Assembly: GCF_001261915.1 (NCBI RefSeq) | Contig: NZ_CVRT01000117.1 | Coordinates: forward strand, 62,001 to 126,000 | Source: Halorubrum sp. SD626R | Lineage (GTDB): Archaea; Halobacteriota; Halobacteria; Halobacteriales; Haloferacaceae | Direction of reading: 5' to 3' | Length of the DNA stretch: 64,000 bases | In this document: positions 1 to 64,000 of the stretch, one piece after another | Layout: the number at the start of each line of letters is the position of its first letter | Numbering within the stretch: the first letter of the stretch is position 1 | Program-made: the position numbers and the translations under genes | Notes under the pieces: model-generated | What the model saw: only the letters and a program-made list of their open reading frames with translations | Told to the model about the DNA's origin: nothing | The model's database searches: none

Positions 1-516
1 CGGCGGACCGACGAGTACACCGTGCAGGTCGTCGACCCGACGCTGGCCGCGAACGCCGCGGCGGCGCTCGGCCTGCCGGTCGGCTCCGACCCAGGCGGCT
101 ACCGGTTCGACGCGCTCCGCGACCACCGCCGGGAGCTGCTCCGCGGGCTGCTGGAGTCGTGCGGCGTCGTCTGCTTCCGCGAGTCGAGCGCCGCGGTCGG
201 GATCTCGTTCGTCCACGACGACGCCCGGCTGTTAGCGCGTATCCGGACGCTCCTCGACGCGGCGGGGTTCGACGCCGACGAGCCGCAGCCGTCCTCGTCG
301 GGCGGGCACTGGTTCGGCGTCGCCGACGGCGACACGGCCGCGTTCGCCGAGTGGGTGTACGAGGGCTCCGGCGAGACCGGACTGTTCGCGACGAGCCGCC
401 GCCGCAAGACGCTCCGCAGCGTCGAGCGGGCGGCGGGCCTCGACGTCGGGACCCTCGTCGAGCCGGCCGACTCGACGGGGATAGAATCGACTGACGCAGC
501 GGGGGCAGACCCGTGA
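1..516 (+). CDS. Unidentified protein at end of cobalamin cluster, 5' partial
   Basis: The frame is open from the first base to a TGA at 514-516, so at least 171 residues are visible and the true start probably lies outside the window (the first in-window candidate is a GTG at 22). The last four bases overlap the GTG start of the CbiX gene, so the two are translationally coupled and in one operon. I do not recognise a domain. The protein is soluble, acidic and rich in Ala, Asp and Arg, with a low-complexity acidic tail. Haloarchaeal cobalamin clusters often carry such genes under names like 'cobalamin operon protein'; applying that name here rests on context only. Confidence 0.7.
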   Translation, partial: RRTDEYTVQVVDPTLAANAAAALGLPVGSDPGGYRFDALRDHRRELLRGLLESCGVVCFRESSAAVGISFVHDDARLLARIRTLLDAAGFDADEPQPSSSGGHWFGVADGDTAAFAEWVYEGSGETGLFATSRRRKTLRSVERAAGLDVGTLVEPADSTGIESTDAAGADP

Positions 517-1730
517 GCCGCGCGGCCGACGCCGTCGGGATCGGCGACGACGAGACCGCGCTGCTCGTCGGCCACGGCTCGCGTCGGGACAAGTCGAACG
601 AGGCGGTGCGCGAGCTCGCGGCCGGGCTCGAAGACCGGATCGGCGTCTCGACCGACGCCGCGTTCCTCGAGCTCGCGGAGCCGTCGATCCCCGAGGCGAT
701 CGAGACGCTCGCGCACGGCTCCGGCCGGATCACGATGGTTCCGCTGTCGCTGTTCGCGGCCAGCCACGTGAAGAACGACCTCCCGCTCGCCGTCAAGCGA
801 GCGCGGAGCGACCACCCGAACGTCAGGTTCCACGCGGGCGCCCACCTCGGGATCCACCCGGCGATACTCGACCTCCTCGACGACCGGGCGCGGGCCGTGG
901 AGGCGGAGCTGGGCGTCGACCGCGAGGCCGACGACGTCGCAGTCGTGGTCTGTGCCCGCGGCTCCTCGGACCCGGACTCGAACGCGGACGTACACAAGCT
1001 CGCGAGGCTCCTGTACGAGGGCCGCGAGTTCGACCGGGTGGAGGCCGGCTTCATCGGCGTCACCGAGCCCCTCCTCGACGAGGTGCTCCACGACGTCGCG
1101 AAGACCCGGCCGGACGCGGTCGTCGTGCTGCCGTACATGCTCGGCGACGGCGTGTTGACCGGGCGGATCCGCGACGGGGCCGCGGACTTCGACGCGGAGT
1201 ACCCGTACGTCGACGCCGCGGCCGGCGACCCGCTCGGGACCGACACGCGGCTGCTCGACGTCCTCGCCGACCGGTGGCAGGAGGCGCGCACCGACTCGGT
1301 CGACATGTCGTGTGACACCTGCAAGTACAAGGTCGAACTCGACGGGTACGAGGAGGACGAGGGCGGTGCGCGTGCGATGCTCCGCGCGCTGACCCACCAG
1401 CAGGCGCACGAGGACCGCGACGACGTCGCCGACGAGCCCCACGCCCACGACGCGCCGGAGACCCACCTGGCCGTCTGCACGAACCAGACCTGCGCGGCGG
1501 GCGGTTCGCCCGCGGTCTTGGAGAACCTCCGACAGGCGGCCCGGGACGCCGACGCCGACGTGCACGTGACCCGATCGTCGTGCTTCGACCAGTGCGGCGA
1601 CGGGCCCATCGTCGCGCAGTACCCCGACGGCGTCTGGTACGGGGCCTGCGACGACGCGGACGCCGACCGGATCGTCTCCGCCGTCGAGCGGGACCGAATC
1701 GTCAGCGACCTGGTTCACCAGACGCTGTGA
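513..1730 (+). CDS. cbiX: Sirohydrochlorin cobaltochelatase CbiX with C-terminal ferredoxin-like domain
   Basis: CbiX inserts cobalt into sirohydrochlorin in the anaerobic cobalamin pathway, in the cytoplasm. Two chelatase-type domains are visible: residues about 15-130 with the GHGS motif (His21), and about 140-255, where the equivalent position reads CARGS, so only the first half keeps this histidine. A linker holds a CDTC pair and a His-rich stretch. The last ~85 residues (from about 315) carry cysteines in CTNQTC and CFDQC, the pattern of thioredoxin-like 2Fe-2S ferredoxin domains. At 405 aa this is the long fused form. The GTG start overlaps the upstream stop by 4 bp. A DUF3209 gene follows after about 20 bp, as in other haloarchaeal cob operons. 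Confidence 0.93.
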   Translation: MSRAADAVGIGDDETALLVGHGSRRDKSNEAVRELAAGLEDRIGVSTDAAFLELAEPSIPEAIETLAHGSGRITMVPLSLFAASHVKNDLPLAVKRARSDHPNVRFHAGAHLGIHPAILDLLDDRARAVEAELGVDREADDVAVVVCARGSSDPDSNADVHKLARLLYEGREFDRVEAGFIGVTEPLLDEVLHDVAKTRPDAVVVLPYMLGDGVLTGRIRDGAADFDAEYPYVDAAAGDPLGTDTRLLDVLADRWQEARTDSVDMSCDTCKYKVELDGYEEDEGGARAMLRALTHQQAHEDRDDVADEPHAHDAPETHLAVCTNQTCAAGGSPAVLENLRQAARDADADVHVTRSSCFDQCGDGPIVAQYPDGVWYGACDDADADRIVSAVERDRIVSDLVHQTL

Positions 1731-1751
1731 GCGACCACCCACCTGATCACA

Positions 1752-2129
1752 ATGAGCTGTGACGAAATCGAAGCCCTACGACTCGGCCTGATGAACTGCC
1801 TCGGAACCACGGACGACGCCGTCCGCCGCCACGCGGAAGGGGAGCTCGGCGACGCCCTCGAGGGCGACACGCCGATCGCCGCCCTCGCGGCCGCCGACTC
1901 CCTCGCGGAGCTTCGACGCCACCTCGACGCCGCGCTCGTCGACTTAGAGGAGGAGGTCGCGGCCCTCGACGCGGACGACCCGGAGTACGGGTACGCCCGC
2001 GGCCGCCTCGTGGCCGTCCGGGACGCCGAGCGCTCGGTGGCCCGACTCGCCGACGCCGGCGGGTCGCTCCTCGACGACCTCGGCGACTCGCACCACACGC
2101 TCCACGAGGTGTTCCCCGTCGAGGAGTGA
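1752..2129 (+). CDS. DUF3209 family protein
   Basis: A 125-residue acidic, helical, soluble protein opening MSCDEIEALRLGLMN, which is the conserved start of DUF3209, a family found next to cobalamin biosynthesis genes in haloarchaea. No catalytic motif is obvious. It lies about 20 bp after cbiX on the same strand and is probably the last gene of that operon. Its role is unknown; a helper function in cobalt handling or chelation is a guess from context only. Beyond its stop the GC content and coding density drop, so it is the last core gene before the accessory block. Confidence 0.9.
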   Translation: MSCDEIEALRLGLMNCLGTTDDAVRRHAEGELGDALEGDTPIAALAAADSLAELRRHLDAALVDLEEEVAALDADDPEYGYARGRLVAVRDAERSVARLADAGGSLLDDLGDSHHTLHEVFPVEE

Positions 2130-2551
2130 ACGGGTCCGGAGCGCCGCCTCGCGAAAGCGACCGTGGCGGTACCGAGGACGCGACGCGGTCAACACCGTCG
2201 TATCCCTGCAGGTGCCACGACGGATGTCGCGACTGCTCGCCGAGAGCGCAGGACAACTCAGCCGATAGGTGACGCGCTCCGGACTCGCGATTCTCTCTTT
2301 CGCAGACATCTCTTCAAGAGTTCGGGTAATGGCGACCGCAGCCCCCCACGGCGCGAACGCAACGCGTCGTTGCAAAACCCCTTGATCGTCCCGTGTTCCC
2401 TTCGAGTTCCAGCAGATCGTGTCGCTCATTCGGTAGCCGTGCCGCGTCGCTTCGGTTCCGGGCACGGAACATATTTTCGCGACTTGCCGTGTCTCACGAG
2501 TGCTCGGTCCACAAGATCTTCATACCGTCATCGAGCCATTTCCGGACCGGC
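2130..2551. other. Intergenic stretch at left edge of the accessory block
   Basis: About 420 bases with no convincing gene. Open frames here run through both composition types and resemble no family. GC falls from the very high level of the cob genes towards the right. It separates the end of the cob operon from the convergent formamidase gene. I saw no integrase, no transposon end and no copy of the tRNA-Arg 3' end. Confidence 0.6.
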
Positions 2552-3463
2552 TTACAACGGATCCGAGAGATATTCGTTGGGAATCGAGTTACGCACGGTG
2601 ACGAGCGGGTCGACGACCTGGCTGATCTCGAGGCCACCGACGAGACTCGAAAAGAGGTAGGCGTCGGTCAGCGTATATCCGTGTTCGACAGCGAGCAACT
2701 TGATCAGATCCTCGTTCGCCATTTTGACGGCCTCTTCCAGCGTCTCGGCGCTCGCGATCGTCTTCCATGCGTCACCGGTGTCGACGAGCGGTCGCTCGAG
2801 ATCAACAGTCGCGTCCGAAATCACCGAGACGGTGACGTCGATGTCGGTTCCGATCTCGGAACCGGTGCCACACATTTCACCGTCTGCCATCGCGGCCTTC
2901 GAATCACCCATCGCTAGCATTGCACCTTCCTGGAACACCGGAAAGTAGGCCGTCGTTCCAGCGCTCATATCCGTGGTGTCGAGGTTTCCGCCGTGATCGT
3001 GCGGCGTAAGGGTCGTAATCGTTTCCTCGGACGTCGCGACACCGATCGTGCCGATAACGGGTTCGACCGGGACCTCGATATCGTTGAAAGAGAGCGATTC
3101 GCCGTCGTTCGTTATCTCCGTCACGCGCGTCGCCGGGTGTTCGATCTCCTCGTGGTCCTGGAGTAACCCGAATCCCGGTGCCGTAATTACGCGACCCTTG
3201 TCCTCGTTGACTCGCACGTCCTCGATCTCGACTTTGAGGATATCACCGGGCGTGGCTCCCTCGACGGCGACCGGCCCCGTCGCCGCGTTCACTTCCTCGG
3301 GAATAGCATCCATCAGATCAGCGTCTGACTGGACGGCCTTGTTGAGGCTATCAATAGTTTCGAATGTGATTGATTCCCCGTCTTCGGCCGTATACAACGG
3401 CTCCATCTCAGGGGCGAACTCGTAAACGTGACCGTCTTTGTATGATATGACACTCCGTGTCAT
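2552..3463 (-). CDS. Acetamidase/formamidase family amidohydrolase
   Basis: 303 residues matching the FmdA/AmdA family throughout: PVAVEGATPGDILKVEI near residue 65-80, APGFGLLQDHEE, VEPVIGTIGVA, TPHDHGGNLDTTDMSAGTTAY, GDSKAAMADGEMCGTG and a C-terminal TDAYLFSSLVGGLEISQVVD. The family hydrolyses formamide or short aliphatic amides to ammonia and the acid. It is divergent from a periplasmic-binding-protein gene across an AT-rich 148-bp gap and next to a five-gene amide/branched-chain-type importer, so uptake and hydrolysis of a small amide (or related compound) as nitrogen source is a reasonable inference. ATG at 3463 gives the family's usual N-terminus. Confidence 0.92.
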   Translation of the reverse strand: MTRSVISYKDGHVYEFAPEMEPLYTAEDGESITFETIDSLNKAVQSDADLMDAIPEEVNAATGPVAVEGATPGDILKVEIEDVRVNEDKGRVITAPGFGLLQDHEEIEHPATRVTEITNDGESLSFNDIEVPVEPVIGTIGVATSEETITTLTPHDHGGNLDTTDMSAGTTAYFPVFQEGAMLAMGDSKAAMADGEMCGTGSEIGTDIDVTVSVISDATVDLERPLVDTGDAWKTIASAETLEEAVKMANEDLIKLLAVEHGYTLTDAYLFSSLVGGLEISQVVDPLVTVRNSIPNEYLSDPL

Positions 3464-3575
3464 CCCGTGATTTTATTCAAAGCTATCACTTATAAATCTG
3501 TCCGGATACGACCCTCCCACCGAATTCACGTAAAAGAACATATTATAATAATATCTCTTGATAGAAGACAACAAG

Positions 3576-3584
3576 TATATTTAA
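3576..3584 (+). promoter_or_regulatory. TATA box for the amide-binding lipoprotein gene
   Basis: TATATTTAA sits about 28-32 bp before the ATG at 3612, the spacing of a leaderless haloarchaeal transcript. It supports the 3612 start over a TTG at 3585 or a GTG at 3591. The same AT-rich gap must also hold the promoter of the divergent formamidase gene. Confidence 0.6.
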
Positions 3585-3611
3585 TTGATAGTGGGTTCGG
3601 CATGCTATCGC

Positions 3612-4895
3612 ATGCTAGACGAACCGACAAGCGTGTCGCGACGGAAGTTTCTGGCCGCATCAGGAAGTCTTGGCGCAACCGCTCTTGCAGGATGTTCTGG
3701 CGGCGGTGGCGGTGGTTCCGGGTCTGAAGGTCGAACGATTAACCAGGGATACCTGCTCCCGCTAACCGGTGACCTCGGGTCGCTCGGGACAGCGATGCGA
3801 GATGCCGGAATGATGGCAACGGCGCAGGTGCAGGACGCGGATATCGGAATCAGTGTCGAAACGCAGGAGGAAGACACCCAGACGGAGGTCCCGGCCGCCA
3901 TCGACGGTGCGAACGCGCTGGTGAACTCCGACTTCCCGATGATGGTCGGATCGGCAACGTCAAACATCGAAATCGGAAACCGCGTGTTCGTTCCGAACGG
4001 GATGCTGGCGTGTTCTCCGTCGAACACGCTCCCGACGCTAAGCACCTTCGAGGACGACGATCTGTTCTTCCGGACGACGCCCGGCGATCAGTACCAGGGA
4101 TTCGCGATGGCACAGGCCGCCGGTGAGCGACTCGATAACGTCGAAACCGTCGCGACGACGTATATTAACGACGACTACGGACAGCTGCTCTCACAGTGGT
4201 TCACCGACCACTTCGAACAGGGATACGGTGGGACCGTCCAGGAGCAAGTCGTCCACGATCCGGTGCAGTCATCGTACAGCTCGAAGCTTCAGACGGCACT
4301 TTCGGGGGATCCTGACCTCTTCGTCGTTATTACGTACCCCCAAAGCGGTGTCCAGCTGTTCAACGACTACTACGCTGAGTTCGACACCGATCGACCGATA
4401 ATGCTCACCGACGGCGCCAAGGATCCGACCCTCCCGCAGGAAGTCGGCAACTCAATGGAATCGGTCATCGGAACGATGCCCGCCGCTGCGGGGCCGAACT
4501 ACGACAGCTTCACGACCGCCTACGAGGAGGAGTACGGGAATTCGGCGATCGCGTTCACCGCCCAGACGTACGATGCATCCGCCATCACCCTCCTCGCGAA
4601 CGCCGCAGCGGGTGAGAACGACGGCGCAGCGATCTCCGAGCAGATGGCAAACGTCGCGAATCCCGGCGGAACCGCCGTTAGCATCGATAATCTTGCGGAG
4701 GGCGTCGAGATGGCCGCGAACGGCGAAGAGATCCATTACGAGGGCGCGGCGAGCGCCGTTGACTTCGACGAGAACGGCGACCTGCAGTCCGGGTCCTACG
4801 AGATCTGGGAGTTCGCGTCCGACACCGACGCGGGGATCAACCGCCTCGACGTGGTCGATATCTCTCAGGAACAGGCTCTGAACCCCGGGAACTAA
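3612..4895 (+). CDS. ABC transporter substrate-binding lipoprotein, amide/urea/branched-chain amino acid type
   Basis: 427 residues. The N-terminus has a Tat motif (SRRKFL) and the lipobox LAGC with Cys28, followed by a Gly/Ser linker, so the protein is exported folded and lipid-anchored outside the membrane. The body is a type I periplasmic binding fold of the LivJ/AmiC/UrtA kind (QGYLLPLTGDLGSLG, MMVGSATSN, FFRTTPGDQYQG, YINDDYGQ, AFTAQTYDA). Formamidase upstream and LivHMGF-like genes downstream on the opposite strand point to an amide or urea-like ligand, though branched-chain amino acids cannot be excluded. The gene converges on the ATPase gene with a 14-bp gap, so binding protein and transporter core are transcribed separately. 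Confidence 0.92.
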   Translation: MLDEPTSVSRRKFLAASGSLGATALAGCSGGGGGGSGSEGRTINQGYLLPLTGDLGSLGTAMRDAGMMATAQVQDADIGISVETQEEDTQTEVPAAIDGANALVNSDFPMMVGSATSNIEIGNRVFVPNGMLACSPSNTLPTLSTFEDDDLFFRTTPGDQYQGFAMAQAAGERLDNVETVATTYINDDYGQLLSQWFTDHFEQGYGGTVQEQVVHDPVQSSYSSKLQTALSGDPDLFVVITYPQSGVQLFNDYYAEFDTDRPIMLTDGAKDPTLPQEVGNSMESVIGTMPAAAGPNYDSFTTAYEEEYGNSAIAFTAQTYDASAITLLANAAAGENDGAAISEQMANVANPGGTAVSIDNLAEGVEMAANGEEIHYEGAASAVDFDENGDLQSGSYEIWEFASDTDAGINRLDVVDISQEQALNPGN

Positions 4896-4909
4896 TCCGC
4901 GACAGCGGC

Positions 4910-5614
4910 TTAGCCGCCCAGGAACTCGCGGCGGATCTGCTCGTCGCCCAGTAACGTTTCACCGTCATCGCTGTACCGATTTTCCCCGTTAACCAGCACG
5001 TACCCGCGATCGCAGCGACTGAGTGCTTCTTTCGCGTTCTGTTCGACCATCAGCACGGCCGTCCCCGATTCGACGATACGGTCGATGTTGTCGAACATCT
5101 CGTCGACGAGATCCGGTGCAAGCCCCGCCGACGGTTCGTCCAACAGAATAAGTGCGGGATCAAGCATAAGCGCACGACCCATCGCAAGCATCTGCCGCTG
5201 CCCTCCCGACATCGATCCCGCCTTCTGCTGTTGACGCTCTTCGAGTATCGGAAATCGGTCGAACACCGACTGGAGCGCGTCCTCGGGTACCTCGTCAAGG
5301 ATATACGCCCCCATTTCGAGATTCTCACGTACCGACAGCGGTGGGAAAACATTGTCCGACTGCGGGACATACGCCAACCCTTCGTGGACGTTCTCTTCCG
5401 GGTCGTTCGCCTCGATATTGGTCCCTCGATACACGATTGACCCGTCCATGTGGTGAGTTAACCCGAAGATGGATTTCATCACGGTCGACTTGCCGGCGCC
5501 GTTCGGACCGACAATCGTCACGTACTCTCCGGCATCGACGTGGAGGTCGACGTCGAAGAGCACCTGTAAATCACCGTACCCGGCGTCCAAACTCGTAACG
5601 TCCAGAATGCTCAT
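4910..5614 (-). CDS. ABC transporter ATP-binding protein, LivF type
   Basis: 234 residues with Walker A GPNGAGKST, Q-loop, signature MSGGQRQML, Walker B LILLDEPSAGL and a switch-region EQNAKEAL. The short length and ending match LivF/UrtE. It is the last gene of a four-gene minus-strand operon, and its start overlaps the LivG stop by 4 bp. It should energise import of the ligand bound by the lipoprotein at 3612-4895. Confidence 0.93.
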   Translation of the reverse strand: MSILDVTSLDAGYGDLQVLFDVDLHVDAGEYVTIVGPNGAGKSTVMKSIFGLTHHMDGSIVYRGTNIEANDPEENVHEGLAYVPQSDNVFPPLSVRENLEMGAYILDEVPEDALQSVFDRFPILEERQQQKAGSMSGGQRQMLAMGRALMLDPALILLDEPSAGLAPDLVDEMFDNIDRIVESGTAVLMVEQNAKEALSRCDRGYVLVNGENRYSDDGETLLGDEQIRREFLGG

Positions 5615-6405
5615 ACGCCGCTCCCCCCGAGGTACGCCTCGACGACACGCTCCTCCGACTGCACTTCCTCGGGCGTGCCCGTGAGCAGCGTGTCTCCTTG
5701 ATGCATGACGATGACACGCTCGCAGTGGTCCATAATCATATCCATATCGTGTTCAACGAGCAGGAACGTGTGTCCCTCGTCTCGTAGCGTCTCGACCCTG
5801 TCGATAAGCGTCTTCTCTAGCGTCGGGTTGACGCCCGCGAACGGTTCATCCAGCAGGAGCAGCTCCGGATCGAGCATGAGAGCCCGCGCCAGCTCCAGAA
5901 GCTTTCGCTGTCCGCCGGACAACGCTCCGGCATTTTCGAGTGCGAGATGATCGATATCGAACAGCTCGAGCATCTCCCACGCTCGCTCGAATATCCGTTC
6001 CTCCTGCTCACTGACGTCCTCGCGTAGTCCGGGTGTAACCGACTGAAGCGCCGACTCCCCGCGCTGGTTGGTCGGAGCGATCATCATATTTTCGATAACC
6101 GTCATATTCCGGAACTCGCGGGATATCTGGAACGTCCGAACGAGTCCCTTCCCCGCAATACGGTCCGGTGACTCTCCCGTTATCTCTTCGCCGCTGAACC
6201 GGATCGTGCCCGAATCCGGCTGCAATATCCCACCGATCGCGTTGAACGTCGTCGATTTGCCGGCTCCGTTCGGCCCGATCAACCCCGTGAGCGTTCCCGA
6301 CTTCACCTCGAAGGTGACACCGTCGAGAGCCGTGATGCCACCGAACGACTTGTGTAACGACTCCACTTCGAGCAGCGGTCGCTGACCCGACGTTGGTTCG
6401 GACAT
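5611..6405 (-). CDS. ABC transporter ATP-binding protein, LivG type
   Basis: 264 residues with Walker A GPNGAGKST, the LivG-typical insert (GLVRTFQISREFRNMTVIENMMIAP), signature LSGGQRKLLELARAL, Walker B LLLLDEPFAGV and the H-loop VEHDMDMIM. It overlaps the upstream LivM stop and the downstream LivF start. With LivF it forms the ATPase pair of the importer. Confidence 0.93.
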   Translation of the reverse strand: MSEPTSGQRPLLEVESLHKSFGGITALDGVTFEVKSGTLTGLIGPNGAGKSTTFNAIGGILQPDSGTIRFSGEEITGESPDRIAGKGLVRTFQISREFRNMTVIENMMIAPTNQRGESALQSVTPGLREDVSEQEERIFERAWEMLELFDIDHLALENAGALSGGQRKLLELARALMLDPELLLLDEPFAGVNPTLEKTLIDRVETLRDEGHTFLLVEHDMDMIMDHCERVIVMHQGDTLLTGTPEEVQSEERVVEAYLGGSGV

Positions 6406-7721
6406 TACTCTTCACCTCCGGTCGTCGCATCACTCGACTGTCGGTCCCGTACGCGTGACTCCACGTCGATACTGGACGCCATCTCGCGCCGGTTACCGAA
6501 CAGCCCGTCTGGACGGCGCTTCAGCAGCCAAATGAGCAGGACGCCAGTGAGAACGACGCGTAACGCACTCGTCTGATCCAGCGTGTACAACAGAATCCCG
6601 CTCACGTCGCCTCCGGCAAGCGCTGCAAGCGCGTCCGGAAACGTCGCGGCCCGACCGGAGAGGGAAACGAACTCCTCGATGAGTCGACGGACGTAGCCCG
6701 GACCGAGGTAAATCGTCCCGACGAACAGTATCGAGCCGATAATCGAGCCGGTGTTCGACCCAGCGCCGCCGATGATGACTGCGATCCAGATGAAGAAGGT
6801 CAACTGTGGGACGAAGAGGCCGGGGCTGATGTACCCCTGACTTCCCTGCCAGATGATCCCGAGGAACCCGAGTATCCCGCTGCCGATGATAAACGCGCGA
6901 ATTTTGAACGAGTTCGTATCTTTCGCGAGGGCGGTCGTCGCTTCCTCGTCGTCGCGAATGCCCTTCAACACGCGACCGAACGGTGACCCGGCAAGTCGGA
7001 CGATCATCCAGAGCACACAGACCAAGACACCGGTCAGGACGAGCACGAACGCCCACCCGGCAACGAGGGATCCGTCAACCGTACCGCTGACCGCATCAAC
7101 GACGGGCGCACCGGTGCCCTCGAAGAACTGGTTAACGGGGTTCGGGAACGTCCGAATACCGCGGCCGCCGCCCGTCCCGAGCGTCGTTCCGAAGACGGTG
7201 AACTCCTGTAATTCGGATGCTTTGGCCGTGATACGGATGATTTCGGCGAAAGCCAGCGTGACTATCGCGAAGTAATCGTCACGAAGCCGCAGGGAGGGAA
7301 GCGCAGCGACGTACCCGACGAGCGCCGCTGCCAGAACTCCCCCGACAATCGCAATCGGAAGCGGTAGCCCGAGTCCCGGCAGCGTTCCGGTCGGAGTCTG
7401 TCCCGCAACCGGCCGCGTGAGTATGGTCGTCGTGTAGACACCGACGGCCATGAAGCCGACGACACCGATGTTGAACAGCCCACTGTACCCCCAATGGAGA
7501 TTCACTACCAGCGCTCCGATCGAGTACAGCACGATAAGGAACGTGAGCCGTCGCAGCGAATTGAGCTGGCCAGAAAGACCGTATCCTAGGAGGAATCCGG
7601 CCACCACGTAGAGGAGGTAGACCGCGGCGAGGGTCGCTCCGATCTTCACCACATCGCTCTCCCAGTAGACGGCAAGCGAATCGGGAAGCCGATCCGCGAC
7701 GGGATCTTCTGGTACACTCAC
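6405..7721 (-). CDS. ABC transporter permease, LivM type
   Basis: 438 residues with about nine to ten hydrophobic segments and the LivM-family core (NLHWGYSGLFNIGVVGFMAVGVYTT at about 95-120, SLRLRDDYFAIVTLAFAEIIR, and PFGRVLKGIRDDEEATTALAKDT, the EAA-like loop that contacts the ATPases). The C-terminal tail is hydrophilic and longer than usual. It overlaps LivH by 4 bp and LivG by 1 bp. It forms half of the membrane channel. Confidence 0.92.
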   Translation of the reverse strand: MSVPEDPVADRLPDSLAVYWESDVVKIGATLAAVYLLYVVAGFLLGYGLSGQLNSLRRLTFLIVLYSIGALVVNLHWGYSGLFNIGVVGFMAVGVYTTTILTRPVAGQTPTGTLPGLGLPLPIAIVGGVLAAALVGYVAALPSLRLRDDYFAIVTLAFAEIIRITAKASELQEFTVFGTTLGTGGGRGIRTFPNPVNQFFEGTGAPVVDAVSGTVDGSLVAGWAFVLVLTGVLVCVLWMIVRLAGSPFGRVLKGIRDDEEATTALAKDTNSFKIRAFIIGSGILGFLGIIWQGSQGYISPGLFVPQLTFFIWIAVIIGGAGSNTGSIIGSILFVGTIYLGPGYVRRLIEEFVSLSGRAATFPDALAALAGGDVSGILLYTLDQTSALRVVLTGVLLIWLLKRRPDGLFGNRREMASSIDVESRVRDRQSSDATTGGEE

Positions 7722-8842
7722 GTCGCATCACCTCCGAAGATACCGGCCGGCCGAGTGAGAAGGATAAGAATCATCACGGCAAAGCCAGTCGCCTCGGTGA
7801 AACTCGCTGGAATCCAAATCAGTGAGACGCGGGTAATAAGACCGACGAGGATCCCTCCGACGATCGCACCGTACACGGATCCGATCCCGCCCATGATGAC
7901 CCCGGCGAACACCAGCAACAACAGCGTCCAGCCGATCTGGTAGTTAATCGTTCCCTGTAGAAGCGCGATCATGAATCCGGCAATCCCAGCGAGTGCCCCG
8001 CCGATGAGCCACGTTCGTCTGACGATCTTCTCGGAGGGGATTCCGGTCACGCGCGCGAGCTGTTGATTCGCCCCCATCGCGCGCATCGCCTTCCCGAGTT
8101 TAGTCCGTGTTAACAGTAGATGGATAGCGATCATCATGACAAGCGCGACGATAATGAGCAGGAGCGACGCGGACGTGATCCTCACCGCCCCGCCCGGAAG
8201 GCCGATCTCATAGCTCCAGCTATCAGCCGTTAGCCCGAACGTCTGCTGGGTGAACAGGAACACCGCCGCATAGCGAAGGACGAACGCGACACCGACGGAC
8301 GCGATGAGCAGCGTGATATTTCCCGCGCCACGCATCGACTTGTATACCGCCGAGTCGAGCGCGACGGCGAGTAAGGCACCAACCAGCGCCGCGATAATCA
8401 GTCCGACGAGAATTGCAACGGGGGCAGCCGTCACGCTGATCCCGACATCCTGTGGGTACACTGTCCCGCCAACCCCGAGGAACAACAGCGACCCCGGGCT
8501 GAACTGCCCGAATCCGGCCACCAGATACGCCACACCCCAGCCGACGAACGCGGAGATCGTGATATAATCCCCGTGTGCGAAGTTTGCAAAGTCCAAGAGA
8601 TCGTAGGTGAGCGAGAGGCCGACTCCGGCGAGTCCAATAACGAGACCGTACGCCAACCCTCTCCAGAGGTAGCTCGCGATGAGTGCGACTGTTAACTCAC
8701 CGGTCGTTAGCTGTCGAATCATATCGAGGAGAACGACCAACCCGAAGATTGTGGCTGTAACTTTTATCGCGTGTTCCGCAAACGGGAGGCGTTCTCGTAT
8801 TGTGTCACTAATTCCCAGAGCCACGTGTGGTTCCGTCTTCAT
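7718..8842 (-). CDS. ABC transporter permease, LivH type
   Basis: 374 residues from the ATG at 8842 (MKTEPHVALG), with eight or so membrane segments and LivH hallmarks: GLSLTYDLLDFANFAHGDYI near 115, TRLGKAMRAMGANQQLARVTGI-like loop, and GGIGSVYGAIVGGILVG. An in-frame ATG at 8911 would add 23 residues, but a TATA-like TTTTATAAT at 8921-8929 would then place transcription inside that extension, so I prefer 8842. It is the first gene of the LivHMGF operon, and its permease pairs with LivM. Confidence 0.88.
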   Translation of the reverse strand: MKTEPHVALGISDTIRERLPFAEHAIKVTATIFGLVVLLDMIRQLTTGELTVALIASYLWRGLAYGLVIGLAGVGLSLTYDLLDFANFAHGDYITISAFVGWGVAYLVAGFGQFSPGSLLFLGVGGTVYPQDVGISVTAAPVAILVGLIIAALVGALLAVALDSAVYKSMRGAGNITLLIASVGVAFVLRYAAVFLFTQQTFGLTADSWSYEIGLPGGAVRITSASLLLIIVALVMMIAIHLLLTRTKLGKAMRAMGANQQLARVTGIPSEKIVRRTWLIGGALAGIAGFMIALLQGTINYQIGWTLLLLVFAGVIMGGIGSVYGAIVGGILVGLITRVSLIWIPASFTEATGFAVMILILLTRPAGIFGGDAT

Positions 8843-8920
8843 GATGGCCCCGTATATAATTATCTGAACGAATTGGGGCCAAAAACGCAGTAAGACGGAA
8901 GTATATCGCATATCTTTCCC

Positions 8921-8930
8921 CTTTTATAAT
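8921..8930 (-). promoter_or_regulatory. Candidate TATA box of the livHMGF operon
   Basis: An AT-rich element read on the minus strand as ATTATAAAAG, about 80 bp before the preferred LivH start. It would start transcription near 8898, giving a leader of roughly 55 nt. Confidence 0.4.
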
Positions 8931-9277
8931 ATTAATAGACAGGAGAGCGTACCCGCAACCCCGGCTCCGGTAGCAGCCTAAATTGTCAATATAGTCATCA
9001 ACTCAAAAACCGAGCCGAGTTGGAATTTGATGTCTATCCGTCAGCAGAAGTACGAAGAAAATCGAATGTATACCAGAGCTCAACAATGACGGTCGTGACC
9101 AGCTGATGATGGGACAATCGGTCACGGACCAGCAGGGACTGGGTCACCAAGAACCCTCCCATCACATCCCGCGAGGGCGACCACCCCAGATGAGAGGGAC
9201 GGTGATTTACCATGACGATTCCGTGATCGCAGCCGACGGTGGTTGGGATATAACGCTACGCGACTCCGCCGAGACAG
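8931..9277. other. Gene-free stretch behind the amide importer
   Basis: About 350 bases, AT-rich on the left and mixed on the right. Short open frames are present, but none has a recognisable product or a haloarchaeal-like composition. No IS end was identified apart from the hairpin that follows. Confidence 0.5.
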
Positions 9278-9308
9278 CCTGCTTGTCAACCAGTCATAGA
9301 CAAGCAGG
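9278..9308. repeat. Perfect 10-bp inverted repeat (hairpin)
   Basis: CCTGCTTGTC (9278-9287) and GACAAGCAGG (9299-9308) are exact inverse complements separated by 11 bases. It sits just beyond the 3' end of the nuclease remnant at 9345 and may be its old terminator or the end of a lost mobile element. Confidence 0.6.
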
Positions 9309-9344
9309 TACACCTGCGTTATCAAAAATTAAGAAGGAAACGCG

Positions 9345-9761
9345 TCACGCGTCGTGTGCCTTGACCATCTCTCTGAGCTCGGACCTACTGAGCGGGTTGA
9401 TCTCGCGACGGTCACCCTCGTCGGTGTAGAAGATCAAAGCGGAGACCGATCGGTCCGGGTATCGGTCGGCGACGACGTGGTAGTATATACTGAGCTGTTT
9501 CCTGTACTCGTCTTCAGCGTGGGTCGTGCGATCGGTCTTGTAGTCGATGACCTCGACACAGTCAGACGTGATATGAAGCAAGTCGATGATCCCACCGATC
9601 GTCACTTCCTCGTCGTCGACGGTAAGCGGAAGGAACGCGTCGACCTCAGCTTTCTTTTCTCCTTCGAGCGAATCGAGGAGCCGCTTCACATTCTCCTTAT
9701 CAGGGTTGTCGTCGGCGCCGGCAGCCTCGTCGAGCACATGCCGCTCCGCGAACCCGGAAAC
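9345..9761 (-). pseudogene. C-terminal fragment of an AddA/RecB-like helicase-nuclease
   Basis: About 138 codons of the last domain of an UvrD/AddAB-type ATP-dependent nuclease. The PD-(D/E)XK core is visible: GGIIDLL (metal-binding Asp), then EVIDYKTD with the Asp/Glu-x-Lys pattern, then a QLSIYYHV helix. The fragment begins SGFAERHV, the typical start of the nuclease domain, with no helicase motifs upstream. Instead the DNA changes within about 30 bp to a threonine-synthase-like fragment. A full gene would be over 1000 codons, so this is a recombination remnant. Its own 3' end looks intact. Confidence 0.75.
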
Positions 9762-9783
9762 AGATGCGGGTCGTGCTGGCCGA

Positions 9784-10266
9784 TCATCGCGAGGCGTGAA
9801 TCGGGGTATCTTCAGCGACGAGGACTACCGCTTCCCGATCCAGTGCCCCCAAATCCGCGGCAACGCTCAGCGCCACATTCCCGTGCGAGACGGTCCCGAT
9901 CGGGTCGCCGAGACGAGTGATACCCACGGCCGTCCTTCGGTCTCTGAAACTCCCGGTCGGATTGGCGGCCTCAAGCTTCAGATGAATTCGTGGACCGTCT
10001 GCCATCTCAATCGACGGTGTTCGCAACAGCGGCGTCACGCCGGCCGTGGCGGCCAATCCGCTCGGCTCCGTCGCAGGGAGCACCGCTTCGTAGCGCCACG
10101 GACTGCGGTGTCCTTCCGAGACAGTATCGTTGTTCTGGCCGCTTGCGTCGGGCCAAGAAAACGCGGACGTGTCTGTCTCGAATCATGACGGCTCACCACA
10201 GGCACACCCCGCGGCTTCTCTGAATGCGTAGGTGTCACCACAGTCGTAGCAAACCAACTGGTCCAT
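9784..10266 (-). pseudogene. Threonine-synthase-like PLP enzyme, nonsense-mutated and truncated
   Basis: From an ATG at 10266 the frame reads a zinc ribbon (CYDCG ... CACGEPS), then a TGA at 10183-10185 exactly where the family usually has Trp. The same frame then resumes as FETDTSAFSWPD, WRYEAVLPATEP, GVTPLL and the PLP-lysine segment LKLEAANPTGSFRDR. It ends at a stop at 9784 after about 160 codons, less than half the usual length. A TGG to TGA change and loss of the C-terminal half both inactivate it. The 3' break joins a nuclease fragment. Confidence 0.82.
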
Positions 10267-10441
10267 AAACTACTGTTTCAGGCGGTGTACAAAGCCCGGA
10301 CCATGGATCGATCCTGACCTTGCCAATGTGAGGATCGGCACTCACTGAACACCAGCGTCAGAGTCGCCACCGCCCCACAGATATGCCCCCGGATGTTGCT
10401 TCCTCGTGTACTTTTTTGAGAAGCGAGTACGCAGTTATTCC

Positions 10442-11605
10442 ATGGCGACGCCAGACGAGTTTGGCGAGTTCGGTGGGAGACACGTTCCAGAACCACTCGA
10501 AGAACCCTTAGCAGAATTAGCAGCTGCGTACGAGGAAGCTATCGCGGATGAGGGATTCATGGATGAATTCCGTCACCTGTTGAAACACTTTGCTGGACGT
10601 CCAACACCGGTCTTCTATGCGGAAACACTAAGCGAGCGATACGGGGCAGATATCTATCTCAAGCATGAGGATCTCCTCCATGGTGGGGCACACAAACTCA
10701 ACAATACGCTGGGCCAGGCGCTGTTGGCAAAGCGGGCAGGGAAAGACCGCTTGATCGCAGAGACGGGTGCTGGACAACACGGGACCGCGACGGCGATGGT
10801 TGGCGCGCTGTTGGATCTTGATACGACCGTGTATATGGGGCGCCACGACATGCAACGGCAAGAGATGAACGTCTTCCGAATGCGCCTCATGGGTGCCGAT
10901 GTCGAGCCGGTCGATCGAGGCAACGAGGGGCTCGCGGAGGCGGTCGATGCCGCATTGGAAGATTTCGCTGCAAACGTCGAATCTACGCATTATCTCGTTG
11001 GGAGCGTCGTCGGTCCGGATCCGTTCCCGCGGATGGTCCGTGAGTTCCAGTCCGTCATCGGGACGGAGGCTCGCGAACAAATTCAGGAACTCCACGGCGA
11101 CCTTCCTGACGCGTGTGTCGCCTGTGTTGGCGGCGGATCGAACTCAATCGGCCTTTGGCACGCATTCAAAGATGACGACGTGATGTTCTACGGCGCCGAA
11201 CCGGGTGGGACCGACGATGCGAATCACTCTGCACCACTCTCGAAGACGAAACAGGAGGAACCACAGATCTTCCAGGGGATGAAAACGAAGACGATTGGAG
11301 ACGACACCGAGAACCACTCGATTTCAGCTGGGCTTGATTATCCGGCGATTGGGCCGGAACACGCTGCGCTCCAAGAGATGGGGCGGGCGGAGTATCATGC
11401 GATTTCTGACGATGAAGCCTTAGCCGCGTTCCGCGAACTGAGTGAGGCAGAGGGGATTATCCCCGCGTTAGAGCCAGCTCATGCCCTTGCGTTGGCCGCT
11501 AAATTGGCTGAAGAGGACCAACATGACACCCTGTTAGTCAACCTCTGTGGTCGCGGCGATAAGGACATGCAGACGGCTGCCGAACACTTCGACCTCTCAG
11601 ACTGA
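10442..11605 (+). CDS. trpB: Tryptophan synthase beta subunit, solitary
   Basis: 387 residues, a complete TrpB catalysing condensation of indole with L-serine via PLP. Visible are GEFGGRHVPEPLEEPL, the PLP-lysine segment KHEDLLHGGAHKLNNTLGQ (about 75-93), ETGAGQHGTATA, the phosphate loop CVGGGSNSIG and the C-terminal NLCGRGDKD. ATG at 10442 gives the normal N-terminus. Haloarchaeal trpB normally sits in trpCBA; here no trpA, trpC or other aromatic gene is near, and the gene lies between a pseudogene and a GNAT enzyme. It is probably an extra or transferred copy that could scavenge indole. Codon use is less GC-biased than in the flanking core genes. Confidence 0.95.
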   Translation: MATPDEFGEFGGRHVPEPLEEPLAELAAAYEEAIADEGFMDEFRHLLKHFAGRPTPVFYAETLSERYGADIYLKHEDLLHGGAHKLNNTLGQALLAKRAGKDRLIAETGAGQHGTATAMVGALLDLDTTVYMGRHDMQRQEMNVFRMRLMGADVEPVDRGNEGLAEAVDAALEDFAANVESTHYLVGSVVGPDPFPRMVREFQSVIGTEAREQIQELHGDLPDACVACVGGGSNSIGLWHAFKDDDVMFYGAEPGGTDDANHSAPLSKTKQEEPQIFQGMKTKTIGDDTENHSISAGLDYPAIGPEHAALQEMGRAEYHAISDDEALAAFRELSEAEGIIPALEPAHALALAAKLAEEDQHDTLLVNLCGRGDKDMQTAAEHFDLSD

Positions 11606-11643
11606 GTCGCTCTCTCCGGAGGCACCCTCTGCCGGACCGACCA

Positions 11644-12219
11644 CTACAGTTCCTTTTCAAAGTGGACGAGTTCGTAGGTCCCAGCAGTGGATGTCGCTGT
11701 TTGGTCGTACCCTTGGTCGTGATAGAATTCGAGTGCTGCTGTCTGGCGGGTTGATGTCGTTGCAAGGAGCGTCTCATACCCGCCGCCAGCTGCCCGGCGC
11801 TCAAGTTCATTGAGAAGTTGTCGGCCGTATCCACGCCGCTGGTGTGTCGGTGCGACACGCATCCGATGGAGTTCCGCGGCTCCGGGCCGGTTGCGTTCGT
11901 CGCTACGGCCGACTTGGGTCGGGATGAACCCACCCATTGCGACCAGGATTCCGTCGTGGGTGGTCAGCTTGGCTACCTGCTGTGGTGATGCATCAAAATT
12001 CTCTGTCTGATCGGTCCGTGGGTGGTCAGCGTCGACAATGCCGACGACGAACGCGCCTCCGGTCTCAAGATACGAGGTCGCTATCGTTCGTAGATCGTCT
12101 GTTCCGGGGATGTCCGATGGATCGACCCCTGTCTCCTGTATTGCCCATTGATGAAGCGCCCAGACAGCAGTGTCGTCCCGCGGATCGTATGGTCGGAGCG
12201 ACAATCCGTTCGAGTCCAC
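11644..12219 (-). CDS. GNAT family N-acetyltransferase
   Basis: 191 residues. The acetyl-CoA-binding core is clear: LHRMRVAPTHQRRGYGRQLLNELE (motif A with RRGYG at about 133-137) followed by LEFYHDQGYDQ near the C-terminus. An insert of about 40 polar residues sits between beta strands 2 and 4. The acceptor is unknown. The gene converges on trpB with a 38-bp gap and is transcribed alone. Confidence 0.9.
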   Translation of the reverse strand: MDSNGLSLRPYDPRDDTAVWALHQWAIQETGVDPSDIPGTDDLRTIATSYLETGGAFVVGIVDADHPRTDQTENFDASPQQVAKLTTHDGILVAMGGFIPTQVGRSDERNRPGAAELHRMRVAPTHQRRGYGRQLLNELERRAAGGGYETLLATTSTRQTAALEFYHDQGYDQTATSTAGTYELVHFEKEL

Positions 12220-12502
12220 ACTGGCGGATAGTACCGATCCGGCTTAAAAAATGGATTATGATAACCGTCATCTCTTATCAGCCTCACCAAGCGGAGGTTC
12301 GAACATATTTATCATGTGACAGGAATCTCTTGAAACCCGCCGTAAGTGATCTGTTCCGCTCCAGTTGCGGTCGATACAGGGGACTCACGAATCGCTCAGT
12401 ACAATGGACTCACATAGCGCTCAACCCCCAGAGTTAGTTGGTTCCTATCAGGAGCGCCGTGCGAGATACAGAGGGTGAGTTTAGCAGGGAATCCGAGGCT
12501 AT
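12220..12502. other. Gene-free stretch upstream of the pilin gene
   Basis: About 280 bases between the divergent GNAT and pilin genes. It is AT-rich at both ends, as expected for promoters. I see no gene or repeat in the middle. Confidence 0.5.
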
Positions 12503-12521
12503 TTACTCCAGTAGGGAGTAA
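12503..12521. promoter_or_regulatory. Inverted repeat over the pilin promoter
   Basis: TTACTCC (12503-12509) and GGAGTAA (12515-12521) are exact inverse complements with a 5-base spacer. The left arm overlaps a TATA-like TATTTAC that lies about 27 bp before the ATG at 12530. A dyad at this position is what an operator for a dimeric regulator would look like. Confidence 0.5.
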
Positions 12522-12529
12522 TAAATATA

Positions 12530-13054
12530 ATGAGTCGACGGCATCGCGCTGTAACTCCTGTAGTTTCAACTATTCTCATGGTCGCAGTTGTGGTGGTTTT
12601 AGCCGCAACGGTCTCTGTATTTTTTCTCGATGTCACAGAGGATATTAACGAGCCTGCGCCAGTCGTTGGCCAGACGAGTGGAGAGTTTGAGCCAGGACCC
12701 CAACGTGTACGTATTACGCACATAGCTGGGGAGAGTATTCCCGCTGAAGAATTGGAAGTTGTCGTTCGGGCGTCTGGCCCTGATGTGGATGCTGAAGCAC
12801 GACTAGTTAATCTTCCCGAGTTTGATGAAGAGAAAGATCCTGAGAACATAATATCATTTTTTCATAAAGAAATCGAGAGTAACGATCCAAATACGTGGGG
12901 CGTTGGTGACACAATCCAGTTTGAGATAAACGTAACAGGTGCTGACTTTCGTGAACCGCCAAAAAATGATAATCCTGATGCTGACGAACTCACTGTCCTA
13001 ATTGTTCATACGCCTTCGGAGGCGGTCATTGTTAGAAAGACGTTTACACCGTAG
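12530..13054 (+). CDS. Archaeal type IV pilin-like protein
   Basis: 174 residues. The N-terminus MSRRHRAVTPVVSTILMVAVVVVLAATVSVFFL is the class of haloarchaeal pilin/DUF1628 proteins: a short positive leader, the AVTPVVSTILMVA processing and hydrophobic region (about 7-31), then an acidic extracellular domain rich in beta structure. It would be cleaved by a PibD-type peptidase and either assemble into a pilus or remain membrane-anchored. No pilus ATPase or assembly platform is nearby, so it is an orphan pilin. GC is low for this genome, and a candidate operator overlaps the promoter. Confidence 0.85.
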   Translation: MSRRHRAVTPVVSTILMVAVVVVLAATVSVFFLDVTEDINEPAPVVGQTSGEFEPGPQRVRITHIAGESIPAEELEVVVRASGPDVDAEARLVNLPEFDEEKDPENIISFFHKEIESNDPNTWGVGDTIQFEINVTGADFREPPKNDNPDADELTVLIVHTPSEAVIVRKTFTP

Positions 13055-13118
13055 TGTGAGATACGCAATCTTCAGTGACCGCCCGTTTCAGGCAAGAATA
13101 CGTCTGAAGAATAGGATC

Positions 13119-13129
13119 TCAACAGAGCC
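13119..13129. repeat. Solo IS-end-like motif TCAACAGAGCC
   Basis: This 11-mer recurs at 16444-16454, and with a last-base change at 47771-47781, where it is part of a terminal inverted repeat. It resembles the ends of haloarchaeal insertion sequences (recalled, not checked). No element is attached here. Confidence 0.35.
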
Positions 13130-13167
13130 TCTATGTCACAAGGACGTTTCTGGAATAACATTAAGTC

Positions 13168-14079
13168 ATGTGGTCAGGTAATCACCTTGTGAACCGCCGT
13201 ACGTACCTTTCTATAGCCAGCGTGAGTGTGACGGCAGTTCTCTCTGGTTGCGGTGGGAACAGCAGTTCTGACGACGGTCCAGAGAGTAATCTCTCAGAAG
13301 GTACCCAAGCAACTAACCAGGATCATAGGGACAGCGATATAGAGAACAATACATCAGAAAACACCCAGACAGCCCAAAACAGCGGCGACGATGCCGAGCT
13401 ACATGGTGTGGCTGAATTTGAGATAATCAGACTTGATGTCCCTAATGAAATAACCCAGCCAGATACAGTAGATGTCAAACTCACAGTTGAGAACACTGGC
13501 GATGCTCGGGGAACATTCCGTGGTGAGATTGACATCGATGTTGACGGGGTTTTCTTGCCGACATCGATACAGTATGATGCGGAGATTAGTGCTGGTGAGC
13601 GTGCGACTCTCACAGAAACCCTTGATCCGGATCGCTCAGGGTTTGTGACGTTCCGTATTGAGGGTATTGAGCACGAATTGATGATAATCCCCGAGCATAC
13701 AGGACCACAGATACAGGGTGTTAAACTTGTCAGAGAATGGACTGAACACGGGGACGTATACCAAAATGCAATTGACTCCGCACCGGCTGGTAGCTTGATT
13801 GTAATAGCCGTGCGGTACTGGTACTGGTATGGAGACTCTGGTGTGTTAGATATCTCTGCCGAATACGAAACAAACGGAAAAGAGATGTCTCAACGAGATG
13901 TTATACAAGACCGGTCTAAACGTATCGTAAGGCAGCGCGGTTGGGAGCCACAAGAAGATTACATCAAAATATCAACATATGGATGGGATCCAGGAGTATA
14001 CACTACAAAAGTACAGCTGCGGGACGAGCGTAACGGAGACTTATCGACAACCAAAGAAGTAAGATACACGCTTGAGTGA
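13168..14079 (+). CDS. Tat lipoprotein with CARDB-like domain
   Basis: 303 residues. A twin-arginine start (NRRTYLSIASVSVTAVLSGCGG) ends in the lipobox LSGC, followed by a Ser/Asp/Asn/Thr-rich acidic linker of about 55 residues. From about 85 to 170 the sequence (RLDVPNEITQPDTVDVKLTVENTGDARGTF) resembles CARDB/COG1361 Ig-like domains. The C-terminal third is not recognised and has several Trp and Tyr residues. A GTG at 13189 directly before NRRTYL is an alternative start. Low GC and isolation suggest transfer. Surface-anchored; function unknown. Confidence 0.8.
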   Translation: MWSGNHLVNRRTYLSIASVSVTAVLSGCGGNSSSDDGPESNLSEGTQATNQDHRDSDIENNTSENTQTAQNSGDDAELHGVAEFEIIRLDVPNEITQPDTVDVKLTVENTGDARGTFRGEIDIDVDGVFLPTSIQYDAEISAGERATLTETLDPDRSGFVTFRIEGIEHELMIIPEHTGPQIQGVKLVREWTEHGDVYQNAIDSAPAGSLIVIAVRYWYWYGDSGVLDISAEYETNGKEMSQRDVIQDRSKRIVRQRGWEPQEDYIKISTYGWDPGVYTTKVQLRDERNGDLSTTKEVRYTLE

Positions 14080-14200
14080 GTAGCAGCCTAGGTTCATAAT
14101 AATGGAATCGTCAGCGAGTAATAAGCCGACTGCCACAAGGTAGTTTTGGAGAATCTGTTTTTGTTTAACGAACCACCATTTATTAGCGTTACAGAAGAGA

Positions 14201-16264
14201 GTGCCACACCTGATGATAAATCATCTTGGCATTGTCGGACAGATCTACGTTGGCGTTTTCGCACTCAGTGGTCTCATCTGTCTTGCCGCCATCAGCCGGG
14301 CACAGCAGTTTCAGGACCCCGATGTCCGCCGAGGACTGGTCTGGTTACTTGCCACTGCCGGCGGATGGGCGCTCCTCAGAGCTGCTGGGTTCCTGCTTCC
14401 TGATCCATTCCGTGTGCCGGCATACATCATTGGGCTCGCCATCGGCTTCGCTACCGTCTGGGCATGGCTCTACTTTTGTTCCGCCTACTCTGGACGAACC
14501 TACCACCGCAACACGCCGCTACGACGAGCGAGTGCGGGCATCTTTCTTTCCGTAATCGCGATCAAAGCAACGAACCCGATTCACGGCGCGTACTTTACCG
14601 CACAGGAGGTATCGACGCCGTTTGCCCATCTGGCTGTCGAACACAACGTGCTCCACTGGACGGCAACAGGCTTGTCATACGTGCTGTCAGCGGTGGGCCT
14701 ATTCATGATTTTTCAGCTGTTCTTCGAATCTGGGTACGATACTCGATCCCTCAGCGTGCTATCGGCTCTAATTGGACTCCCGGTCGTTTTCGACATCGTC
14801 GCTCAGTTTACGCCGTTGCTTATCAATATCATCTACGCCCCTATCGGAGTAGCAGTATTCGCAGTCGGTGTACTGTTCGTCTTTGAACGTCGCTTCCTCG
14901 CGGTACAGCGGGCATCAATCGATGATGACCTCTCTATCTACCTCGATGAACGGGGTCGGATCCGCGACTATTCGGCAACTGTCAGAGAGGTGTTACCGGA
15001 ACTCGATGGAGCGACGGGAGATCAGCTCTCCGAGACTGTTCCGTCAGTCGTTGAGGCGCTCGAGAGCAACGATCAGATACTCGAACGCGATCAGTCCGGT
15101 GACAAGCGGTATTATTTTGTCTCGACGAGTACCACTATGCTCGGTGAGGCCGGCGCACAAATTATACTGCTATCGGACGTAACTCAGGTGGAGTGCCAGC
15201 GTCGCGAACTCGCCGATCGTGAGGCTGAGCTTAACGCGCAGAACGAACTGTACCGAGGCGTCATCGATGCCAGTTTCGGCGTCGTCTTTCGAATCAACGA
15301 GCAAGGGCAGTGCACCTTTGCCTCTCCGTCTGTTGAGAAATTTCTCGGCTACTCGCCGGCGGAACTCGAAGGCAACCCGCTCTCGGTTAGCCTGCCGAAC
15401 GAGGCAACGGTCGAACGGGCGTGGGACGAAATCGAGCCGATATTCAACGGCGAACGGAACATGGTGCGAGACTTTCCCCTGAAGAAAAAATCGGGGACCA
15501 CCGTGTTCACGGACATACGTGGTGTCCCTATTTATGAGGGTAGCGTTCCTGCCGACGAGCGAACGACCGACCACATCATTGGCATTCAGTTGATGGTGCG
15601 TGATGCGACAAAACGGCGGGAGCGGGAGGGACTTATCAGTGTTATCAACCGCGTGCTGCGTCACAATATGCGAAACAAAATGGGCGTTATTACCGGCTAC
15701 GCGGAGATGCTTGAGAACCGACTCAGCGGCGAGGACGCAAAAAAGGCATCGCAGATCAGAGACACGGCCAACCAGCTGTTTGAGTTGACCGAGTCAGCCC
15801 AACGGCTTGAGGAATATCGGGACCTGTCACCTGATCTTGAACCAATCGACATCACCCCGATGCTCGAAGAAACTGTCACAGAACTACAGATGCAGTACCC
15901 CGAGGCTTCCGTGACGATTAACGCTCCTGACACCGTTGTAGCGGATACCCATGAGCGTCTCAAAACGGCGCTATGGGAGGTTGTCGAAAACGCTGCGAAA
16001 CACGGCGGTAATCCACCGAATATCGAGATCGACGTGACAGACACCGAGACAGGGGTGACGATTGCTGTCAGGGATAATGGACCGGGACTCCCCGAGATAG
16101 AACAGGAAGTTCTCGAGTCGAATGAGGAGACGCCACTGATTCACGGTGAAGGTCTCGGCCTGTGGCTTATTCACTGGATTGTTACCAGCCTTGACGGCGA
16201 ACTCGAAACGACGGCGGGAAATGAGGGCACAGTGGTTACGATTTGCCTCCCGAAAGTGGAGTAA
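14201..16264 (+). CDS. Sensor histidine kinase with N-terminal 7TM region and PAS domain
   Basis: 687 residues. The order is: seven hydrophobic segments (about 10-235) of the histidine-kinase N-terminal 7TM type; a PAS-like region (about 240-330); a coiled linker; a clear PAS domain (about 350-475, NELYRGVIDASFGVVFRI, FLGYSPAELEGNPL); the phosphoacceptor box RVLRHNMRNKMGVI; and a HATPase domain with N-box VENAAKHG, DNGPGLP and GEGLGLWL. It should autophosphorylate on His and signal to a partner regulator, but no response regulator is adjacent (haloarchaeal kinases are often orphans). ATG 14201 or 14213 are both possible. A remnant of another kinase lies just downstream on the other strand. 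Confidence 0.9.
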   Translation: MPHLMINHLGIVGQIYVGVFALSGLICLAAISRAQQFQDPDVRRGLVWLLATAGGWALLRAAGFLLPDPFRVPAYIIGLAIGFATVWAWLYFCSAYSGRTYHRNTPLRRASAGIFLSVIAIKATNPIHGAYFTAQEVSTPFAHLAVEHNVLHWTATGLSYVLSAVGLFMIFQLFFESGYDTRSLSVLSALIGLPVVFDIVAQFTPLLINIIYAPIGVAVFAVGVLFVFERRFLAVQRASIDDDLSIYLDERGRIRDYSATVREVLPELDGATGDQLSETVPSVVEALESNDQILERDQSGDKRYYFVSTSTTMLGEAGAQIILLSDVTQVECQRRELADREAELNAQNELYRGVIDASFGVVFRINEQGQCTFASPSVEKFLGYSPAELEGNPLSVSLPNEATVERAWDEIEPIFNGERNMVRDFPLKKKSGTTVFTDIRGVPIYEGSVPADERTTDHIIGIQLMVRDATKRREREGLISVINRVLRHNMRNKMGVITGYAEMLENRLSGEDAKKASQIRDTANQLFELTESAQRLEEYRDLSPDLEPIDITPMLEETVTELQMQYPEASVTINAPDTVVADTHERLKTALWEVVENAAKHGGNPPNIEIDVTDTETGVTIAVRDNGPGLPEIEQEVLESNEETPLIHGEGLGLWLIHWIVTSLDGELETTAGNEGTVVTICLPKVE

Positions 16265-16274
16265 GCCGTATCTG

Positions 16275-16360
16275 TTACTCAGCTGTCGGTGATTCTACAG
16301 TAAATACGGATCCCTCTGGGTGGTTGTCTTCAACCCGGACATTACCGCCATTAATTGGCG
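16275..16360 (-). pseudogene. C-terminal remnant of a histidine kinase
   Basis: Read on the minus strand, about 26 codons give INGGNVRVEDNHPEGSVF-TVESPTAE and a TAA at 16275-16277. This is the end of a HATPase domain, where Gly-Gly, Glu/Asp-Asn and Gly-Ser-x-Phe precede the last beta strand. Nothing upstream continues it. It lies tail to tail with the intact kinase at 14201-16264 and is probably what is left of a second kinase. Confidence 0.6.
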
Positions 16361-16443
16361 AACGAGTACGCAACTACTTGCCGTGGCGTGAGAGAGATTG
16401 GGGCACGGACCAAATGGGAAGCGAAGTACATCGACCATAGTTT

Positions 16444-16454
16444 TCAACAGAGCC
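16444..16454. repeat. Solo IS-end-like motif TCAACAGAGCC
   Basis: Second copy of the 11-mer seen at 13119-13129, here between a kinase remnant and the HNH gene. It may mark the end of a lost insertion sequence. Confidence 0.35.
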
Positions 16455-16507
16455 GTTGATAGCGATACTAAGCTAGAAATTATATTGCCGGGGGTTTATC
16501 GGAAAAC

Positions 16508-16813
16508 ATGGCGACGACTTGTGCACTCTGTCGCCGTGTCGTTCCTGACGAACGAATTGACGATTCTCAGGTCGTTCAGGAGCATCATCTGCGGCCGGAA
16601 GAACGCGCCACCAGTCCCACGGTGATGCTTTGTCGACCCTGCCATGACCAAATTCACGCACAGTTCGCTAACACCGAGTTACGAGACAAGTACGACACCA
16701 TTGAGTCGCTCAGGTCGGCCGACCGACTCACCGGGTACATTAACTGGATTCGAGGAACAAACAAACTCGATATTAGTGTCGCCACAAGCGACCACGTTCG
16801 CGAACGCTCCTGA
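16508..16813 (+). CDS. Small HNH endonuclease-like protein
   Basis: 101 residues with zinc-binding CALC (Cys5, Cys8), the HH pair in EHHLRPEE and a second pair in CRPCHDQIHAQF, the full HNH pattern of C-x2-C, HH and C-x2-C-H-x3-H. The remainder is a short basic/polar tail. Such stand-alone HNH proteins are probably DNA nicking or cleaving enzymes; no partner gene is evident. A TATA-like ATTATATT lies about 27 bp before the ATG at 16508, suggesting a leaderless transcript. The downstream hypothetical gene follows after about 110 bp. Confidence 0.85.
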   Translation: MATTCALCRRVVPDERIDDSQVVQEHHLRPEERATSPTVMLCRPCHDQIHAQFANTELRDKYDTIESLRSADRLTGYINWIRGTNKLDISVATSDHVRERS

Positions 16814-16925
16814 TTGTATTTAAATGGTATGCCTGGCGTTCACAATTTGCCCGCTGGAACCAATACCTAGGAATAATCAATGGGGCAGAACTGATTTGTC
16901 TGCGATTCCCCGAATAACGAACGAA

Positions 16926-17297
16926 ATGTCCACCCGCGATGCTGAGTTGATGATCGAGACCTGGCGTATCCGCGAGCGGGACCTTCCCCGCGTTCCACCC
17001 GGGGGTTGGGAGACTGTGGACCGACTCCGCGAAGCCGTGTGTCTGGTCGTGGGATGTAGCGTCGACGGTGTCGAACGCGTCGAACCATTCTCGGGGCCGG
17101 CTACCGAGCGCGAACGGTTCCATGCGGAGGTGACGACCGACGCGATCGGTGACGAACACGTTCACATACGGGACGCTATCTCAACGGACTCGTCGTCAAG
17201 TGACTCTGGCGCATCGACTGCGGTCAACGAGCGTGAGGATGCGTTCGATGAAACAACCGAGCAGTTTGATCTCGACGAGGCACTCGACCGACTGTAG
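16926..17297 (+). CDS. Hypothetical haloarchaeal protein
   Basis: 123 residues from the ATG at 16926 (MSTRDAELMIETWRIRERD); a longer frame starts at 16824, but its extra residues look non-coding. The first 75 residues seem folded, and the last 45 form a Ser/Asp/Glu-rich acidic tail ending FDLDEALDRL. I recognise no family. It converges on the RNase HI gene 29 bp away. Confidence 0.6.
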   Translation: MSTRDAELMIETWRIRERDLPRVPPGGWETVDRLREAVCLVVGCSVDGVERVEPFSGPATERERFHAEVTTDAIGDEHVHIRDAISTDSSSSDSGASTAVNEREDAFDETTEQFDLDEALDRL

Positions 17298-17326
17298 TGA
17301 CGCTTCAGTTACCGAGCACGTAGCCC

Positions 17327-17971
17327 TCACGGTCCGAGCGCTGCGATGTCAGCCCCGACTGCTGCCCGGGCGTCTGCGGGGTTGGGATCGCTGTCAGCGA
17401 GATGAGTCCACTCGCACGAGGGAAGCGACGCAATTCGCTCTGTGATGTCGTTTTTGTACGGCGCCGCAGACGGGATGCCGTCGCTTTGCCCCCAGATATC
17501 GTCAATGACGGTTGTCGAATCGATACGCACCTCTACAGTCGCCGGGACGCAGCAGGCGACCAGCACTTCGAGCCCAAGATGCAGCGCAGCATACTCTGCG
17601 GTGTTGTTTTCGGTGTTTGAGCCGACCGGCCGTCCGAGACAAGCAATTGTCGTGGCGTCGGTCTGAAGCACGGCGCCAGCTCCCGCCGGTCCCGGGTTTC
17701 CCCGAGAGCTCCCATCGACGTAGAGGACGATATTACTGCTGACGTCATTCAACGGGCCCTCGGCTACCGTCGACGGATCAGTAGTGAGTACCTCCCCGAT
17801 TGCGGTTCTGATCTCGTCGTCCGTCGTCCCCGGATCGAACAGTCCTCCGTACCCGGCGACGGCGGCATCGATGGCGTCGATAGCTGACTGTATCTCGTAA
17901 TCATACAGTGCGAGGACGTCATCGACTCGGCTCGCAAGCGGCGATAGCGTCGCCGTGGGCAACCGATCCAT
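17327..17971 (-). CDS. rnhA: Ribonuclease HI, archaeal type
   Basis: 214 residues. The catalytic core has the four acidic residues of type 1 RNase H: Asp86 in YVDGSSRGNPG, Glu126 in NTAEYAAL, Asp151 in RIDSTTV and Asp200 in PNPADARA. An N-terminal extension of about 78 helical residues, typical of haloarchaeal RNase HI, precedes it. The family degrades the RNA strand of RNA-DNA hybrids; archaeal members often also cut RNA-DNA junctions. It is complete, and a GC-rich structured gap follows before the P450 gene. Confidence 0.92.
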   Translation of the reverse strand: MDRLPTATLSPLASRVDDVLALYDYEIQSAIDAIDAAVAGYGGLFDPGTTDDEIRTAIGEVLTTDPSTVAEGPLNDVSSNIVLYVDGSSRGNPGPAGAGAVLQTDATTIACLGRPVGSNTENNTAEYAALHLGLEVLVACCVPATVEVRIDSTTVIDDIWGQSDGIPSAAPYKNDITERIASLPSCEWTHLADSDPNPADARAAVGADIAALGP

Positions 17972-17989
17972 GGCTATAGCCTACGCGCC

Positions 17990-18370
17990 AGTTGTGTGTC
18001 CAGTGAATCCATTGTCCGTGCTTGGCGGAGAGCGGACAAAAACACGACGCCATTGAGGGGCCTCCCTGATCGAGTCACCAGAGGAACCACGGCGAGTGCC
18101 CTGTGGTCTGATCCGGAAGCGGTTCACGCCGAACGAACGGAACAGGACAGATATCCGATACGGCGTCGGTATTCCAGACTCTATGACGAGTTGTGCCCCC
18201 AGTTCGCGCCGAGGACTGTCGCCCACGACGGACGTGCCGTCACTCGATGTTCTTCCCCGCAACGCACCCACCAGTCGGTGGTTGGTGAAAGCAAGTGTCG
18301 GCTTCCTCTCCACCTCCGGTGGGACGGAAAATCCGCCTCGCCCCCTCGTTTGAAACGGGGTTAGCGAACA
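17990..18370. other. GC-rich hairpin-dense gap; possible structured RNA or conserved remnant
   Basis: About 380 bases without a clear gene. Two overlapping frames on opposite strands stay open through nearly all of it, and the segment contains several short hairpins: GTCCG/CGGAC around 18041-18064, GACGG/CCGTC near 18228-18242, CCACC/GGTGG twice between 18267 and 18325, and CCCCGTTT/AAACGAGGGG (minus strand) near 18341-18360. I cannot name an RNA family: the RNase P RNA core and SRP RNA motifs are not visible. Confidence 0.35.
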
Positions 18371-18371
18371 C

Positions 18372-18378
18372 AATTATG
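18372..18378 (+). promoter_or_regulatory. TATA-like element of the P450 gene
   Basis: AATTATG about 27 bp before the ATG at 18402, consistent with a leaderless mRNA. It lies just past the hairpin-rich gap. Confidence 0.4.
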
Positions 18379-18401
18379 CAGTTTGGCCCGTACATCCACA
18401 T

Positions 18402-19724
18402 ATGAGTGATTCCGTTCACACCCCGCCTGCGCCGCCGTTGATCGGAAACGTCTCCCGATTTGCCGATGACCCGTTGCGGTTTCTCACCGGTGTTCAAGAG
18501 GCGTACGGCGGGCAGTATCCCGTCGTTCGTCTCGATCCCTCGGTCGGCCCGCGGTTCAATGTCATTCTTGACTCGGCCCTCGTTCACGACGTTCTCGCCG
18601 ACAGAGACCGGTTTCGACGGCCGGCGGTAGGACCCGAAGAGCAGCAACGACAGGGACTCCTTTCGAGCGACGGGATTCTCTGGGAGCAACAGCGGTCCGT
18701 GCTCCAACCATCATTCGTTGGCGGAAAACTGGCCGAATACGCCGCTATCTCCAGTGAGACGGTCGACGCAATGATCGCTGAGTGGCCGGCGGAAGGCACC
18801 GTCGATCTTCACGAGGAGCTCTCAGTCCTGACCCTCCGCGTTATTACACAGTCGTTGTTCAGTCGGGACACTGACGGCGACCGTGCCAGAGCGGTCCACG
18901 ACGCGATGGCTACGCTGAGCGCGGAAGTTGAGCCGAGTCTCGCCGATTTCGTCTTGCCCGAACAGTTCCAGTCAGGGCCCTCAGACGCATTCGAAGCCGC
19001 CGATCGGACTATCGAGGGGGTTGCACAGGAGTTCGTTGATTGGCATCGATCACAGGCCGACCCCCCAGATGATATGATCACCGCACTCATCGAAGCCAAG
19101 TCGGATCCGTCCGTCGAGTTATCTGACAACGAGCTCATCGACGAGGCTGTGCTGTTCATGACCGGTGGGCAAGAAACAACAGCGCTGACAATCACATACG
19201 CGTTCTATTGGCTCTCACAACATCCTGAGATGCGTGAGCGTGTTGCCGCCGAAGCACAATCAGTCCTCGACGGTGACCTACCCACTTGGGACGATTTATC
19301 AGAGTTTACCTACACGGAGCGTGTCGTTCGTGAAACGCTTCGTTTGACCCCAGCCGTCTGGAATATCGCACGGGAAGTTCGTCATGATACAACTCTCGCC
19401 GGGGCGGATTTTGAGAGCGATGAGGCGTTGCTCATGTCGCCGTATGCGCATCATCGCGATAGCCGAACGTGGACCGATCCGCTGTCGTTCCGTCCGGACC
19501 GGTGGGCTGGTGATGTCTCGCGCGGTCACGACTCGTATTTCCCGTTTGGAAGCGGACCGCGGATGTGTATCGGCAAGCAGATCGCGTTGACCGAAGCACA
19601 ATTTACCCTCGCCCACGTCCTCCAGGAGTTCGACGTCGTCGTCGATCAAGCCGAGTTATCGCTTCAGCCGAGCGTCACCCTCCGACCGAGGAGTACAGTC
19701 CGAGCATCTGTGACGGCCCGTTGA
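18402..19724 (+). CDS. Cytochrome P450
   Basis: 440 residues, full length for a soluble P450. The I-helix reads FMTGGQETTALTITYAFYW (about 248-266) with the oxygen-activating Thr pair, the K-helix ExxR is ETLRL, and the haem loop is FGSGPRMCIGKQIAL with the thiolate Cys near 390. It catalyses NAD(P)H-dependent mono-oxygenation; the substrate is unknown. No ferredoxin or reductase gene is adjacent, so redox partners must come from elsewhere. It is transcribed alone and converges on a small conserved gene at 19751. Confidence 0.95.
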   Translation: MSDSVHTPPAPPLIGNVSRFADDPLRFLTGVQEAYGGQYPVVRLDPSVGPRFNVILDSALVHDVLADRDRFRRPAVGPEEQQRQGLLSSDGILWEQQRSVLQPSFVGGKLAEYAAISSETVDAMIAEWPAEGTVDLHEELSVLTLRVITQSLFSRDTDGDRARAVHDAMATLSAEVEPSLADFVLPEQFQSGPSDAFEAADRTIEGVAQEFVDWHRSQADPPDDMITALIEAKSDPSVELSDNELIDEAVLFMTGGQETTALTITYAFYWLSQHPEMRERVAAEAQSVLDGDLPTWDDLSEFTYTERVVRETLRLTPAVWNIAREVRHDTTLAGADFESDEALLMSPYAHHRDSRTWTDPLSFRPDRWAGDVSRGHDSYFPFGSGPRMCIGKQIALTEAQFTLAHVLQEFDVVVDQAELSLQPSVTLRPRSTVRASVTAR

Positions 19725-19750
19725 CTGGGCTGCCGGTGCACGCGTTGACA

Positions 19751-20083
19751 TTACGAATTCGAGGCGCCAGCCGACTCTTCGACGGTCCGACGGACGCGCT
19801 GTAATTCCCGTTCGACAGTTCGGACCGCGGTATCAATCGAGTCAAACCGATCGCTTCCTGCGTCGGTGCATCCACGTTTCCGTGTGAGACGGACCGCTGC
19901 GTCGCTCAGTATCTCCGGACGCACGGCCAGTTTTGCTGCTGTACAAGGGGAGACGTCGCTGGGGAGTCGATACTCAACGATTCCGCCGGACTCGTCGCTC
20001 CGCTCCCAGCGTCCCGGTGCCGTGGGCAACCGCTCGATTAACACATCCGGATCGACCGCTGTCTCAGTGTGTTCACTCGCCAT
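19751..20083 (-). CDS. Conserved small protein, family A copy 1
   Basis: 110 residues. It is closely similar to the protein at 40304-40627 across LIxRLPxAPGxW, GGIVEYRLP, SPCTAAKxAVRPxILSDAAVRLxRKRGC and AGSDxFDSxDxAV. There are two conserved Cys and no membrane segment. I know no function; the CTAAK and RKRGC motifs are the fixed points. Both copies lie near members of a second duplicated family (23424 and 39825), suggesting a mobile or duplicated gene set. Confidence 0.8.
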   Translation of the reverse strand: MASEHTETAVDPDVLIERLPTAPGRWERSDESGGIVEYRLPSDVSPCTAAKLAVRPEILSDAAVRLTRKRGCTDAGSDRFDSIDTAVRTVERELQRVRRTVEESAGASNS

Positions 20084-20196
20084 AGTGTGTGTTTAGTGGG
20101 CTCACCCAAACGGATTTTGCCGTTGCTGATCACACACCGTCCACATACTGTATCCTCGGAGTTTCAATTCCGTACCGGGAGGTCACGCGGCCGTCG

Positions 20197-20550
20197 TCAC
20201 ACGATGTCAGTGAAAAACAGTGCCGCGACGACGACTGTCACCACGGGGATCAGCACCAGAGACGCCCGTCGTTGCCACAACTGTATCGGGGCCTGAAACC
20301 GGCCCGCTTCACGAACCGCCGCTGGATTCGTTGCCACCGCGATATCACCTCCGGAGAGTGTAGCCCAATACGTGACTACCGGGAACAATACCATCGTAAG
20401 CGGTGAGTCAGCAGACAGGATTGTTCCTAATACAGCCGCGATAGCAAGGAACAACGGCAACGGCGCTAGTGCACATATTCGGATCACAGCTGGCGGCGTT
20501 GACCCCGTCACACTAGCGTCGAATTGGCCTAACGGGGTGCTCCATCCCAC
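20197..20550 (-). CDS. Small membrane protein
   Basis: 117 residues with three likely membrane segments (about 23-45, 48-66 and 97-115) and a polar loop between the second and third. No family recognised. It lies 113 bp downstream of the start of family A copy 1 on the same strand. Its composition looks coding, but support is modest. It could be a truncated copy of a larger transporter. Confidence 0.5.
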   Translation of the reverse strand: MGWSTPLGQFDASVTGSTPPAVIRICALAPLPLFLAIAAVLGTILSADSPLTMVLFPVVTYWATLSGGDIAVATNPAAVREAGRFQAPIQLWQRRASLVLIPVVTVVVAALFFTDIV

Positions 20551-20672
20551 GTTGGAAGGATGGCTATTTTTCTGGTGTCGTTGACGGTCGAAGCGTCAAT
20601 CTACCCAAGTTTGTGAACGTCGAAGCAGGGTATCAGGGCTCAGATACAGCAGCCGAAAACGCGTACGAATGT

Positions 20673-21072
20673 CTACTTGGGTTTCTCAGAGTCGATCAAC
20701 GACCACGCCAGCTCGTGTGGCTTCGTCTGTGCGAGCTCCATGAGGCCACGGAGTTCGTCAAAGTCAAACACACCGTGATCGTACCCCTCTTGTTCAAGAT
20801 CGAGTGGCTGTTGTTCGACACTTACGAACCCCTGGAATCGGTCCGTTCCAAACTGGCGGACGTATTCCCACGCCACAAGCGATCCCATCGACCATCCGAC
20901 AAGAACAACATCAGAAAGGTCCTGTGCGTCAAGGAACGCATCCAAGTCACGGGCGTACTGTGGGAGTGTATGCCCGGTTTCAGTCTTTTCAGAGCGACCA
21001 TGGCCTCGGAGATCGAGTGTGATTACTCGATTCGTAGTACAGGTCGGCCCCGTTGACGGATTTAGTTGGCAT
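20673..21072 (-). pseudogene. Alpha/beta hydrolase, internally deleted and 3' truncated
   Basis: From an ATG at 21072 the minus strand reads MPTKSVNGADLYYE, the start of an alpha/beta hydrolase. The frame then shifts by one base and continues RVITLDLRGHGRSEK and the nucleophile elbow VLVGWSMGSLVAWEY, skipping the usual 40 or so residues around the oxyanion HG motif. It stops at 20673, about half way through a normal 265-residue enzyme, without the acid and His of the triad. So there are one internal deletion with a frameshift and one terminal loss. Confidence 0.75.
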
Positions 21073-21139
21073 ACCTAAGAATATGTATGATTGCTGTTAG
21101 TTGCTGTGCCGGACTCCGGTAGCGTCGCTTTCCGTTTGT

Positions 21140-22117
21140 TCAGTCCGCCGCCACAGGGCCACTCGCAGCTCGGTCGTCGCTCCACGTGAAGTAGCTCGCG
21201 AGTGCGGGGCCGCTGACATTGTGCCAGACACTGAATAGCGCAGGAATAAGAGCGGCTGCCGGGTCAAACAGCGACGCTGCAAGCGCCACTGCAAGCCCAC
21301 TGTTCTGGAGGCCGACCTCGAACGTGGTCGTCCGCACGCGGTCTTTGGTCATGCCGAACGCACGACCGACGCCGTAGCCCGCGCCAAGGCCGATGCCGTT
21401 GTGGAGTACGACTGCGGCCAGCACAAGCGCGCCTGCCGTGAGGATGTTGTCGACGTTCGCCCCAACGACGCCCGCGACGATGGCAACGATGGCGGCAACG
21501 CTGATTACGGGGAAGACGTCGACACCGATCTCCGCGGCCGTCGGCGAGTACCGGTCGAGGGTGTAGCGAATCCCGAACCCGAGCACGACCGGGATAATGA
21601 CGATCTGGACGATGCTGGTGAACATCTCCATGAATGTCACATCGATGGCCTCCCCGAGAATGAACAGCGTCCATGCGGGCATCACGATGGGGGCCGCGAG
21701 CGTCGTCACCGTCGTGATAGCCACGGAGAGAGCGACATCGCCACGGCCGAGGTACGTCATCACGTTCGACGCCGTGCCGCCGGGCGCTGCGCCGACAAGA
21801 ATCAGCCCAACGCCGACCGCGTCCGGCAGATCAAAGAGCAGGTAGAGTGCGTACGCCGCCAGCGGCATCACAAGCCACTGCGTGATTGCGCCGATACCAA
21901 CATCAACGGGTCGGTCGACGAGCCGCTGGAAGTCCGCGGGCTGGAGGGTCAGCCCCATCCCGAGCATAATGATACCGAGCAGGGGGTTGACGTAGTCGAG
22001 CACCGGAACGAACGTCGTCGGGTAGACGAGCGCGAGCCCCGCTGCCGCAATCACCCAGACAACGAAGTACTTGCTCGCGACCTGTGCCGTCCGCGAAATT
22101 CCATCAGCAATACCCAT
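21140..22117 (-). CDS. Bile acid:sodium symporter (BASS) family transporter
   Basis: 325 residues with about nine to ten membrane segments and BASS hallmarks: NPLLGIIMLGMGLTLQPADF (about 44-63), GAAPGGTASNVMTYLGRGDVALSV in the first unwound-helix region, and a late EVGLQNSGLAVALA. The family couples sodium to uptake of organic anions; the actual substrate here is unknown. Two tandem hairpins lie just upstream of its ATG, between it and the M28 peptidase gene on the same strand. Confidence 0.92.
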   Translation of the reverse strand: MGIADGISRTAQVASKYFVVWVIAAAGLALVYPTTFVPVLDYVNPLLGIIMLGMGLTLQPADFQRLVDRPVDVGIGAITQWLVMPLAAYALYLLFDLPDAVGVGLILVGAAPGGTASNVMTYLGRGDVALSVAITTVTTLAAPIVMPAWTLFILGEAIDVTFMEMFTSIVQIVIIPVVLGFGIRYTLDRYSPTAAEIGVDVFPVISVAAIVAIVAGVVGANVDNILTAGALVLAAVVLHNGIGLGAGYGVGRAFGMTKDRVRTTTFEVGLQNSGLAVALAASLFDPAAALIPALFSVWHNVSGPALASYFTWSDDRAASGPVAAD

Positions 22118-22121
22118 ACGA

Positions 22122-22159
22122 CCACGGCATCAGTCCGTGGAAAGAAAGCTTCGCTTTCT
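22122..22159. repeat. Two tandem hairpins
   Basis: CCACGG/CCGTGG (22122-22127, 22135-22140) is followed at once by AGAAAGC/GCTTTCT (22143-22149, 22153-22159). They lie between the M28 peptidase stop and the BASS start. The first resembles the imperfect hairpins at IS200/IS605-type ends; it could equally be a terminator or a leader structure. Confidence 0.45.
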
Positions 22160-22222
22160 GGCAGTATTGCGGGTATCTTTCCTTAGTGCAACCAATAGAA
22201 TCTAGCAGTGACGTATCGTCCG

Positions 22223-23362
22223 TTAGTGTTCTACTCCGGCGAACTCGGGGGATCTATCCAAGTTGTCGACAATAGCCTTCACGATCGCTGTCGTATCCTC
22301 GATATCGCTCGTGGAGACCTGATCGAGATCGTCAGATGGCTGATGGTATTGGTCGTACGGCCAGAAAATCAGCATTGCGACTGGAATTCCTTCCTGATAA
22401 AACGGCCAGTGGTCCGAGCCACTAATCACTCCTTGGTAGTGCCGGTCTTCGTCGTCGTCAAGAACTTGCTGGACAGCATCTCCTGCAATCGTCTTAATAT
22501 CGCCATCGCCCGCCCACACATTGAGCAGTTCGCCGCCGCCGGCCATATCGATATTCACCTTGGCGACAATATCCTCAAGAGTGCCGCTGGCCTTCCGCTC
22601 ATTGACGTAGTACCGTGACCCGACAAGCCACCACTCTTCGCTGCCGTACGCAACGAACGTCACCGTTCGGTCTGGTGGGTGCTCGGCGTAATACTCCGCA
22701 ACATTCACCAGCGCTTCCACTCCTGAGGCGTTGTCTGCGGCACCAGTCGCCTCATATGCGGAATCATAATGTGCCCCAATGACAACCTCTCCATCTGACT
22801 TGTCGGTTCCCTCGATGGTTGCAATGACGTTGTGATCGACGTAGTTCGGAATACGCTTCCCGCCACACTCAAACGCTACGCGTACCTGGTCACCTGCCTC
22901 AAGACGTTCATCGACCCACTCCATCCCATCACTGCTAATCAGTCCATAAGTATCGACGAACTGTGGCTCAGTCGACGGGATCGGGAAAGCAGCCCCGTCG
23001 ACATTCCCGAGTAGATACGCAAGGTGTTCACCATTGTCGTCGACGATTTCGTACCGTGGCAGTTCAAACAGGTCCTCAACCAAGTATGCCGTGCCAGCCT
23101 CACGGAGCGTGCCTTCGACGCCTCCTTCTGGTGTACTCTCTGAGTACAGGACTGGGGCGACGTCTAACTCGATGTCGTGAGAAAGAACGTCAAGCTCCCA
23201 GTCGCGAGTGACCTCATATCCCTCAAATTTGAATGACTGGAGCTCAGCGTCATATCCCAACTCAGCGAACGTGTCTTGGAGGTAGTTCGCAGCGTCGTGT
23301 GCTGCGTCGGTTCCACCGACTCGAACGCCGATCTCAGAGGCGAGATGCTCCATGACGTTCAT
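22223..23362 (-). CDS. M28 family zinc aminopeptidase-like protein
   Basis: 379 residues. The dinuclear-zinc ligands are all visible: His in IGAHYDS, Asp in AADNASG, the catalytic/ligand Glu pair in GSEEWWLVGS, Asp in VNIDMAG and His in YHQPSDD. A PA-like insert precedes the metal domain (about 75-180). No signal peptide is seen, so a cytoplasmic enzyme is likely, unlike many secreted M28 members. ATG at 23362 or 23353 are both plausible. It removes N-terminal residues from peptides; specificity cannot be told. Confidence 0.92.
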   Translation of the reverse strand: MNVMEHLASEIGVRVGGTDAAHDAANYLQDTFAELGYDAELQSFKFEGYEVTRDWELDVLSHDIELDVAPVLYSESTPEGGVEGTLREAGTAYLVEDLFELPRYEIVDDNGEHLAYLLGNVDGAAFPIPSTEPQFVDTYGLISSDGMEWVDERLEAGDQVRVAFECGGKRIPNYVDHNVIATIEGTDKSDGEVVIGAHYDSAYEATGAADNASGVEALVNVAEYYAEHPPDRTVTFVAYGSEEWWLVGSRYYVNERKASGTLEDIVAKVNIDMAGGGELLNVWAGDGDIKTIAGDAVQQVLDDDEDRHYQGVISGSDHWPFYQEGIPVAMLIFWPYDQYHQPSDDLDQVSTSDIEDTTAIVKAIVDNLDRSPEFAGVEH

Positions 23363-23423
23363 GATAGTACTCGTCTCTAAACTGACAGTGTTTCATCATA
23401 ATTTTTTGGATGGCACCTCTGTT

Positions 23424-23795
23424 TCATCGAAACCACTGCACCGGCTCAGGGATGACATTCGAGGTAATTCCGATTAACATTCCGAAGTATCCGGCGAGTC
23501 CACCGAGCGTCGCTGCGAACGGTACAGTTCTATTGCAACGATTTCCGGCGTATATCGTCGCGGCCACGAGTCCAAGCGGTGCCGCGACTCTAACTCCTGG
23601 CTGCTTCCAGAGACGGGCGGCGCGATCCGGCCATCGGGCGAATACGATTTCAATGAGAATCGAACTGACGGCACCACCAACAAATGGGATCGGATGGAGT
23701 AGTTCACTTGGTGCCAGTCCACGCCGCCGTCCGGCTACCCAGACGATGAGTGCAACGAATGCAGCCGAAACAGCGTCAGTATGCCGTGTCGACAT
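23424..23795 (-). CDS. Small membrane protein, family B copy 1 (intact)
   Basis: 123 residues with two or three hydrophobic segments and a conserved C-terminus (AATLGGLAGYFGMLIGITSNVIPEPVQWF). It is the intact homologue of the broken gene at 39825-40187, matching over STRxxDAxSAxFVxL, PFxGGAVxxxLxExxFARWPxRxARxWxxP and the C-terminal 30 residues. Function unknown. It is divergent from the PRC-barrel gene across a gap with a very stable hairpin. Confidence 0.75.
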   Translation of the reverse strand: MSTRHTDAVSAAFVALIVWVAGRRRGLAPSELLHPIPFVGGAVSSILIEIVFARWPDRAARLWKQPGVRVAAPLGLVAATIYAGNRCNRTVPFAATLGGLAGYFGMLIGITSNVIPEPVQWFR

Positions 23796-23903
23796 ACAAT
23801 CTGGTTCTTAGCCTACAAAAATACGGGTGTTGGCTGGAGTCCGGCTTCATTTCATATTAGTTATCAAAATTAGTGGGTAGACACACCAGTCTGTTAATCC
23901 AAT

Positions 23904-23939
23904 TGCAAACTGATCCCCCGGCTCCCGGGGTCGTTTGCA
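23904..23939. repeat. Strong compound hairpin
   Basis: TGCAAAC (23904-23910) pairs with GTTTGCA (23933-23939), and inside it CCCCGG (23916-23921) pairs with CCGGGG (23925-23930) around a CTC loop: 13 base pairs in two blocks. It lies between two divergent genes, so it is not a simple terminator. It may be an operator, an mRNA leader structure or a mobile-element end. Confidence 0.6.
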
Positions 23940-23971
23940 TAGTGGGAGTTCACTGGCATGCGTCGTCCAAA

Positions 23972-23978
23972 TTTATTA
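23972..23978 (+). promoter_or_regulatory. TATA box of the PRC-barrel gene
   Basis: TTTATTA about 26 bp before the ATG at 24001, the spacing of a leaderless haloarchaeal transcript. Confidence 0.55.
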
Positions 23979-24000
23979 CACAGGATAGACATGTACCCGT

Positions 24001-24246
24001 ATGGAGCAGGTCCTCGCGTCCTCCCTCAGCGGCTACAGTGTCATGACCACAACTGGCGCTGAACTTGGTGTATTAACCAACGTCACTGCCGACCTCCAAA
24101 CCGGAGAACTCGAATACTTCCGTGTCGATTCAAATGGGAACAACACCGGTGGGTTCCAAGAGACAGATGATGGTCACGTACTCATTCCTGCTGACGCCGT
24201 CTCTGAAAAGAGCGATTACCTCCTTGTAGAGCCAGCAACGGAGTAG
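24001..24246 (+). CDS. PRC-barrel domain protein
   Basis: 81 residues forming one PRC barrel: SSLSGYSVMTTTGAELGVL opens the domain, then LQTGELEYFRV, then HVLIPADAVSEKSDYLLV. Small archaeal PRC proteins of this type include CdpB-like proteins tied to cell division, but that role belongs to specific paralogues and is not shown here. It is a single-gene transcript. Confidence 0.85.
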   Translation: MEQVLASSLSGYSVMTTTGAELGVLTNVTADLQTGELEYFRVDSNGNNTGGFQETDDGHVLIPADAVSEKSDYLLVEPATE

Positions 24247-24555
24247 TTCACCATCTAAAACGAGGTATGAGATCACGTAATAACTCATCTACCCGATCTA
24301 AGATGAAAATCTAAGATCACCGTGTAAGATATGCGCACAGAGACGATTCCACGATCTACGAGACTGTTGATACGCGGAGGTAAACACCAGAGGGGCGGGT
24401 TGGATCGCCGATCGCTGCGATCATAGCTTTTTCTTAATAGGATAAACAAATATTAGCCAGATGCATTCGCCCCTCCGCTCCAGTAGACGGGGTTGGTCCC
24501 CCTATCACGAGCCACTCCAATCAAGCCGGACGCACGGCATGCGGGCCACAATCAA
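24247..24555. other. Intergenic stretch with a short direct repeat
   Basis: About 310 bases, AT-rich. It contains ATCTAAGAT twice (24296-24304 and 24309-24317), spaced about one helical turn apart, a layout seen in regulator binding sites. No gene is evident. It is the likely control region of the CARDB-ABC operon that follows. Confidence 0.4.
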
Positions 24556-25749
24556 ATGACCGCTAGTCGCTTGATCCGTGCGCTTGTCGCACTAGTCGTA
24601 CTTGCAAGCGCGATGATCGGTGGTGTCACGGTGGTTGCTGCGAATGGCCCTGCGGTCAACGTGTCATCAGTGAACGTCACGCCTACAGACCCAACAGTCG
24701 GTGAGACGGTCACAGTTGAGGTGACGATCTCGAACCAGGAAGGGAGTAATTCGGTCGTTGATGTCTCAAGCATTATGCTGCGAACAACCAGCGAGCACTA
24801 CGAGCGCGTTGAGGACGTTGGCGCGATTGCTCCCGGCGGCAGTCTGACAATCCCTATTACAACCTCGTTCGACACGGCGGGTCAAAAAGAACTGCTGGCG
24901 CATGTTTCTGCGGCCTCACAGTCAAACGGAAGTGAGACATCCCACCTGCGGGCATACTACCGCCCGATTACGATCGACGTGGAGGAACCTGAGATAGACG
25001 CCGGTATCGCAGCGAGCACAAACACCTCCGGGGAGACCACGGTCACGCTCACCAACTACGGGAATGTTGAGTTCACCGACGCCGAAATACGGACCTCAGT
25101 CAACGGAACCCAACGCGACCAGCGGGATACGTTCGACATTACACCCAACGAGAGTGAATCAGTTACATTTGATACTGCCAATTACGACTCGGACATTCTC
25201 ACACTCACCGGAGCGTATACTGCCCGCGGCGAGCGTCACGAGGTTACTCGCACAGTCGACCTCAATCAGCAGGTGCAAGGCGAAATCCGATTAACCAGCG
25301 TTGAAGTCACAGAACGAGGAACAACCATCTCAGTTGACGGCGAAGCCGCAAATATCGGTGGAACAGATGTCGAATCTGTCCTCGTACGTGTCCCGGACAG
25401 CGACACTGTGTCGCCGGCTGGCGGATCTGGGGAGTTCTTTGTCGGCTCCGTCGACGCGAGTGAGTTCGCAACGTTTGAACTCAGTTCATCTGTCTCAAAC
25501 GGGACAGACACGCTCCCAATTGAACTCACCTATATTGTCGACGATGAGCGGATCACAACCACACAGACAATCGACATCTCAACGGCCGGCTCTAGTAGCC
25601 CCGAACCGAGTCAAGGTCAGCCAGCTGCATCCTCAACCGGTGATGGTAGTTCGGGCTCGCTGGGACTCCCGCTGATTCCACTCATCCTTGGGCTGTTTGT
25701 GGTAGTCGGTGGAAGTGGTGTGCTCTATTGGCTCTGGAATCGCGAATGA
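24556..25749 (+). CDS. Secreted CARDB-type (COG1361-like) protein with C-terminal membrane anchor
   Basis: 397 residues from the ATG at 24556. A Sec signal peptide (about 1-32, ending VVAANG), three Ig/CARDB-like repeats (VTPTDPTVGETVTVEVTISN; ITNYGNVEF-like; VEVTERGTTISVDGEAANIG), a Ser/Gly/Pro-rich linker and a final membrane helix (about 371-393) with an RE tail. It overlaps the ABC ATPase gene by 4 bp, so it is produced with a MacB-like exporter. By analogy with COG1361-ABC operons it may be an extracellular adaptor or S-layer-linked partner of that transporter; this is inference. Confidence 0.85.
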   Translation: MTASRLIRALVALVVLASAMIGGVTVVAANGPAVNVSSVNVTPTDPTVGETVTVEVTISNQEGSNSVVDVSSIMLRTTSEHYERVEDVGAIAPGGSLTIPITTSFDTAGQKELLAHVSAASQSNGSETSHLRAYYRPITIDVEEPEIDAGIAASTNTSGETTVTLTNYGNVEFTDAEIRTSVNGTQRDQRDTFDITPNESESVTFDTANYDSDILTLTGAYTARGERHEVTRTVDLNQQVQGEIRLTSVEVTERGTTISVDGEAANIGGTDVESVLVRVPDSDTVSPAGGSGEFFVGSVDASEFATFELSSSVSNGTDTLPIELTYIVDDERITTTQTIDISTAGSSSPEPSQGQPAASSTGDGSSGSLGLPLIPLILGLFVVVGGSGVLYWLWNRE

Positions 25750-26411
25750 GCGTTATTCGACTCACCGGCGTGACCAAGCGCTATGACACTGAGGCTGAGA
25801 TAATCGAGGCGCTGAAAGCCGTTGACTTTCGTGCCGAACGTGGTGAGATGGTCGTAGTTACAGGTCCGTCAGGAAGCGGAAAGAGCACGATGCTCAACAT
25901 GATCGGGTTACTCGACAGCCCGACCGAAGGGACAGTCCATCTTGATGGACGGAATGTTACTGATTTCACCGAAGACGAGCGGACCGAAGAACGTCGCTCA
26001 CAGTTGGGATTCGTCTTTCAGGACTTCCATCTGCTGCCGATGCTCACCGCAGTGGAAAACGTCGAACTCCCCTCGATGTGGGACACCGATGTTGATCGTC
26101 GAGACCGCGCTGTTGATCTGTTGCGACGGGTGAGCCTTGGCGACCGACTTTCTCATACCCCAGACGAACTTTCCGGCGGTCAACAGCAACGGGTTGCGAT
26201 TGCGCGAGCACTCATCAACGAGCCGGATATCCTCCTGGCAGACGAGCCAACCGGGAATCTCGACCAAGCGACGGGTGAAACGGTGCTCGACGAAATCACA
26301 CGTCTCAAAAATGAGGAGAATATCGCTGTCGTCGCAATCACACACGATGAGCAGCTGGTGGGATACGCTGATCGTGTTGTGCGACTCGTCGACGGGGTCG
26401 TCCAAGAATGA
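25746..26411 (+). CDS. ABC transporter ATP-binding protein, MacB/LolD type
   Basis: 221 residues with Walker A GPSGSGKST, the family motif VFQDFHLLPMLTAVENVELP, signature LSGGQQQRVAIARAL, Walker B ILLADEPTGNLD and H-loop ITHDE. MacB/LolD ATPases drive mechanotransmission rather than import. It starts at an ATG overlapping the upstream stop by 4 bp and overlaps the permease start by 4 bp, so the three genes form one operon. Confidence 0.95.
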   Translation: MSVIRLTGVTKRYDTEAEIIEALKAVDFRAERGEMVVVTGPSGSGKSTMLNMIGLLDSPTEGTVHLDGRNVTDFTEDERTEERRSQLGFVFQDFHLLPMLTAVENVELPSMWDTDVDRRDRAVDLLRRVSLGDRLSHTPDELSGGQQQRVAIARALINEPDILLADEPTGNLDQATGETVLDEITRLKNEENIAVVAITHDEQLVGYADRVVRLVDGVVQE

Positions 26412-27556
26412 CTGTGACGTCGTCCCTTCGTCGGTTCCCAAGCGTGCTCATGGCATGGCGAAATCTCGGCCGTAACCGAACGCGAACAGCCCTCGCGATG
26501 CTTGGTATCGTCATCGGGGTGATGGCAATCGCGTCGCTTGGGATGACTGGTGTCGCACTCGAACAGCAGGCGACATCTAACCTCGAGAACCTCGCAAACG
26601 AAGTAAGCGTGTCTCCCGGCGAGGACATCGAGACTGACGGAATCACCGCTGAGCAAGTAGCGACGATACGAGACGTTGCACCCGCCGCGACGGTCATCCC
26701 ACAGAAATCAAATGCGACCGAGCTCGCGGCGCGGAATGGAGCAGAAGCGAACGTACAAGTCACCGGCGTAACGAATCCGGCCCCACTGTACGATATTGCG
26801 TCTGGTGATGACCCCACGCGCCTCCAAACAGGGGCGCTAATCTCAGCATCGACGGCCGAGCAACTGGGATTACAACTCGGCGACCCAGTTGAATACGACG
26901 GGCAAATATATCGTATTCGTGGTTTCATCGCCGCTGAAAGTGGGTTTGGACCGAGCGGTGGTGGTGAGCTTGTGCTTCCGGAATCAGCGCTTAGCGACCA
27001 AGAGTACTACAACTCAGTGACGGTCATCGCCGCGGATGGAGAGGCGAGTACTGCGACTGCAAACGCTATTGAGGCAGAGTTCAACGATGCCGACGACGAA
27101 ATCCTGACCGCGACGAGCTTCGCAAGCGTCCAAGAAAATATCTCCTCGTTCACCGATACACTTGAACTCGCTCTCCTTGGTATTGGTTCAATATCGCTGT
27201 TCGTTGCGAGCGTTGCCATCCTGAACGTCATGTTGATGAGCACCATTGAGCGTCGCGGCGAGATCGGCGTACTACGTGCCGTCGGCGTGCGCCGGGGCGA
27301 GGTGCTTAGAATGATTCTCACCGAAGCAGCCTTTCTTGGAGCGGTTGGTGGCCTCGTTGGCAGCGTTGGATCGCTTGTGGTCGGGCTCGCACTCTTTCAG
27401 GTTCTTACCGGGGACGCGACACTTGCATTGGAGTGGTCAAGTTCACGCTATCTCCTCTACGGGATGTTGTTCGCTCTGATTGCGAGCGTTCTAAGTGGGA
27501 TTTACCCTGCATGGACCGCTGCTAACGAGTCACCAGTCGATACACTTCGTGGCTGA
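26408..27556 (+). CDS. ABC transporter permease, MacB/FtsX family
   Basis: 382 residues: an N-terminal membrane helix (RTALAMLGIVIGVMAIASLGMTG, about 25-48), a large extracellular MacB-PCD-like domain (about 50-250) and three C-terminal helices with the FtsX core (SVAILNVMLMSTIERRGEIGVLRAVGVRRGEVLRMI). With its ATPase and the CARDB protein it makes a tripartite surface system, perhaps for lipoprotein or peptide handling. The family assignment is firm; the substrate is not. Confidence 0.94.
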   Translation: MTVTSSLRRFPSVLMAWRNLGRNRTRTALAMLGIVIGVMAIASLGMTGVALEQQATSNLENLANEVSVSPGEDIETDGITAEQVATIRDVAPAATVIPQKSNATELAARNGAEANVQVTGVTNPAPLYDIASGDDPTRLQTGALISASTAEQLGLQLGDPVEYDGQIYRIRGFIAAESGFGPSGGGELVLPESALSDQEYYNSVTVIAADGEASTATANAIEAEFNDADDEILTATSFASVQENISSFTDTLELALLGIGSISLFVASVAILNVMLMSTIERRGEIGVLRAVGVRRGEVLRMILTEAAFLGAVGGLVGSVGSLVVGLALFQVLTGDATLALEWSSSRYLLYGMLFALIASVLSGIYPAWTAANESPVDTLRG

Positions 27557-27796
27557 GTCGCCATGAACTGCTGCGACAATATACAGTGTTTAGTTCCCAA
27601 CTGAGTGAATACCGGTTGATGTCTCTCGCCCTCCAAGATCACCAACGGGAACTCAAACAACGCACCCATCATCTCGCTCCGCTCCGGTCGCTGTACCGCT
27701 CTCCGTCGAGTGAACGGGTTAATTCCCGGTCATCTGAACGTTCCAGACATAATCGACTGCTGGCCGACCTCAAGCGGCATCGGGGTGACTAGTTGT

Positions 27797-28291
27797 ATGA
27801 CGAATGACTCAGGCCTGAGCGTCAACGGTCCTGACAGCCTCGGGGGTGCGCTACTGTATCTCCTCATTGGAATTGCTATTATCAGCTACGGGGGATACGA
27901 CTATGTTCAGCAGACTGAGGCGGTTCGAGAGTCAGTCGAAGTCACTGCGACTGTTACCGAACTCGCTGTCGAGACGGACCGCGGAACCTCATCAAATCCA
28001 GGTGTGAACTACGACCCGATCGTTGAGTTTGAGTACACATACAACGGGACCGACTATACTGGGACAAAAATATACCCAGCCGATATCGAACAGAACTACG
28101 ATACTCGGTCTGGAGCCGAATCAGCTATTGAACAGTACGAACAGGGGACCCAAACGGTTGCATATGTCTCCCCAGATCAGCCAGGGGACGCGTTCTTGAA
28201 AAATAAAACATCCAATGCCCCAATAATCGCAATCGTACTCGGTGGACTATTCACCCTATTTGCCTCGGTTTCTGCGGTAAGGAAGCTCTGA
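27797..28291 (+). CDS. DUF3592 membrane protein
   Basis: 164 residues from the ATG at 27797. One N-terminal and one C-terminal membrane helix flank an extracytoplasmic beta domain with the DUF3592 pattern YDPIVEFEYTYNGTDYTGTKIYP ... AIEQYEQGTQTVAYVSPDQPGDAFL. Function unknown in general. It lies 240 bp after the exporter operon on the same strand and is probably independent. Confidence 0.85.
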   Translation: MTNDSGLSVNGPDSLGGALLYLLIGIAIISYGGYDYVQQTEAVRESVEVTATVTELAVETDRGTSSNPGVNYDPIVEFEYTYNGTDYTGTKIYPADIEQNYDTRSGAESAIEQYEQGTQTVAYVSPDQPGDAFLKNKTSNAPIIAIVLGGLFTLFASVSAVRKL

Positions 28292-28414
28292 GCCTCACTA
28301 AGAACTGCTATTTTCCGCCTACCGGTAGCCAAACAGGGACAACCTAGGGTGACCGAACAGCTTGAGCACGATGAGACCCGCGTGGTGATCCCAAATCCCA
28401 GACCAGTTTTCCCA

Positions 28415-28852
28415 CTATGCACTACCGTCTGTGTTGGCGAGACCACCATATCCACGCCATTCTGCTATCCAGCCGCCGAATCGTCCCGCAAGCGCGCCTA
28501 GGACAGCTAATAGGGCTATCACAAGCCCACCAAACACGAATAAGATCAGAACGCTAACTGCTTGAAACCACGGAGGATTTGAGATATTCACAACTGTCCG
28601 TAGCATTTCGGGAAGGATCCAAATCACCGGAAATCCGCCGATAAGGGCAGATCGGAGGCCAGTCACCGTGCTATTCCCGCCATCTCGCTTGATCAGATAA
28701 CCCGCGAGCACGCTCCCACCGACAAACATTTCGAGTGTGATACTCTCTGGAGATTGCAGTACTTCGAGCACGGTAAACGGCAATGCGAGGAGCCCGCCGA
28801 AGAGGGCATACTTCCACGACTCAGTCACTCGGAGGGGACCAACTTGGACCAT
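28415..28852 (-). CDS. Small integral membrane protein (DUF5518-like)
   Basis: 145 residues with four hydrophobic segments (about 15-35, 42-55, 65-85 and 97-125). The alternation of short TM segments and the LIKRDGG turn resemble the haloarchaeal DUF5518 group; that assignment is from memory. It is followed on the same strand by nothing for about 120 bp and preceded by the larger membrane protein at 28934. No catalytic residues are evident. Confidence 0.7.
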   Translation of the reverse strand: MVQVGPLRVTESWKYALFGGLLALPFTVLEVLQSPESITLEMFVGGSVLAGYLIKRDGGNSTVTGLRSALIGGFPVIWILPEMLRTVVNISNPPWFQAVSVLILFVFGGLVIALLAVLGALAGRFGGWIAEWRGYGGLANTDGSA

Positions 28853-28933
28853 GGCAGGATATTAGATTTTCTGTTAAAAATATCCCGCCCTCTGTGTAGT
28901 AGTATCATATTTGTTACTAAATGTCGCTATCTG

Positions 28934-30436
28934 CTAAATCCGAGCGAGCATCGCATACAAGAGAACTCCGATCAGAATTGCGAAAAACGGTGCGAGCAAG
29001 ACGAAGATACCGGCCGCCTCCGCCTCGCTCACCTGTGAAGAGCCAAGCATCACAAGCGGAACTCCAGCAAAAAATAATGCTAACACGAGCGCAGCCCCCA
29101 CGACGGCAGGATCTTGATCGGGACGTCCGTCATGTCGGACCGGCAAGCCAAGCGTCTCGATCGCTCGGTCCAGGTCTGTGACTGGGCCAAACTGGACTGT
29201 GTTTGTCGGCGTCGTCTTGACGTTCGAGATGGTTAGTGTGCCGGTGTCAAACAAGCGGTCGGGAATTGCGTTCTTAATTTCAAATCGTGCTCGTGAGTGA
29301 ACAGGTACAGTCCACTGTGGAGCATCAAGCACGGTATCGTACGCGACCAGTGTGTCTCCGCGTCGTTGGTATTCGATGGTGCCGTATCGGAGATAGTAGC
29401 TTCCAACACGGACTCCGAAGATACATGCCAACACGCCGAGGCCAACGCCGCCCCACGCGATATTTCCTGTAACGATAGCGGCTACAACTCCGAGCAGTAG
29501 TAGCGCTACGCCACGGTTAACCACTGTGAGCAGTATCGTGCTGATGCTTCCGAGTAGTACTGACTTCGGGCTAACTGTCACTTGTGCCTGAACCGCCTCA
29601 TCGGGAAGCTCTGGCTCAGGCTGTGGACGGCTGAGTTCACGGTCGTCGCTAAGCCGATCAAACAGCGCTTGCAGGGAGCTTGCAATCGGTCCCGTTGATT
29701 TCCATGACACAGAAAGTGCCGTCTTCACGATCACAAATCCTCCAAGCACAGCCACACCAGCGAACTGGCTCGCTACCAGTCCAATTCCACCGAGTATCAT
29801 CACCGCCATTGTCAGCTGTGTGGGTCGCCGCAGAATCTCGCGAGCGGACACCCTCTCGTATTGTTTGGTTCCAAGATAATCAACGCTGAATTCGATCATA
29901 TGTGCGACCAATAACGCTGAAATGCTCAGACCAACCTCCCACGACAACACTATCGGTGTCTCGATTGTAATCCACGACAGCGCCGTAACTGGGATAATCG
30001 TAGACCCCCAAATCCCGATGATTGAGAGCGCAAACGGTATATTTCGTGGATAAACCGGTGGAAGTGTTGATAATGGACACCAGCCACCTCGCTTGTGTCG
30101 TAGTTCATGGAGAGGTTCTCGCTGTCCAACCACATCAGGCGATCCCCTCTTTGCAAACAACGACTTCATCGCACCGAGAAGGACCGTACTAAACGCTTCA
30201 ATCCAGTAAAGTATCAAGAGTGTCCAAACGTTCCAGTCCCCGAAGAGTACTCCAAGCAGGGGGACCACGTTCGCTGCAATAATCACCAGATCGGTCGTTG
30301 ACTGGTGCGGTACCGTGGAGGGCACACCCCGCATGTCATCATCAATGCGGACGGCTGTAAAAATACTCTCTGTGAACTCTCCTGCAATCCTTCGAAATAT
30401 ATTTTGACTCGGTTGCGGCCGATACTCTGATTCCAC
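28934..30436 (-). CDS. Polytopic membrane protein with DUF6498-like N-terminal half
   Basis: 500 residues. The N-terminal half has about six membrane segments with VIIAANVVPLLGVLFGDWNVWTLLILYWIEA at about 49-80, the signature of DUF6498. After a Pro/Glu-rich linker (about 268-285) come two more helices, a soluble PH-like beta domain (YGTIEYQRRGDTLVAYDTVLDAPQ) and two final helices. The fusion of an unknown membrane domain with a YdbT/PH-like module suggests a scaffold or stress membrane protein, which is an inference. Two small membrane-protein genes flank it on the same strand. Confidence 0.75.
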   Translation of the reverse strand: MESEYRPQPSQNIFRRIAGEFTESIFTAVRIDDDMRGVPSTVPHQSTTDLVIIAANVVPLLGVLFGDWNVWTLLILYWIEAFSTVLLGAMKSLFAKRGSPDVVGQREPLHELRHKRGGWCPLSTLPPVYPRNIPFALSIIGIWGSTIIPVTALSWITIETPIVLSWEVGLSISALLVAHMIEFSVDYLGTKQYERVSAREILRRPTQLTMAVMILGGIGLVASQFAGVAVLGGFVIVKTALSVSWKSTGPIASSLQALFDRLSDDRELSRPQPEPELPDEAVQAQVTVSPKSVLLGSISTILLTVVNRGVALLLLGVVAAIVTGNIAWGGVGLGVLACIFGVRVGSYYLRYGTIEYQRRGDTLVAYDTVLDAPQWTVPVHSRARFEIKNAIPDRLFDTGTLTISNVKTTPTNTVQFGPVTDLDRAIETLGLPVRHDGRPDQDPAVVGAALVLALFFAGVPLVMLGSSQVSEAEAAGIFVLLAPFFAILIGVLLYAMLARI

Positions 30437-30444
30437 GTCGTATC

Positions 30445-30651
30445 TCAGTACTTTTTTGACGCTGAATTCACGTATCCTTTTAGAGCGATTGGGACCACAA
30501 AAAACCCAATAGTACAGGTGATTGTCATTACTATTTGATCTATCCTCGGCAGGTCACCAGCCACGAGTAGAAGGAACAACGATATCGCGAGATATAGACA
30601 CGCGGTCGCCCATCGGATGATGGGGCTCTCTAGCATTCGAATGCAATTCAC
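30445..30651 (-). CDS. Very small membrane protein
   Basis: 68 residues with two membrane helices (about 15-31 and 37-58) and a short basic tail. It ends 8 bp before the start of the 500-residue membrane protein and is likely co-transcribed with it. No family recognised. Confidence 0.5.
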   Translation of the reverse strand: MNCIRMLESPIIRWATACLYLAISLFLLLVAGDLPRIDQIVMTITCTIGFFVVPIALKGYVNSASKKY

Positions 30652-30733
30652 GATAGGGATTTGCTATGTTCTCCATGTTGATGATTTTGATCCAATCGAA
30701 TATCTCTCTGGGGGGTGACTACTCTGGGTCCAA

Positions 30734-31876
30734 TCAGTTCAAATTCAACCGAACGTCACCCATTTGTTTCCCGCGATCAACCAGTGTCGTCCCGTACTCA
30801 GTGCGTGTTTGATCCCATGCAGTGAGCGCTTCGTTGACCGATTCGTGACTCACAATAGCGTCGGCAAGCGCGGTCGCATCGCCGGCCGCCTTTGAAGTTC
30901 CGGCTGCTGTATGCGGACGAGCAACGAACGCACCGTCACCGAGTAGACACACTCGATCTGTGACCATCGACGGGACCGTCAGGTCGTAGATTGCCTGTAC
31001 AAACAGATCCGACGTCTCACCGACGAGCGTTTCGAACACGGGCGGGAGGGTCGCTGCGCGCTCGCGCTGTCGGTGATGGATCGGCTCGCGTAACCGACCC
31101 GGGGAGACGGAGAACGTTCGTTCGGTCTCGCTCGAATCCGTGAATATCGCACCTCGGTCCCGCCCGTCGAGCGTGTCGTACCACACCCAGTTGAGCCGAC
31201 GCGAGCCCGATTCAGTCTCCCCGTCAGGGCCTGGAATGAAGTACGCGAGAATGAGCTGATCGGCCCCTTGGTAGAAGGTGAACGTTCCGTCGAACGCCTC
31301 GACACACGTAGCTGGGAGGGCGGCTTCGTCGACGACGCCACGCCACGCGACGTAGGATGCGAACTCGGGTTCCACGTTGGGATGTAGTTGCGCGCGCGTC
31401 GTGGACTGACCACCCTCGGCGGCGACGACTACGTCCGCCGTTCGTTCTGTCCCGTCGTCGATCGTGACCGTGGCCGTCTCGGGCGTTACCTCCGTGACTT
31501 CTGTCCCAGTTCGGTACTGCTCGTCAGGGAAGGCATCACGGAGTTGCCGGTAGAGTGCGTCCCACGACGTGAACACCATCGTCTCGGACACGGCACGTTC
31601 GACCCCACCACTCTCCGTGAGAAACCGCCGCTCGTGTGACCGGGTTGTGATGTCTCCCGGGTCAACGATATCGTGGTTGCTGAGAAACTGCCGGATGTTC
31701 TGTTGGGCGACAATCCCGCCGCCACGACTTTTGAGCGCCCCTGCAGACCGCTCGTAGATCGTCGGCTGATGACCTGACCGCTCAAGCGCGATACCGGTAA
31801 AGAGTCCCCCCATCGATCCGCCGGAAATGAGCACATCGAGACCGCGCATGGACTGACGTGGCTGGTCGTTGGACAC
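30734..31876 (-). CDS. FAD-dependent monooxygenase
   Basis: 380 residues of the UbiH/PHBH-like flavoprotein group. The FAD-binding Rossmann start is ISGGSMGGLFTGIALERSG, with an unusual Ser in the dinucleotide motif; VVVAAEGGQSTTR corresponds to the DG motif region, and CLLGDGAFVARPHTAAGTSKAAGDA to the GD motif. It most resembles 2,6-dihydroxypyridine/6-hydroxynicotinate-type hydroxylases, an assignment by eye. It would hydroxylate an aromatic or heteroaromatic compound with NAD(P)H and O2. It is transcribed alone. Confidence 0.88.
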   Translation of the reverse strand: MSNDQPRQSMRGLDVLISGGSMGGLFTGIALERSGHQPTIYERSAGALKSRGGGIVAQQNIRQFLSNHDIVDPGDITTRSHERRFLTESGGVERAVSETMVFTSWDALYRQLRDAFPDEQYRTGTEVTEVTPETATVTIDDGTERTADVVVAAEGGQSTTRAQLHPNVEPEFASYVAWRGVVDEAALPATCVEAFDGTFTFYQGADQLILAYFIPGPDGETESGSRRLNWVWYDTLDGRDRGAIFTDSSETERTFSVSPGRLREPIHHRQRERAATLPPVFETLVGETSDLFVQAIYDLTVPSMVTDRVCLLGDGAFVARPHTAAGTSKAAGDATALADAIVSHESVNEALTAWDQTRTEYGTTLVDRGKQMGDVRLNLN

Positions 31877-32096
31877 ACCAGTCCGTTGCTGCGTTACAGG
31901 TGAAAGCCTACGGATCCATCAACGCTGTATGGCTTCTCACAGCGGTCGCTGCTTCACTCCGGAGACTGGGTACCAACAGGGCAAGCGTGCCTCGATCAAG
32001 TAGCGCCCTTGTAGCCGATACCGCCGGAAGCCCCGCGTTCTCTACTTGACTGGCCTCTGTCGACAGCACTGTCCGTTGTCACCAAACTAGTGGTAT

Positions 32097-32675
32097 CTAT
32101 ACAGTCCCGCGATCGGCCGTCGGGAGCTCCTCGTCAATACCAACATCATGTCCGGCGGCGTACCCGTTCAGCTTGGCAGCGACCGGTGATTCCCGTAACT
32201 CGTCGTCGCTGTATCCTGCTGCCTCAAACGCGTCCATGAGCGAGGAGACAGATCGGAGCTTATACTTCTGATGGTAGTCCTCAGCGGGGTAGAAGCGCGA
32301 GAGTTGTTCAATACGTGTGCCGATCCCATCGGCAGTAAGCCCGCGCGTAGCAAGAAACTCATCGAGGACCGCTCGTTGGTTTTCGGTTCCAGCAAACACG
32401 ATGTCCTGATACTGTGTTTTTCTGCTTTGGTGCTGGGGGTTGTGCGAGTTGAACACCCCATTCAGGAGCTCTCGATACGACACCGTGTCTGGATCAAATT
32501 CGACTTGGACCACCTCCGTGTGGTCGCCTAACGAATGATACGTTGGGTCCAGTTTTGTCCCGCCGGCGTAACCGACTCGGGTGCGAATGACGCCGTCTAC
32601 TGCACCGAACTGGGCATCAGGCCCCCAGAAACATCCGATCCCGAATGTTGCCGTGGTAGTCTCCGCGCTATCCAT
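32097..32675 (-). CDS. msrA: Peptide-methionine (S)-S-oxide reductase
   Basis: 192 residues from the ATG at 32675; a longer frame begins at 32714. The active-site motif GIGCFWGPDAQFG with the catalytic Cys near residue 15 is followed by RVGYAGGT, HTEVVQVEFDPDTVSY, FNSHNPQHQSRKTQYQD and FYPAEDYHQKY. It repairs oxidised methionine in proteins. No msrB is adjacent. Complete. Confidence 0.95.
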   Translation of the reverse strand: MDSAETTTATFGIGCFWGPDAQFGAVDGVIRTRVGYAGGTKLDPTYHSLGDHTEVVQVEFDPDTVSYRELLNGVFNSHNPQHQSRKTQYQDIVFAGTENQRAVLDEFLATRGLTADGIGTRIEQLSRFYPAEDYHQKYKLRSVSSLMDAFEAAGYSDDELRESPVAAKLNGYAAGHDVGIDEELPTADRGTV

Positions 32676-32747
32676 TGTACGTCGATCGTTATGCTTACAC
32701 TCTGGGACAATCACAATAATAGTGTCAAATATGGTAGTTCAATATAC

Positions 32748-32763
32748 GGTATTTTGAAATACC
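32748..32763. repeat. 16-bp near-continuous palindrome
   Basis: GGTATTT (32748-32754) and AAATACC (32757-32763) are perfect inverse complements with a 2-base centre. It lies in the AT-rich upstream region of msrA, about 75 bp before its start, and so may be an operator or a boundary of inserted DNA. Confidence 0.5.
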
Positions 32764-32780
32764 CGAATCTGAGATACCTT

Positions 32781-32858
32781 CTATTGCCGACCGAACTCGA
32801 CGCACCCAACGACGTGTACCGCCTCGACGTCGCGACCGATCCGTACCAGCCAGACTGA
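32781..32858 (+). pseudogene. C-terminal remnant of an unidentified gene
   Basis: About 25 codons (LLPTELDAPNDVYRLDVAT-DPYQPD, TGA at 32856-32858) have the GC-rich third positions and acidic composition of core genes, in contrast with the AT-rich DNA before them. It ends one base before the stop of the convergent UV endonuclease gene. Probably the tail of a former neighbour of that gene. Confidence 0.4.
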
Positions 32859-33755
32859 TTAAGCGTCGTCGCGGAGTCGCAATACGGCCCGCTCCTTGCC
32901 GTCGGCTTCGATCATGACGTCGGCGTTCGCCGCCAACCACGCCGGCAGATCCGCGACGAACTCGGCGTGCGCTTGCGGACGAGCGGTCGGACCGCGCAGG
33001 CGCGCTGGCTCGGAGTAGTGCGTCATCGGCCGGACATCCCCCCACGTCTCCGCCGCGAGTTCAAACGCCTCTCGGTACGTGTAGCCGCGGTCGGCAAACG
33101 AGTGGTGGTGGTAGTCGAACACCACCGGTACGCCCGTCGGATCGCTGACCAGTTCCACAAGCTCTGGAACACTCCACAGGCTTCCCTTGTCATCATTCTC
33201 GACGGTCAACCGCTCCCGTGCGGCGTCCGACAGGCTATCGACAAACGCGCGGAAGCGCTCGGCGGTTGCCTCAATGTCGCCGTACGTCGCGCCGATGTGA
33301 ACCGTGATGCCGTAGTACGGCGTGACCGGGAGCCCCAGCAGGTTGAACCAGTCGGCGTGGTACTCCAGGGCCGCCCGAGCGCGGTCGCGGGTATCTGGGG
33401 AGTCACTCGCTGGCTTACACCAGTAGTCGGGGTGGAACGTGAATCGCATGCCGGCCTCCTTGATGAGGTCCCCGCAGCGACGCGCGAGGCGGCGAACCTC
33501 CTCGTACTCAGGTAGTTCGGAGAGCTCGAACTGCGAGTTCCACGGGATCAGTGATGACGTACAGCGGTAGGCCCGAATGTCGTGCTCGTGATTCCACGCG
33601 AGCAGCTCGTACAAGTCGCTGAGGTTCTGCTGCGCGAGCGTCGAGACGTACGAGAGACCGCGTTCTTCGAACGTCTGTCTCTGCATCCCGCGCGTACATC
33701 GAACCGGGGGATCGCGGTCGCGAAGCGTCCGGTTCAGTCCTGGATACCCGATCAT
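32859..33755 (-). CDS. uvsE: UV damage endonuclease UvsE/UVDE
   Basis: 298 residues with the family signature from the first residues (IGYPGLNRTL) and the TIM-barrel motifs YRCTSSLIPW, FTFHPDYW, TVHIGATYGD, ERLTVENDDKGS, PVVFDYHHHSF and MTHYSEPA, which supply the His/Glu/Asp metal ligands. The enzyme nicks DNA 5' to UV photoproducts, light-independent repair useful to a surface-dwelling halophile. The upstream SDR gene is on the same strand, about 90 bp away. GC is high, closer to core genes. Confidence 0.93.
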   Translation of the reverse strand: MIGYPGLNRTLRDRDPPVRCTRGMQRQTFEERGLSYVSTLAQQNLSDLYELLAWNHEHDIRAYRCTSSLIPWNSQFELSELPEYEEVRRLARRCGDLIKEAGMRFTFHPDYWCKPASDSPDTRDRARAALEYHADWFNLLGLPVTPYYGITVHIGATYGDIEATAERFRAFVDSLSDAARERLTVENDDKGSLWSVPELVELVSDPTGVPVVFDYHHHSFADRGYTYREAFELAAETWGDVRPMTHYSEPARLRGPTARPQAHAEFVADLPAWLAANADVMIEADGKERAVLRLRDDA

Positions 33756-33847
33756 TACGTCGCCTTGCGCCCGCGGCCGTTTATACTCGTTCGACGCACC
33801 GACAGCACGCCAGAACGTAAACCACGCTGCAGGCCCAATGGTCGCGG

Positions 33848-34600
33848 TTAGAATCGTTCGAAGATGTCGCGGCGGTTCACGTCAAGTTCCGTCACGGCTA
33901 CCGGGGCCTCTTGCTCGGTCGCGTACGCAATTGCGTCGGCGACATCGGTTGGATCCAACGTCGTTGACGCGTCGAGCGCACTGTTGTTCGTTTGATCGCG
34001 GAACTCGGAGCCGAACTCCGTCCGGACACCCGACGGGTTAACTAACGTGACAGCGACGCCGTCCGGTCCGACGCGCCCGGACACACTAAGCGCGAACCCG
34101 CGCAGCCACCACTTCGAGGCGGCATACACCGGTGTTGACGTGCTCGGATGCTTGCCCTTGTAGCTCCCGACGTACACAAGTGCGCCGTCGCTCTCGCGCA
34201 GCGCCGGCAGCACCGCTCGCGTCGTGTAGTATGCCCCGTGGATGTTCGTGGCCGTCACGCGTTCGAACTGGTCAACGGACAAGTCGGGAAGTGGGACATC
34301 GCGCGCTTCTCCGATTCCGGCGTTTACCACGGCGGTATCAAGATGACCGAACCGGTCGACAGCTGCTTCAACCAGCGCGTCGACGGCCGTACGATCTGTC
34401 ACGTCGGTGGGAACGGTGAGCGCGTCAACGCCGGCTCGTTCGCACTGATCTTTGACCGTTTCTAGCGGCGCGTCACGCCGCGCCGCGAGCACGACATCGG
34501 TGCCGTCGGCGGCGAGCCGCCGAGCGGTCGCGGCACCAATCCCCGAGCTCGCTCCCGTGATGAGCGCGACGCGGTCGTCTACGGGACCAGAAGTGTCCAT
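33848..34600 (-). CDS. SDR family oxidoreductase
   Basis: 250 residues, a classical short-chain dehydrogenase: TGASSGIGAATARRLA (about 15-30, cofactor), VVNAGIGEA, and catalytic Tyr-x3-Lys in YAASKWWLRGFA near 155-159, with Ser in YVGSYKG. NADP preference is suggested by AARRD after beta-2. The substrate is unknown. Complete, monocistronic or paired with uvsE downstream. Confidence 0.93.
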   Translation of the reverse strand: MDTSGPVDDRVALITGASSGIGAATARRLAADGTDVVLAARRDAPLETVKDQCERAGVDALTVPTDVTDRTAVDALVEAAVDRFGHLDTAVVNAGIGEARDVPLPDLSVDQFERVTATNIHGAYYTTRAVLPALRESDGALVYVGSYKGKHPSTSTPVYAASKWWLRGFALSVSGRVGPDGVAVTLVNPSGVRTEFGSEFRDQTNNSALDASTTLDPTDVADAIAYATEQEAPVAVTELDVNRRDIFERF

Positions 34601-34652
34601 GATCGGGGGTTAGACGAGCGTCAGTAATCAGCCACTCGTTGTTGAGGTGTTC

Positions 34653-34693
34653 TTCACCCGGGGTGAACTGCCTCGGGGCTTGACTCCGAGGCA
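34653..34693. mobile_element. Tandem hairpins resembling an IS200/IS605-type end
   Basis: TTCACCC/GGGTGAA (34653-34659, 34661-34667) is followed directly by TGCCTCGG/CCGAGGCA (34669-34676, 34686-34693). IS200/IS605 elements in haloarchaea end in imperfect hairpins of this sort rather than in inverted repeats. No tnpA or tnpB is attached, so this is a solo end. Confidence 0.45.
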
Positions 34694-34743
34694 CTCTGGT
34701 TTGAACTCTGTGGCTCTGGTGAATCGCCAGAAGGCGTTTGATT

Positions 34744-34872
34744 TCACTGTTTCACGGCTCGTTTGATGTTGTAGACCGCACATATCAAAACGATCTCACG
34801 AAATTCGCGGTACCACGCTCGGGCACGTACCGCGTGGGTCGTGGTCAATGCGTCTTGAGACCGCAGGGCCGC
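34744..34872 (-). pseudogene. C-terminal fragment of an IS5-type transposase
   Basis: On the minus strand about 42 codons end ... ARAWYREFREIVLICAVYNIKRAVKQ and TGA at 34744-34746. The sequence WYxEFREIxLxxxVYNIxRAxK is the usual C-terminus of haloarchaeal IS5-family transposases. Nothing upstream continues it. Confidence 0.6.
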
Positions 34873-34900
34873 TCTCGGCCTGACATCCTGTGGGCGGATT

Positions 34901-34920
34901 CCCGTGTCTTCAGGCGCGGG
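34901..34920. mobile_element. Second IS200/IS605-like end hairpin
   Basis: CCCGTG/CGCGGG (one G-T pair) encloses a TCTTCAGG loop and is followed by AGGAGGTCAA, an arrangement I associate with the right ends of haloarchaeal IS1341-type elements. A related CCCCGC/GCGGAGG hairpin lies at about 35003-35023. Nested insertion debris. Confidence 0.4.
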
Positions 34921-35023
34921 AGGAGGTCAAGAATTAAACGGGCTCCCGAGAAAGAAATCGGACTCATCGTTGCGAACCTGAAACTCCCACCGTTCGGGAT
35001 TCCCCCGCATTCACGCGGAGGAG

Positions 35024-35188
35024 GATTTCAATGGTGTCGGGGTTGTCGCACTCTACGAGGATTGGGTACCGCTCGCCATTACGATCGGGTATGTTGTCTC
35101 CAACACAGGGTTTTCGTGCCCTTCGAGTGGTTCACGGTCTACAATCACCCAGCAGCGATGGCTAACCCAGTCGTATGGGCTGGGTGTC
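35024..35188 (+). pseudogene. Remnant of a multi-TM sensor module (YNHPAA type)
   Basis: In one frame GVVALYEDWVPLAITIGYVV, then after a one-base shift near 35115 WFTVYNHPAAMANPVVWAG. ALYxxWxPL ... VYNHPAAxxNPxxWA is the pattern of the six-helix input module of certain chemotaxis transducers and kinases. Only about 50 codons remain, frameshifted, tail to tail with the Htr gene. Confidence 0.5.
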
Positions 35189-36760
35189 TTAGCCGTTCCG
35201 GACGGACTCAGATCCTCCGTCACCTGCCAGCTGTGCAACCGATTGAGTCGCCGAAGTGTGCTTTGCCGTGTCACCGTCGCTAATTAGCTGTTGGGTCGCT
35301 GCCGCGATAGCATCGACTTGCTCGGTCTGTGACCGCGTTGCGAGAGCCATTTCGTCGATACCGTCCGCCATCGCTTCTAATTCCCCGACCAGATCATTGA
35401 TCGAACTAGCAATCTGTTCTGCTGTCTCGGCCTGAGTATCAGTCGTGTCGGACACCTCTTCGAAGTTGTGGCTGGTCTCTTGAACTGCCGAAACAATCTC
35501 ATCGAGGTCCGACCCGGTTTGCTCTACAGCAGCGATTCCGGTATCGACTCTTGACATTGCTGTCCGCAGCCCCTCGGCTGCGTCGACGGTCTCTGTTTGA
35601 ACCTCGTCAACTAACGATTCAATCTCATCCACACTTTCCTTTGACTCGACAGCTAGCGACTTGACTTCGTCAGCAACGACGGCGAAACCATCGCCACTCG
35701 TTCCACCACCGTCGGCTCTGGCAGCTTCGATACTTGCGTTCAGTGCAAGGATTCTGGTTTGCTCTGCAATATCGTCGATTAGATCGGTCACGTCAGCAAC
35801 CTGCTTAACACCTTCCTCAACGCGGTCCATCTTCGAGGAAGCGTCCGCCACTGCGCTTTCAATTGCCTCCATCGCTTCGAGTGCTTCCGAGGACGACTCC
35901 CGACCACGTTTGGCCCGCTCTTCGGCTGATTCACTCGCGCGCGTGACTTCTGTCGTCGTTGATGCGACTTCCTCAACAGTGGCACTGAGTTCTCCAACCT
36001 CTCTTGACGTCCGCTCCATGGCCGACTGCTGCTCAGTGACAATCTTGTTCAAACTTGCCGCCTGATCCGCGATATCCTGGGTGGATTCTGAGAGTTCGCA
36101 GATTGGCGCTTCAACGTCGGTTTCAACTTCACTCATCAGTTGCCGCTGCTCTCGTCGTGCGGTCTCTAGTTCGCCGATCATCTCGTTGAACGCCGTCGCG
36201 ATCTCAGCCATCGCGTCGCTCCGGCCAGGTGGATCGTATCGCTGATCGAGGTCACCGTCTGCGGCTGCACCCATCACCTGACTGAACTTCATCGCTTCTG
36301 ACTGAAGGTGTTCGTTAAATTCCGTCGCATCCTGTTTCGTCGACTCGACTTCAGCCTTCGCCCGTTCAACCTCGGATAGTTGCGTCTGGATGTCGGTCCG
36401 CATCTCGTCGATTGCGTCGTACAGCTCCCCAATTTCGTCGGTACGGTCGGTCTCTAAGCTGACATCGAACTCCCCGTCACCGATTCGCTCAGCTCGATTA
36501 CTGAGTTTATTGAGGGCTGTTGCGACGTTCCCACCCAACACAGCGCCAATGACACCAAGATTGACGATGAAGACAATCGCCAACGCAACAATAACTCCAA
36601 TTGCTCGGTTCATCACCAAATCAGGTGGAGCAGCGAGGAGATACAGCGTGAATCCAAGCATGAATACGAGTGTTGTGACTAGTGCGAACCCGACAACCAC
36701 CCCTACTTGTGCGCTGTAACTCTGTCTGAACCGTGCTATAGAACCGTATTCGGTACTCAT
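35189..36760 (-). CDS. Htr-type methyl-accepting transducer, partner of the lysine-less opsin
   Basis: 523 residues. Two membrane helices (about 21-45 and 51-74) are separated by only about six residues, so there is no extracellular ligand domain. They are followed by a HAMP domain (about 75-125), a second HAMP-like segment (about 150-205), and a long coiled-coil signalling domain whose hairpin tip reads IAEQTRILALNASIEAARA (about 340), then methylation-type Glu/Gln-rich helices. This is the architecture of haloarchaeal sensory-rhodopsin transducers (HtrI/HtrII), which read a membrane partner rather than a soluble ligand. Its ATG overlaps the opsin stop by 4 bp. It should feed CheW/CheA; no che genes are in the window. 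Confidence 0.92.
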   Translation of the reverse strand: MSTEYGSIARFRQSYSAQVGVVVGFALVTTLVFMLGFTLYLLAAPPDLVMNRAIGVIVALAIVFIVNLGVIGAVLGGNVATALNKLSNRAERIGDGEFDVSLETDRTDEIGELYDAIDEMRTDIQTQLSEVERAKAEVESTKQDATEFNEHLQSEAMKFSQVMGAAADGDLDQRYDPPGRSDAMAEIATAFNEMIGELETARREQRQLMSEVETDVEAPICELSESTQDIADQAASLNKIVTEQQSAMERTSREVGELSATVEEVASTTTEVTRASESAEERAKRGRESSSEALEAMEAIESAVADASSKMDRVEEGVKQVADVTDLIDDIAEQTRILALNASIEAARADGGGTSGDGFAVVADEVKSLAVESKESVDEIESLVDEVQTETVDAAEGLRTAMSRVDTGIAAVEQTGSDLDEIVSAVQETSHNFEEVSDTTDTQAETAEQIASSINDLVGELEAMADGIDEMALATRSQTEQVDAIAAATQQLISDGDTAKHTSATQSVAQLAGDGGSESVRNG

Positions 36761-37515
36761 TCTTGTACCCCCGCTTGTGACCCCGCGTGGTCGGTCATCT
36801 GTTCCGTATTCTTCAGATCGGTTCCTTCAGTACCAGATCCGGGTATCTGATCAAACACAACCGAGTTGCTGTACACGATACTGATGAAGGCACCAACGAG
36901 AAGTAGTTCTACGTACATGATTGTCACCCAATCGGTGAACACTGTTGTCAGTCCGAGTGTGCTGGGGTGAACGACGACTGTCGCGACCTGACCGAACCAC
37001 CCGAGTAGCATGATATGCTTGAGCTTGTTGAGTACGGTCAGTCGACGCTCTGACTGCTTTTTTGCCGTCGCTACCACCGGCCCGTACAGAATGTACCCCC
37101 CGGCAACCAGCAGCAACGGACTAATGAGTACGACGTGCTGCGGGACAAACGCCGTTTTCCATGCTAGGAATGTCATCCACAACTGGCCCGCTATCGTTAC
37201 AAACAGCGCTAATGAAAGCTGCCGCTTGGCGCCTGAGATAGCCGAAACAACGTAGACAATCCCCGCCCACATGAGAGTGTACCCAATAAACCGTGAGAGT
37301 TCCATCAACAACAGCGGGAGTCCGGTCTGTTCGAAGAAGAACTGAATCGTTGTCATGCCGACGTATGCGAGAAACATCCCTGCCGCAGAGAGCGTCGTTG
37401 CCGTACCGTACCGACGGACAGCCTTATCGAGCTGACGCTCCGCTCGGAACGACAAAACGGTCAGCACCGCTAGTATACACATTGCGATCGCCGAAAAGTA
37501 TACTAGCTGGACCAT
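36757..37515 (-). CDS. Type 1 opsin homologue lacking the retinal-binding lysine
   Basis: 252 residues with seven membrane helices. It aligns by eye with sensory rhodopsin II: RRYGTATTLSAAG and AYVGM (helix B); SRFIGYTLMWAGIVYVVSAISG (helix C, Arg75 kept, but the counterion Asp replaced by Gly78); GGYILYGPVVATAKKQSERR (helix E); LLGWFGQVATVVVHP (helix F, Trp173 kept); and TDWVTIMYVELLLVGAF (helix G). In helix G the Schiff-base Lys position is Val207, Glu203 replaces the conserved Asp, and no other Lys lies in the helix. Covalent retinal binding in the usual place is therefore impossible. It overlaps and precedes an Htr gene. A tail of 30 polar residues follows helix G. Function: probably a non-photochemical or differently liganded receptor (inference). 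Confidence 0.85.
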   Translation of the reverse strand: MVQLVYFSAIAMCILAVLTVLSFRAERQLDKAVRRYGTATTLSAAGMFLAYVGMTTIQFFFEQTGLPLLLMELSRFIGYTLMWAGIVYVVSAISGAKRQLSLALFVTIAGQLWMTFLAWKTAFVPQHVVLISPLLLVAGGYILYGPVVATAKKQSERRLTVLNKLKHIMLLGWFGQVATVVVHPSTLGLTTVFTDWVTIMYVELLLVGAFISIVYSNSVVFDQIPGSGTEGTDLKNTEQMTDHAGSQAGVQE

Positions 37516-37769
37516 TAGTTTTGCCCGATATTATAGGCCAAGTCGCCCATGAAGTTTGAGTCTGAGTTGTTTTCAATCGCGTTAATCCGTGGTAATCTAC
37601 TATTTTGACCCATTTTATGACGTTTGCAATAATTCGGATATTATCGGTATACTTGATACTCTTGGCTCAGTTATCGAGTTTGATATATATACTACCGTTC
37701 TGACTACCAACCTATTATAACCAATCTTAGGGACTTTCTAGATCTGAACAGGTGAATCACTACTAACGG
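37516..37769. other. AT-rich control region upstream of the opsin-transducer operon
   Basis: About 250 bases, the most AT-rich in the window, with several TATA-like runs. No gene. It must hold the opsin-htr promoter, and it borders the insertion-sequence remnant on its right. Confidence 0.5.
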
Positions 37770-37867
37770 GTTTGTCTGAACACGGTGTCTCAGCTCACTC
37801 GATTGAAGATAGTCTCAACACACACGAAATGAGACACCGTGCTGTTACCCGTAGTGTTCAGATAAGC
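37770..37867. mobile_element. Nested inverted repeats at the IS6-type element end
   Basis: CACGGTGTCTCA (37781-37792) and TGAGACACCGTG (37830-37841) are perfect 12-bp inverse complements. GTTTGTCTGAACAC (37770-37783), directly joined to the first, is matched 12 of 14 by GTGTTCAGATAAGC (37854-37867). The right arms are split by 12 bases. It lies at the 3' end of the transposase remnant and marks one or two overlapping element ends. Confidence 0.55.
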
Positions 37868-38315
37868 TGATTCCATGCGAAAGCGAATGGTCTGAGCCAC
37901 TCGTCAGCAGTTTCTGCTTTGGCGTTGCTAAAACAGTTTGAGAAACTGGTAGTTCTGCGTTTATCTCACGAAAGACACGTTCGACGCTGTTCCGATTTCC
38001 ATGTCGTTCGTACCTGAAGTCGAGGTCATATCTGCGACAGGCTCGCTGAAGTGAAGCTGATCCATCTACGAGGACTGTTGCGTCATCTATGTCGTGTTTG
38101 CCACGGAGATCAGCGAAAAACCGATCTGCGACAGCGTTATTCGTCGCTGGCTCAAACTGTGTATGGAGCAGATCGTTCGTTTCCGGATCGACAGCAGCGT
38201 ACAGCCAATATTGTTCATCGTCAAGCCGAGTCACAGTCTCATCAACCGCAACGTGATTCGCCCTCCGACCGGGTTCCGGCTGTAGATCGGCTTTGTGAAC
38301 CCAGTTGTGAACGCT
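37858..38315 (-). pseudogene. IS6-type transposase, 5' truncated and frameshifted
   Basis: The minus strand encodes SVHNWVHKADLQP, HVAVDETVTRLDDEQYWLYAAVDPETNDLL, VLVDGSASLQRACRR and YERHGNRNSVERVFREI, the DDE core of haloarchaeal IS6-family transposases. After FREI one base is missing in an A run near 37968. In the shifted frame the normal end RRTTSFSNCFSNAKAETADE ... FAFAWNQLI follows, with TGA at 37858-37860. The first ~80 codons are absent: the sequence changes abruptly at about 38315 to an unrelated gene fragment. Not active. Confidence 0.85.
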
Positions 38316-38768
38316 ACATGTTCGCCCGATTGACTTCGAGATCATCGAATGCGTCTTTGAGTTGGTCGAACGGCGGGCTAACCTCGACGAGTTCGTCGTC
38401 GGCCTCATCCAACAGCGTCATCACGTCGGAATCCTCGTTGAGCGTCTCGCCCTCATCGGGCTCGTAGTGCTCGTGAACCTCTTCACGACCGAGAATCTGC
38501 GCACGGCGCTCTGCCTCGGCTTTCTTTTCTGTGGTCGCCGTTTCGAGCCGCGCGACGCCCAATCATGAGATCTCCACGCCGTCCCCAGCGAGTCCGCGCT
38601 CCATCAGCTGCTAATCCGGAGTGGCGTAGGTCCATCCGGAGCCGACCTCCTCCGCGGTGCGGGCGAGCTAAGGTCGTATTCATAATTCCAATCCGCCTTT
38701 GTCTCCCAGTTCGAAACGACCACCCCGCCGCTGACGTTCGGCACCCAGGACGCGAACTCGGTGTTCAT
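38314..38768 (-). pseudogene. Degraded accessory gene cut by the IS remnant
   Basis: From an ATG at 38768 the frame reads MNTEFASWVPNVSGGVVVSN and NWNYEYDL-like sequence, shifts, continues ARTAEEVGSGWTYATPD, passes stops (TAG, then TGA near 38565), and resumes as LGVARLETATTEKKAEAERR, HYEPDEGETLNEDSD and PPFDQLKDAFDDLEVNRANM. One frameshift and two stops lie within about 150 codons, and the 3' end is lost at the transposase junction. I do not recognise the product; the charged helical sequence resembles haloarchaeal plasmid proteins. Confidence 0.6.
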
Positions 38769-38922
38769 AGTAGCTCCCCGTTTGTATCGAATTAATCGAG
38801 GTCACTACGGCGAGCGCTGTCAGAGTTCCGCAAAAGCGGCTAACGTTGTGTCTGGACCCGGTTGCCAGCAGGAGTTGCGGGGGACTCAGTTTTATGACTG
38901 GAACTCGTATCGTTGATATCAA

Positions 38923-39243
38923 ATGGGGCAACAAACGCTCGGCGGCGACGACCTCACGCCCTTGCGTGAGACATATCTCCACCGGGTCACCGAAGCACTC
39001 CCGAAACAGGCAGCAGAAGCCGGCGACTGGCCGATCCAGCGGGACCATTGTTTTGCCCGTGTCGTGTTAGACGTTCTGTTTGGAGGGGCTTGGTACGACC
39101 ACGTTGACGGGACTCCCGCGTACGAGCAGTTATCGACCGATGAATTACGGGAGGCAATCGCAATCGCTGACCACATGCTCGAAGAAGGTAAACCCGCCGT
39201 GGAAGCGCTAAATCGGCAGTCGCTCAAGTGGCGGGACAACTGA
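38923..39243 (+). CDS. Conserved haloarchaeal hypothetical protein
   Basis: 106 residues, soluble and acidic, with QRDHCFARVVLDVLFGGAWYDHV in the middle and a helical C-terminus. GC-rich coding pattern and intact frame. I believe it is a common haloarchaeal protein, but I cannot name a function. It converges on the DUF4864 gene. Confidence 0.75.
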   Translation: MGQQTLGGDDLTPLRETYLHRVTEALPKQAAEAGDWPIQRDHCFARVVLDVLFGGAWYDHVDGTPAYEQLSTDELREAIAIADHMLEEGKPAVEALNRQSLKWRDN

Positions 39244-39278
39244 CCCGGCCACGAGCGACGATCGATCAATTACTTTCG

Positions 39279-39680
39279 CTACTCATGAATGACGCTATCG
39301 GTCAACCAGTGTTCGTCGAGTTCACCACGTCGGCGTTGGGACAATTCGAAGACATATGTGACTGTACGGCCGTCGGGGCCGGTCAGCGTGACACGCTGTG
39401 TCGCGTCGTCGCCGTCGTGCTCAATCGGTCCCGTCGTCGCCTCAACGTGGTCGATCATCGGAGCGTACCGCGGATTGTGTACCATCCGCCGGAACCGGTC
39501 GAACGGGCCCGTCGCCCGTCTGTTCGCCGGCGATGCGAAGTTGTATGCGACGGCAATGCCGGCGTCCTCAAAGGGATCGTCGTTGGTCGCTAATGCCTCA
39601 AGCTGAATCGAGACCACGCGCTCGGGATCGTACGTCGGGTCTGGCATTGGAAGCTCCGCTATCGGGTACTGTTCAGCCAT
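39279..39680 (-). CDS. DUF4864 domain protein
   Basis: 133 residues. VVSIQLEALATNDDPFEDAGIAVAYNFASPANRRATGPFDRFRRMV is the DUF4864 core (a cystatin/NTF2-like small fold), followed by YAPMIDHVEA and a beta-rich end. No signal peptide here, although many bacterial members are exported. Function unknown. Confidence 0.85.
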   Translation of the reverse strand: MAEQYPIAELPMPDPTYDPERVVSIQLEALATNDDPFEDAGIAVAYNFASPANRRATGPFDRFRRMVHNPRYAPMIDHVEATTGPIEHDGDDATQRVTLTGPDGRTVTYVFELSQRRRGELDEHWLTDSVIHE

Positions 39681-39824
39681 TAGATAATATACGTAAGGCA
39701 GCGAGCAATATTAAGGGTCCGCTGAGACGGACTTTGCGCCAGGTGTTGTTCTCGATACGAAGGCCGATTGGTCGCGGTCGTGACCTACCTCGTCTCGGTC
39801 CCACCGCCCGTCCGAGCCGGTGGG

Positions 39825-40187
39825 TCAAAACCACTGTTTCGGTTCAGGAACAATGTCCATAGTGATCCCGACGGGCAGTGCGAAGTACCCAGCGAGACCC
39901 CCGAGTGTCGCCGCATGGGGTGCGCCGCTGCGACGGTCAGCCGACAGGGTTGCGGCGAGAAGTGCGACAGGCGAGCCAAAGCGAATCACTGGACGCCGCC
40001 AGAAGCGAGCCATGCGTTCCGGCCACCGTGCGAACGCGGCCTCGACGAGCACCGCGATGACCGCACCACCGAGAAACGGGACCGGGCGAAGCATTAATCG
40101 TGGAGATAACCCGTCTCGCTACCCGATGAGCAAGACGACAAGTCCGACGAACATGGCCGAAGCGGCATCGCTGCGTCTTGTTGACAC
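39825..40187 (-). pseudogene. Small membrane protein, family B copy 2, with in-frame amber stop
   Basis: Reading from a GTG at 40187 gives VSTRRSDAASAMFVGLVVLLIG, then TAG at 40119-40121, then RDGLSPRLMLRPVPFLGGAV and on to the C-terminus DIVPEPKQWF. The intact paralogue at 23424-23795 reads through the same place (VAGRRRGLAPSELLHPIPFVGGAV). So a single codon breaks an otherwise complete gene. An ATG at 40094 could restart an 89-residue version lacking the first helix. Confidence 0.8.
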
Positions 40188-40303
40188 AGTCTGCAATCTA
40201 TCGCCCGGCTGAAACCGATGTCGGTCGCGATGGACCTGATCGGCGCCGCACACGGTAACCGCTGGTCCAGATGTCAAAAGCTACAGCGAGTCCGCAGCCG
40301 TGG

Positions 40304-40627
40304 CTACCGCAGATCGTCTCCGTCGACAGCTTTGAGGACGTGACCGAGTTCTCGACTGACTGCGTCTACGGCGGCATCGAGTGAATCGAATGTGTCGCTT
40401 CCAGCATTACTACAGCCGCGCTTACGGACGAGTCGGACGGCTGCGTCGCTCAGGATATCGGGACGAACTGCGATCTTCGCCGCAGTACAGGGACTTTCCT
40501 CGTCTGGAAGTCGGTACTCGACGATCCCGCCGGGCTCTTCGTTTCGTCTCCAGTTGCCCGGCGCTGCTGGAAGCCTGTCGATCAATACCTTTGGATTCGT
40601 CGCTGTTGTGACGCTAATGGTCGACAT
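40304..40627 (-). CDS. Conserved small protein, family A copy 2
   Basis: 107 residues from the ATG at 40627 (a GTG-type start at 40651 adds 8 residues). Strongly similar to the protein at 19751-20083 over its whole length, with the same fixed points GGIVEYRLP, SPCTAAK and LVRKRGC. Next to the broken family B gene, as copy 1 is near the intact one. Unknown function. Confidence 0.8.
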   Translation of the reverse strand: MSTISVTTATNPKVLIDRLPAAPGNWRRNEEPGGIVEYRLPDEESPCTAAKIAVRPDILSDAAVRLVRKRGCSNAGSDTFDSLDAAVDAVSRELGHVLKAVDGDDLR

Positions 40628-40651
40628 ACAACCTGTTAGGTCGTCACGCAC

Positions 40652-41008
40652 AAACCGGTGTCGGCGTCGCTCAGCCGGGGATCCGATTTACCGGCAAGGC
40701 GTCACAGCCGGCTCACGGAATTCGCACACGCTAGCTTGAGGTTACCGACGAAGCCGTCGCTAATGGGTATCGAGTCGAGGGCTTGACGGCGAGATCAGGT
40801 CGGCTGCTTTTCTGGCGGCACCGTTGAAAAACGACGAGGACGGACGTGACGACGCGTGCTATCGACGAGCCACCGAGATGCTCGTTATTCAAAATCGACA
40901 AATCTCGTCTGTCCGGTAGTCTGCACGTTTTTGCCCTCGTCACACTCATCATCTTCTTTGCTATCTCGCCGTTGACCCGACACCGCTACCCGGTCGTCCG
41001 GCGACGCG
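40652..41008. other. Gene-poor stretch
   Basis: About 355 bases. One short + frame (about 40826-40923, LKNDEDGRDDACYRRATEM ... SSVR and TAG) has coding-like composition and could be a gene remnant, but it matches nothing I know. Otherwise nothing. Confidence 0.35.
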
Positions 41009-41278
41009 GTGACTGACGATGCGCTTCCAGACCACCTCTCGTCGGAATTCATCGCCGAAATCTCGCGGCACGACGCTAACAAGGTTTATTACGTGGCTAT
41101 GCGCGGACCTCCGGTGGTCGGGAGGGTCGTCCGAGAAAAGACGTCGGGTCGGTCGAGCGTGGTCATCCAGTCGAACAGACAGACTGGGAGCGGCCCCGCC
41201 TGCAGGGTGTATCGGCACGACGAGGTCACTGGCCAGTATCAAAAAGTCTCAGAGATCAATAGTCGCCCGGACCAGTAA
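41009..41278 (+). CDS. Hypothetical small protein
   Basis: 89 residues, mildly basic in the middle, with HDANKVYYVAMRGPPVVGRVVREKTSG. No family recognised. The frame is intact, but a similar-length antisense frame exists, so support is moderate. Confidence 0.4.
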   Translation: MTDDALPDHLSSEFIAEISRHDANKVYYVAMRGPPVVGRVVREKTSGRSSVVIQSNRQTGSGPACRVYRHDEVTGQYQKVSEINSRPDQ

Positions 41279-41376
41279 GTCGTTCAGCCGCACGTAGCCG
41301 CGTTACGAGTGGGTTTCAACGACGATTCATGATACATATGCAGTCGATGATCGTCGCCAGCAACGAAGGGTCTCGG

Positions 41377-42261
41377 TCAGCCGTTCGCGAACGCTTGTTG
41401 AACCGCCGTTTCAACAGACGTTTGCTCGATAGGAACAATCGACTGGAGGTTCCGCTCGGAGTCGACAGTGACGGGGTTACGCATGCTCTCGACCAAAGGC
41501 CGAGCGCTGGCGTACTGGACGTCTGTCGTCAGTCGGAGCCAGTGTGAGGATAGCGCCGGCGACATCACCAGCACCGGCACAATCTGTACTCGTTTGCCCT
41601 TCTGTTCCGCGGTCAGTTTCAGTAGGCTCTCGCAAGACCAGACGTTCGGCGCGCCGATATCGTAGATCCCCCCTCGGGTCTCCTTGGCATCGAGCAGCTC
41701 GACGAGATACGCGACCGCGTCCGAGATGCTGATTGGCTGGCACGGGGTCCGAACCCACTGTGGGACTGTCATCACGGGCAACCGGTCGGTGAGGTCATCG
41801 ACGATACGGAAGCTTGCGCTGTCGGCGCCGATGATAATCGCCGCTCGGAGAACGGTTAAATCGAAGCTCTCCCCTTCGAGAACGGACTCGGCTTCCCGGC
41901 GCGAAGCGAGGTGTGGAGACAGGTTGCGTTCGTCGCCGCTGATACCACTTAGATAGATCACCCTGTCAACGCCGGCGGCCGACGCCAGCTTTCGGAACCG
42001 ACGGGCGTATGTCCGGTCCAGTTCGGCGAAGTTCTCGGCCGTCAGCGAGTGGATCTGGTAGTACGCGACGTCGATGTCTTCGCAGAGCCCCTCGACCGAC
42101 ATCGGGTCTTCGAGGTCGCCCTCGAACATCTCGACGCCGTCCGGGAACCCCGCTCGGCTCGCGCTCCTGGAGAACGCGACCACGTCGTGGCCGGCCGAGT
42201 GTAGCGCCTCGGTGAGGCGACTACCGACGAAACCGGTCGCGCCAACGATGAGAACACGCAT
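41377..42261 (-). CDS. NAD(P)-binding NmrA/epimerase-like protein
   Basis: 294 residues from the ATG at 42261 (MRVLIVGATGFVGSRLTEAL), the atypical SDR cofactor motif GATGFVG. Then VAYYQIHSL, VDRVIYLSGISGD and LRAAIIIGADSASF follow the NmrA/complex-I-39-kDa/YbjT pattern; Tyr-x3-Lys is absent, as is usual in that group. The frame continues open upstream for 650 bases, but that part is antisense-like noise. Probably an NAD(P)-dependent sugar, quinone or redox-sensing protein. Confidence 0.88.
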   Translation of the reverse strand: MRVLIVGATGFVGSRLTEALHSAGHDVVAFSRSASRAGFPDGVEMFEGDLEDPMSVEGLCEDIDVAYYQIHSLTAENFAELDRTYARRFRKLASAAGVDRVIYLSGISGDERNLSPHLASRREAESVLEGESFDLTVLRAAIIIGADSASFRIVDDLTDRLPVMTVPQWVRTPCQPISISDAVAYLVELLDAKETRGGIYDIGAPNVWSCESLLKLTAEQKGKRVQIVPVLVMSPALSSHWLRLTTDVQYASARPLVESMRNPVTVDSERNLQSIVPIEQTSVETAVQQAFANG

Positions 42262-42702
42262 TACCGTGGCTACGGGTCCTAAGAGCAAGGGTACTGGGCC
42301 GGTGGACGAGTCGGGGACCTCCGACGACACCGGATATCTGAGAGCGTAGGACACGCACCGCGGGTCGTCGCTACCGGTAACGTCCTTCGCAGTGGCGGTC
42401 GCCACGACCGCGTCTCCGGTCGCGACGGTCGGCGCGCCCGGACTAACGCTCGCCAGTGCGGCGTGCGTCACCGGGAGCGCCGCGCTTGAGGCCACCTCGC
42501 CGACGAGTTCGGGGGGTTCGCCGGGCCCGTGGAGACGCCGCAGAGGATCCGACGCCGCCAAAGTCACGCGCACCGCGGCACCTGGCTGAACGCGGGCCGG
42601 ATCTCGGCCCTGAGCAGCGGGCGGTAGACGCGGTGGTGAGCGCCTGAGACACACCTTCGGCCGATCATTTATTGCTCCGCAGCTGCTATGGCATATCGTA
42701 CC
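42262..42702. other. GC-rich stretch without a recognisable gene
   Basis: About 440 bases. Several frames are open because of the high GC, none with a recognisable product or a normal start. An AT-rich dip (ATCATTTATTG, 42664-42674) about 30-40 bp before 42703 may be a promoter for the small gene that follows. Confidence 0.45.
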
Positions 42703-42840
42703 ATGTGTCACGGTCACACCCCCGCTGAGTGGTCCACGGAAGACGAAGAGGAGACTGGAGACGTTAGCGAGCACCCGTCGCTCTCTGAGACGGAACCGGC
42801 CGAAGACGTGGAGATACTCACCGACGGCGGAGACGAGTAG
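42703..42840 (+). CDS. Very small acidic protein
   Basis: 45 residues beginning MCHGHTPAEWSTEDEEETGD and ending ILTDGGDE. One Cys and two His in the first five residues and strong acidity after them are typical of tiny haloarchaeal proteins. A TATA-like TTTATTG lies about 33 bp upstream. Unknown function; a metal-binding N-terminus (Cys2, His3, His5) is conceivable. Confidence 0.55.
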   Translation: MCHGHTPAEWSTEDEEETGDVSEHPSLSETEPAEDVEILTDGGDE

Positions 42841-43051
42841 CCGGCCCGGTGAGCGGCGAGGCGCAGGCGAGACCCTGTTTCCATCCGGCGAGCCAGTCAC
42901 GATCTGACGCTCCAACCCCGGGCGACCAGATCAGGTCATTGTTGGTGATACCGACGACACATCGGGGAGCGCTGAGGGAGACCGGCTGGTGACTTACCGC
43001 ACCGACGATCGGTTACCTTCTCGGAGTCGCAGGCGCCCGAAGGATTCAGGC

Positions 43052-43285
43052 AGCGTTTCCCGATTTGACCCATCGGTCGTCGTCAGCTCGGAGAGTGAAC
43101 CGTACGTGCGTAACGGTCGCAACGCGTTCGCCAAGTTCGTGACCACGGTCGATGCCAGACTCCGCCTCGGTGACCAAACACTCGTCGTTGACGGGGACAA
43201 AACGCTGTTTGCGGTGGGCACGCCGAGCGTTCCGGCGAAGAGCCGCTGGCGTCGCGGTGAAGATTCGATAGGGAGCGAGTCGTGA
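43052..43285 (+). pseudogene. PUA-domain fragment of an archaeosine/tRNA-modification enzyme
   Basis: About 77 codons give RFDPSVVVSSESEPYVRNGR, NAFAKFVTTVDARLRLGDQT and LVVDGDKTLFAVGT, the PUA fold as found at the C-terminus of archaeal tRNA-guanine transglycosylase-type proteins (GRNxFAKFVxxxDxxLRxGD, then VVDxDxxLxAVG). Upstream the frame has no such enzyme. A 5'-truncated remnant, possibly with a damaged 3' end too. Confidence 0.55.
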
Positions 43286-43361
43286 CGACGCCGTAGGGGC
43301 ACATCCTGTCGACCGGTGACCACCCAACACCGACTCACTACAGCGGAGTGCGGTCGCTCGC

Positions 43362-44843
43362 TTACAGGTCGACGCCCATTTCGCGCCCCATCGGAGCAGC
43401 ACCGGACTCTTTCGACACTCGCTCGCGGTACTCCTCCAACTCGGAACTGTACGCCGGATCGGCGATATCGACGAGTGCCGCCGCCCGCTCTCGGAGTGAC
43501 AGACCGCGCAGGTCTGCCACTCCGTGCTCGGTGACCACCACGTCGACGTCGTGGTCGGTATGGTCGACATGTCCAGTTGCGGGAACGATCCGCGAGATAT
43601 CGCCGTCTGCGGCGGTCGCGGGCAGCGTGATAATGCTTAGACGGGCGTTCCGGACGAAGTCGCCGCTGCCGCCGATCCCGTTGAGTACGTGTGTGCCACC
43701 GATGTGTGTCGCGTTGGCGTTACCGTGGAGATCGACCTCGACGGCGCTATTAACTGCTGCGACGCCGAATCGATCGATGGGTCCCGCGGCATTCGAGACG
43801 GCCCCCGGGCGGAGGACGACCTCTTCGGCGTATCGACTGACATCCTCGAACAGCCGGTCCTGTCCGTCTGCCGACAGCGCTAACGACGTGGCGCTCGCTC
43901 CCGCCAGCCGGCCGGCGTCGACCATGTCAAGGAGTCCGTCTTGGATGACCTCCCCGAAGTAAACAAGCGGTCGGTCGCCGATGTCGAGTTCCGTAAGCGC
44001 GCTCATCAGCGCGTTTCCGAGGCTTCCTACCCCGAACTGGAGCGTGACGGCGTCAGAGAAGAGCGGATTACGGGCGATCTCGGCGGTGAGAAACGTCTGT
44101 AAATGGGCGGCTATCGCCTGGTCGGTGTCGTTGGGGTCGCGGAACTCGTACGGGTCGTCGCGGCGGTTCGTCCGGACGACGGCTGCGAGGTCGTCTGGAT
44201 CGAACCGGATTGCGGGGGAGCCGATCCTTTCGGCTGGAGTCGAGAGCGGGATCGGACCCCGGGCCGGTGGGTCCGCGCGGGTGTACACATCGTGCACCCG
44301 CGAGAGGTCGAGGGGCTGTGCCGTGTTCACTTCGACGATGATCCGGTCGGCAGCCCGAACGAACGCCGGCGTGTTGCCGACCGACGTCGTCGGAACGAGC
44401 CAGTCTGGCCCGACTGCGACTGCCTCAACCACCGCCACGCGCTCGCCGCGCACTCCTGCTCTGAGCCCGTCGAACCGAACGTCATCCGCCACGTCGGCGA
44501 TGTGTCTGTCGTGGAACGCCACCTCGCCGGCGTTTATCGCGTCACGAGCCGTAGGGCGGGTCTGGAACGGGTATCGGCGGTCCATGTCACCGCTCTCGAC
44601 GAGTGCCGTGTCAATCTCGTCGCCGACGCCGCCGCCGGGAATCACCGTTAACCACCGGTGGTCGCCGGCCGCGATCATCTCCGGCACCGACTTCGGGTAG
44701 CCGACACCGCCGAAACCGCTGACGAACAGCGTCGCCTCCTCGCCGACGGTCTCGGCGGCCGTCGCGGCGTCAGCCGTCGGGAGATCGCCGACGATCCGTG
44801 CGGCCGGGATCGGGTTCTCTCGTGTAGGTGGGGTGGTAGTCAT
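43362..44843 (-). CDS. Acetyl-CoA hydrolase/CoA-transferase family protein
   Basis: 493 residues of the Cat1/ACH1-type family: N-terminal GEEATLFVSGFGGVGYPKSVP (about 34-54), a mid LQFGVGSLGNALMSAL, VYFGEVIQDGLLDMVDAGR and the C-terminal NGIGGSGDFVRNARLSIITLP with GVADLRGLSLRERA. Members move CoA between carboxylic acids (for example succinyl-CoA to acetate or propionate). A MaoC-like hydratase remnant lies directly upstream on the same strand, so the pair may once have been part of an organic acid or fatty-acid pathway. Confidence 0.92.
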   Translation of the reverse strand: MTTTPPTRENPIPAARIVGDLPTADAATAAETVGEEATLFVSGFGGVGYPKSVPEMIAAGDHRWLTVIPGGGVGDEIDTALVESGDMDRRYPFQTRPTARDAINAGEVAFHDRHIADVADDVRFDGLRAGVRGERVAVVEAVAVGPDWLVPTTSVGNTPAFVRAADRIIVEVNTAQPLDLSRVHDVYTRADPPARGPIPLSTPAERIGSPAIRFDPDDLAAVVRTNRRDDPYEFRDPNDTDQAIAAHLQTFLTAEIARNPLFSDAVTLQFGVGSLGNALMSALTELDIGDRPLVYFGEVIQDGLLDMVDAGRLAGASATSLALSADGQDRLFEDVSRYAEEVVLRPGAVSNAAGPIDRFGVAAVNSAVEVDLHGNANATHIGGTHVLNGIGGSGDFVRNARLSIITLPATAADGDISRIVPATGHVDHTDHDVDVVVTEHGVADLRGLSLRERAAALVDIADPAYSSELEEYRERVSKESGAAPMGREMGVDL

Positions 44844-44880
44844 CTGTCACCTCCGACCACCGGTCGGATCGTGTGAGCGC

Positions 44881-45168
44881 TCATCGGAGGTCCTCCGGCT
44901 GCGTGCCGACCTCCTCTGGCCACCCAGCTGGGCGCTCGGCGGTCGGCTGGGCGTCAGCTCGCTTCAGCACTATCGGCGTCCGCTCTAAGGAAAGAACGAG
45001 CTCTCCGTTCTGGTTGTACGCGCGTAGTTCCGTCGTGACGATGCCGACGTGGTCACGCGACTCAGATTCCCGTTTTGATAGCACTTCGGACTCCGAGAAT
45101 ATCGTATCACCGTGGAACACGGGGGCGTGATGGGTCACGTCGTCGTACCCCAGGTTGGCAGTCGCGTT
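44881..45168 (-). pseudogene. C-terminal fragment of a MaoC-like acyl-CoA hydratase
   Basis: The minus strand reads NATANLGYDDVTHHAPVFHG, DTIFSESEVLSKRESESRDH and AYNQNGELVLSLERTPIVLK, the C-terminal half of a MaoC hot-dog domain of the mesaconyl-/enoyl-CoA hydratase kind. The catalytic first half is missing: at about 45170 the sequence changes to an unrelated + strand gene. Stop 38 bp before the CoA-transferase start. Confidence 0.75.
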
Positions 45169-45185
45169 TGCGCAATCACTTGCCG

Positions 45186-45587
45186 GTGAACCGGGCTCGT
45201 GAGCTCCGCGCCACGCTCACCAGACGTTTTGCACCAAACGACACTGATGGGAACAAAGAGCGCAGTGAGCGGTCACAGCGAGACGCGTATGCAGAGGACA
45301 CGCCGCTGACGTGGGTGTTTGGCGACCATCCAGAGGCGAAACTGGTTGCGACCTTCCTCAGCGAGCCACAGACCACGCTTGATGTCAGTGACCTCAGACA
45401 GCTCAGTGGCGTGGACGATGAGGCTGCCTTAGAACGTACACTCGCGCAGCTTGAGCGTCATGACGTCATCGTCTGTGATCGGTCTGGCGAGGAGACAGTT
45501 GCGTGTACGGTCAATGAGGGTTCGCCATCGGTTGAACAGCTCCGTCAGACTGAGCAGGTGCTGCTTAGTGAGTGGCATAATCACTGA
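45186..45587 (+). CDS. Winged-helix-like regulator, possibly 5' truncated
   Basis: 133 residues from the GTG at 45186. A basic N-terminal stretch is followed by DTPLTWVFGDHPEAKLVATFLSEPQTTLDVSDLRQLSGVDDEAALERTLAQLERHDVI, a winged helix-turn-helix arrangement with the wing GEETVACTVNEGS, as in many haloarchaeal one-component regulators. The gene begins within 20 bp of the MaoC breakpoint, so its original 5' end may have been lost. Confidence 0.65.
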   Translation: MNRARELRATLTRRFAPNDTDGNKERSERSQRDAYAEDTPLTWVFGDHPEAKLVATFLSEPQTTLDVSDLRQLSGVDDEAALERTLAQLERHDVIVCDRSGEETVACTVNEGSPSVEQLRQTEQVLLSEWHNH

Positions 45588-45635
45588 ATCCGCCATCAAG
45601 CATGTCGGAGGACACAGCGGGATCCTAGCTGGGCG

Positions 45636-47540
45636 TCAGTCGTCAGCAGCAGAAGCCTCAGCCTGCCCCTGCCAGAGATTCGCATATGTTCCCTCGCCCG
45701 CAACCAGTTCTTCGTGATTGCCCTGCTCGACTATCTGACCCTGATCCATGACAACGATCTCGTCTGCGTTCTGAATCGTTGAAAGCCGGTGGGCAATGAT
45801 GAACGCGGTCCGCTCCTCGACCAGCCGCTCAAGACTCTCCTGGATCAGCTCTTCAGTCTCCGTATCAACATCCGATGTGGCCTCATCAAAAACGATGATC
45901 TCGGGGTCATTGAGCAGTGCCCGGGCGATAGCGAGGCGCTGCCGCTGCCCGCCCGAGAGTTTGATACCTCGCTCGCCGACTTGCGTGTCGTATCCATCGG
46001 GGAGATCTTCGATAAACTCGTCAGCCGCGGCGGCTTCAGCTGCCCGCTCAACCCGAGCGCGGGCGCTTGTGTCAGGTTCCTCCGCCCACTCGGCCTCAAG
46101 TGTCTCGCGGTCGCCGTACGCGATATTCTCCGCGACAGTCCCCGAAAACAGGTATGGATTCTGTTCAACAATGGCGATAGCGTCTCGTAACGACTGTAGA
46201 TCATACTCCCGGACATCAGTCCCGTCAACCCGGACTTCTCCGTCATCGACATCGTGGAACCGAGGAATGAGTTTCAGGAGTGTTGACTTTCCGGCCCCAG
46301 TCGCCCCAGCAAGGCCGATTGTCGTCCCCGCCGGCACATCAAGCGAGACATCATGAAGGACAGGCTCGCGGTCCCCGTAGGCGAACGTAACATCTTCGAA
46401 CGTGACCTCCCCGTCAATCGACTCAGGAGTGTGCGGCGAGTCGGGACTCGTAATAGTTGGCTCACGGCCGAGCAACCCGAACACGCGCTCGGCACTGGAC
46501 TTCGCAAGCTGGTACTTATTTGCTGACTTCCCGACCCGGCGCATCGGCGAGTACAGCCGCCGCAACAGAAGGAAAAAGAGCGCGAACCCACCAAGGGTCA
46601 GCACCCCTGCCTCACCGGGAACGCCGGTGATGATATCAGTGCCACCGATGTAAAGAACGAGGACGAACACGACGCCGGTTAACAGCCGTAGCGTCGCAAA
46701 GAATCCACGTCGGATTTGTAGCGCCGCAACCTTCTCGTCGTGGTACGCTTCGCTCTGCTCAGCGACCCGACTCTGCTCAAAGCCGTACCGGTCGAACGCC
46801 TTAATCACCGCAGCGCCCCCCAGGTTGTTCTCAAGCCGCGTGTTCAGTCGAGCGACGGTCTCTCGAATCGACTTATACCGGGGCTCGATCCAGGTGAGAA
46901 ACTGACCACTAGCCAGTCCGATGACCGGGACTGGTGCAAGCGCGATGAGCGCCAACTTCGGTGAGTATGTCCACAGGATGATCGCAATCCCACCGACCGT
47001 TGCGACCACGCGGATGAGTTGTCGGAACTCCGTGTTCAGGAACTGCTCAAGCCGATTAATATCGCTGTTGAGGATCGACATCATACCGCCGGTCTGATGA
47101 TCGGCGAAGAAATCCATCGAGAGCCGCTGGAGATGGTCGTACGTGTCGTTTCGCAGATCACGCTGAACCTTCTGGGCAGTCGCTTGAAGCAGATACCGTG
47201 ACACAAACCGAGCGAGCGACCGGACCAGATACGCAAGCACCGCGATGAGTACGAGCTGTTCGAGCACCGCGAGGCGGGCCGCTTCGCCGGTGATCTCACC
47301 TGGCGGCAGCAAGCCCACGTCGGTCAACAGTCCCGCGTCGGCCGAGCCGCGGATCGCTCGATCGATGGCAGCTGCGACGACAATCGGTGGGACCAGTCGG
47401 GCAAACCTCGTGAGGAACGCGGCAAGCACGCCGAGCGTGAGGGTCGGCCAGTAGCGTTTAGCGTAGCCGAGCAAACTCACCATCGGGTGGCCGTCAACGT
47501 TCTCCCGAGCGTGTTCAAACCCGCCGTGGTCGTCTGTCAC
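45636..47540 (-). CDS. ABC exporter, fused permease-ATPase (MsbA/MDR type)
   Basis: 634 residues from the GTG at 47540. A six-helix exporter domain (about 30-320), with the coupling-type sequence MDFFADHQTGGMMSILNSDINRLEQFLN, then the ATPase: Walker A GATGAGKST, Q-loop IVEQNPYLFSGTV, signature LSGGQRQRLAIARAL, Walker B IIVFDEATSDVD and H-loop IIAHRLST. It works as a homodimer or with another half-transporter and exports lipids, drugs or peptides; the cargo is unknown. A small secreted peptide gene lies upstream beyond a MITE-like element. Confidence 0.94.
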   Translation of the reverse strand: MTDDHGGFEHARENVDGHPMVSLLGYAKRYWPTLTLGVLAAFLTRFARLVPPIVVAAAIDRAIRGSADAGLLTDVGLLPPGEITGEAARLAVLEQLVLIAVLAYLVRSLARFVSRYLLQATAQKVQRDLRNDTYDHLQRLSMDFFADHQTGGMMSILNSDINRLEQFLNTEFRQLIRVVATVGGIAIILWTYSPKLALIALAPVPVIGLASGQFLTWIEPRYKSIRETVARLNTRLENNLGGAAVIKAFDRYGFEQSRVAEQSEAYHDEKVAALQIRRGFFATLRLLTGVVFVLVLYIGGTDIITGVPGEAGVLTLGGFALFFLLLRRLYSPMRRVGKSANKYQLAKSSAERVFGLLGREPTITSPDSPHTPESIDGEVTFEDVTFAYGDREPVLHDVSLDVPAGTTIGLAGATGAGKSTLLKLIPRFHDVDDGEVRVDGTDVREYDLQSLRDAIAIVEQNPYLFSGTVAENIAYGDRETLEAEWAEEPDTSARARVERAAEAAAADEFIEDLPDGYDTQVGERGIKLSGGQRQRLAIARALLNDPEIIVFDEATSDVDTETEELIQESLERLVEERTAFIIAHRLSTIQNADEIVVMDQGQIVEQGNHEELVAGEGTYANLWQGQAEASAADD

Positions 47541-47650
47541 TACATTTGATAGCGTGCTCGCGCACAAGTATCCGATGACATGGACGTGTTGAACCGCTCA
47601 GCTGTATACGGAAGCATCGGCAAGCTCCGTGGTTGACAGCATCGTTGTTG

Positions 47651-47785
47651 CTACTGCTGTATTGAATAGCGGTTGTTGAGTGCCGGCCTATCGGCACCAA
47701 CTTCGAGACCATACAGTTCACCAGATGACGAGTCGATTCATATCTGCTTTGTCCACCCAATCACCGCTATTCAACAGAGCAGTCG
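47651..47785. mobile_element. MITE-like element with 23-bp terminal inverted repeats
   Basis: CTACTGCTGTA+TTGAATAGCGGT (47651-47673) is matched 20 of 23, inverted, by 47763-47785; the inner 12 bp are perfect. The 135-bp element has no coding capacity. Its right end contains TCAACAGAGCA, close to the solo motifs at 13119 and 16444. No target-site duplication is obvious. Confidence 0.55.
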
Positions 47786-47865
47786 ATACAGCGTCTCAAG
47801 CCGTTCTTGACGTTCACTAGTCAACGGGACGAGAAAGAGTCTCGATACAACGCTCGTTGGACAGC

Positions 47866-48033
47866 TTATGCGCTGGTCAACGCTTTCAGCTCTGAGAAGA
47901 ACGTCTCAAAAATGCCAAACAGTCCGTTGAGAAACTCAATATCGCCAGAACCAAGACTCTCAGCGGCAGCCACTCCGGTGAATAACAGTAGTACCATGCT
48001 TAGGACAAGTACTGACTGAATTTTCTTATTCAT
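47866..48033 (-). CDS. Tiny secreted peptide
   Basis: 55 residues from the ATG at 48033: a Sec signal (MNKKIQSVLVLSMVLLLF, then TGVAAA) and a likely mature part of about 30 residues, ESLGSGDIEFLNGLFGIFET and FFSELKALTSA. The mature part is hydrophobic and amphipathic with three acidic residues per face, as in membrane-active peptides. AT-rich upstream sequence (TTACTTATTATT on the minus strand) can serve as promoter. Low GC, no homologue known to me. It could be a halocin-like peptide or a remnant of a longer exported protein. Confidence 0.55.
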   Translation of the reverse strand: MNKKIQSVLVLSMVLLLFTGVAAAESLGSGDIEFLNGLFGIFETFFSELKALTSA

Positions 48034-48244
48034 ATCTACCAAATATGAGCGGAATAATAAGTAATTATCCCCCAAGCAGCGAGATCGCCTCTGCAAAGTA
48101 CGAACCTATAATTCTCTGAGTTTGTCTAGGTCACAACACTGCTTGATGAATTCGAGGATGTCGATTTCCATACCAAATTCGATTTCCTCGGCTTAACCCT
48201 TCTAAATCGACGATATCGGTGGATAAAATCGCTGTTCAACACAG
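48034..48244. other. AT-rich gap
   Basis: About 210 bases upstream of the secreted peptide gene, with no other gene visible. Confidence 0.4.
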
Positions 48245-48358
48245 CAATCTGAACCGGTCTTCGGAGGATTGCTCGTCATCATTGGGGTCTTTGTCATACT
48301 CACTATGATCGGAACCACTGTCAGCGAATATCAACCGGTACTCAGAGAATCTACGTGA
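48245..48358 (+). pseudogene. Membrane-helix remnant of an unknown gene
   Basis: About 37 codons ending VFGGLLVIIGVFVILTMIGT and TVSEYQPVLREST, stop TGA at 48356-48358: one membrane helix and a short tail. It has no start nearby and no recognisable parent. Looks like the 3' end of a membrane-protein gene. Confidence 0.35.
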
Positions 48359-48509
48359 TTGTCGCTCTAATGTTTGAGTGAATATACCACAATCAGCCGG
48401 TTGCTGTAAAAAAAACAATATCAGAACGTGCTCTCTTAGAATGTCACCCCGAAGTTCTACCCGACAGACAGATCCGAAGAACCTTGCCATGTTGAACAGA
48501 AGCGGCGGT

Positions 48510-49166
48510 ATGTTTGGAACTAGCGGCGTACGGGGCCGCGTTGGCGATGAGGTTACGGCCGCTCTCGCACTCGATATCGGACGAGCGCTTGTAACCGACG
48601 GTGCACAGACGGTCGTCCTCGGGCGCGACGCCCGCAAAAGCGGGCAGACATTGAGCCGCGCCGTCTCAGCCGGGGTCACGGAGTGTGGCGGCAACGTGAT
48701 CGATGTCGGCGTCCAGCCGACTCCGACCGTCGCGCGGACTGTCGTCCGCGAAGAGGCCGACGCCGGTGTTGTCGTTACCGCTTCACATAACCCGGCTCCA
48801 GACAACGGGATGAAGCTCTGGGCGGCAGATGGACGGGCGTTCGGTGAAGACGCAAACGCTCGCATTACGGAACTCGTTGAGAACCTGTTTCGAAACGCGA
48901 CTGAGCACGGCGGCGAAGACGTGTCTATCACTGTTGGCGAATTGGACGACGGGTTCTACGTCGAAGACACCGGTTTGGGTATCCCGGAAGACAAACAGCA
49001 AGCCGTGTTTGAGGCGGGCTACTCAACCGCTAAAGACGGAACTGGCTTCGGATTGACCATCGTTACGCAAGTGGCGCAGGCTCACGGGTGGAGCATTCGC
49101 GTAGCTGATGGTCCCAAGGATGGGGCGCGGTTTGAGATCACCAATGTCGAATTCATCGCTGAATAG
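48510..49166 (+). CDS. Chimeric ORF: phosphohexomutase N-terminus fused to histidine kinase ATPase domain
   Basis: 218 residues from the ATG at 48510 (an ATG at 48489 adds seven). Residues 1 to about 118 are a GlmM/phosphomannomutase N-terminus: MFGTSGVRGRVG, VVLGRDARKSGQ and the catalytic phosphoserine loop TASHNPAPDNGMK. From LVENLFRNATEHGG onwards the frame is a HATPase domain with N-box, VEDTGLGIP, GTGFGLTIV and GARFEI. The join, near ARITELVEN (about 48870), is in frame. The mutase lacks domains 2-4, and the kinase lacks its His domain. Most likely a recombination product, but the ORF is undamaged and its ATP-binding residues are all present. Confidence 0.85.
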   Translation: MFGTSGVRGRVGDEVTAALALDIGRALVTDGAQTVVLGRDARKSGQTLSRAVSAGVTECGGNVIDVGVQPTPTVARTVVREEADAGVVVTASHNPAPDNGMKLWAADGRAFGEDANARITELVENLFRNATEHGGEDVSITVGELDDGFYVEDTGLGIPEDKQQAVFEAGYSTAKDGTGFGLTIVTQVAQAHGWSIRVADGPKDGARFEITNVEFIAE

Positions 49167-49372
49167 ATTTGTATACTCGATTGGGGGATCGGGATGCCTG
49201 ACTCAAACGAGTGAGGAGAGCGAGTCAATCAGCAATTGATTTTCTCTATCCCAGTCCAGAGGGCTGTACGCGAACCCCACTGATACACCTATACAGTCAT
49301 CTGTCGAAGGAAAGCACGCGTCTCAGACTATCGCGGCGTTTACCCCGGTGCAGTCATGCAATTAGAACGATA
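49167..49372. other. Gap between chimeric ORF and tRNA-Arg
   Basis: About 200 bases of intermediate GC on the 3' side of the tRNA. No gene and no recognisable attachment-site repeat. Confidence 0.4.
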
Positions 49373-49445
49373 CGGGCGCGACGGGATTTGAACCCGCGGC
49401 ATCTTGGTCCGGAACCAAGTGCTCTGTCCGCTGAGCTACGCGCCC
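49373..49445 (-). tRNA. tRNA-Arg (anticodon CCG)
   Basis: Read on the minus strand from 49445: acceptor GGGCGCG pairs with CGCGCCC, D-arm TAGCTCAGC, anticodon stem CTTGG/CCAAG enclosing loop TTCCGGA (anticodon CCG), T-arm CGGG-TTCAAAT-CCCG, discriminator G. No intron; CCA is not encoded. Its 3' end faces the accessory block, the usual side for integrase-mediated insertion. Confidence 0.95.
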
Positions 49446-49707
49446 TCACGACCGGGTATCCGCGGCGCGCGTTTAACCCTTCTGACTCGGTGCGTCGAGA
49501 CCGCTCGACGGCGGCCGCCCGTCATCGCCCGAAGCCGCGCTGCCACCGAGCTTCGTCGTCCGTCCGAACGCGTCACGACACCTCCGTCTCCCCGACGCCG
49601 TCACCGCACAGACGCGCCCGCAGTAGCGCTCGCGGCTCGCCGTTCGCTGTCTCACCGTCCCCGGATTCTCCAGGTGATTATCTTGTTTGATACCCGCGGC
49701 GCGGGGG

Positions 49708-49713
49708 TTTATA
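49708..49713 (+). promoter_or_regulatory. TATA box upstream of the PAS kinase
   Basis: TTTATA in an otherwise GC-rich sequence. It predicts transcription from about 49736, which favours the GTG at 49745 over the one at 49730 as start of the kinase. Confidence 0.45.
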
Positions 49714-49729
49714 CCCGCCCGTCCGTAGC

Positions 49730-51295
49730 GTGGACAGAACGCCTGTGACCCTCCGTCCCAGCGATCGATCGTCCGCCCCGCAGAGCGACGCCTCGGGAGA
49801 CGAGGGGGAGCGAACGCCCCCGGATCGGCGCCGCTCGACCACCGACGGGGGATCAAGCCCCGATCCGACACCCGAATCCCCGGTCGACGCGGCGGACCGT
49901 CCGGCCGCGGTCGATCCCGGTCCCGACCGGTTCGTCGCGGCCGTCGCCGTCGACGGCGAGGTGCTGTTCGCAGGCCCGTCGGTGCCCGCGGTGCTCGGCG
50001 TCGATCGCGAGGCGCTGCTCGGCGACGACCTGCTGGAGCGCGTTCACCCGAACGACCGCGACCCGGTCGCCGACGCGCTCTCGGCGGTCGCGACCGACCG
50101 GACCGTCACCCACCGGATCCGGCACGCGAGCGGCGGCTTCGTCTGGGTCGAGTCCGTCGTCGACGAGGAGCTCGCGCCGGAGTTCGGCGGGCGCGTCGTC
50201 ACCGCGCGTCGGGTCGACGTCGACCGCGCCTTCCCGGAGCGGTTCCGGCAGTTCCTGGAGTACGGCACCGACCTCGTCACCGTCGTCGACGCCGACGGCC
50301 GGGTCAGGTACGAGAGCCCGTCCGTCGAGGAGGTGCTCGGCTACGAGCAGGGGTCGACCGTCGGTCGGTCGCCGCTCGGCTACGTCCACCCGGACGACCG
50401 CGAGCGCGTGACGGAGCGGTTCTACCGCGCGCTCGCCGACCCGGAGGCGGCGCCCACCATGGAGTACCGGTACCGCACCGCCGACGGCGACTGGGTCTGG
50501 CTGGAGTCGCGGACGCGGCCCCTCCCGGACGACGTCGTGGTCGGTCGCCTCCTCGTCAACTCGCGGGACGTGAGCGAGCGGAAGGCGCGCGAGCGCCGGC
50601 TCGCCGACCGCAACGAGCGGCTCGACCGGTTCGCCGGCATCGTCTCGCACGACCTCCGGAACCCGCTGTCCGTGATCCGCGGGTCGATGGAGATGGCGCG
50701 GCTGAAGGGAGACACGGACCCGCTGGAGCGCGGCGAGCGCGCGGTCGACCGGATCGACCGGCTCGTCTCCGAGTTGCTGACGCTCGCTAGGCAGGGGTCG
50801 GGGATCGACGAGCCGACCGAGTTCGACCTCGAAGGGGTCGTCCGCGACGCGTGGGCGACCGCCGGGAGCGGGGACGCGACGCTCGTCGTCGGCGCCGACG
50901 CCCGGGTCCGCGGCGACCGCGGGCGCCTGCGGCAGGCGCTGGAGAACCTGTTCCGCAACGCGGTCGAACACGCCTGCGAGGCCGACGCCGACCTCACGGT
51001 CGCCGCGAGCGCGACCGATGAGGGGATGATCGTCGCCGACGACGGCCCCGGGATCGACCCGGCGCACCGCGAGGAGGCCTTCGAACCCGGCTTCACCACC
51101 AGCCCCGACGGGACGGGGTACGGCCTCGACATCGTCCGCGAGATCGTCGAGTCGCACGGGTGGACCGTCGAGCTCCGCCCGAACGCCGACCTCCCGCTCC
51201 CGCCCGAGGCGCCCCGCCTCGACGGCGCCCGCTTCGCAATCCGGGCGCCCGACCCCGGCGCGGTCCCGGAGACGGAGCCGTGGATCGACGGCTGA
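49730..51295 (+). CDS. PAS-domain sensor histidine kinase
   Basis: 521 residues (516 if the GTG at 49745 is used). A disordered Asp/Pro-rich start, then two PAS domains (about 63-155, and 165-285 with QFLEYGTDLVTVVDADGRVRYESPSVEEVLGY), the phosphoacceptor helix RFAGIVSHDLRNPLSVIRG, and the HATPase domain with N-box ENLFRNAVEHA, DDGPGID and GTGYGLDIV. No membrane segment, so it is a cytoplasmic sensor, perhaps for redox or light via PAS cofactors. No regulator gene adjacent. GC-rich core-type codon use. Confidence 0.93.
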   Translation: MDRTPVTLRPSDRSSAPQSDASGDEGERTPPDRRRSTTDGGSSPDPTPESPVDAADRPAAVDPGPDRFVAAVAVDGEVLFAGPSVPAVLGVDREALLGDDLLERVHPNDRDPVADALSAVATDRTVTHRIRHASGGFVWVESVVDEELAPEFGGRVVTARRVDVDRAFPERFRQFLEYGTDLVTVVDADGRVRYESPSVEEVLGYEQGSTVGRSPLGYVHPDDRERVTERFYRALADPEAAPTMEYRYRTADGDWVWLESRTRPLPDDVVVGRLLVNSRDVSERKARERRLADRNERLDRFAGIVSHDLRNPLSVIRGSMEMARLKGDTDPLERGERAVDRIDRLVSELLTLARQGSGIDEPTEFDLEGVVRDAWATAGSGDATLVVGADARVRGDRGRLRQALENLFRNAVEHACEADADLTVAASATDEGMIVADDGPGIDPAHREEAFEPGFTTSPDGTGYGLDIVREIVESHGWTVELRPNADLPLPPEAPRLDGARFAIRAPDPGAVPETEPWIDG

Positions 51296-51344
51296 GGCGG
51301 CGGATCGTCCGGTGACCGCCCGCGGGTCCCGCCGTCCCGTCGCG

Positions 51345-51350
51345 TTTATT
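51345..51350 (+). promoter_or_regulatory. TATA box of rimI
   Basis: TTTATT about 26 bp before the GTG at 51374, consistent with leaderless transcription. Confidence 0.5.
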
Positions 51351-51373
51351 TTTCCCGCCCGCCAATCCCGACC

Positions 51374-51847
51374 GTGATCCCCGTCGACGCCGCGATCCGC
51401 CGGGTCGAGCGCGCGGACCTGCTCGCGGTGGTGCGGATCGAGCGGGCGTGCTTCGCGGACCCGTGGCCGTACGACGCCTTCGAGCGGCTGCTCGACGAGC
51501 CGGCGTTCCTCGTGGCCGAGCGCGACGACGGGATCGTCGGCTACGTCGTCGCGGATTCCACGCCGAACCACGGCCGCGACATCGGCCACGTCAAGGACCT
51601 CGCGGTCCACCCGGAGGCGCGGGGGGAGGGGCTCGGACGGGGGCTCCTCCGATCGGCGCTCGCGCGGCTCCGCGGGGTCGGCGTCGCGGTCGTGCGCCTG
51701 GAGGTTCGCGAGAGCAACGCGGTCGCGCGGTCGCTGTACGCGGACGAGGGGTTCGAGCCGGTCCGCCGCGTCTCGAACTACTACCGAGACGGGGAGGACG
51801 CCATCGTGCTCGTCGTCGACCTCGGCGAGTGGGCGACGGAAGCGTGA
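51374..51847 (+). CDS. rimI: Ribosomal-protein-alanine N-acetyltransferase RimI-like
   Basis: 157 residues, GNAT fold: IRRVERADLLAVVRIERACFADPWP (the RimI/Ard1 start), VKDLAVHPEARGEGLGRGLL (acetyl-CoA loop), LEVRESNAVARSLYADEGFEPV and YYRDGEDAIVL. This is the archaeal N-terminal acetyltransferase group, which modifies protein N-termini. Starts at GTG 51374. Monocistronic, 75 bp before pepF. Confidence 0.92.
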   Translation: MIPVDAAIRRVERADLLAVVRIERACFADPWPYDAFERLLDEPAFLVAERDDGIVGYVVADSTPNHGRDIGHVKDLAVHPEARGEGLGRGLLRSALARLRGVGVAVVRLEVRESNAVARSLYADEGFEPVRRVSNYYRDGEDAIVLVVDLGEWATEA

Positions 51848-51922
51848 TCGCTCGCCCCGCTCGCGCCGCCGCGAGCTCCCGCGTTTGACAAGGCTTAGTG
51901 CGCCGGGCCCGAACCGATCGGT

Positions 51923-53722
51923 ATGAGTTCGGTTCCCGAGCGGGCGGAGATCGACGAGGCGTACAAGTGGGACCTTCAGGGCATCTACGCGGACGACGAG
52001 GCGTGGGAGGCGGGCTACGAGACGGTCGCCGACCGCATCGACGAGCTGCGCGACTACGAGGGGCGCGTCACCGAGGACGCCGCGACCCTCCTAGAGCTGC
52101 TCGAACTCCGCGAGGAGATCTTCCGCGAACTCCAACAGGTGACGACGTACGCCCGCCTCCGCAGCGCCGAGGACACGCGGAACCAGGAGTACCAGGCGAT
52201 GTCCGCGCGGGCGTCCTCGCTGGGCTCCGAGGCGTCGAGCGCGCTCTCGTACCTCGAACCGGAGCTCCAGACGCTCACTGAGGACGATGTCGAGGAGTTC
52301 CTCGACAGCGAGCCCGCCTTAGCGGCGTACGAGCACTACCTCGACGACGTGTTACGGATGAAAGCCCACACGCGCTCGGCGGAGGTCGAGGGGGTGCTCG
52401 CCGACCTCTCGGAGGTCACCGACGCGCCGAGCGAGATCTACTCGATGCTGACGAACGCCGACATGACCTACGGCGTCGTCGAGGACCCCGACGGCGAGCC
52501 GGTGGAGATCACGCAGTCGAACTTCACGAAGCTCCAGACGAACCCGGACCGGGAGTTCCGCGAGCGCGTCCACGAGACGTTCTACGAGCAGTGGGGCGAC
52601 GTGCGCAACACGGTCGGCACCGCGCTCGAAAAGGCCGTCCGCGAGCACGCGACGAGCGCCGAGATCCGCGGCTACGACTCCGCCCGCGCCGCCGCGCTCG
52701 ACGGCTCGAACGTCCCCGTCGCGGTGTACGACACCCTCGTCGAGACGGTCGACGATAACCTCGGCGTGCTCCACCGGCACGCCGACCTGAAGGAGCGAGC
52801 CCTCGGCGTCGACCAGCTCGAGAGCCACGACTTCTACATGTCGCTGACGGGCGACCAGGGGCCGGATGTCGAGTACGACCAGGCGGTCGAGTGGGTGACC
52901 GAGGCGGTCGCGCCGCTCGGCGACGCGTACCAGGAGCGGATGGCCGAGGGGCTCGACTCGCGGTGGGTCGACGTCTACGAGAACCGCGGGAAGCGCTCCG
53001 GGGCGTTCTCGTCGGGCACCTACGACACCCAGCCGTACATCATGATGAACTACCAGGACGACATCGCCTCGCTGTTCACGCTGGCCCACGAGCTCGGCCA
53101 TTCGATGCACTCCGAGCTGGCCGGCGACGCGCAGCCGTGGCACGACGCGAGCTACGAGATCTTCGTCGCGGAGATCGCCTCCACGGTCAACGAGACGCTG
53201 CTCACCCACCACCTGCTCGACACCGTCGAGGACGACGAGCTCCGCACCCACGTGCTCGACGAGTACCTCGAACGCTTCCGCTCGACCCTCTTCCGGCAGA
53301 CGATGTTCGCGACGTTCGAACAGGAGATCCACGAGCGCGTGGAGGCCGGCGACGCGCTCACGCCCGACGCCTTCGACGAGATCTACGCCGACCTGAAGGG
53401 CGACTACTACGCGCCCGCCGAGCTGACCGGCGGTATCGAGCGCGAGTGGGAGCGGATCCCGCACTTCTACTATAACTTCTACGTCTACCAGTACGCGACC
53501 GGCATCTCCGCCGCGGCCGCGATCGTCGAGCGCGTCCTCGACGAGGGCGAGTCCGCCGCCGCCGACTACCGCGAGATGCTGCAGGCCGGCGGCTCCGACT
53601 ACCCGCTCAACGTCGTCGAGCTCGCCGGCATCGACATGGCGTCGCCCGAGCCGATCGAGTCCGCCGTCGGGATATACGACGACTACCTCGACGAGATCGC
53701 GGCGCTGCTCGATCTTGAGTAG
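51923..53722 (+). CDS. pepF: Oligoendopeptidase F (M3 family)
   Basis: 599 residues, typical length. Zinc motif in FTLAHELGHSMHSEL (HExGH, about 388-392) with the distant Glu ligand in FVAEIASTVNET. N-terminal WDLQGIYADDEAWEAG and C-terminal YYNFYVYQYATGISAA are family signatures. Cytoplasmic enzyme cutting oligopeptides of about 7-17 residues. Complete; ATG preceded by GC-rich sequence. Confidence 0.96.
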   Translation: MSSVPERAEIDEAYKWDLQGIYADDEAWEAGYETVADRIDELRDYEGRVTEDAATLLELLELREEIFRELQQVTTYARLRSAEDTRNQEYQAMSARASSLGSEASSALSYLEPELQTLTEDDVEEFLDSEPALAAYEHYLDDVLRMKAHTRSAEVEGVLADLSEVTDAPSEIYSMLTNADMTYGVVEDPDGEPVEITQSNFTKLQTNPDREFRERVHETFYEQWGDVRNTVGTALEKAVREHATSAEIRGYDSARAAALDGSNVPVAVYDTLVETVDDNLGVLHRHADLKERALGVDQLESHDFYMSLTGDQGPDVEYDQAVEWVTEAVAPLGDAYQERMAEGLDSRWVDVYENRGKRSGAFSSGTYDTQPYIMMNYQDDIASLFTLAHELGHSMHSELAGDAQPWHDASYEIFVAEIASTVNETLLTHHLLDTVEDDELRTHVLDEYLERFRSTLFRQTMFATFEQEIHERVEAGDALTPDAFDEIYADLKGDYYAPAELTGGIEREWERIPHFYYNFYVYQYATGISAAAAIVERVLDEGESAAADYREMLQAGGSDYPLNVVELAGIDMASPEPIESAVGIYDDYLDEIAALLDLE

Positions 53723-54156
53723 TCCGTCGGCGGCGATCTGACTGACGCTCTCTTTTATACACGGAACTGCGGTGGCGCGTGCCTGCGAGGCCGCTTCGCG
53801 GCCGAGCAGCACGCGCGAGGGAGTCGCTGGCTCCCGGAGCGAAGCGAAGGGTGCCAGCGACAGGGCGAGAGCGAAGCTCTCGCTTGAAACCGGACTACGT
53901 CCGGTGACGAGGCTGGGGAGGCGTGAGGTGCGGTTGCTGTGCGGTTGGATGGTACTCAAGGGGCAGTCGCGATCGGCGAACCTCGGCGACCCAAGCACCG
54001 CAGGGAGTGAGCGAAGCGAACGACTGAGGAGCGCAGCGAGCCGCGGGAGCCGAGCGCGACTGGGGCTTTGGCGGTGTTCTTCGCCGATTCCCGAGGAGTT
54101 ACTCATAGATAGGCGACCGACGCGTCGTCGGAATCCGTCGCCGTGACGTCGACCGA
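53723..54156. repeat. Hairpin-rich spacer, candidate dispersed repeat
   Basis: About 430 bases between pepF and the M29 gene. It contains GGCCGC/GCGGCC (53789-53803), GAGAGC/GCTCTC and CCGGAC/GTCCGG hairpins, direct GCGAAGCGAA runs, and a segment GCGTGAGGTGCGGTTGCTGT ... GGTACTCAAGGGGCAGTCGC ... GACTGGGGCTTTGGCGGTGT that I recall as common between genes in Halorubrum genomes. Open frames over it look like noise. Confidence 0.5.
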
Positions 54157-54213
54157 TTATAAATAATCACCATCCCGGCACCGATTTACGCTTCCCCGAA
54201 CACACACGGCGTA

Positions 54214-55383
54214 ATGGACGAACGCGTACGCGAGCACGCCGCGGTGCTCGTCGACTGGAGCGCGCGGGTCGAGGCCGGCGACGACGTCGTCGTCAGCGTC
54301 GCCGAGGACGCCCACGATCTCGGCGTCGCCGTCGCCGAGGCGCTCGGCGAGCGCGGGGCGAACGCCACGACGCTGTACGGCTCCGACGAGCTGTCCCGCG
54401 CCTATTTAAAAGGCGCCGAGACGAGAGCTGACGGTGACCGCAACGGCAACGACGTCGACGACGACACCGATGGAGTCCCCGACTTCGACGACGATCCGGC
54501 GGTCGACCGCGCGCTCTTCGAGGCCGCCGACGCCTACCTCCGGATCGGGGGCGGGCGCAACACCACCGCGGCCGCCGACGTGGCGAGCGAGACGCGGCAG
54601 GCGTACGCCACAGCCAGGAAAGGCGTCCGCGAGGCCCGGATGGACACCGACTGGGTGTCGACGGTCCACCCGACTCGCTCTCTCGCCCAGCAGGCGGGGA
54701 TGGCCTACGAGGAGTACCGCGACTTCGTGTACGACGCGGTGCTTCGCGACTGGGAGGCGCTCGCCGACGAGATGGCCCAGATGAAAGACGCCCTCGACGC
54801 CGGCGAGGCGGTCCGGATCGTCACCGAGCGCGACGACGCCCCCGACACCGACGTGACGATGTCGATCGCGGGTCGCACCGCGGTCAACTCCGCGGCCTCC
54901 GTGGCGTACGACTCTCACAACCTCCCGAGCGGCGAGGTGTTCACCGCGCCGTACGACACCGAAGGTGAGGCCTTCTTCGACGTGCCGATGACGATCGACG
55001 CGACCCGCGTCCGGGACGTACACCTCGTCTTCGAGGCCGGCGAGGTCGTCGACTTCTCGGCCGAGGCCGGCGAGGACGCGCTCGCCGGCGTCCTCGACAC
55101 CGACGCGGGCGCCCGGCGGCTCGGCGAGCTCGGAATCGGGATGAACCGGGGGATCGACCGCTTCACCGACTCGATCCTCTTCGACGAGAAGATGGGCGAC
55201 ACCGTTCACATGGCGGTCGGCCGGGCCTACGACGCCTGTCTCCCGGAGGGAGAGTCCGGGAACGACAGCGCGGTCCACGTCGACATGATAAGCGACGTGA
55301 GCACCGACTCCCGAATGGAGGTCGACGGCGAGGTCGTCCGGCGGAACGGGACGTTCCGGTGGGAGGGGGAGTTCGGGGAGTAG
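54214..55383 (+). CDS. M29 family aminopeptidase
   Basis: 389 residues. The M29 (AmpS/aminopeptidase T) layout is clear: N-terminal alpha/beta domain, then MSIAGRTAVNSAASV, HNLPSGEVFTAPYDTEGEAFFD (metal Glu), LGELGIGMNRGIDRFTDSILFDEKMGDTVHMAVGRAYDA (metal Glu, Asp, His). An Asp-rich insert of about 25 residues at 72-92 is a haloadaptive addition. A cocatalytic metal exopeptidase. TATA-like TTTAC about 27 bp before the ATG. Confidence 0.94.
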   Translation: MDERVREHAAVLVDWSARVEAGDDVVVSVAEDAHDLGVAVAEALGERGANATTLYGSDELSRAYLKGAETRADGDRNGNDVDDDTDGVPDFDDDPAVDRALFEAADAYLRIGGGRNTTAAADVASETRQAYATARKGVREARMDTDWVSTVHPTRSLAQQAGMAYEEYRDFVYDAVLRDWEALADEMAQMKDALDAGEAVRIVTERDDAPDTDVTMSIAGRTAVNSAASVAYDSHNLPSGEVFTAPYDTEGEAFFDVPMTIDATRVRDVHLVFEAGEVVDFSAEAGEDALAGVLDTDAGARRLGELGIGMNRGIDRFTDSILFDEKMGDTVHMAVGRAYDACLPEGESGNDSAVHVDMISDVSTDSRMEVDGEVVRRNGTFRWEGEFGE

Positions 55384-55426
55384 CTCTCGCCGGCCACGAC
55401 TGCCCGACGGCAGCGCCGCCGAACCG

Positions 55427-55582
55427 CTACCGCGCCGGCGACCGCCCGGCCGCATCGACGACCGTCGTCGCGTCGCGCACCGCCTCCCACTCCTCCGCGC
55501 ACGGCACGCAGAGGTAGTAGGCGAACCCGTCGACGTCGTGGTGTGAGACCGACGCGTCCTCGCTGCAGCGTTCGCAATTCAT
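55427..55582 (-). CDS. Small zinc-ribbon protein
   Basis: 51 residues from the ATG at 55582: MNCERCSEDASVSHHDVDGF then CVPCAEEWEAV. Two CxxC pairs about 20 residues apart form a zinc ribbon. Such small proteins are frequent in haloarchaea and mostly unstudied; roles in regulation or RNA binding are possible. The AT-rich stretch at 55595-55625, between this gene and pheT, provides its promoter. Confidence 0.7.
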   Translation of the reverse strand: MNCERCSEDASVSHHDVDGFAYYLCVPCAEEWEAVRDATTVVDAAGRSPAR

Positions 55583-55625
55583 ACCCGACGGATACGCGAA
55601 AATAAATATATGCCTTGTGGTCAAA

Positions 55626-57362
55626 TTATCGGAGCGCGTCGAGGTCGAACTCGAAGGCGGCGACCGGGACCTCCAAGTCGTGCTCGACGAGGACCGCGGG
55701 ATGCACCTCGCCGATCACGCCGACCCGTTCGCCGTCGATCTCGACCGCGGCGGTCCGCCCGTCGATGAACGACGGATGCTCGGTGCGGGGCGTCTCCAGC
55801 TCGGCGCCGAAGTCGTCGCACACCGCCTGCAGGCGACCCTTCGCGGCCTCGTAGGAGGCGTCGCGCCGGGCGACCGCGCCGGCGACGTGGCGGCGCTCGG
55901 CGACGCTCGTGTTCGCCGCGTCGTCGCGCTCGGCGACGAAGCCGACCTCGGCGACGTCCTGCGGGTACGCGTTGTGCGTGTTCCGCTCTAACAGCATGAC
56001 AAGCGAGGGGAGCGCCCACGTGCGGAGCTGGGTGTACTCCTCGCTGTACGGCTCGGTGATCTCGACGGGGTCGCCGCCGCCGACGACGTCGCTCCCGGGC
56101 TTTAGGTTCATCCGGTCGTAGTTCTCGGTCCCGCTCGTCATGTGGAAGTTGAGCAGGTCCTCGAAGCCGAGCCCGACGAGGCTCGTCCGGACCGCGTCCT
56201 CCAGCCGAGAGCGCTCGTGGCGGCCGCCGACGGTCCCCACGTCGGGGTAGCGCGGCTCCAGTTCGTCGAAGCCGTACGCGCGCCCCACGTCGTCGACGAG
56301 GTCGAGGGGGTGGAGCACGTCGACCCGGTACGGCGGAACTTCGACCTCGTACGTCACGTCCTCGTCGAGGGTGTAGGCGGCGTCGAGCCCGGCGCGCTCG
56401 AAGCAGTCGACCACCTCCTCGGACTCGAAGTCGACGCCGAGCAGGGTCTCGATCCGGTCGTGGGTCACCGACTTCTCGTCGGTGTCGAAGTTCGGGCGGA
56501 CGAGCTCGGCGCCGTACTCGTCGGGGGCGGCCGCGCCGTCGGCGTAGTTCACCTCGACCTCCTCGATGGTCGCGCCCCGCGCCGAGAGGGCGTAGCAGAC
56601 GATGTTACACATCCGGTCGATCGTCCACTGGTCGGTGCCGGTGAGCTCGACGAACAGCTCGCGGGAGCCGGTCGTCACCTCGGTGCGCTTCCCGTTGATG
56701 ACGGGCGGGAACGAGAAGAGCCCGAGCTCGTCGTAGATCGCGGGGTAGCGGTCGAGGTCCTCGACGAGGTCGGCGTACGTCCGGCCCGTGTCGTGCTCCT
56801 CTAACACCGCGGCCGGGGTCAGCTCGTCGTTCGCGTCCAGCGGGACGAACGCCTCGCCGTCGGGCTCGACGCCGCGGTAGGTGATCGACGGCTCGGACCC
56901 CTCCTGGAGCGGCGCGCCCTTGATCATCGCGAGGTCGTGGATCCCGATCGCGCCCTTCGCGCGGCCGCGCCCCATCGTCGCGTGCAGCTTCTCCTGGAGT
57001 TGGATGAGGGATTCGAGCGCGCCCTCGTCGAGGTCGACGCCCCGGATCACGGCCCCCGTGACGTAGGGGCGCTCGTCGGGGACCGTCTCGTCGACCTCGA
57101 TCGTCCACTCGGGGTCGTTCGTCTCGGGGACGTAGACGCCGCGGTCGTCGCCGTAGTGGTAGCGCAGCGAGCGCGCCACGCCCTCGACCGAGAGCCGGTC
57201 GAGCCGGTCGGGCGCGAACTCGAACTGGAGGAGCCCGTCGTCGGTCTCGCCCTCGAACTCCAGGCCGAGCCCGAACAGGTCCTCTTTGAACTCCGCGTCG
57301 CTCGTATCGGTGCGACCCGTCAATCCGCGCAGCTCGTCGGTGTCGATGTCGACGACGGGCAT
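55626..57362 (-). CDS. pheT: Phenylalanyl-tRNA synthetase beta subunit
   Basis: 578 residues, archaeal length. MPVVDIDTDELRGLTGR start, B3/4 editing region (ITYRGVEPDGEAFVPLDAND, RELFVELTGTDQW), B5 region (EKSVTHDRIETLLGVDFES, VPPYRVDVLHPLDLVDDVGRAYGF) and the catalytic-like core domain. ATG at 57362 overlaps the pheS stop by 4 bp. With PheS it charges tRNA-Phe. Confidence 0.97.
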   Translation of the reverse strand: MPVVDIDTDELRGLTGRTDTSDAEFKEDLFGLGLEFEGETDDGLLQFEFAPDRLDRLSVEGVARSLRYHYGDDRGVYVPETNDPEWTIEVDETVPDERPYVTGAVIRGVDLDEGALESLIQLQEKLHATMGRGRAKGAIGIHDLAMIKGAPLQEGSEPSITYRGVEPDGEAFVPLDANDELTPAAVLEEHDTGRTYADLVEDLDRYPAIYDELGLFSFPPVINGKRTEVTTGSRELFVELTGTDQWTIDRMCNIVCYALSARGATIEEVEVNYADGAAAPDEYGAELVRPNFDTDEKSVTHDRIETLLGVDFESEEVVDCFERAGLDAAYTLDEDVTYEVEVPPYRVDVLHPLDLVDDVGRAYGFDELEPRYPDVGTVGGRHERSRLEDAVRTSLVGLGFEDLLNFHMTSGTENYDRMNLKPGSDVVGGGDPVEITEPYSEEYTQLRTWALPSLVMLLERNTHNAYPQDVAEVGFVAERDDAANTSVAERRHVAGAVARRDASYEAAKGRLQAVCDDFGAELETPRTEHPSFIDGRTAAVEIDGERVGVIGEVHPAVLVEHDLEVPVAAFEFDLDALR

Positions 57363-58885
57363 CAGTAGCTCACCTCCGCGTTCCGCAGGAACTCGATGTC
57401 GGCCAGCGTCCCGTGGAGGTCGCGGATGTCCTCCGCGCCGGTCGTCAGCATGGCGAGCCGTTCGAGGGCGAGCCCCCACGCCATCACGTCGCAGTCGACG
57501 CCGAGCGGACCGGTGACCTCCTCGCGGAAGACGCCGGAGTTCCCGATCTCGATCTCCTCGCCCGTCTCGGGGTGCTCGCCGAACAGCTCGAAGGAGGGCT
57601 CGGTGTAGGGGTTGTAGTGCGGCTTAAATCGGATGTCCGTGATCCCGAACTGCCGGTAGAACTCCTCGAAGGTCCCCATCAGGTCGCGCACCGAGAGGTC
57701 CTCGGCCATAACCCACCCCTCGATCTGGAAGAACTCCAGGAGGTGCGTCGGGTCGAGCGTGTCGTTGCGGTACACCTTCTCGACGGAGAAGTAGCGCTGC
57801 GGGGGATCGAGCTCCGCGCCCGCGATCCCGGAGAGGTAGCGCATCGACAGCGAGGTGGTGTGGCCGCGGAGGGCGACCTCGCGGGCGAACTCCTCGGACC
57901 ACGGTGAGTGGTAGCCGTCGCCGTCCTCGCCCCACCCCTCCCGGTGGGCCGACTCGACCCGCCGGATCAGCTCCTCGGGGATCTCGTCCATCGGGTCGAC
58001 GTCCAGCGCGAACCGGTCCCAGTGGGTCCGCGCCGGGTGGTCCTGCGGCATAAACAGGCAGTCGTTGATCCAGAAGTCGCTGTCGGCGTGGGGACCCTCC
58101 ATCTCTTGGAACCCCATGCCGACCAGCACGTCCTTCACGCGGTCGGCGGTCCGGCGGAGCACGTGTTTCCGCCCGCCGCGCGTCGTCGGCGCGTCGGCCT
58201 CGACGTTGTACTCGGAGAACTCCACGTCGCGCCACTCGCCGCTTGCGAGCAGCTCGGGGGTAAGCTCCGAGACGGTCTCGGTCGCCTCGACCCCCGTCAT
58301 CAGCGCGTCGACGCCGTCGTCGGTGAGCGTCACTGACCGGGTGACCGACTCGCCCCGGTCGACGAGCCCGCGCGAGTCGAGCTGTTCGAGGACCGCGTCG
58401 TCGGCCTCCGGGGTCTCACCGTCGGCGAGCGCCGCGAGCGCGGCCGCCTCCGGGTCGGCGTCCGGCTCGGCGTCGGGATCGACGGTCAGCTCGCCCGCGT
58501 CGATCGCGCCGAACCCCTTGCGCGCGAAGTTCGAGAGCGCGATGTCGACCGCGGGCCCGTCGAGGTCGGCCTCGCCGATGACCCGCCCCATCGAGACCGC
58601 GGACTCGTCGGCGTCGAGCGCGAGCCCCGCCCGGTGGAGCCGCGTCTCGGGGAGCCCGTCGTCGACGTAACGTCGTCCCTCGTCGGTGAGGTCAAGCGTC
58701 TCGGCGGCGGTCTCGACGACGGACAGCAGCCCCTCGTCGCGGAGGTCGAAGGCGGCGCCGACGACCGTCTCGGGCTTGAGGCCCGTCTCCGTCGCGATCT
58801 CGTCTATCGTCCGTTCGTCCGTCGCGCTCGCGGCCTCGAGGACCGCGAGCTGTCGTTCCGGGAGTCGCATTCGAGTTGTCTCCAT
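57362..58885 (-). CDS. pheS: Phenylalanyl-tRNA synthetase alpha subunit
   Basis: 507 residues from the ATG at 58885 (58870 is the alternative, MRLPERQ). The N-terminal winged-helix repeats bind tRNA; class II motifs follow: GFQEMEGPHADSDFWINDCLFMPQDHPAR (motif 1), RYFSVEKVYRNDTLDPTHLLEFFQIEGW (motif 2), DVMAWGLALERLAML (motif 3). First gene of the pheST operon. Confidence 0.97.
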   Translation of the reverse strand: METTRMRLPERQLAVLEAASATDERTIDEIATETGLKPETVVGAAFDLRDEGLLSVVETAAETLDLTDEGRRYVDDGLPETRLHRAGLALDADESAVSMGRVIGEADLDGPAVDIALSNFARKGFGAIDAGELTVDPDAEPDADPEAAALAALADGETPEADDAVLEQLDSRGLVDRGESVTRSVTLTDDGVDALMTGVEATETVSELTPELLASGEWRDVEFSEYNVEADAPTTRGGRKHVLRRTADRVKDVLVGMGFQEMEGPHADSDFWINDCLFMPQDHPARTHWDRFALDVDPMDEIPEELIRRVESAHREGWGEDGDGYHSPWSEEFAREVALRGHTTSLSMRYLSGIAGAELDPPQRYFSVEKVYRNDTLDPTHLLEFFQIEGWVMAEDLSVRDLMGTFEEFYRQFGITDIRFKPHYNPYTEPSFELFGEHPETGEEIEIGNSGVFREEVTGPLGVDCDVMAWGLALERLAMLTTGAEDIRDLHGTLADIEFLRNAEVSY

Positions 58886-59026
58886 ACGCGTGTGGCTGGT
58901 TGGTAACGGTTCCGGCACGTCGCCGTCACGGGACGGCGCGTGGCGGTTCGGCTCCTCCCCTACCGTCCACACGCCGCTAACCCGCCGAGGCGCCCGATTA
59001 TCACATTCAATTAGCGGCGGCGAGCG

Positions 59027-59034
59027 TTTATATA
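59027..59034 (+). promoter_or_regulatory. TATA box of the HalOD1 gene
   Basis: TTTATATA about 26 bp before the ATG at 59057, giving an essentially leaderless transcript. A purine-rich GGAGAGGAAGAAGG lies just before the ATG and could act as a ribosome site only if transcription starts earlier. Confidence 0.65.
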
Positions 59035-59056
59035 TGACCCCGGAGAGGAAGAAGGT

Positions 59057-59362
59057 ATGAGTAGTGTTCCGACGAGCGCTTCCGACGCCGGCTCGTTCCG
59101 CGGCGCGGTCCGCGTCGCCCACGGCCCCGACGACCGATCCCCGAGCCGCGCGGTCGTCGAGGCGCTCGCCGACCTCGCCGGCGTCGAGCCGACCGCACTC
59201 GCCGACGAGGCGGACATCGTCCTGTACGACCACGTCGACTCCGACGCGCTCGACTCGCTCGTCGGGCGCGGCCCCGACGGCGATATTACCCTCTCGTTCA
59301 CCGTCGCCGAGTACGACGTGCGGGTCGATCCCGACGAGGTCGTCGCCCGACCGATCGAGTAG
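59057..59362 (+). CDS. HalOD1 output-domain protein
   Basis: 101 residues. AVVEALADLAGVEPTALADEADIVLYDHVDSDALDSLVGRG is the HalOD1 (halobacterial output domain 1) pattern, followed by a two-strand ending VTFTVAEYDV-like. HalOD1 occurs alone or fused to response-regulator receivers and is thought to act as a signalling output. Here alone, divergent from pheS. Confidence 0.88.
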   Translation: MSSVPTSASDAGSFRGAVRVAHGPDDRSPSRAVVEALADLAGVEPTALADEADIVLYDHVDSDALDSLVGRGPDGDITLSFTVAEYDVRVDPDEVVARPIE

Positions 59363-59386
59363 CGATCCCCGGTCGCATCGACCCTC

Positions 59387-60103
59387 TCAGCTCCCGCCGC
59401 CCGCCCGTTCTCGAAGCGCCGCGATCCGGTCGCCGAGCGGCGGCTGGACCTCGAACCACGTCGACCAGTCGCCCGTCTCGGGCTCGACCCCGTGGAGCGC
59501 GGCGGCGCGCTCGAAGGCGTCGGCGACGCGCCCCGCGCCGACCGCGTCCGCGGCGCGGCCGTCGGCCGCGTACTGTACCCGCCGGCCGACCCAGAACGCG
59601 GCGAGCCCCACGGCGACGAGCGACGCGAACCCGGCCTGAAACGGCACGGTAACCGTCACGACCGCCGCCAGCACCGCGAGCACCGCCGCGACCGCGACCG
59701 CGCGGAACTCGCCGTAGTACGTTTCGACGCGTCCCGCCTCGGCCGCGAGGAGGCCGATCGCAACGTCCTCGTCGAGGTCGTCGAGCACGCCCTCTGTGAC
59801 GAACAGAACTCGCCTGCCGGGCGGGCCGCGGACGCCGACCTCGACCCGCCCGATCCCCGTGCTGTCCTCGTCGGTCGTCGATCCGTCGGCGGCCTCCTCG
59901 TCTCCCGCCCCCCCGTCGTCGGTCTCGATCGCGACGCGCTCGACGTCGAGCCCGGCGGTCTCGCGGAGCGAGGCGAGCCGTGCTCGTTCCTCGCCGGTCG
60001 GCTCCCGGAGGTCGCGGAAGCGGTCGGCGGCGTAGAGGGGCCCGACCTCGACCGCGAGGAAGGCGACGACGGCGACGCCGACGAGGAACGCGACCGTGAG
60101 CAT
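59387..60103 (-). CDS. M48-like membrane protein lacking the HEXXH zinc motif
   Basis: 238 residues. An N-terminal membrane helix (about 2-22), a soluble part, two helices in the middle (about 138-173) and a C-terminal domain ending PPLGDRIAALRERA. The layout and RRVLFVTEGVLDDLDEDVAIGLLAAEAGRVE mirror HtpX/M48 peptidases, where LxxxELxAVLAHELGH stands; here the zinc-binding HEXXH is replaced by AAEAGR, so it should be inactive. Downstream of the MinD-like operon on the same strand. Assignment by pattern, not by search. Confidence 0.65.
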   Translation of the reverse strand: MLTVAFLVGVAVVAFLAVEVGPLYAADRFRDLREPTGEERARLASLRETAGLDVERVAIETDDGGAGDEEAADGSTTDEDSTGIGRVEVGVRGPPGRRVLFVTEGVLDDLDEDVAIGLLAAEAGRVETYYGEFRAVAVAAVLAVLAAVVTVTVPFQAGFASLVAVGLAAFWVGRRVQYAADGRAADAVGAGRVADAFERAAALHGVEPETGDWSTWFEVQPPLGDRIAALRERAGGGS

Positions 60104-60163
60104 GACCCACGGTCCGGCCCCGACCGGGTAAAACGACCCGATGTCCCCGCGCCGGGCGGCCCG

Positions 60164-60814
60164 TCAGCGAGGGACCCGACCGGCCAACTCCTTGATCGCC
60201 CGCGCCGCGTCGCTGTCGGGCGCGGCGTCGACGACCGGCCGCTCCGCGGCGACGGAGCGACCCACTCGCGGGTCGGCCGGGACCGCGGCCGCCGGCGCTT
60301 CCAGCGCGTCGGCGACGGCCTCCGTCGGCGGCTCCTCAGTCACGCGGTTGACGGCGCAGCCGACGAGGCCGGCGTCGAGCTCGCGGGCGAGCTCCCGCGT
60401 TCGGACCGCGTCGGCCAGCGCGAACGCCCGCGGGGAGACGACCAGCAGGCACGCGTCCGCGACCGCGAGCGGGACGCCGGCGTCCGCTCGCCGGCCGGCC
60501 GGGCAGTCGAGGACGACGGTCCCGTGGTCCCGCTCGATCGCCGCCGTCGCGTCGCTCAGCGCCGACAGGTCGCAGGCGCGGGCGCCGGCGAGCGTTCGCC
60601 CGCAGGGGACGATGTCAACGGGACCGGCCCGAACTACCTCCGTCGGATCGGCACGTCCGGCGAGGACGTCGTGGAGGTTCGGCCCGCGGCCGCCCGGGAG
60701 GTCCGCCATGCCGAGGTCCGCGTCGACGACGACCGCGTCGAGCGCGGCGGCGACGTTGTACGCGAGCGTCGTCTTCCCCACGCCGCCCTTACCGCCGGCG
60801 ACGGCGAGGATCAC
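60164..60814 (-). CDS. MinD/ParA-like ATPase
   Basis: 216 residues with the deviant Walker A GGKGGVGKTT (8-17), switch I VVDADLGMADLP, switch II VVLDCPAGRRAD and VNRVTEEP. A short MinD-type ATPase without a clear amphipathic C-terminal helix, so membrane recruitment is uncertain. Start overlaps the upstream gene stop by 4 bp. Haloarchaea have several MinD paralogues with roles in positioning surface machines. Confidence 0.9.
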   Translation of the reverse strand: MILAVAGGKGGVGKTTLAYNVAAALDAVVVDADLGMADLPGGRGPNLHDVLAGRADPTEVVRAGPVDIVPCGRTLAGARACDLSALSDATAAIERDHGTVVLDCPAGRRADAGVPLAVADACLLVVSPRAFALADAVRTRELARELDAGLVGCAVNRVTEEPPTEAVADALEAPAAAVPADPRVGRSVAAERPVVDAAPDSDAARAIKELAGRVPR

Positions 60815-61623
60815 GCGAGTCGCTCCAGCGCGTCGACCGGGACGTCGGTCTCCGCGGCGCGCTCCGCCAGCGCCGCCGCGCGCTCGCTCACCGCCCGGAG
60901 CCGCTCCGCGTCGTCGTCGATCCGATCGTCGAGATCGGCGAGCGGGTCGACGCCGCCCGCGTCCCCGACCACCTCCGTCGCCGTCGCGACGTCGGCGCCG
61001 GTCAGTCGCTCCGCCCGGTCGATCCGGGACTCGACCGCGGCGAACCAGTCGTCGACCGAACCGGGATCCGCCCGCGCGAGCGCGCCGTCGTCGTCCTCGG
61101 TATCGTCGCCGCCATCCGCGTCATCGTCGCTCTCGGCCTCGTCGCGATCACGGTCAGAACCGCGCGCGTCTCCGGCCCCCGCGGTGTCCTCCGGGCGGTC
61201 GTTGACCTCGGGGTCCCCGTCCACCGCCGCCCGCGGCGGTCGGTGTTCGGCGAGCTCGCGGAGCGCGGCGGCCGGCGTCGAGCCGGCGTCTCTCCCGTCG
61301 GCGGTGCAACCGACGACCTCCCGAGCGGACCCGTCCGAGCCGGTCGGCTCGATCGGTTCGACCTCGGCGATCTCCACCGGCGGATCGACGGGCGGAGCCG
61401 GTGTCGCGAAGCCGAACCCGCGACGCTCGTCCGGACCTATCCGCAGGGTCACCCCGTTCGCGTCCCACCCGTCCGCCGGGACGCCGCCGCGTCGCGGCGG
61501 CAGCACCGGCGCCTCGAACCGACTCTCGATCCGCACGCGTCGCGGAACGGCGTCGTCGTTGCGCACCCGACAGCGCACCAGCGACGCGTCGCCCGCCCGG
61601 TCGACGGTCCACGAGAGATCCAT
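60811..61623 (-). CDS. Haloarchaeal conserved protein (DUF7857-like), upstream of minD-like gene
   Basis: 270 residues from the ATG at 61623. A beta-rich N-terminal domain (MDLSWTVDRAGDASLVRCRV, RRVRIESRFEAPVLPP) followed by a 60-residue Asp/Glu-rich disordered stretch and a helical, coiled-coil C-terminus. I believe it falls into a recently named haloarchaeal DUF (DUF7857, number from memory). The 4-bp overlap with the MinD-like gene implies a joint function. Confidence 0.75.
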   Translation of the reverse strand: MDLSWTVDRAGDASLVRCRVRNDDAVPRRVRIESRFEAPVLPPRRGGVPADGWDANGVTLRIGPDERRGFGFATPAPPVDPPVEIAEVEPIEPTGSDGSAREVVGCTADGRDAGSTPAAALRELAEHRPPRAAVDGDPEVNDRPEDTAGAGDARGSDRDRDEAESDDDADGGDDTEDDDGALARADPGSVDDWFAAVESRIDRAERLTGADVATATEVVGDAGGVDPLADLDDRIDDDAERLRAVSERAAALAERAAETDVPVDALERLA

Positions 61624-61675
61624 ACGCCGGCTGACGCGGTATCGCTGATAAACCTCCGTCCGACGCCGACCCCGA

Positions 61676-62464
61676 TCACGAGTCGGGCGCGCTGTCCGGA
61701 CGGACGACTGCCGCGTCGAGTACCGCCTCCGGCGGCTTCTCCCCGCGTTCGTCGATCCAGCTCGCGGCCTCGGCGCCGAGCGCGACAGCGGCGTCCAGAT
61801 CGGCGATCCGGACCGCTGCGAGCGACGCGGCGAGTCGCGGCCCGTCGTACTCCGACGGTTCCGAGCCGGCTCGCTGCGGAGCGGCGCCGGGAACCGCCGC
61901 CAGGGCGTCGCGGAACGCCGGATACACCTCACCGGCGAGTTCGCGGCGCGCCTCTCGATGTCGGTTCCGCAGCCGGTCTTCAAGTTCGAGCCGTCGCTCG
62001 CGTCGGTCCCGAGCGCGGGTGGCCCGCTTCCGAGCCCGTTCGAGCGCCTGCTCCGCCGCGATCCGTTCGGTCTGCGCGGTCGAGAGCTCCGCCGCGGCGG
62101 ACTCGAGGTCACCGAGCGCGTCGTCGGTCTCCGCCTCGACGGCTCTCCGCGCCCGGACGTCGCCGCGGAGCGCCGCGACGCGCTCCTTCAGTCGCTCCTC
62201 CTCGCCGCTCGCTTCCGCGACCCGTCGACGGGCCGCGGCGAGATCGACCGTGTCGACCTCGATCGCCGCGATCTCGTCGCAGAGCCGACCGAGATCGTCC
62301 CTCACCGACGACTCGCGCCCCCGGGACCGGGCCGCCGCCGCGAGCTCCCGACGGAGGCTGGTCCCGGTCGGTATCCGACCGAGGACCGCCGCGGGCACGG
62401 GAAACGGGGGATCGCCCGGATCCGCGGGCTCTTCCGGCGCCGCCGGCTCCGACGCGCCCGTCAC
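61676..62464 (-). CDS. Coiled-coil haloarchaeal protein (DUF7856-like)
   Basis: 262 residues. A Pro-rich start, then a long alpha-helical coiled coil from about 60 to 170 (AAARRRVAEASGEEERLKERVAALRGDVRARR) and a globular end. Overlaps the upstream gene by 4 bp. Possibly a structural or scaffold partner in the MinD cluster. DUF number from memory. Confidence 0.75.
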   Translation of the reverse strand: MTGASEPAAPEEPADPGDPPFPVPAAVLGRIPTGTSLRRELAAAARSRGRESSVRDDLGRLCDEIAAIEVDTVDLAAARRRVAEASGEEERLKERVAALRGDVRARRAVEAETDDALGDLESAAAELSTAQTERIAAEQALERARKRATRARDRRERRLELEDRLRNRHREARRELAGEVYPAFRDALAAVPGAAPQRAGSEPSEYDGPRLAASLAAVRIADLDAAVALGAEAASWIDERGEKPPEAVLDAAVVRPDSAPDS

Positions 62465-62799
62465 AGCTCCTCGCCCTTCAATCGATCCGGGTTCGGATGC
62501 TGCGTTCCGGCCGCGAACGCGGCGTACGGCGTCGACTTCGCGTCCCGATCCGCGTACGCGCTCGCGGCCTCGCGGACTGCGTCTTCGAGCGCGACGAACT
62601 CGTTGAACGGCTCAGTCCGCTCGATCTGGACGTCGCCGCCGTGTGACTCCCGGAGCCGCACCGCGAGAAACGCGGCGTACTCCGTCGCGTCGAGCAGCGC
62701 CGCTCGCCCGAACCGCCGAACGACCGGCTCCTCATGGCGTCGACAGAGGTTTCGAAGGCCAGTCCGCGCCGCCTCCGAATACGTCACGATCAGCAGCAT
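62461..62799 (-). CDS. Haloarchaeal conserved protein (DUF7855-like)
   Basis: 112 residues: MLLIVTYSEAARTGLRNLCRRH, then HEEPVVRRFGRAALLDATEYAAFLAVRLRES. A mixed alpha/beta small domain with basic N-terminus. First gene of the four-gene minus-strand set ending at the MinD-like ATPase; 40 bp after the next gene upstream. DUF number from memory. Confidence 0.75.
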   Translation of the reverse strand: MLLIVTYSEAARTGLRNLCRRHEEPVVRRFGRAALLDATEYAAFLAVRLRESHGGDVQIERTEPFNEFVALEDAVREAASAYADRDAKSTPYAAFAAGTQHPNPDRLKGEEL

Positions 62800-62838
62800 G
62801 AACGCGGCTGATCGGAGGGCGAACTTATCGGTTCCGGA

Positions 62839-63183
62839 CTACTCCGATTCGCTTACTCGTTCGACCTCGAAATCGGGGACTGCGTCGTTTTCGTCGCTTA
62901 TAACGTATCTTAAACTATCGGTCTCCTCCACGTCGCTCACGTCGACCTCGGAGAGCGCGAGCACGCGCTCGCGGGCGGCCGGCGCGGAGGGGGCGACGAC
63001 GACGCGCCCGTCGACCGGCTCGTCGCCGACCGCCCGGAACACGTCCCCGTCGCCGTCGAACTCTGTGGCGTAGGTCCGGAGCACCGCCGCCACCCGGCGC
63101 TCCGTGTCGGCGAGGTCGGCCTCGCCGTTCTCGAACGCGCGCAGGGCGTCCTCGACGTTCCGTATCGCGGAGATCCGGTCCAT
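62839..63183 (-). CDS. Haloarchaeal conserved protein (DUF7854-like) downstream of mcm
   Basis: 114 residues with an N-terminal helical part (MDRISAIRNVEDALRAFENG) and a C-terminal acidic part ending VSESE. Its ATG directly abuts the mcm stop, so it is co-transcribed with the replicative helicase. No known function. Confidence 0.75.
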   Translation of the reverse strand: MDRISAIRNVEDALRAFENGEADLADTERRVAAVLRTYATEFDGDGDVFRAVGDEPVDGRVVVAPSAPAARERVLALSEVDVSDVEETDSLRYVISDENDAVPDFEVERVSESE

Positions 63184-64000
63184 CTACGTCAAGCGCAGGT
63201 GTCCCTGCTTCGGCTCGTACACCTCGCCCTTCGTGCGGAGCTTCTCGATTTGATCTTCCGCTTTCCCCGCGTCCATCCCGATCTCGCCGGCGCGGTCGAG
63301 CACTTCGTCGACGGGCGCGCCCTCTTGGTACTCCTCCTCGATGTCGGCGATGAGCCCCTTGATGTTCTTGATCCGGTCGCGCTGGCTCTTGGACGTGCCC
63401 GTCTCGACGACGTCGGCGTCGAACTGCCCCGTCTCGGGGTCGACGCCGATGTCCTTGAGACAGGACTCGACGATGTCGGTGGCGCGATCGGCGTCCTCGC
63501 GCTCGACGGTGTCGGAGAGCCGGAGCCGCGCGCTTGCCTCCGCGAGCCGCACCATCGCCTCCAACTTCCGGGCGGTGACCGGCACCGGGGCGTCCTCGTC
63601 GGCGCCCTTCGAGCGCAGGTCGACGTAGAACTCCTCGATCAGCTCCTTCGCCTCCTCCGTCATCGTCGGGTAACAGGACCGCTTCGCGTGGGCGATATAC
63701 TTCCGGAGCAGCTCCGCGTCGATCTCCGGAGCGACCTCCTGGGTTACCTCCGCCACCTGGTCCGAGGTGAACTCCGAGCTCGCCAGCTCCTCGCGCTGCG
63801 TGTTGAGCTCCCCGGCGTAGTTCGTCTTGATGATGTGTTTCGCCAGCCGCGAGTCGTGTTCCGGGTCCGGGCTGTCCGTCACCGTGAAGATGAGATCGAA
63901 CCGAGAGATGAGCGCGGGCTCTAAGTCGATCTGCTCGCCGATCGGCTCGTACTGGTCGAACCGGCCGTACTTGGGATTCGCCGCGCCGAGCAGGGAACAG
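63184..64000 (-). CDS. mcm: Replicative helicase MCM, 5' partial (C-terminal part)
   Basis: The frame is open to the last base; about 272 codons are visible. It starts in the AAA+ core with CSLLGAANPKYGRFDQYEPI-like sequence, the arginine finger in ISRFDLIF, the lid domain (LRKYIAHAKRSCYPTM, AMVRLAEASARLRLSDTV) and the C-terminal winged helix ending KQGHLRLT. MCM unwinds DNA ahead of the replication fork. Stop TAG at 63184-63186. Confidence 0.97.
   Translation of the reverse strand, partial: CSLLGAANPKYGRFDQYEPIGEQIDLEPALISRFDLIFTVTDSPDPEHDSRLAKHIIKTNYAGELNTQREELASSEFTSDQVAEVTQEVAPEIDAELLRKYIAHAKRSCYPTMTEEAKELIEEFYVDLRSKGADEDAPVPVTARKLEAMVRLAEASARLRLSDTVEREDADRATDIVESCLKDIGVDPETGQFDADVVETGTSKSQRDRIKNIKGLIADIEEEYQEGAPVDEVLDRAGEIGMDAGKAEDQIEKLRTKGEVYEPKQGHLRLT

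Follow-up and report, generated by a model that had tools for sequence, protein, structure and literature searches.

The window analysed here, 64 kb of contig C117 in a 3.25-Mb draft genome, carries on its minus strand an overlapping pair of genes for an opsin-like protein and an Htr transducer. A sequence-only reading of the same DNA had described both reading frames and their 4-bp overlap, and an ORF check recovered them at the same positions. The features of the locus are as follows.

36757-37515, minus strand: lysine-less type 1 opsin-related protein (ORP) of group B, 'YVE' subclade, 252 aa, seven TM helices (from ORF, profile, tree and model)
35189-36760, minus strand: Htr transducer, chimeric, 523 aa (from ORF, domains and trees)
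36757-36760, minus strand: 4-bp ATGA overlap of the opsin stop and the htr start (from ORF coordinates)
37282-37284, minus strand: Gly78 codon, at the counterion Asp position, NpSRII D75 / BR D85 (from the NpSRII alignment)
36913-36915, minus strand: Tyr201 codon, equivalent to NpSRII Y199 (from the NpSRII alignment)
36907-36909, minus strand: Glu203 codon, at the NpSRII D201 / BR D212 position (from the NpSRII alignment)
36895-36897, minus strand: Val207 codon, at the retinal-lysine position, NpSRII K205 / BR K216 (from the NpSRII alignment)
36173-36760, minus strand: Htr front module, residues ~1-196, with TM1, TM2, HAMP1 and HAMP2, apparently of the group B ORP transducer type
35264-36172, minus strand: Htr output module, residues ~197-499, a HemAT-type MCP signalling domain
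37516-37700, minus strand: region upstream of the opsin, with ~40 bp at 37596-37634 conserved with a second locus, L003
37845-38408, minus strand: remnant of an IS240/IS6-type DDE transposase, located upstream of the opsin and htr genes

Degraded reading frames of the IS240/IS6-type transposase extend over 37845-38562, just upstream of the pair, and the genes downstream encode an SDR, UvdE, MsrA and an FAD protein; elsewhere in the window, at 28937-30436, lies the gene for a 500-aa DUF6498 membrane protein. The ~40 bp upstream of the opsin, which are nearly the sole non-coding stretch that the locus has in common with L003, are probably the promoter region; apart from them and a 23-bp match downstream, the flanks of the two loci are unshared, and a TnpB-like frame lies upstream of the pair in L003. 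No che or archaellum genes were found among the scanned neighbours of the window pair. The host genome contains CheW and a 790-aa CheA-like frame with a split CheW match, two Brp/Blh-type genes of retinal synthesis, and three canonical opsins.

Taken by itself, the opsin sequence had no match to Pfam PF01036, none useful in NCBIfam and none among PDB sequences, and a Saf_2TM match (E=0.04) was weak and was taken as chance. By contrast with the single sequence, a profile built from 14 close relatives that also lack the lysine, and from no canonical opsin, matched NpSRII over its full length (E=8e-15). An AlphaFold2 model of the 252-aa protein (pLDDT 88) predicts seven helices, its top Foldseek matches are SRII and BR structures and not non-opsin seven-helix families, and VIA-align superposes ~210 of its residues on rhodopsins with Z ~26 and an rmsd of ~2 A. 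As judged by profile and model, the protein has a type 1 opsin fold, and the relationship to sensory rhodopsins that had been claimed for it holds.

Alignment with NpSRII pairs R72 with Arg75, D75 with Gly78, W76 with Tyr79, V108 with Gln111, F127 with Leu130, W171 with Trp173, Y174 with Gln176, W178 with Val180, Y199 with Tyr201, D201 with Glu203 and K205 with Val207, in agreement with the earlier calls for Arg75, Trp173, Val207, Gly78 and Glu203. None of the protein's lysines aligns at the retinal-lysine position, which is occupied by Lys in 18/18 canonical sequences, by Val207 in the window opsin and by Leu in L003. All 18 sampled members of the subclade share Gly78, Tyr79, Trp83, Thr115, Trp173, Val177, Tyr201 and Glu203; the Gly78 site is Gly throughout the sampled group B sequences as well, and Tyr201 is invariant in every ORP sampled. 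Gly78 and Glu203 are therefore shared features of the subclade and not peculiarities of the window gene. At the W178 and Y174 sites the window opsin and L003 have Val180 and Gln176, whereas 18/18 subclade relatives have Gly and Leu, the substitutions reported for group B ORPs (PMC4915679), which describe that group but do not define it; Val180 and Gln176 mark the window/L003 lineage as divergent within group B. Changes fixed in this lineage were not enriched in the retinal pocket (4/13 pocket versus 12/31 other conserved positions, p=0.74).

Lysine-less opsins had been reported before, as the sequence-only reading stated. Becker et al. 2016 (PMC4915679) described 48 haloarchaeal ORPs without K216, assigned those with Arg at this position to group A and those with a hydrophobic residue to group B, found many of them adjoining HAMP/MCP transducers, obtained no pigment when two were expressed with retinal, and proposed a non-light taxis role through the MCP partners. 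The opsin class and its MCP linkage are already known, and the chimeric transducer is what is new. We searched 392 genomes of the order with a profile and extracted 100 regions, which gave a total of 148 opsin-like ORFs; the K216 position is held by Lys in 18 of them, Arg in 72, Leu in 34, Val in 8, His in 6, Phe in 5 and other residues in 5. A same-strand Htr lies within ~350 bp of 103 of the 130 lysine-less opsins sampled.

In the larger tree, non-Lys opsins separate from canonical ones; in a smaller, more careful tree with midpoint rooting the canonical sequences fall between the ORP groups, so monophyly of all ORPs is not claimed from it. The window opsin and L003 nest inside group B with 100/100 support, and AU tests reject trees that leave these two out of group B (p=1.3e-4) or that unite them with group A (p=0.008). 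All other members of the subclade come from one other family, f7, which is probably Natrialbaceae; the closest protein matches of the window opsin (35-38% identity) are in f7 genomes, whereas group A genes of its own genus reach at most 30%. Among 170 genomes of the host's family, the lineage was found only in the host genome and in the MAG Haloferacaceae archaeon LUM.70, and no relatives were found in plasmids or viral contigs. The simplest reading of this distribution is that the opsin lineage was transferred from a Natrialbaceae-like source.

The survey also touched other ORPs. The host genome contains a group A ORP (Arg) with an overlapping htr upstream (L002/L164, G000:C65), such that two unrelated ORP-Htr pairs and three canonical opsins coexist there. 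Arg-type ORPs at L004, L042, L055-L064 and L066-L070 form branches separate from group A and retain Asp/Glu at the counterion site as well as Tyr174; Arg at the lysine position may have arisen twice. A group A ORP in G037 (L009, 1459-2201, minus strand) is split over two frames, as a pseudogene or through sequencing error.

The window Htr carries HAMP and MCPsignal domains, with HAMP at residues 75-125, and its front is homologous to the NpHtrII chain of SRII/HtrII crystal structures (E=8e-21). Helices are predicted at 5-42 and 46-94 by a low-confidence model (pLDDT 73, pTM 0.33), of which the helix layout alone was used; together with the NpHtrII homology they fit the two-TM, nearly loop-less transducer described earlier. 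In the SRII:HtrII complex, Y199 of the opsin contacts N74 of the transducer. Asn67 of the window Htr corresponds to NpHtrII N74, and this interface pair is kept, with Tyr201 in the opsin and Asn67 in the Htr; Y199 has likewise been discussed as the transducer-contact residue of the opsin (PMC4915679). The front module aligns with group B Htrs pairwise and ungapped at ~50% identity, with scores of up to 307, versus 232 or less with group A and canonical Htrs. The front-module tree places it with group B at 81/90 support, which is weak, and AU tests gave p=0.13 for union with group A and p=0.21 for union with canonical Htrs. Residues 1 to ~196 appear to be of the opsin-transducer type, with group B as the best assignment. 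Hydropathy had suggested that TM1 and TM2 lie closer together than they do in group B Htrs, an estimate that was dropped because the pairwise alignment to these Htrs is ungapped.

The signalling domain has a different affinity. When searched in 97 genomes, its best matches were receptors at 43-46% identity, compared with 37% for the best opsin Htr listed, and five of five examined top-matching receptors contain a Protoglobin domain and hence are HemATs. The HemATs are the globin-coupled aerotaxis (oxygen-sensor) transducers; Pfam found no Protoglobin domain (PF11563) in the window Htr. The pairwise match to group B Htrs includes HAMP2 and ends at residue ~196, and similarity to HemATs (three compared) begins at 197. 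In a tree that includes HemATs, the window and L003 signalling domains nest among them (45-row clade 100/99, 4-row clade 98/95), and their stem shortens from 1.84 to 0.82. Union with group B Htrs was rejected by the AU test (p=1.5e-4; p=0.067 before HemATs were added), while union with all opsin Htrs gave p=0.22. In only 2/65 opsin-paired Htrs, those of the window and L003, does the match to a HemAT outscore the matches to all other opsin Htrs, with margins of 80 and 126 points; the other 63 all favour Htrs over HemAT, by a median of 520 points.

Opsin and Htr distances across the 65 pairs, computed with species relatedness still in, correlate at r=0.82 for the TM1-HAMP1 part and 0.86 for the signalling part, values that 0/2000 permutations reach, and such co-evolution supports a working receptor complex over decay. 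For single pairs the signalling part gives a median of 0.92, and the window (-0.44) and L003 (-0.18) are the sole negatives; the TM1-HAMP1 part of the window Htr is normal at 0.83. The window transducer is a chimera of an opsin-Htr front and a HemAT-type signalling domain. A swap of the whole partner, considered when the Htr tree fell outside group B, was replaced by this module swap because the front part is group B-like. The HemAT-type domain and the subclade-wide Gly78 and Glu203 were the points that the sequence-only reading had missed.

L003, in LUM.70, has the same opsin-first order; its opsin is 78% identical to that of the window and its downstream Htr 82%, and the two genes overlap by 1 bp, versus 4 bp in the window. 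Nei-Gojobori dN/dS between the loci is 0.15 for the opsin and 0.09 for the Htr, so that both genes are under purifying selection. A same-order pair of 78-82% identity in a second genome, with low dN/dS, is more than chance, and together with the 103 pairings in the survey it bears out the conserved opsin-Htr association that the earlier reading had raised.

That reading had also called the opsin-first order opposite to the usual one; the order is indeed uncommon, but it is not unique, occurring as well in the canonical SRM-HtrM pair (PMC6450946), at the canonical SR locus of the host genome (L203) and in the His-type ORP clade (L110, L117, L127, L129). The transducers of this His-at-K216 clade have ~220-240 residues between their TM helices, a large extracellular domain. 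At L073, L078, L083 and L088, all Natrialbaceae-type, two group B ORPs flank one Htr in ORP-htr-ORP arrays, which suggest that one transducer is shared by two ORPs and provide a way for an ORP to end up ahead of an htr. At these four loci and at L082, L092, L097 and L101, a HemAT gene lies on the opposite strand within ~120-220 bp. The HemATs beside these eight Natrialbaceae-type loci are not the closest to the window's signalling domain and therefore illustrate only a possible fusion route.

The computed opsin fold, the missing lysine, the ORP clade, the chimera, its conservation and the purifying selection are probably best explained, in our view, by a two-protein, retinal-free taxis receptor with a chimera-borne HemAT output and a transferred ORP-Htr origin. 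Such a receptor would entail a physical complex of the two proteins, a window opsin that holds no retinal, a stimulus other than light, output to CheA, and transfer in the direction given above. The input would be the retinal-free group B ORP, which in the membrane would sense not light but a ligand, an ion or the state of the membrane; a literature search of partial coverage found no stimulus or ligand for any ORP. Movement of helices F and G would be passed sideways to TM2 of the Htr through an SRII:HtrII-type interface (Tyr201 to Asn67), and the signal would run through two HAMP domains into the HemAT-derived signalling domain, whose targets would be the CheA/CheW array and the archaellum. 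As to origin, a Natrialbaceae-type group B ORP-Htr system may have been transferred into the Halorubrum-like family, where its transducer would have gained a HemAT output through an in-frame fusion at the HAMP2/signalling junction and the gene order would have become opsin-first. Purifying selection, the kept Tyr201 and Asn67, the CheW and CheA-like genes, the Val or Leu at the lysine position and the V, Q, L and Y that stand in place of the NpSRII pocket residues W178, Y174, F127 and W76, weighed together, favour the retinal-free receptor. Counting against it are the weak front-module tree, the long stem of the lineage, the lack of che or archaellum genes among the scanned neighbours, and the ability of the host to make retinal, which means that a chromophore is available.

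Canonical opsin-transducer pairs stabilise each other, and HtrM stabilises SRM (PMC6450946). The opsin might accordingly be a non-sensing structural subunit that keeps the Htr folded and dimeric, leaving the HemAT module or the HAMPs to sense a cytoplasmic or membrane-energy signal. The HemAT part is without its globin, so the input must lie elsewhere, as this alternative would have it. We nevertheless consider it unlikely, because the invariant subclade core (R75, G78, Y79, W83, T115, W173, Y201, E203), along with a dN/dS of 0.15, suggests more than a scaffold.

Less likely still is a persisting photoreceptor, in which retinal or another carotenoid-derived chromophore is bound non-covalently and light is signalled to the Htr. 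The opsin does retain Trp173, Arg75 and the acidic residue Glu203, in a host that makes retinal and has three canonical opsins; the lysine, however, is replaced by Val or Leu, the NpSRII ring-cavity and polyene contacts W178, Y174, F127 and V108 have become V, Q, L and Q, and two related ORPs formed no pigment with retinal (PMC4915679). It is about equally improbable that there is no chimera, and that a fast-evolving group B or base-Htr signalling domain was pulled to HemAT by long branches. The window lineage does sit on a long stem in all trees, and union with all opsin Htrs survives the AU test, but long branches alone would not raise identity to HemAT above that to the best opsin Htr listed, and the sharp breakpoint at residue 197, the 98/95 nesting with its shortened stem, the rejection of group B and the restriction of the pattern to two Htrs all argue against such attraction. 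That the pair is recently acquired, non-functional cargo beside insertion sequences, as the IS240 remnant, the TnpB-like frame, the unshared flanks and the presence of the lineage in two genomes only might suggest, is very improbable for genes that are intact in two divergent genomes at dN/dS of 0.15 and 0.09 with their overlap conserved.

Returning to the retinal-free receptor, its parts are individually familiar. With group B ORPs the window opsin shares the type 1 fold, a hydrophobic residue at K216, Gly in place of the counterion Asp, the Arg72, Tyr51 and Tyr199 equivalents and a linked HAMP/MCP transducer, and it is nested in their clade; they differ from it in having Gly/Leu in place of Val180/Gln176, and from the pair in that the latter is opsin-first, lies outside the family of its closest relatives and has a HemAT-type output. 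The fold, the two-TM and HAMP front end and the Tyr199-Asn74 contact residues are those of SRII:HtrII (1H2S, 4GYC, 5JJE), but the Schiff-base Lys and the counterion Asp are missing, the pocket is rebuilt and the signalling domain is not of HtrII lineage. The MCP signalling domain from Htr residue 197 onward, including its LMxEVE...PI start segment, is that of HemATs, which are soluble and heme-based, whereas the window Htr is without protoglobin, membrane-anchored and opsin-paired. SRM:HtrM of Haloarcula marismortui similarly has the opsin first, the transducer immediately downstream and an unusual output end, yet SRM binds retinal and is photoactive, and HtrM is without any signalling domain (PMC6450946). 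No ORP-HemAT chimera was found in a literature search of partial coverage.

The window locus amounts to a natural domain-swap experiment, in which the front module stayed with the opsin and the output was exchanged; this suggests that partner specificity resides in TM-HAMP1-HAMP2. The near-exact junction could be used to build reporters, with an ORP front on a HemAT or HtrII output whose behaviour is known, for seeking the stimulus of ORPs. More tentatively, a retinal-free opsin may have taken the place of heme-globin as input to an aerotaxis transducer, with a stimulus that is not light and is perhaps redox- or energy-related. If this is true, recombination at the HAMP2/signalling junction would be a means by which opsin-fold inputs and MCP outputs are exchanged.
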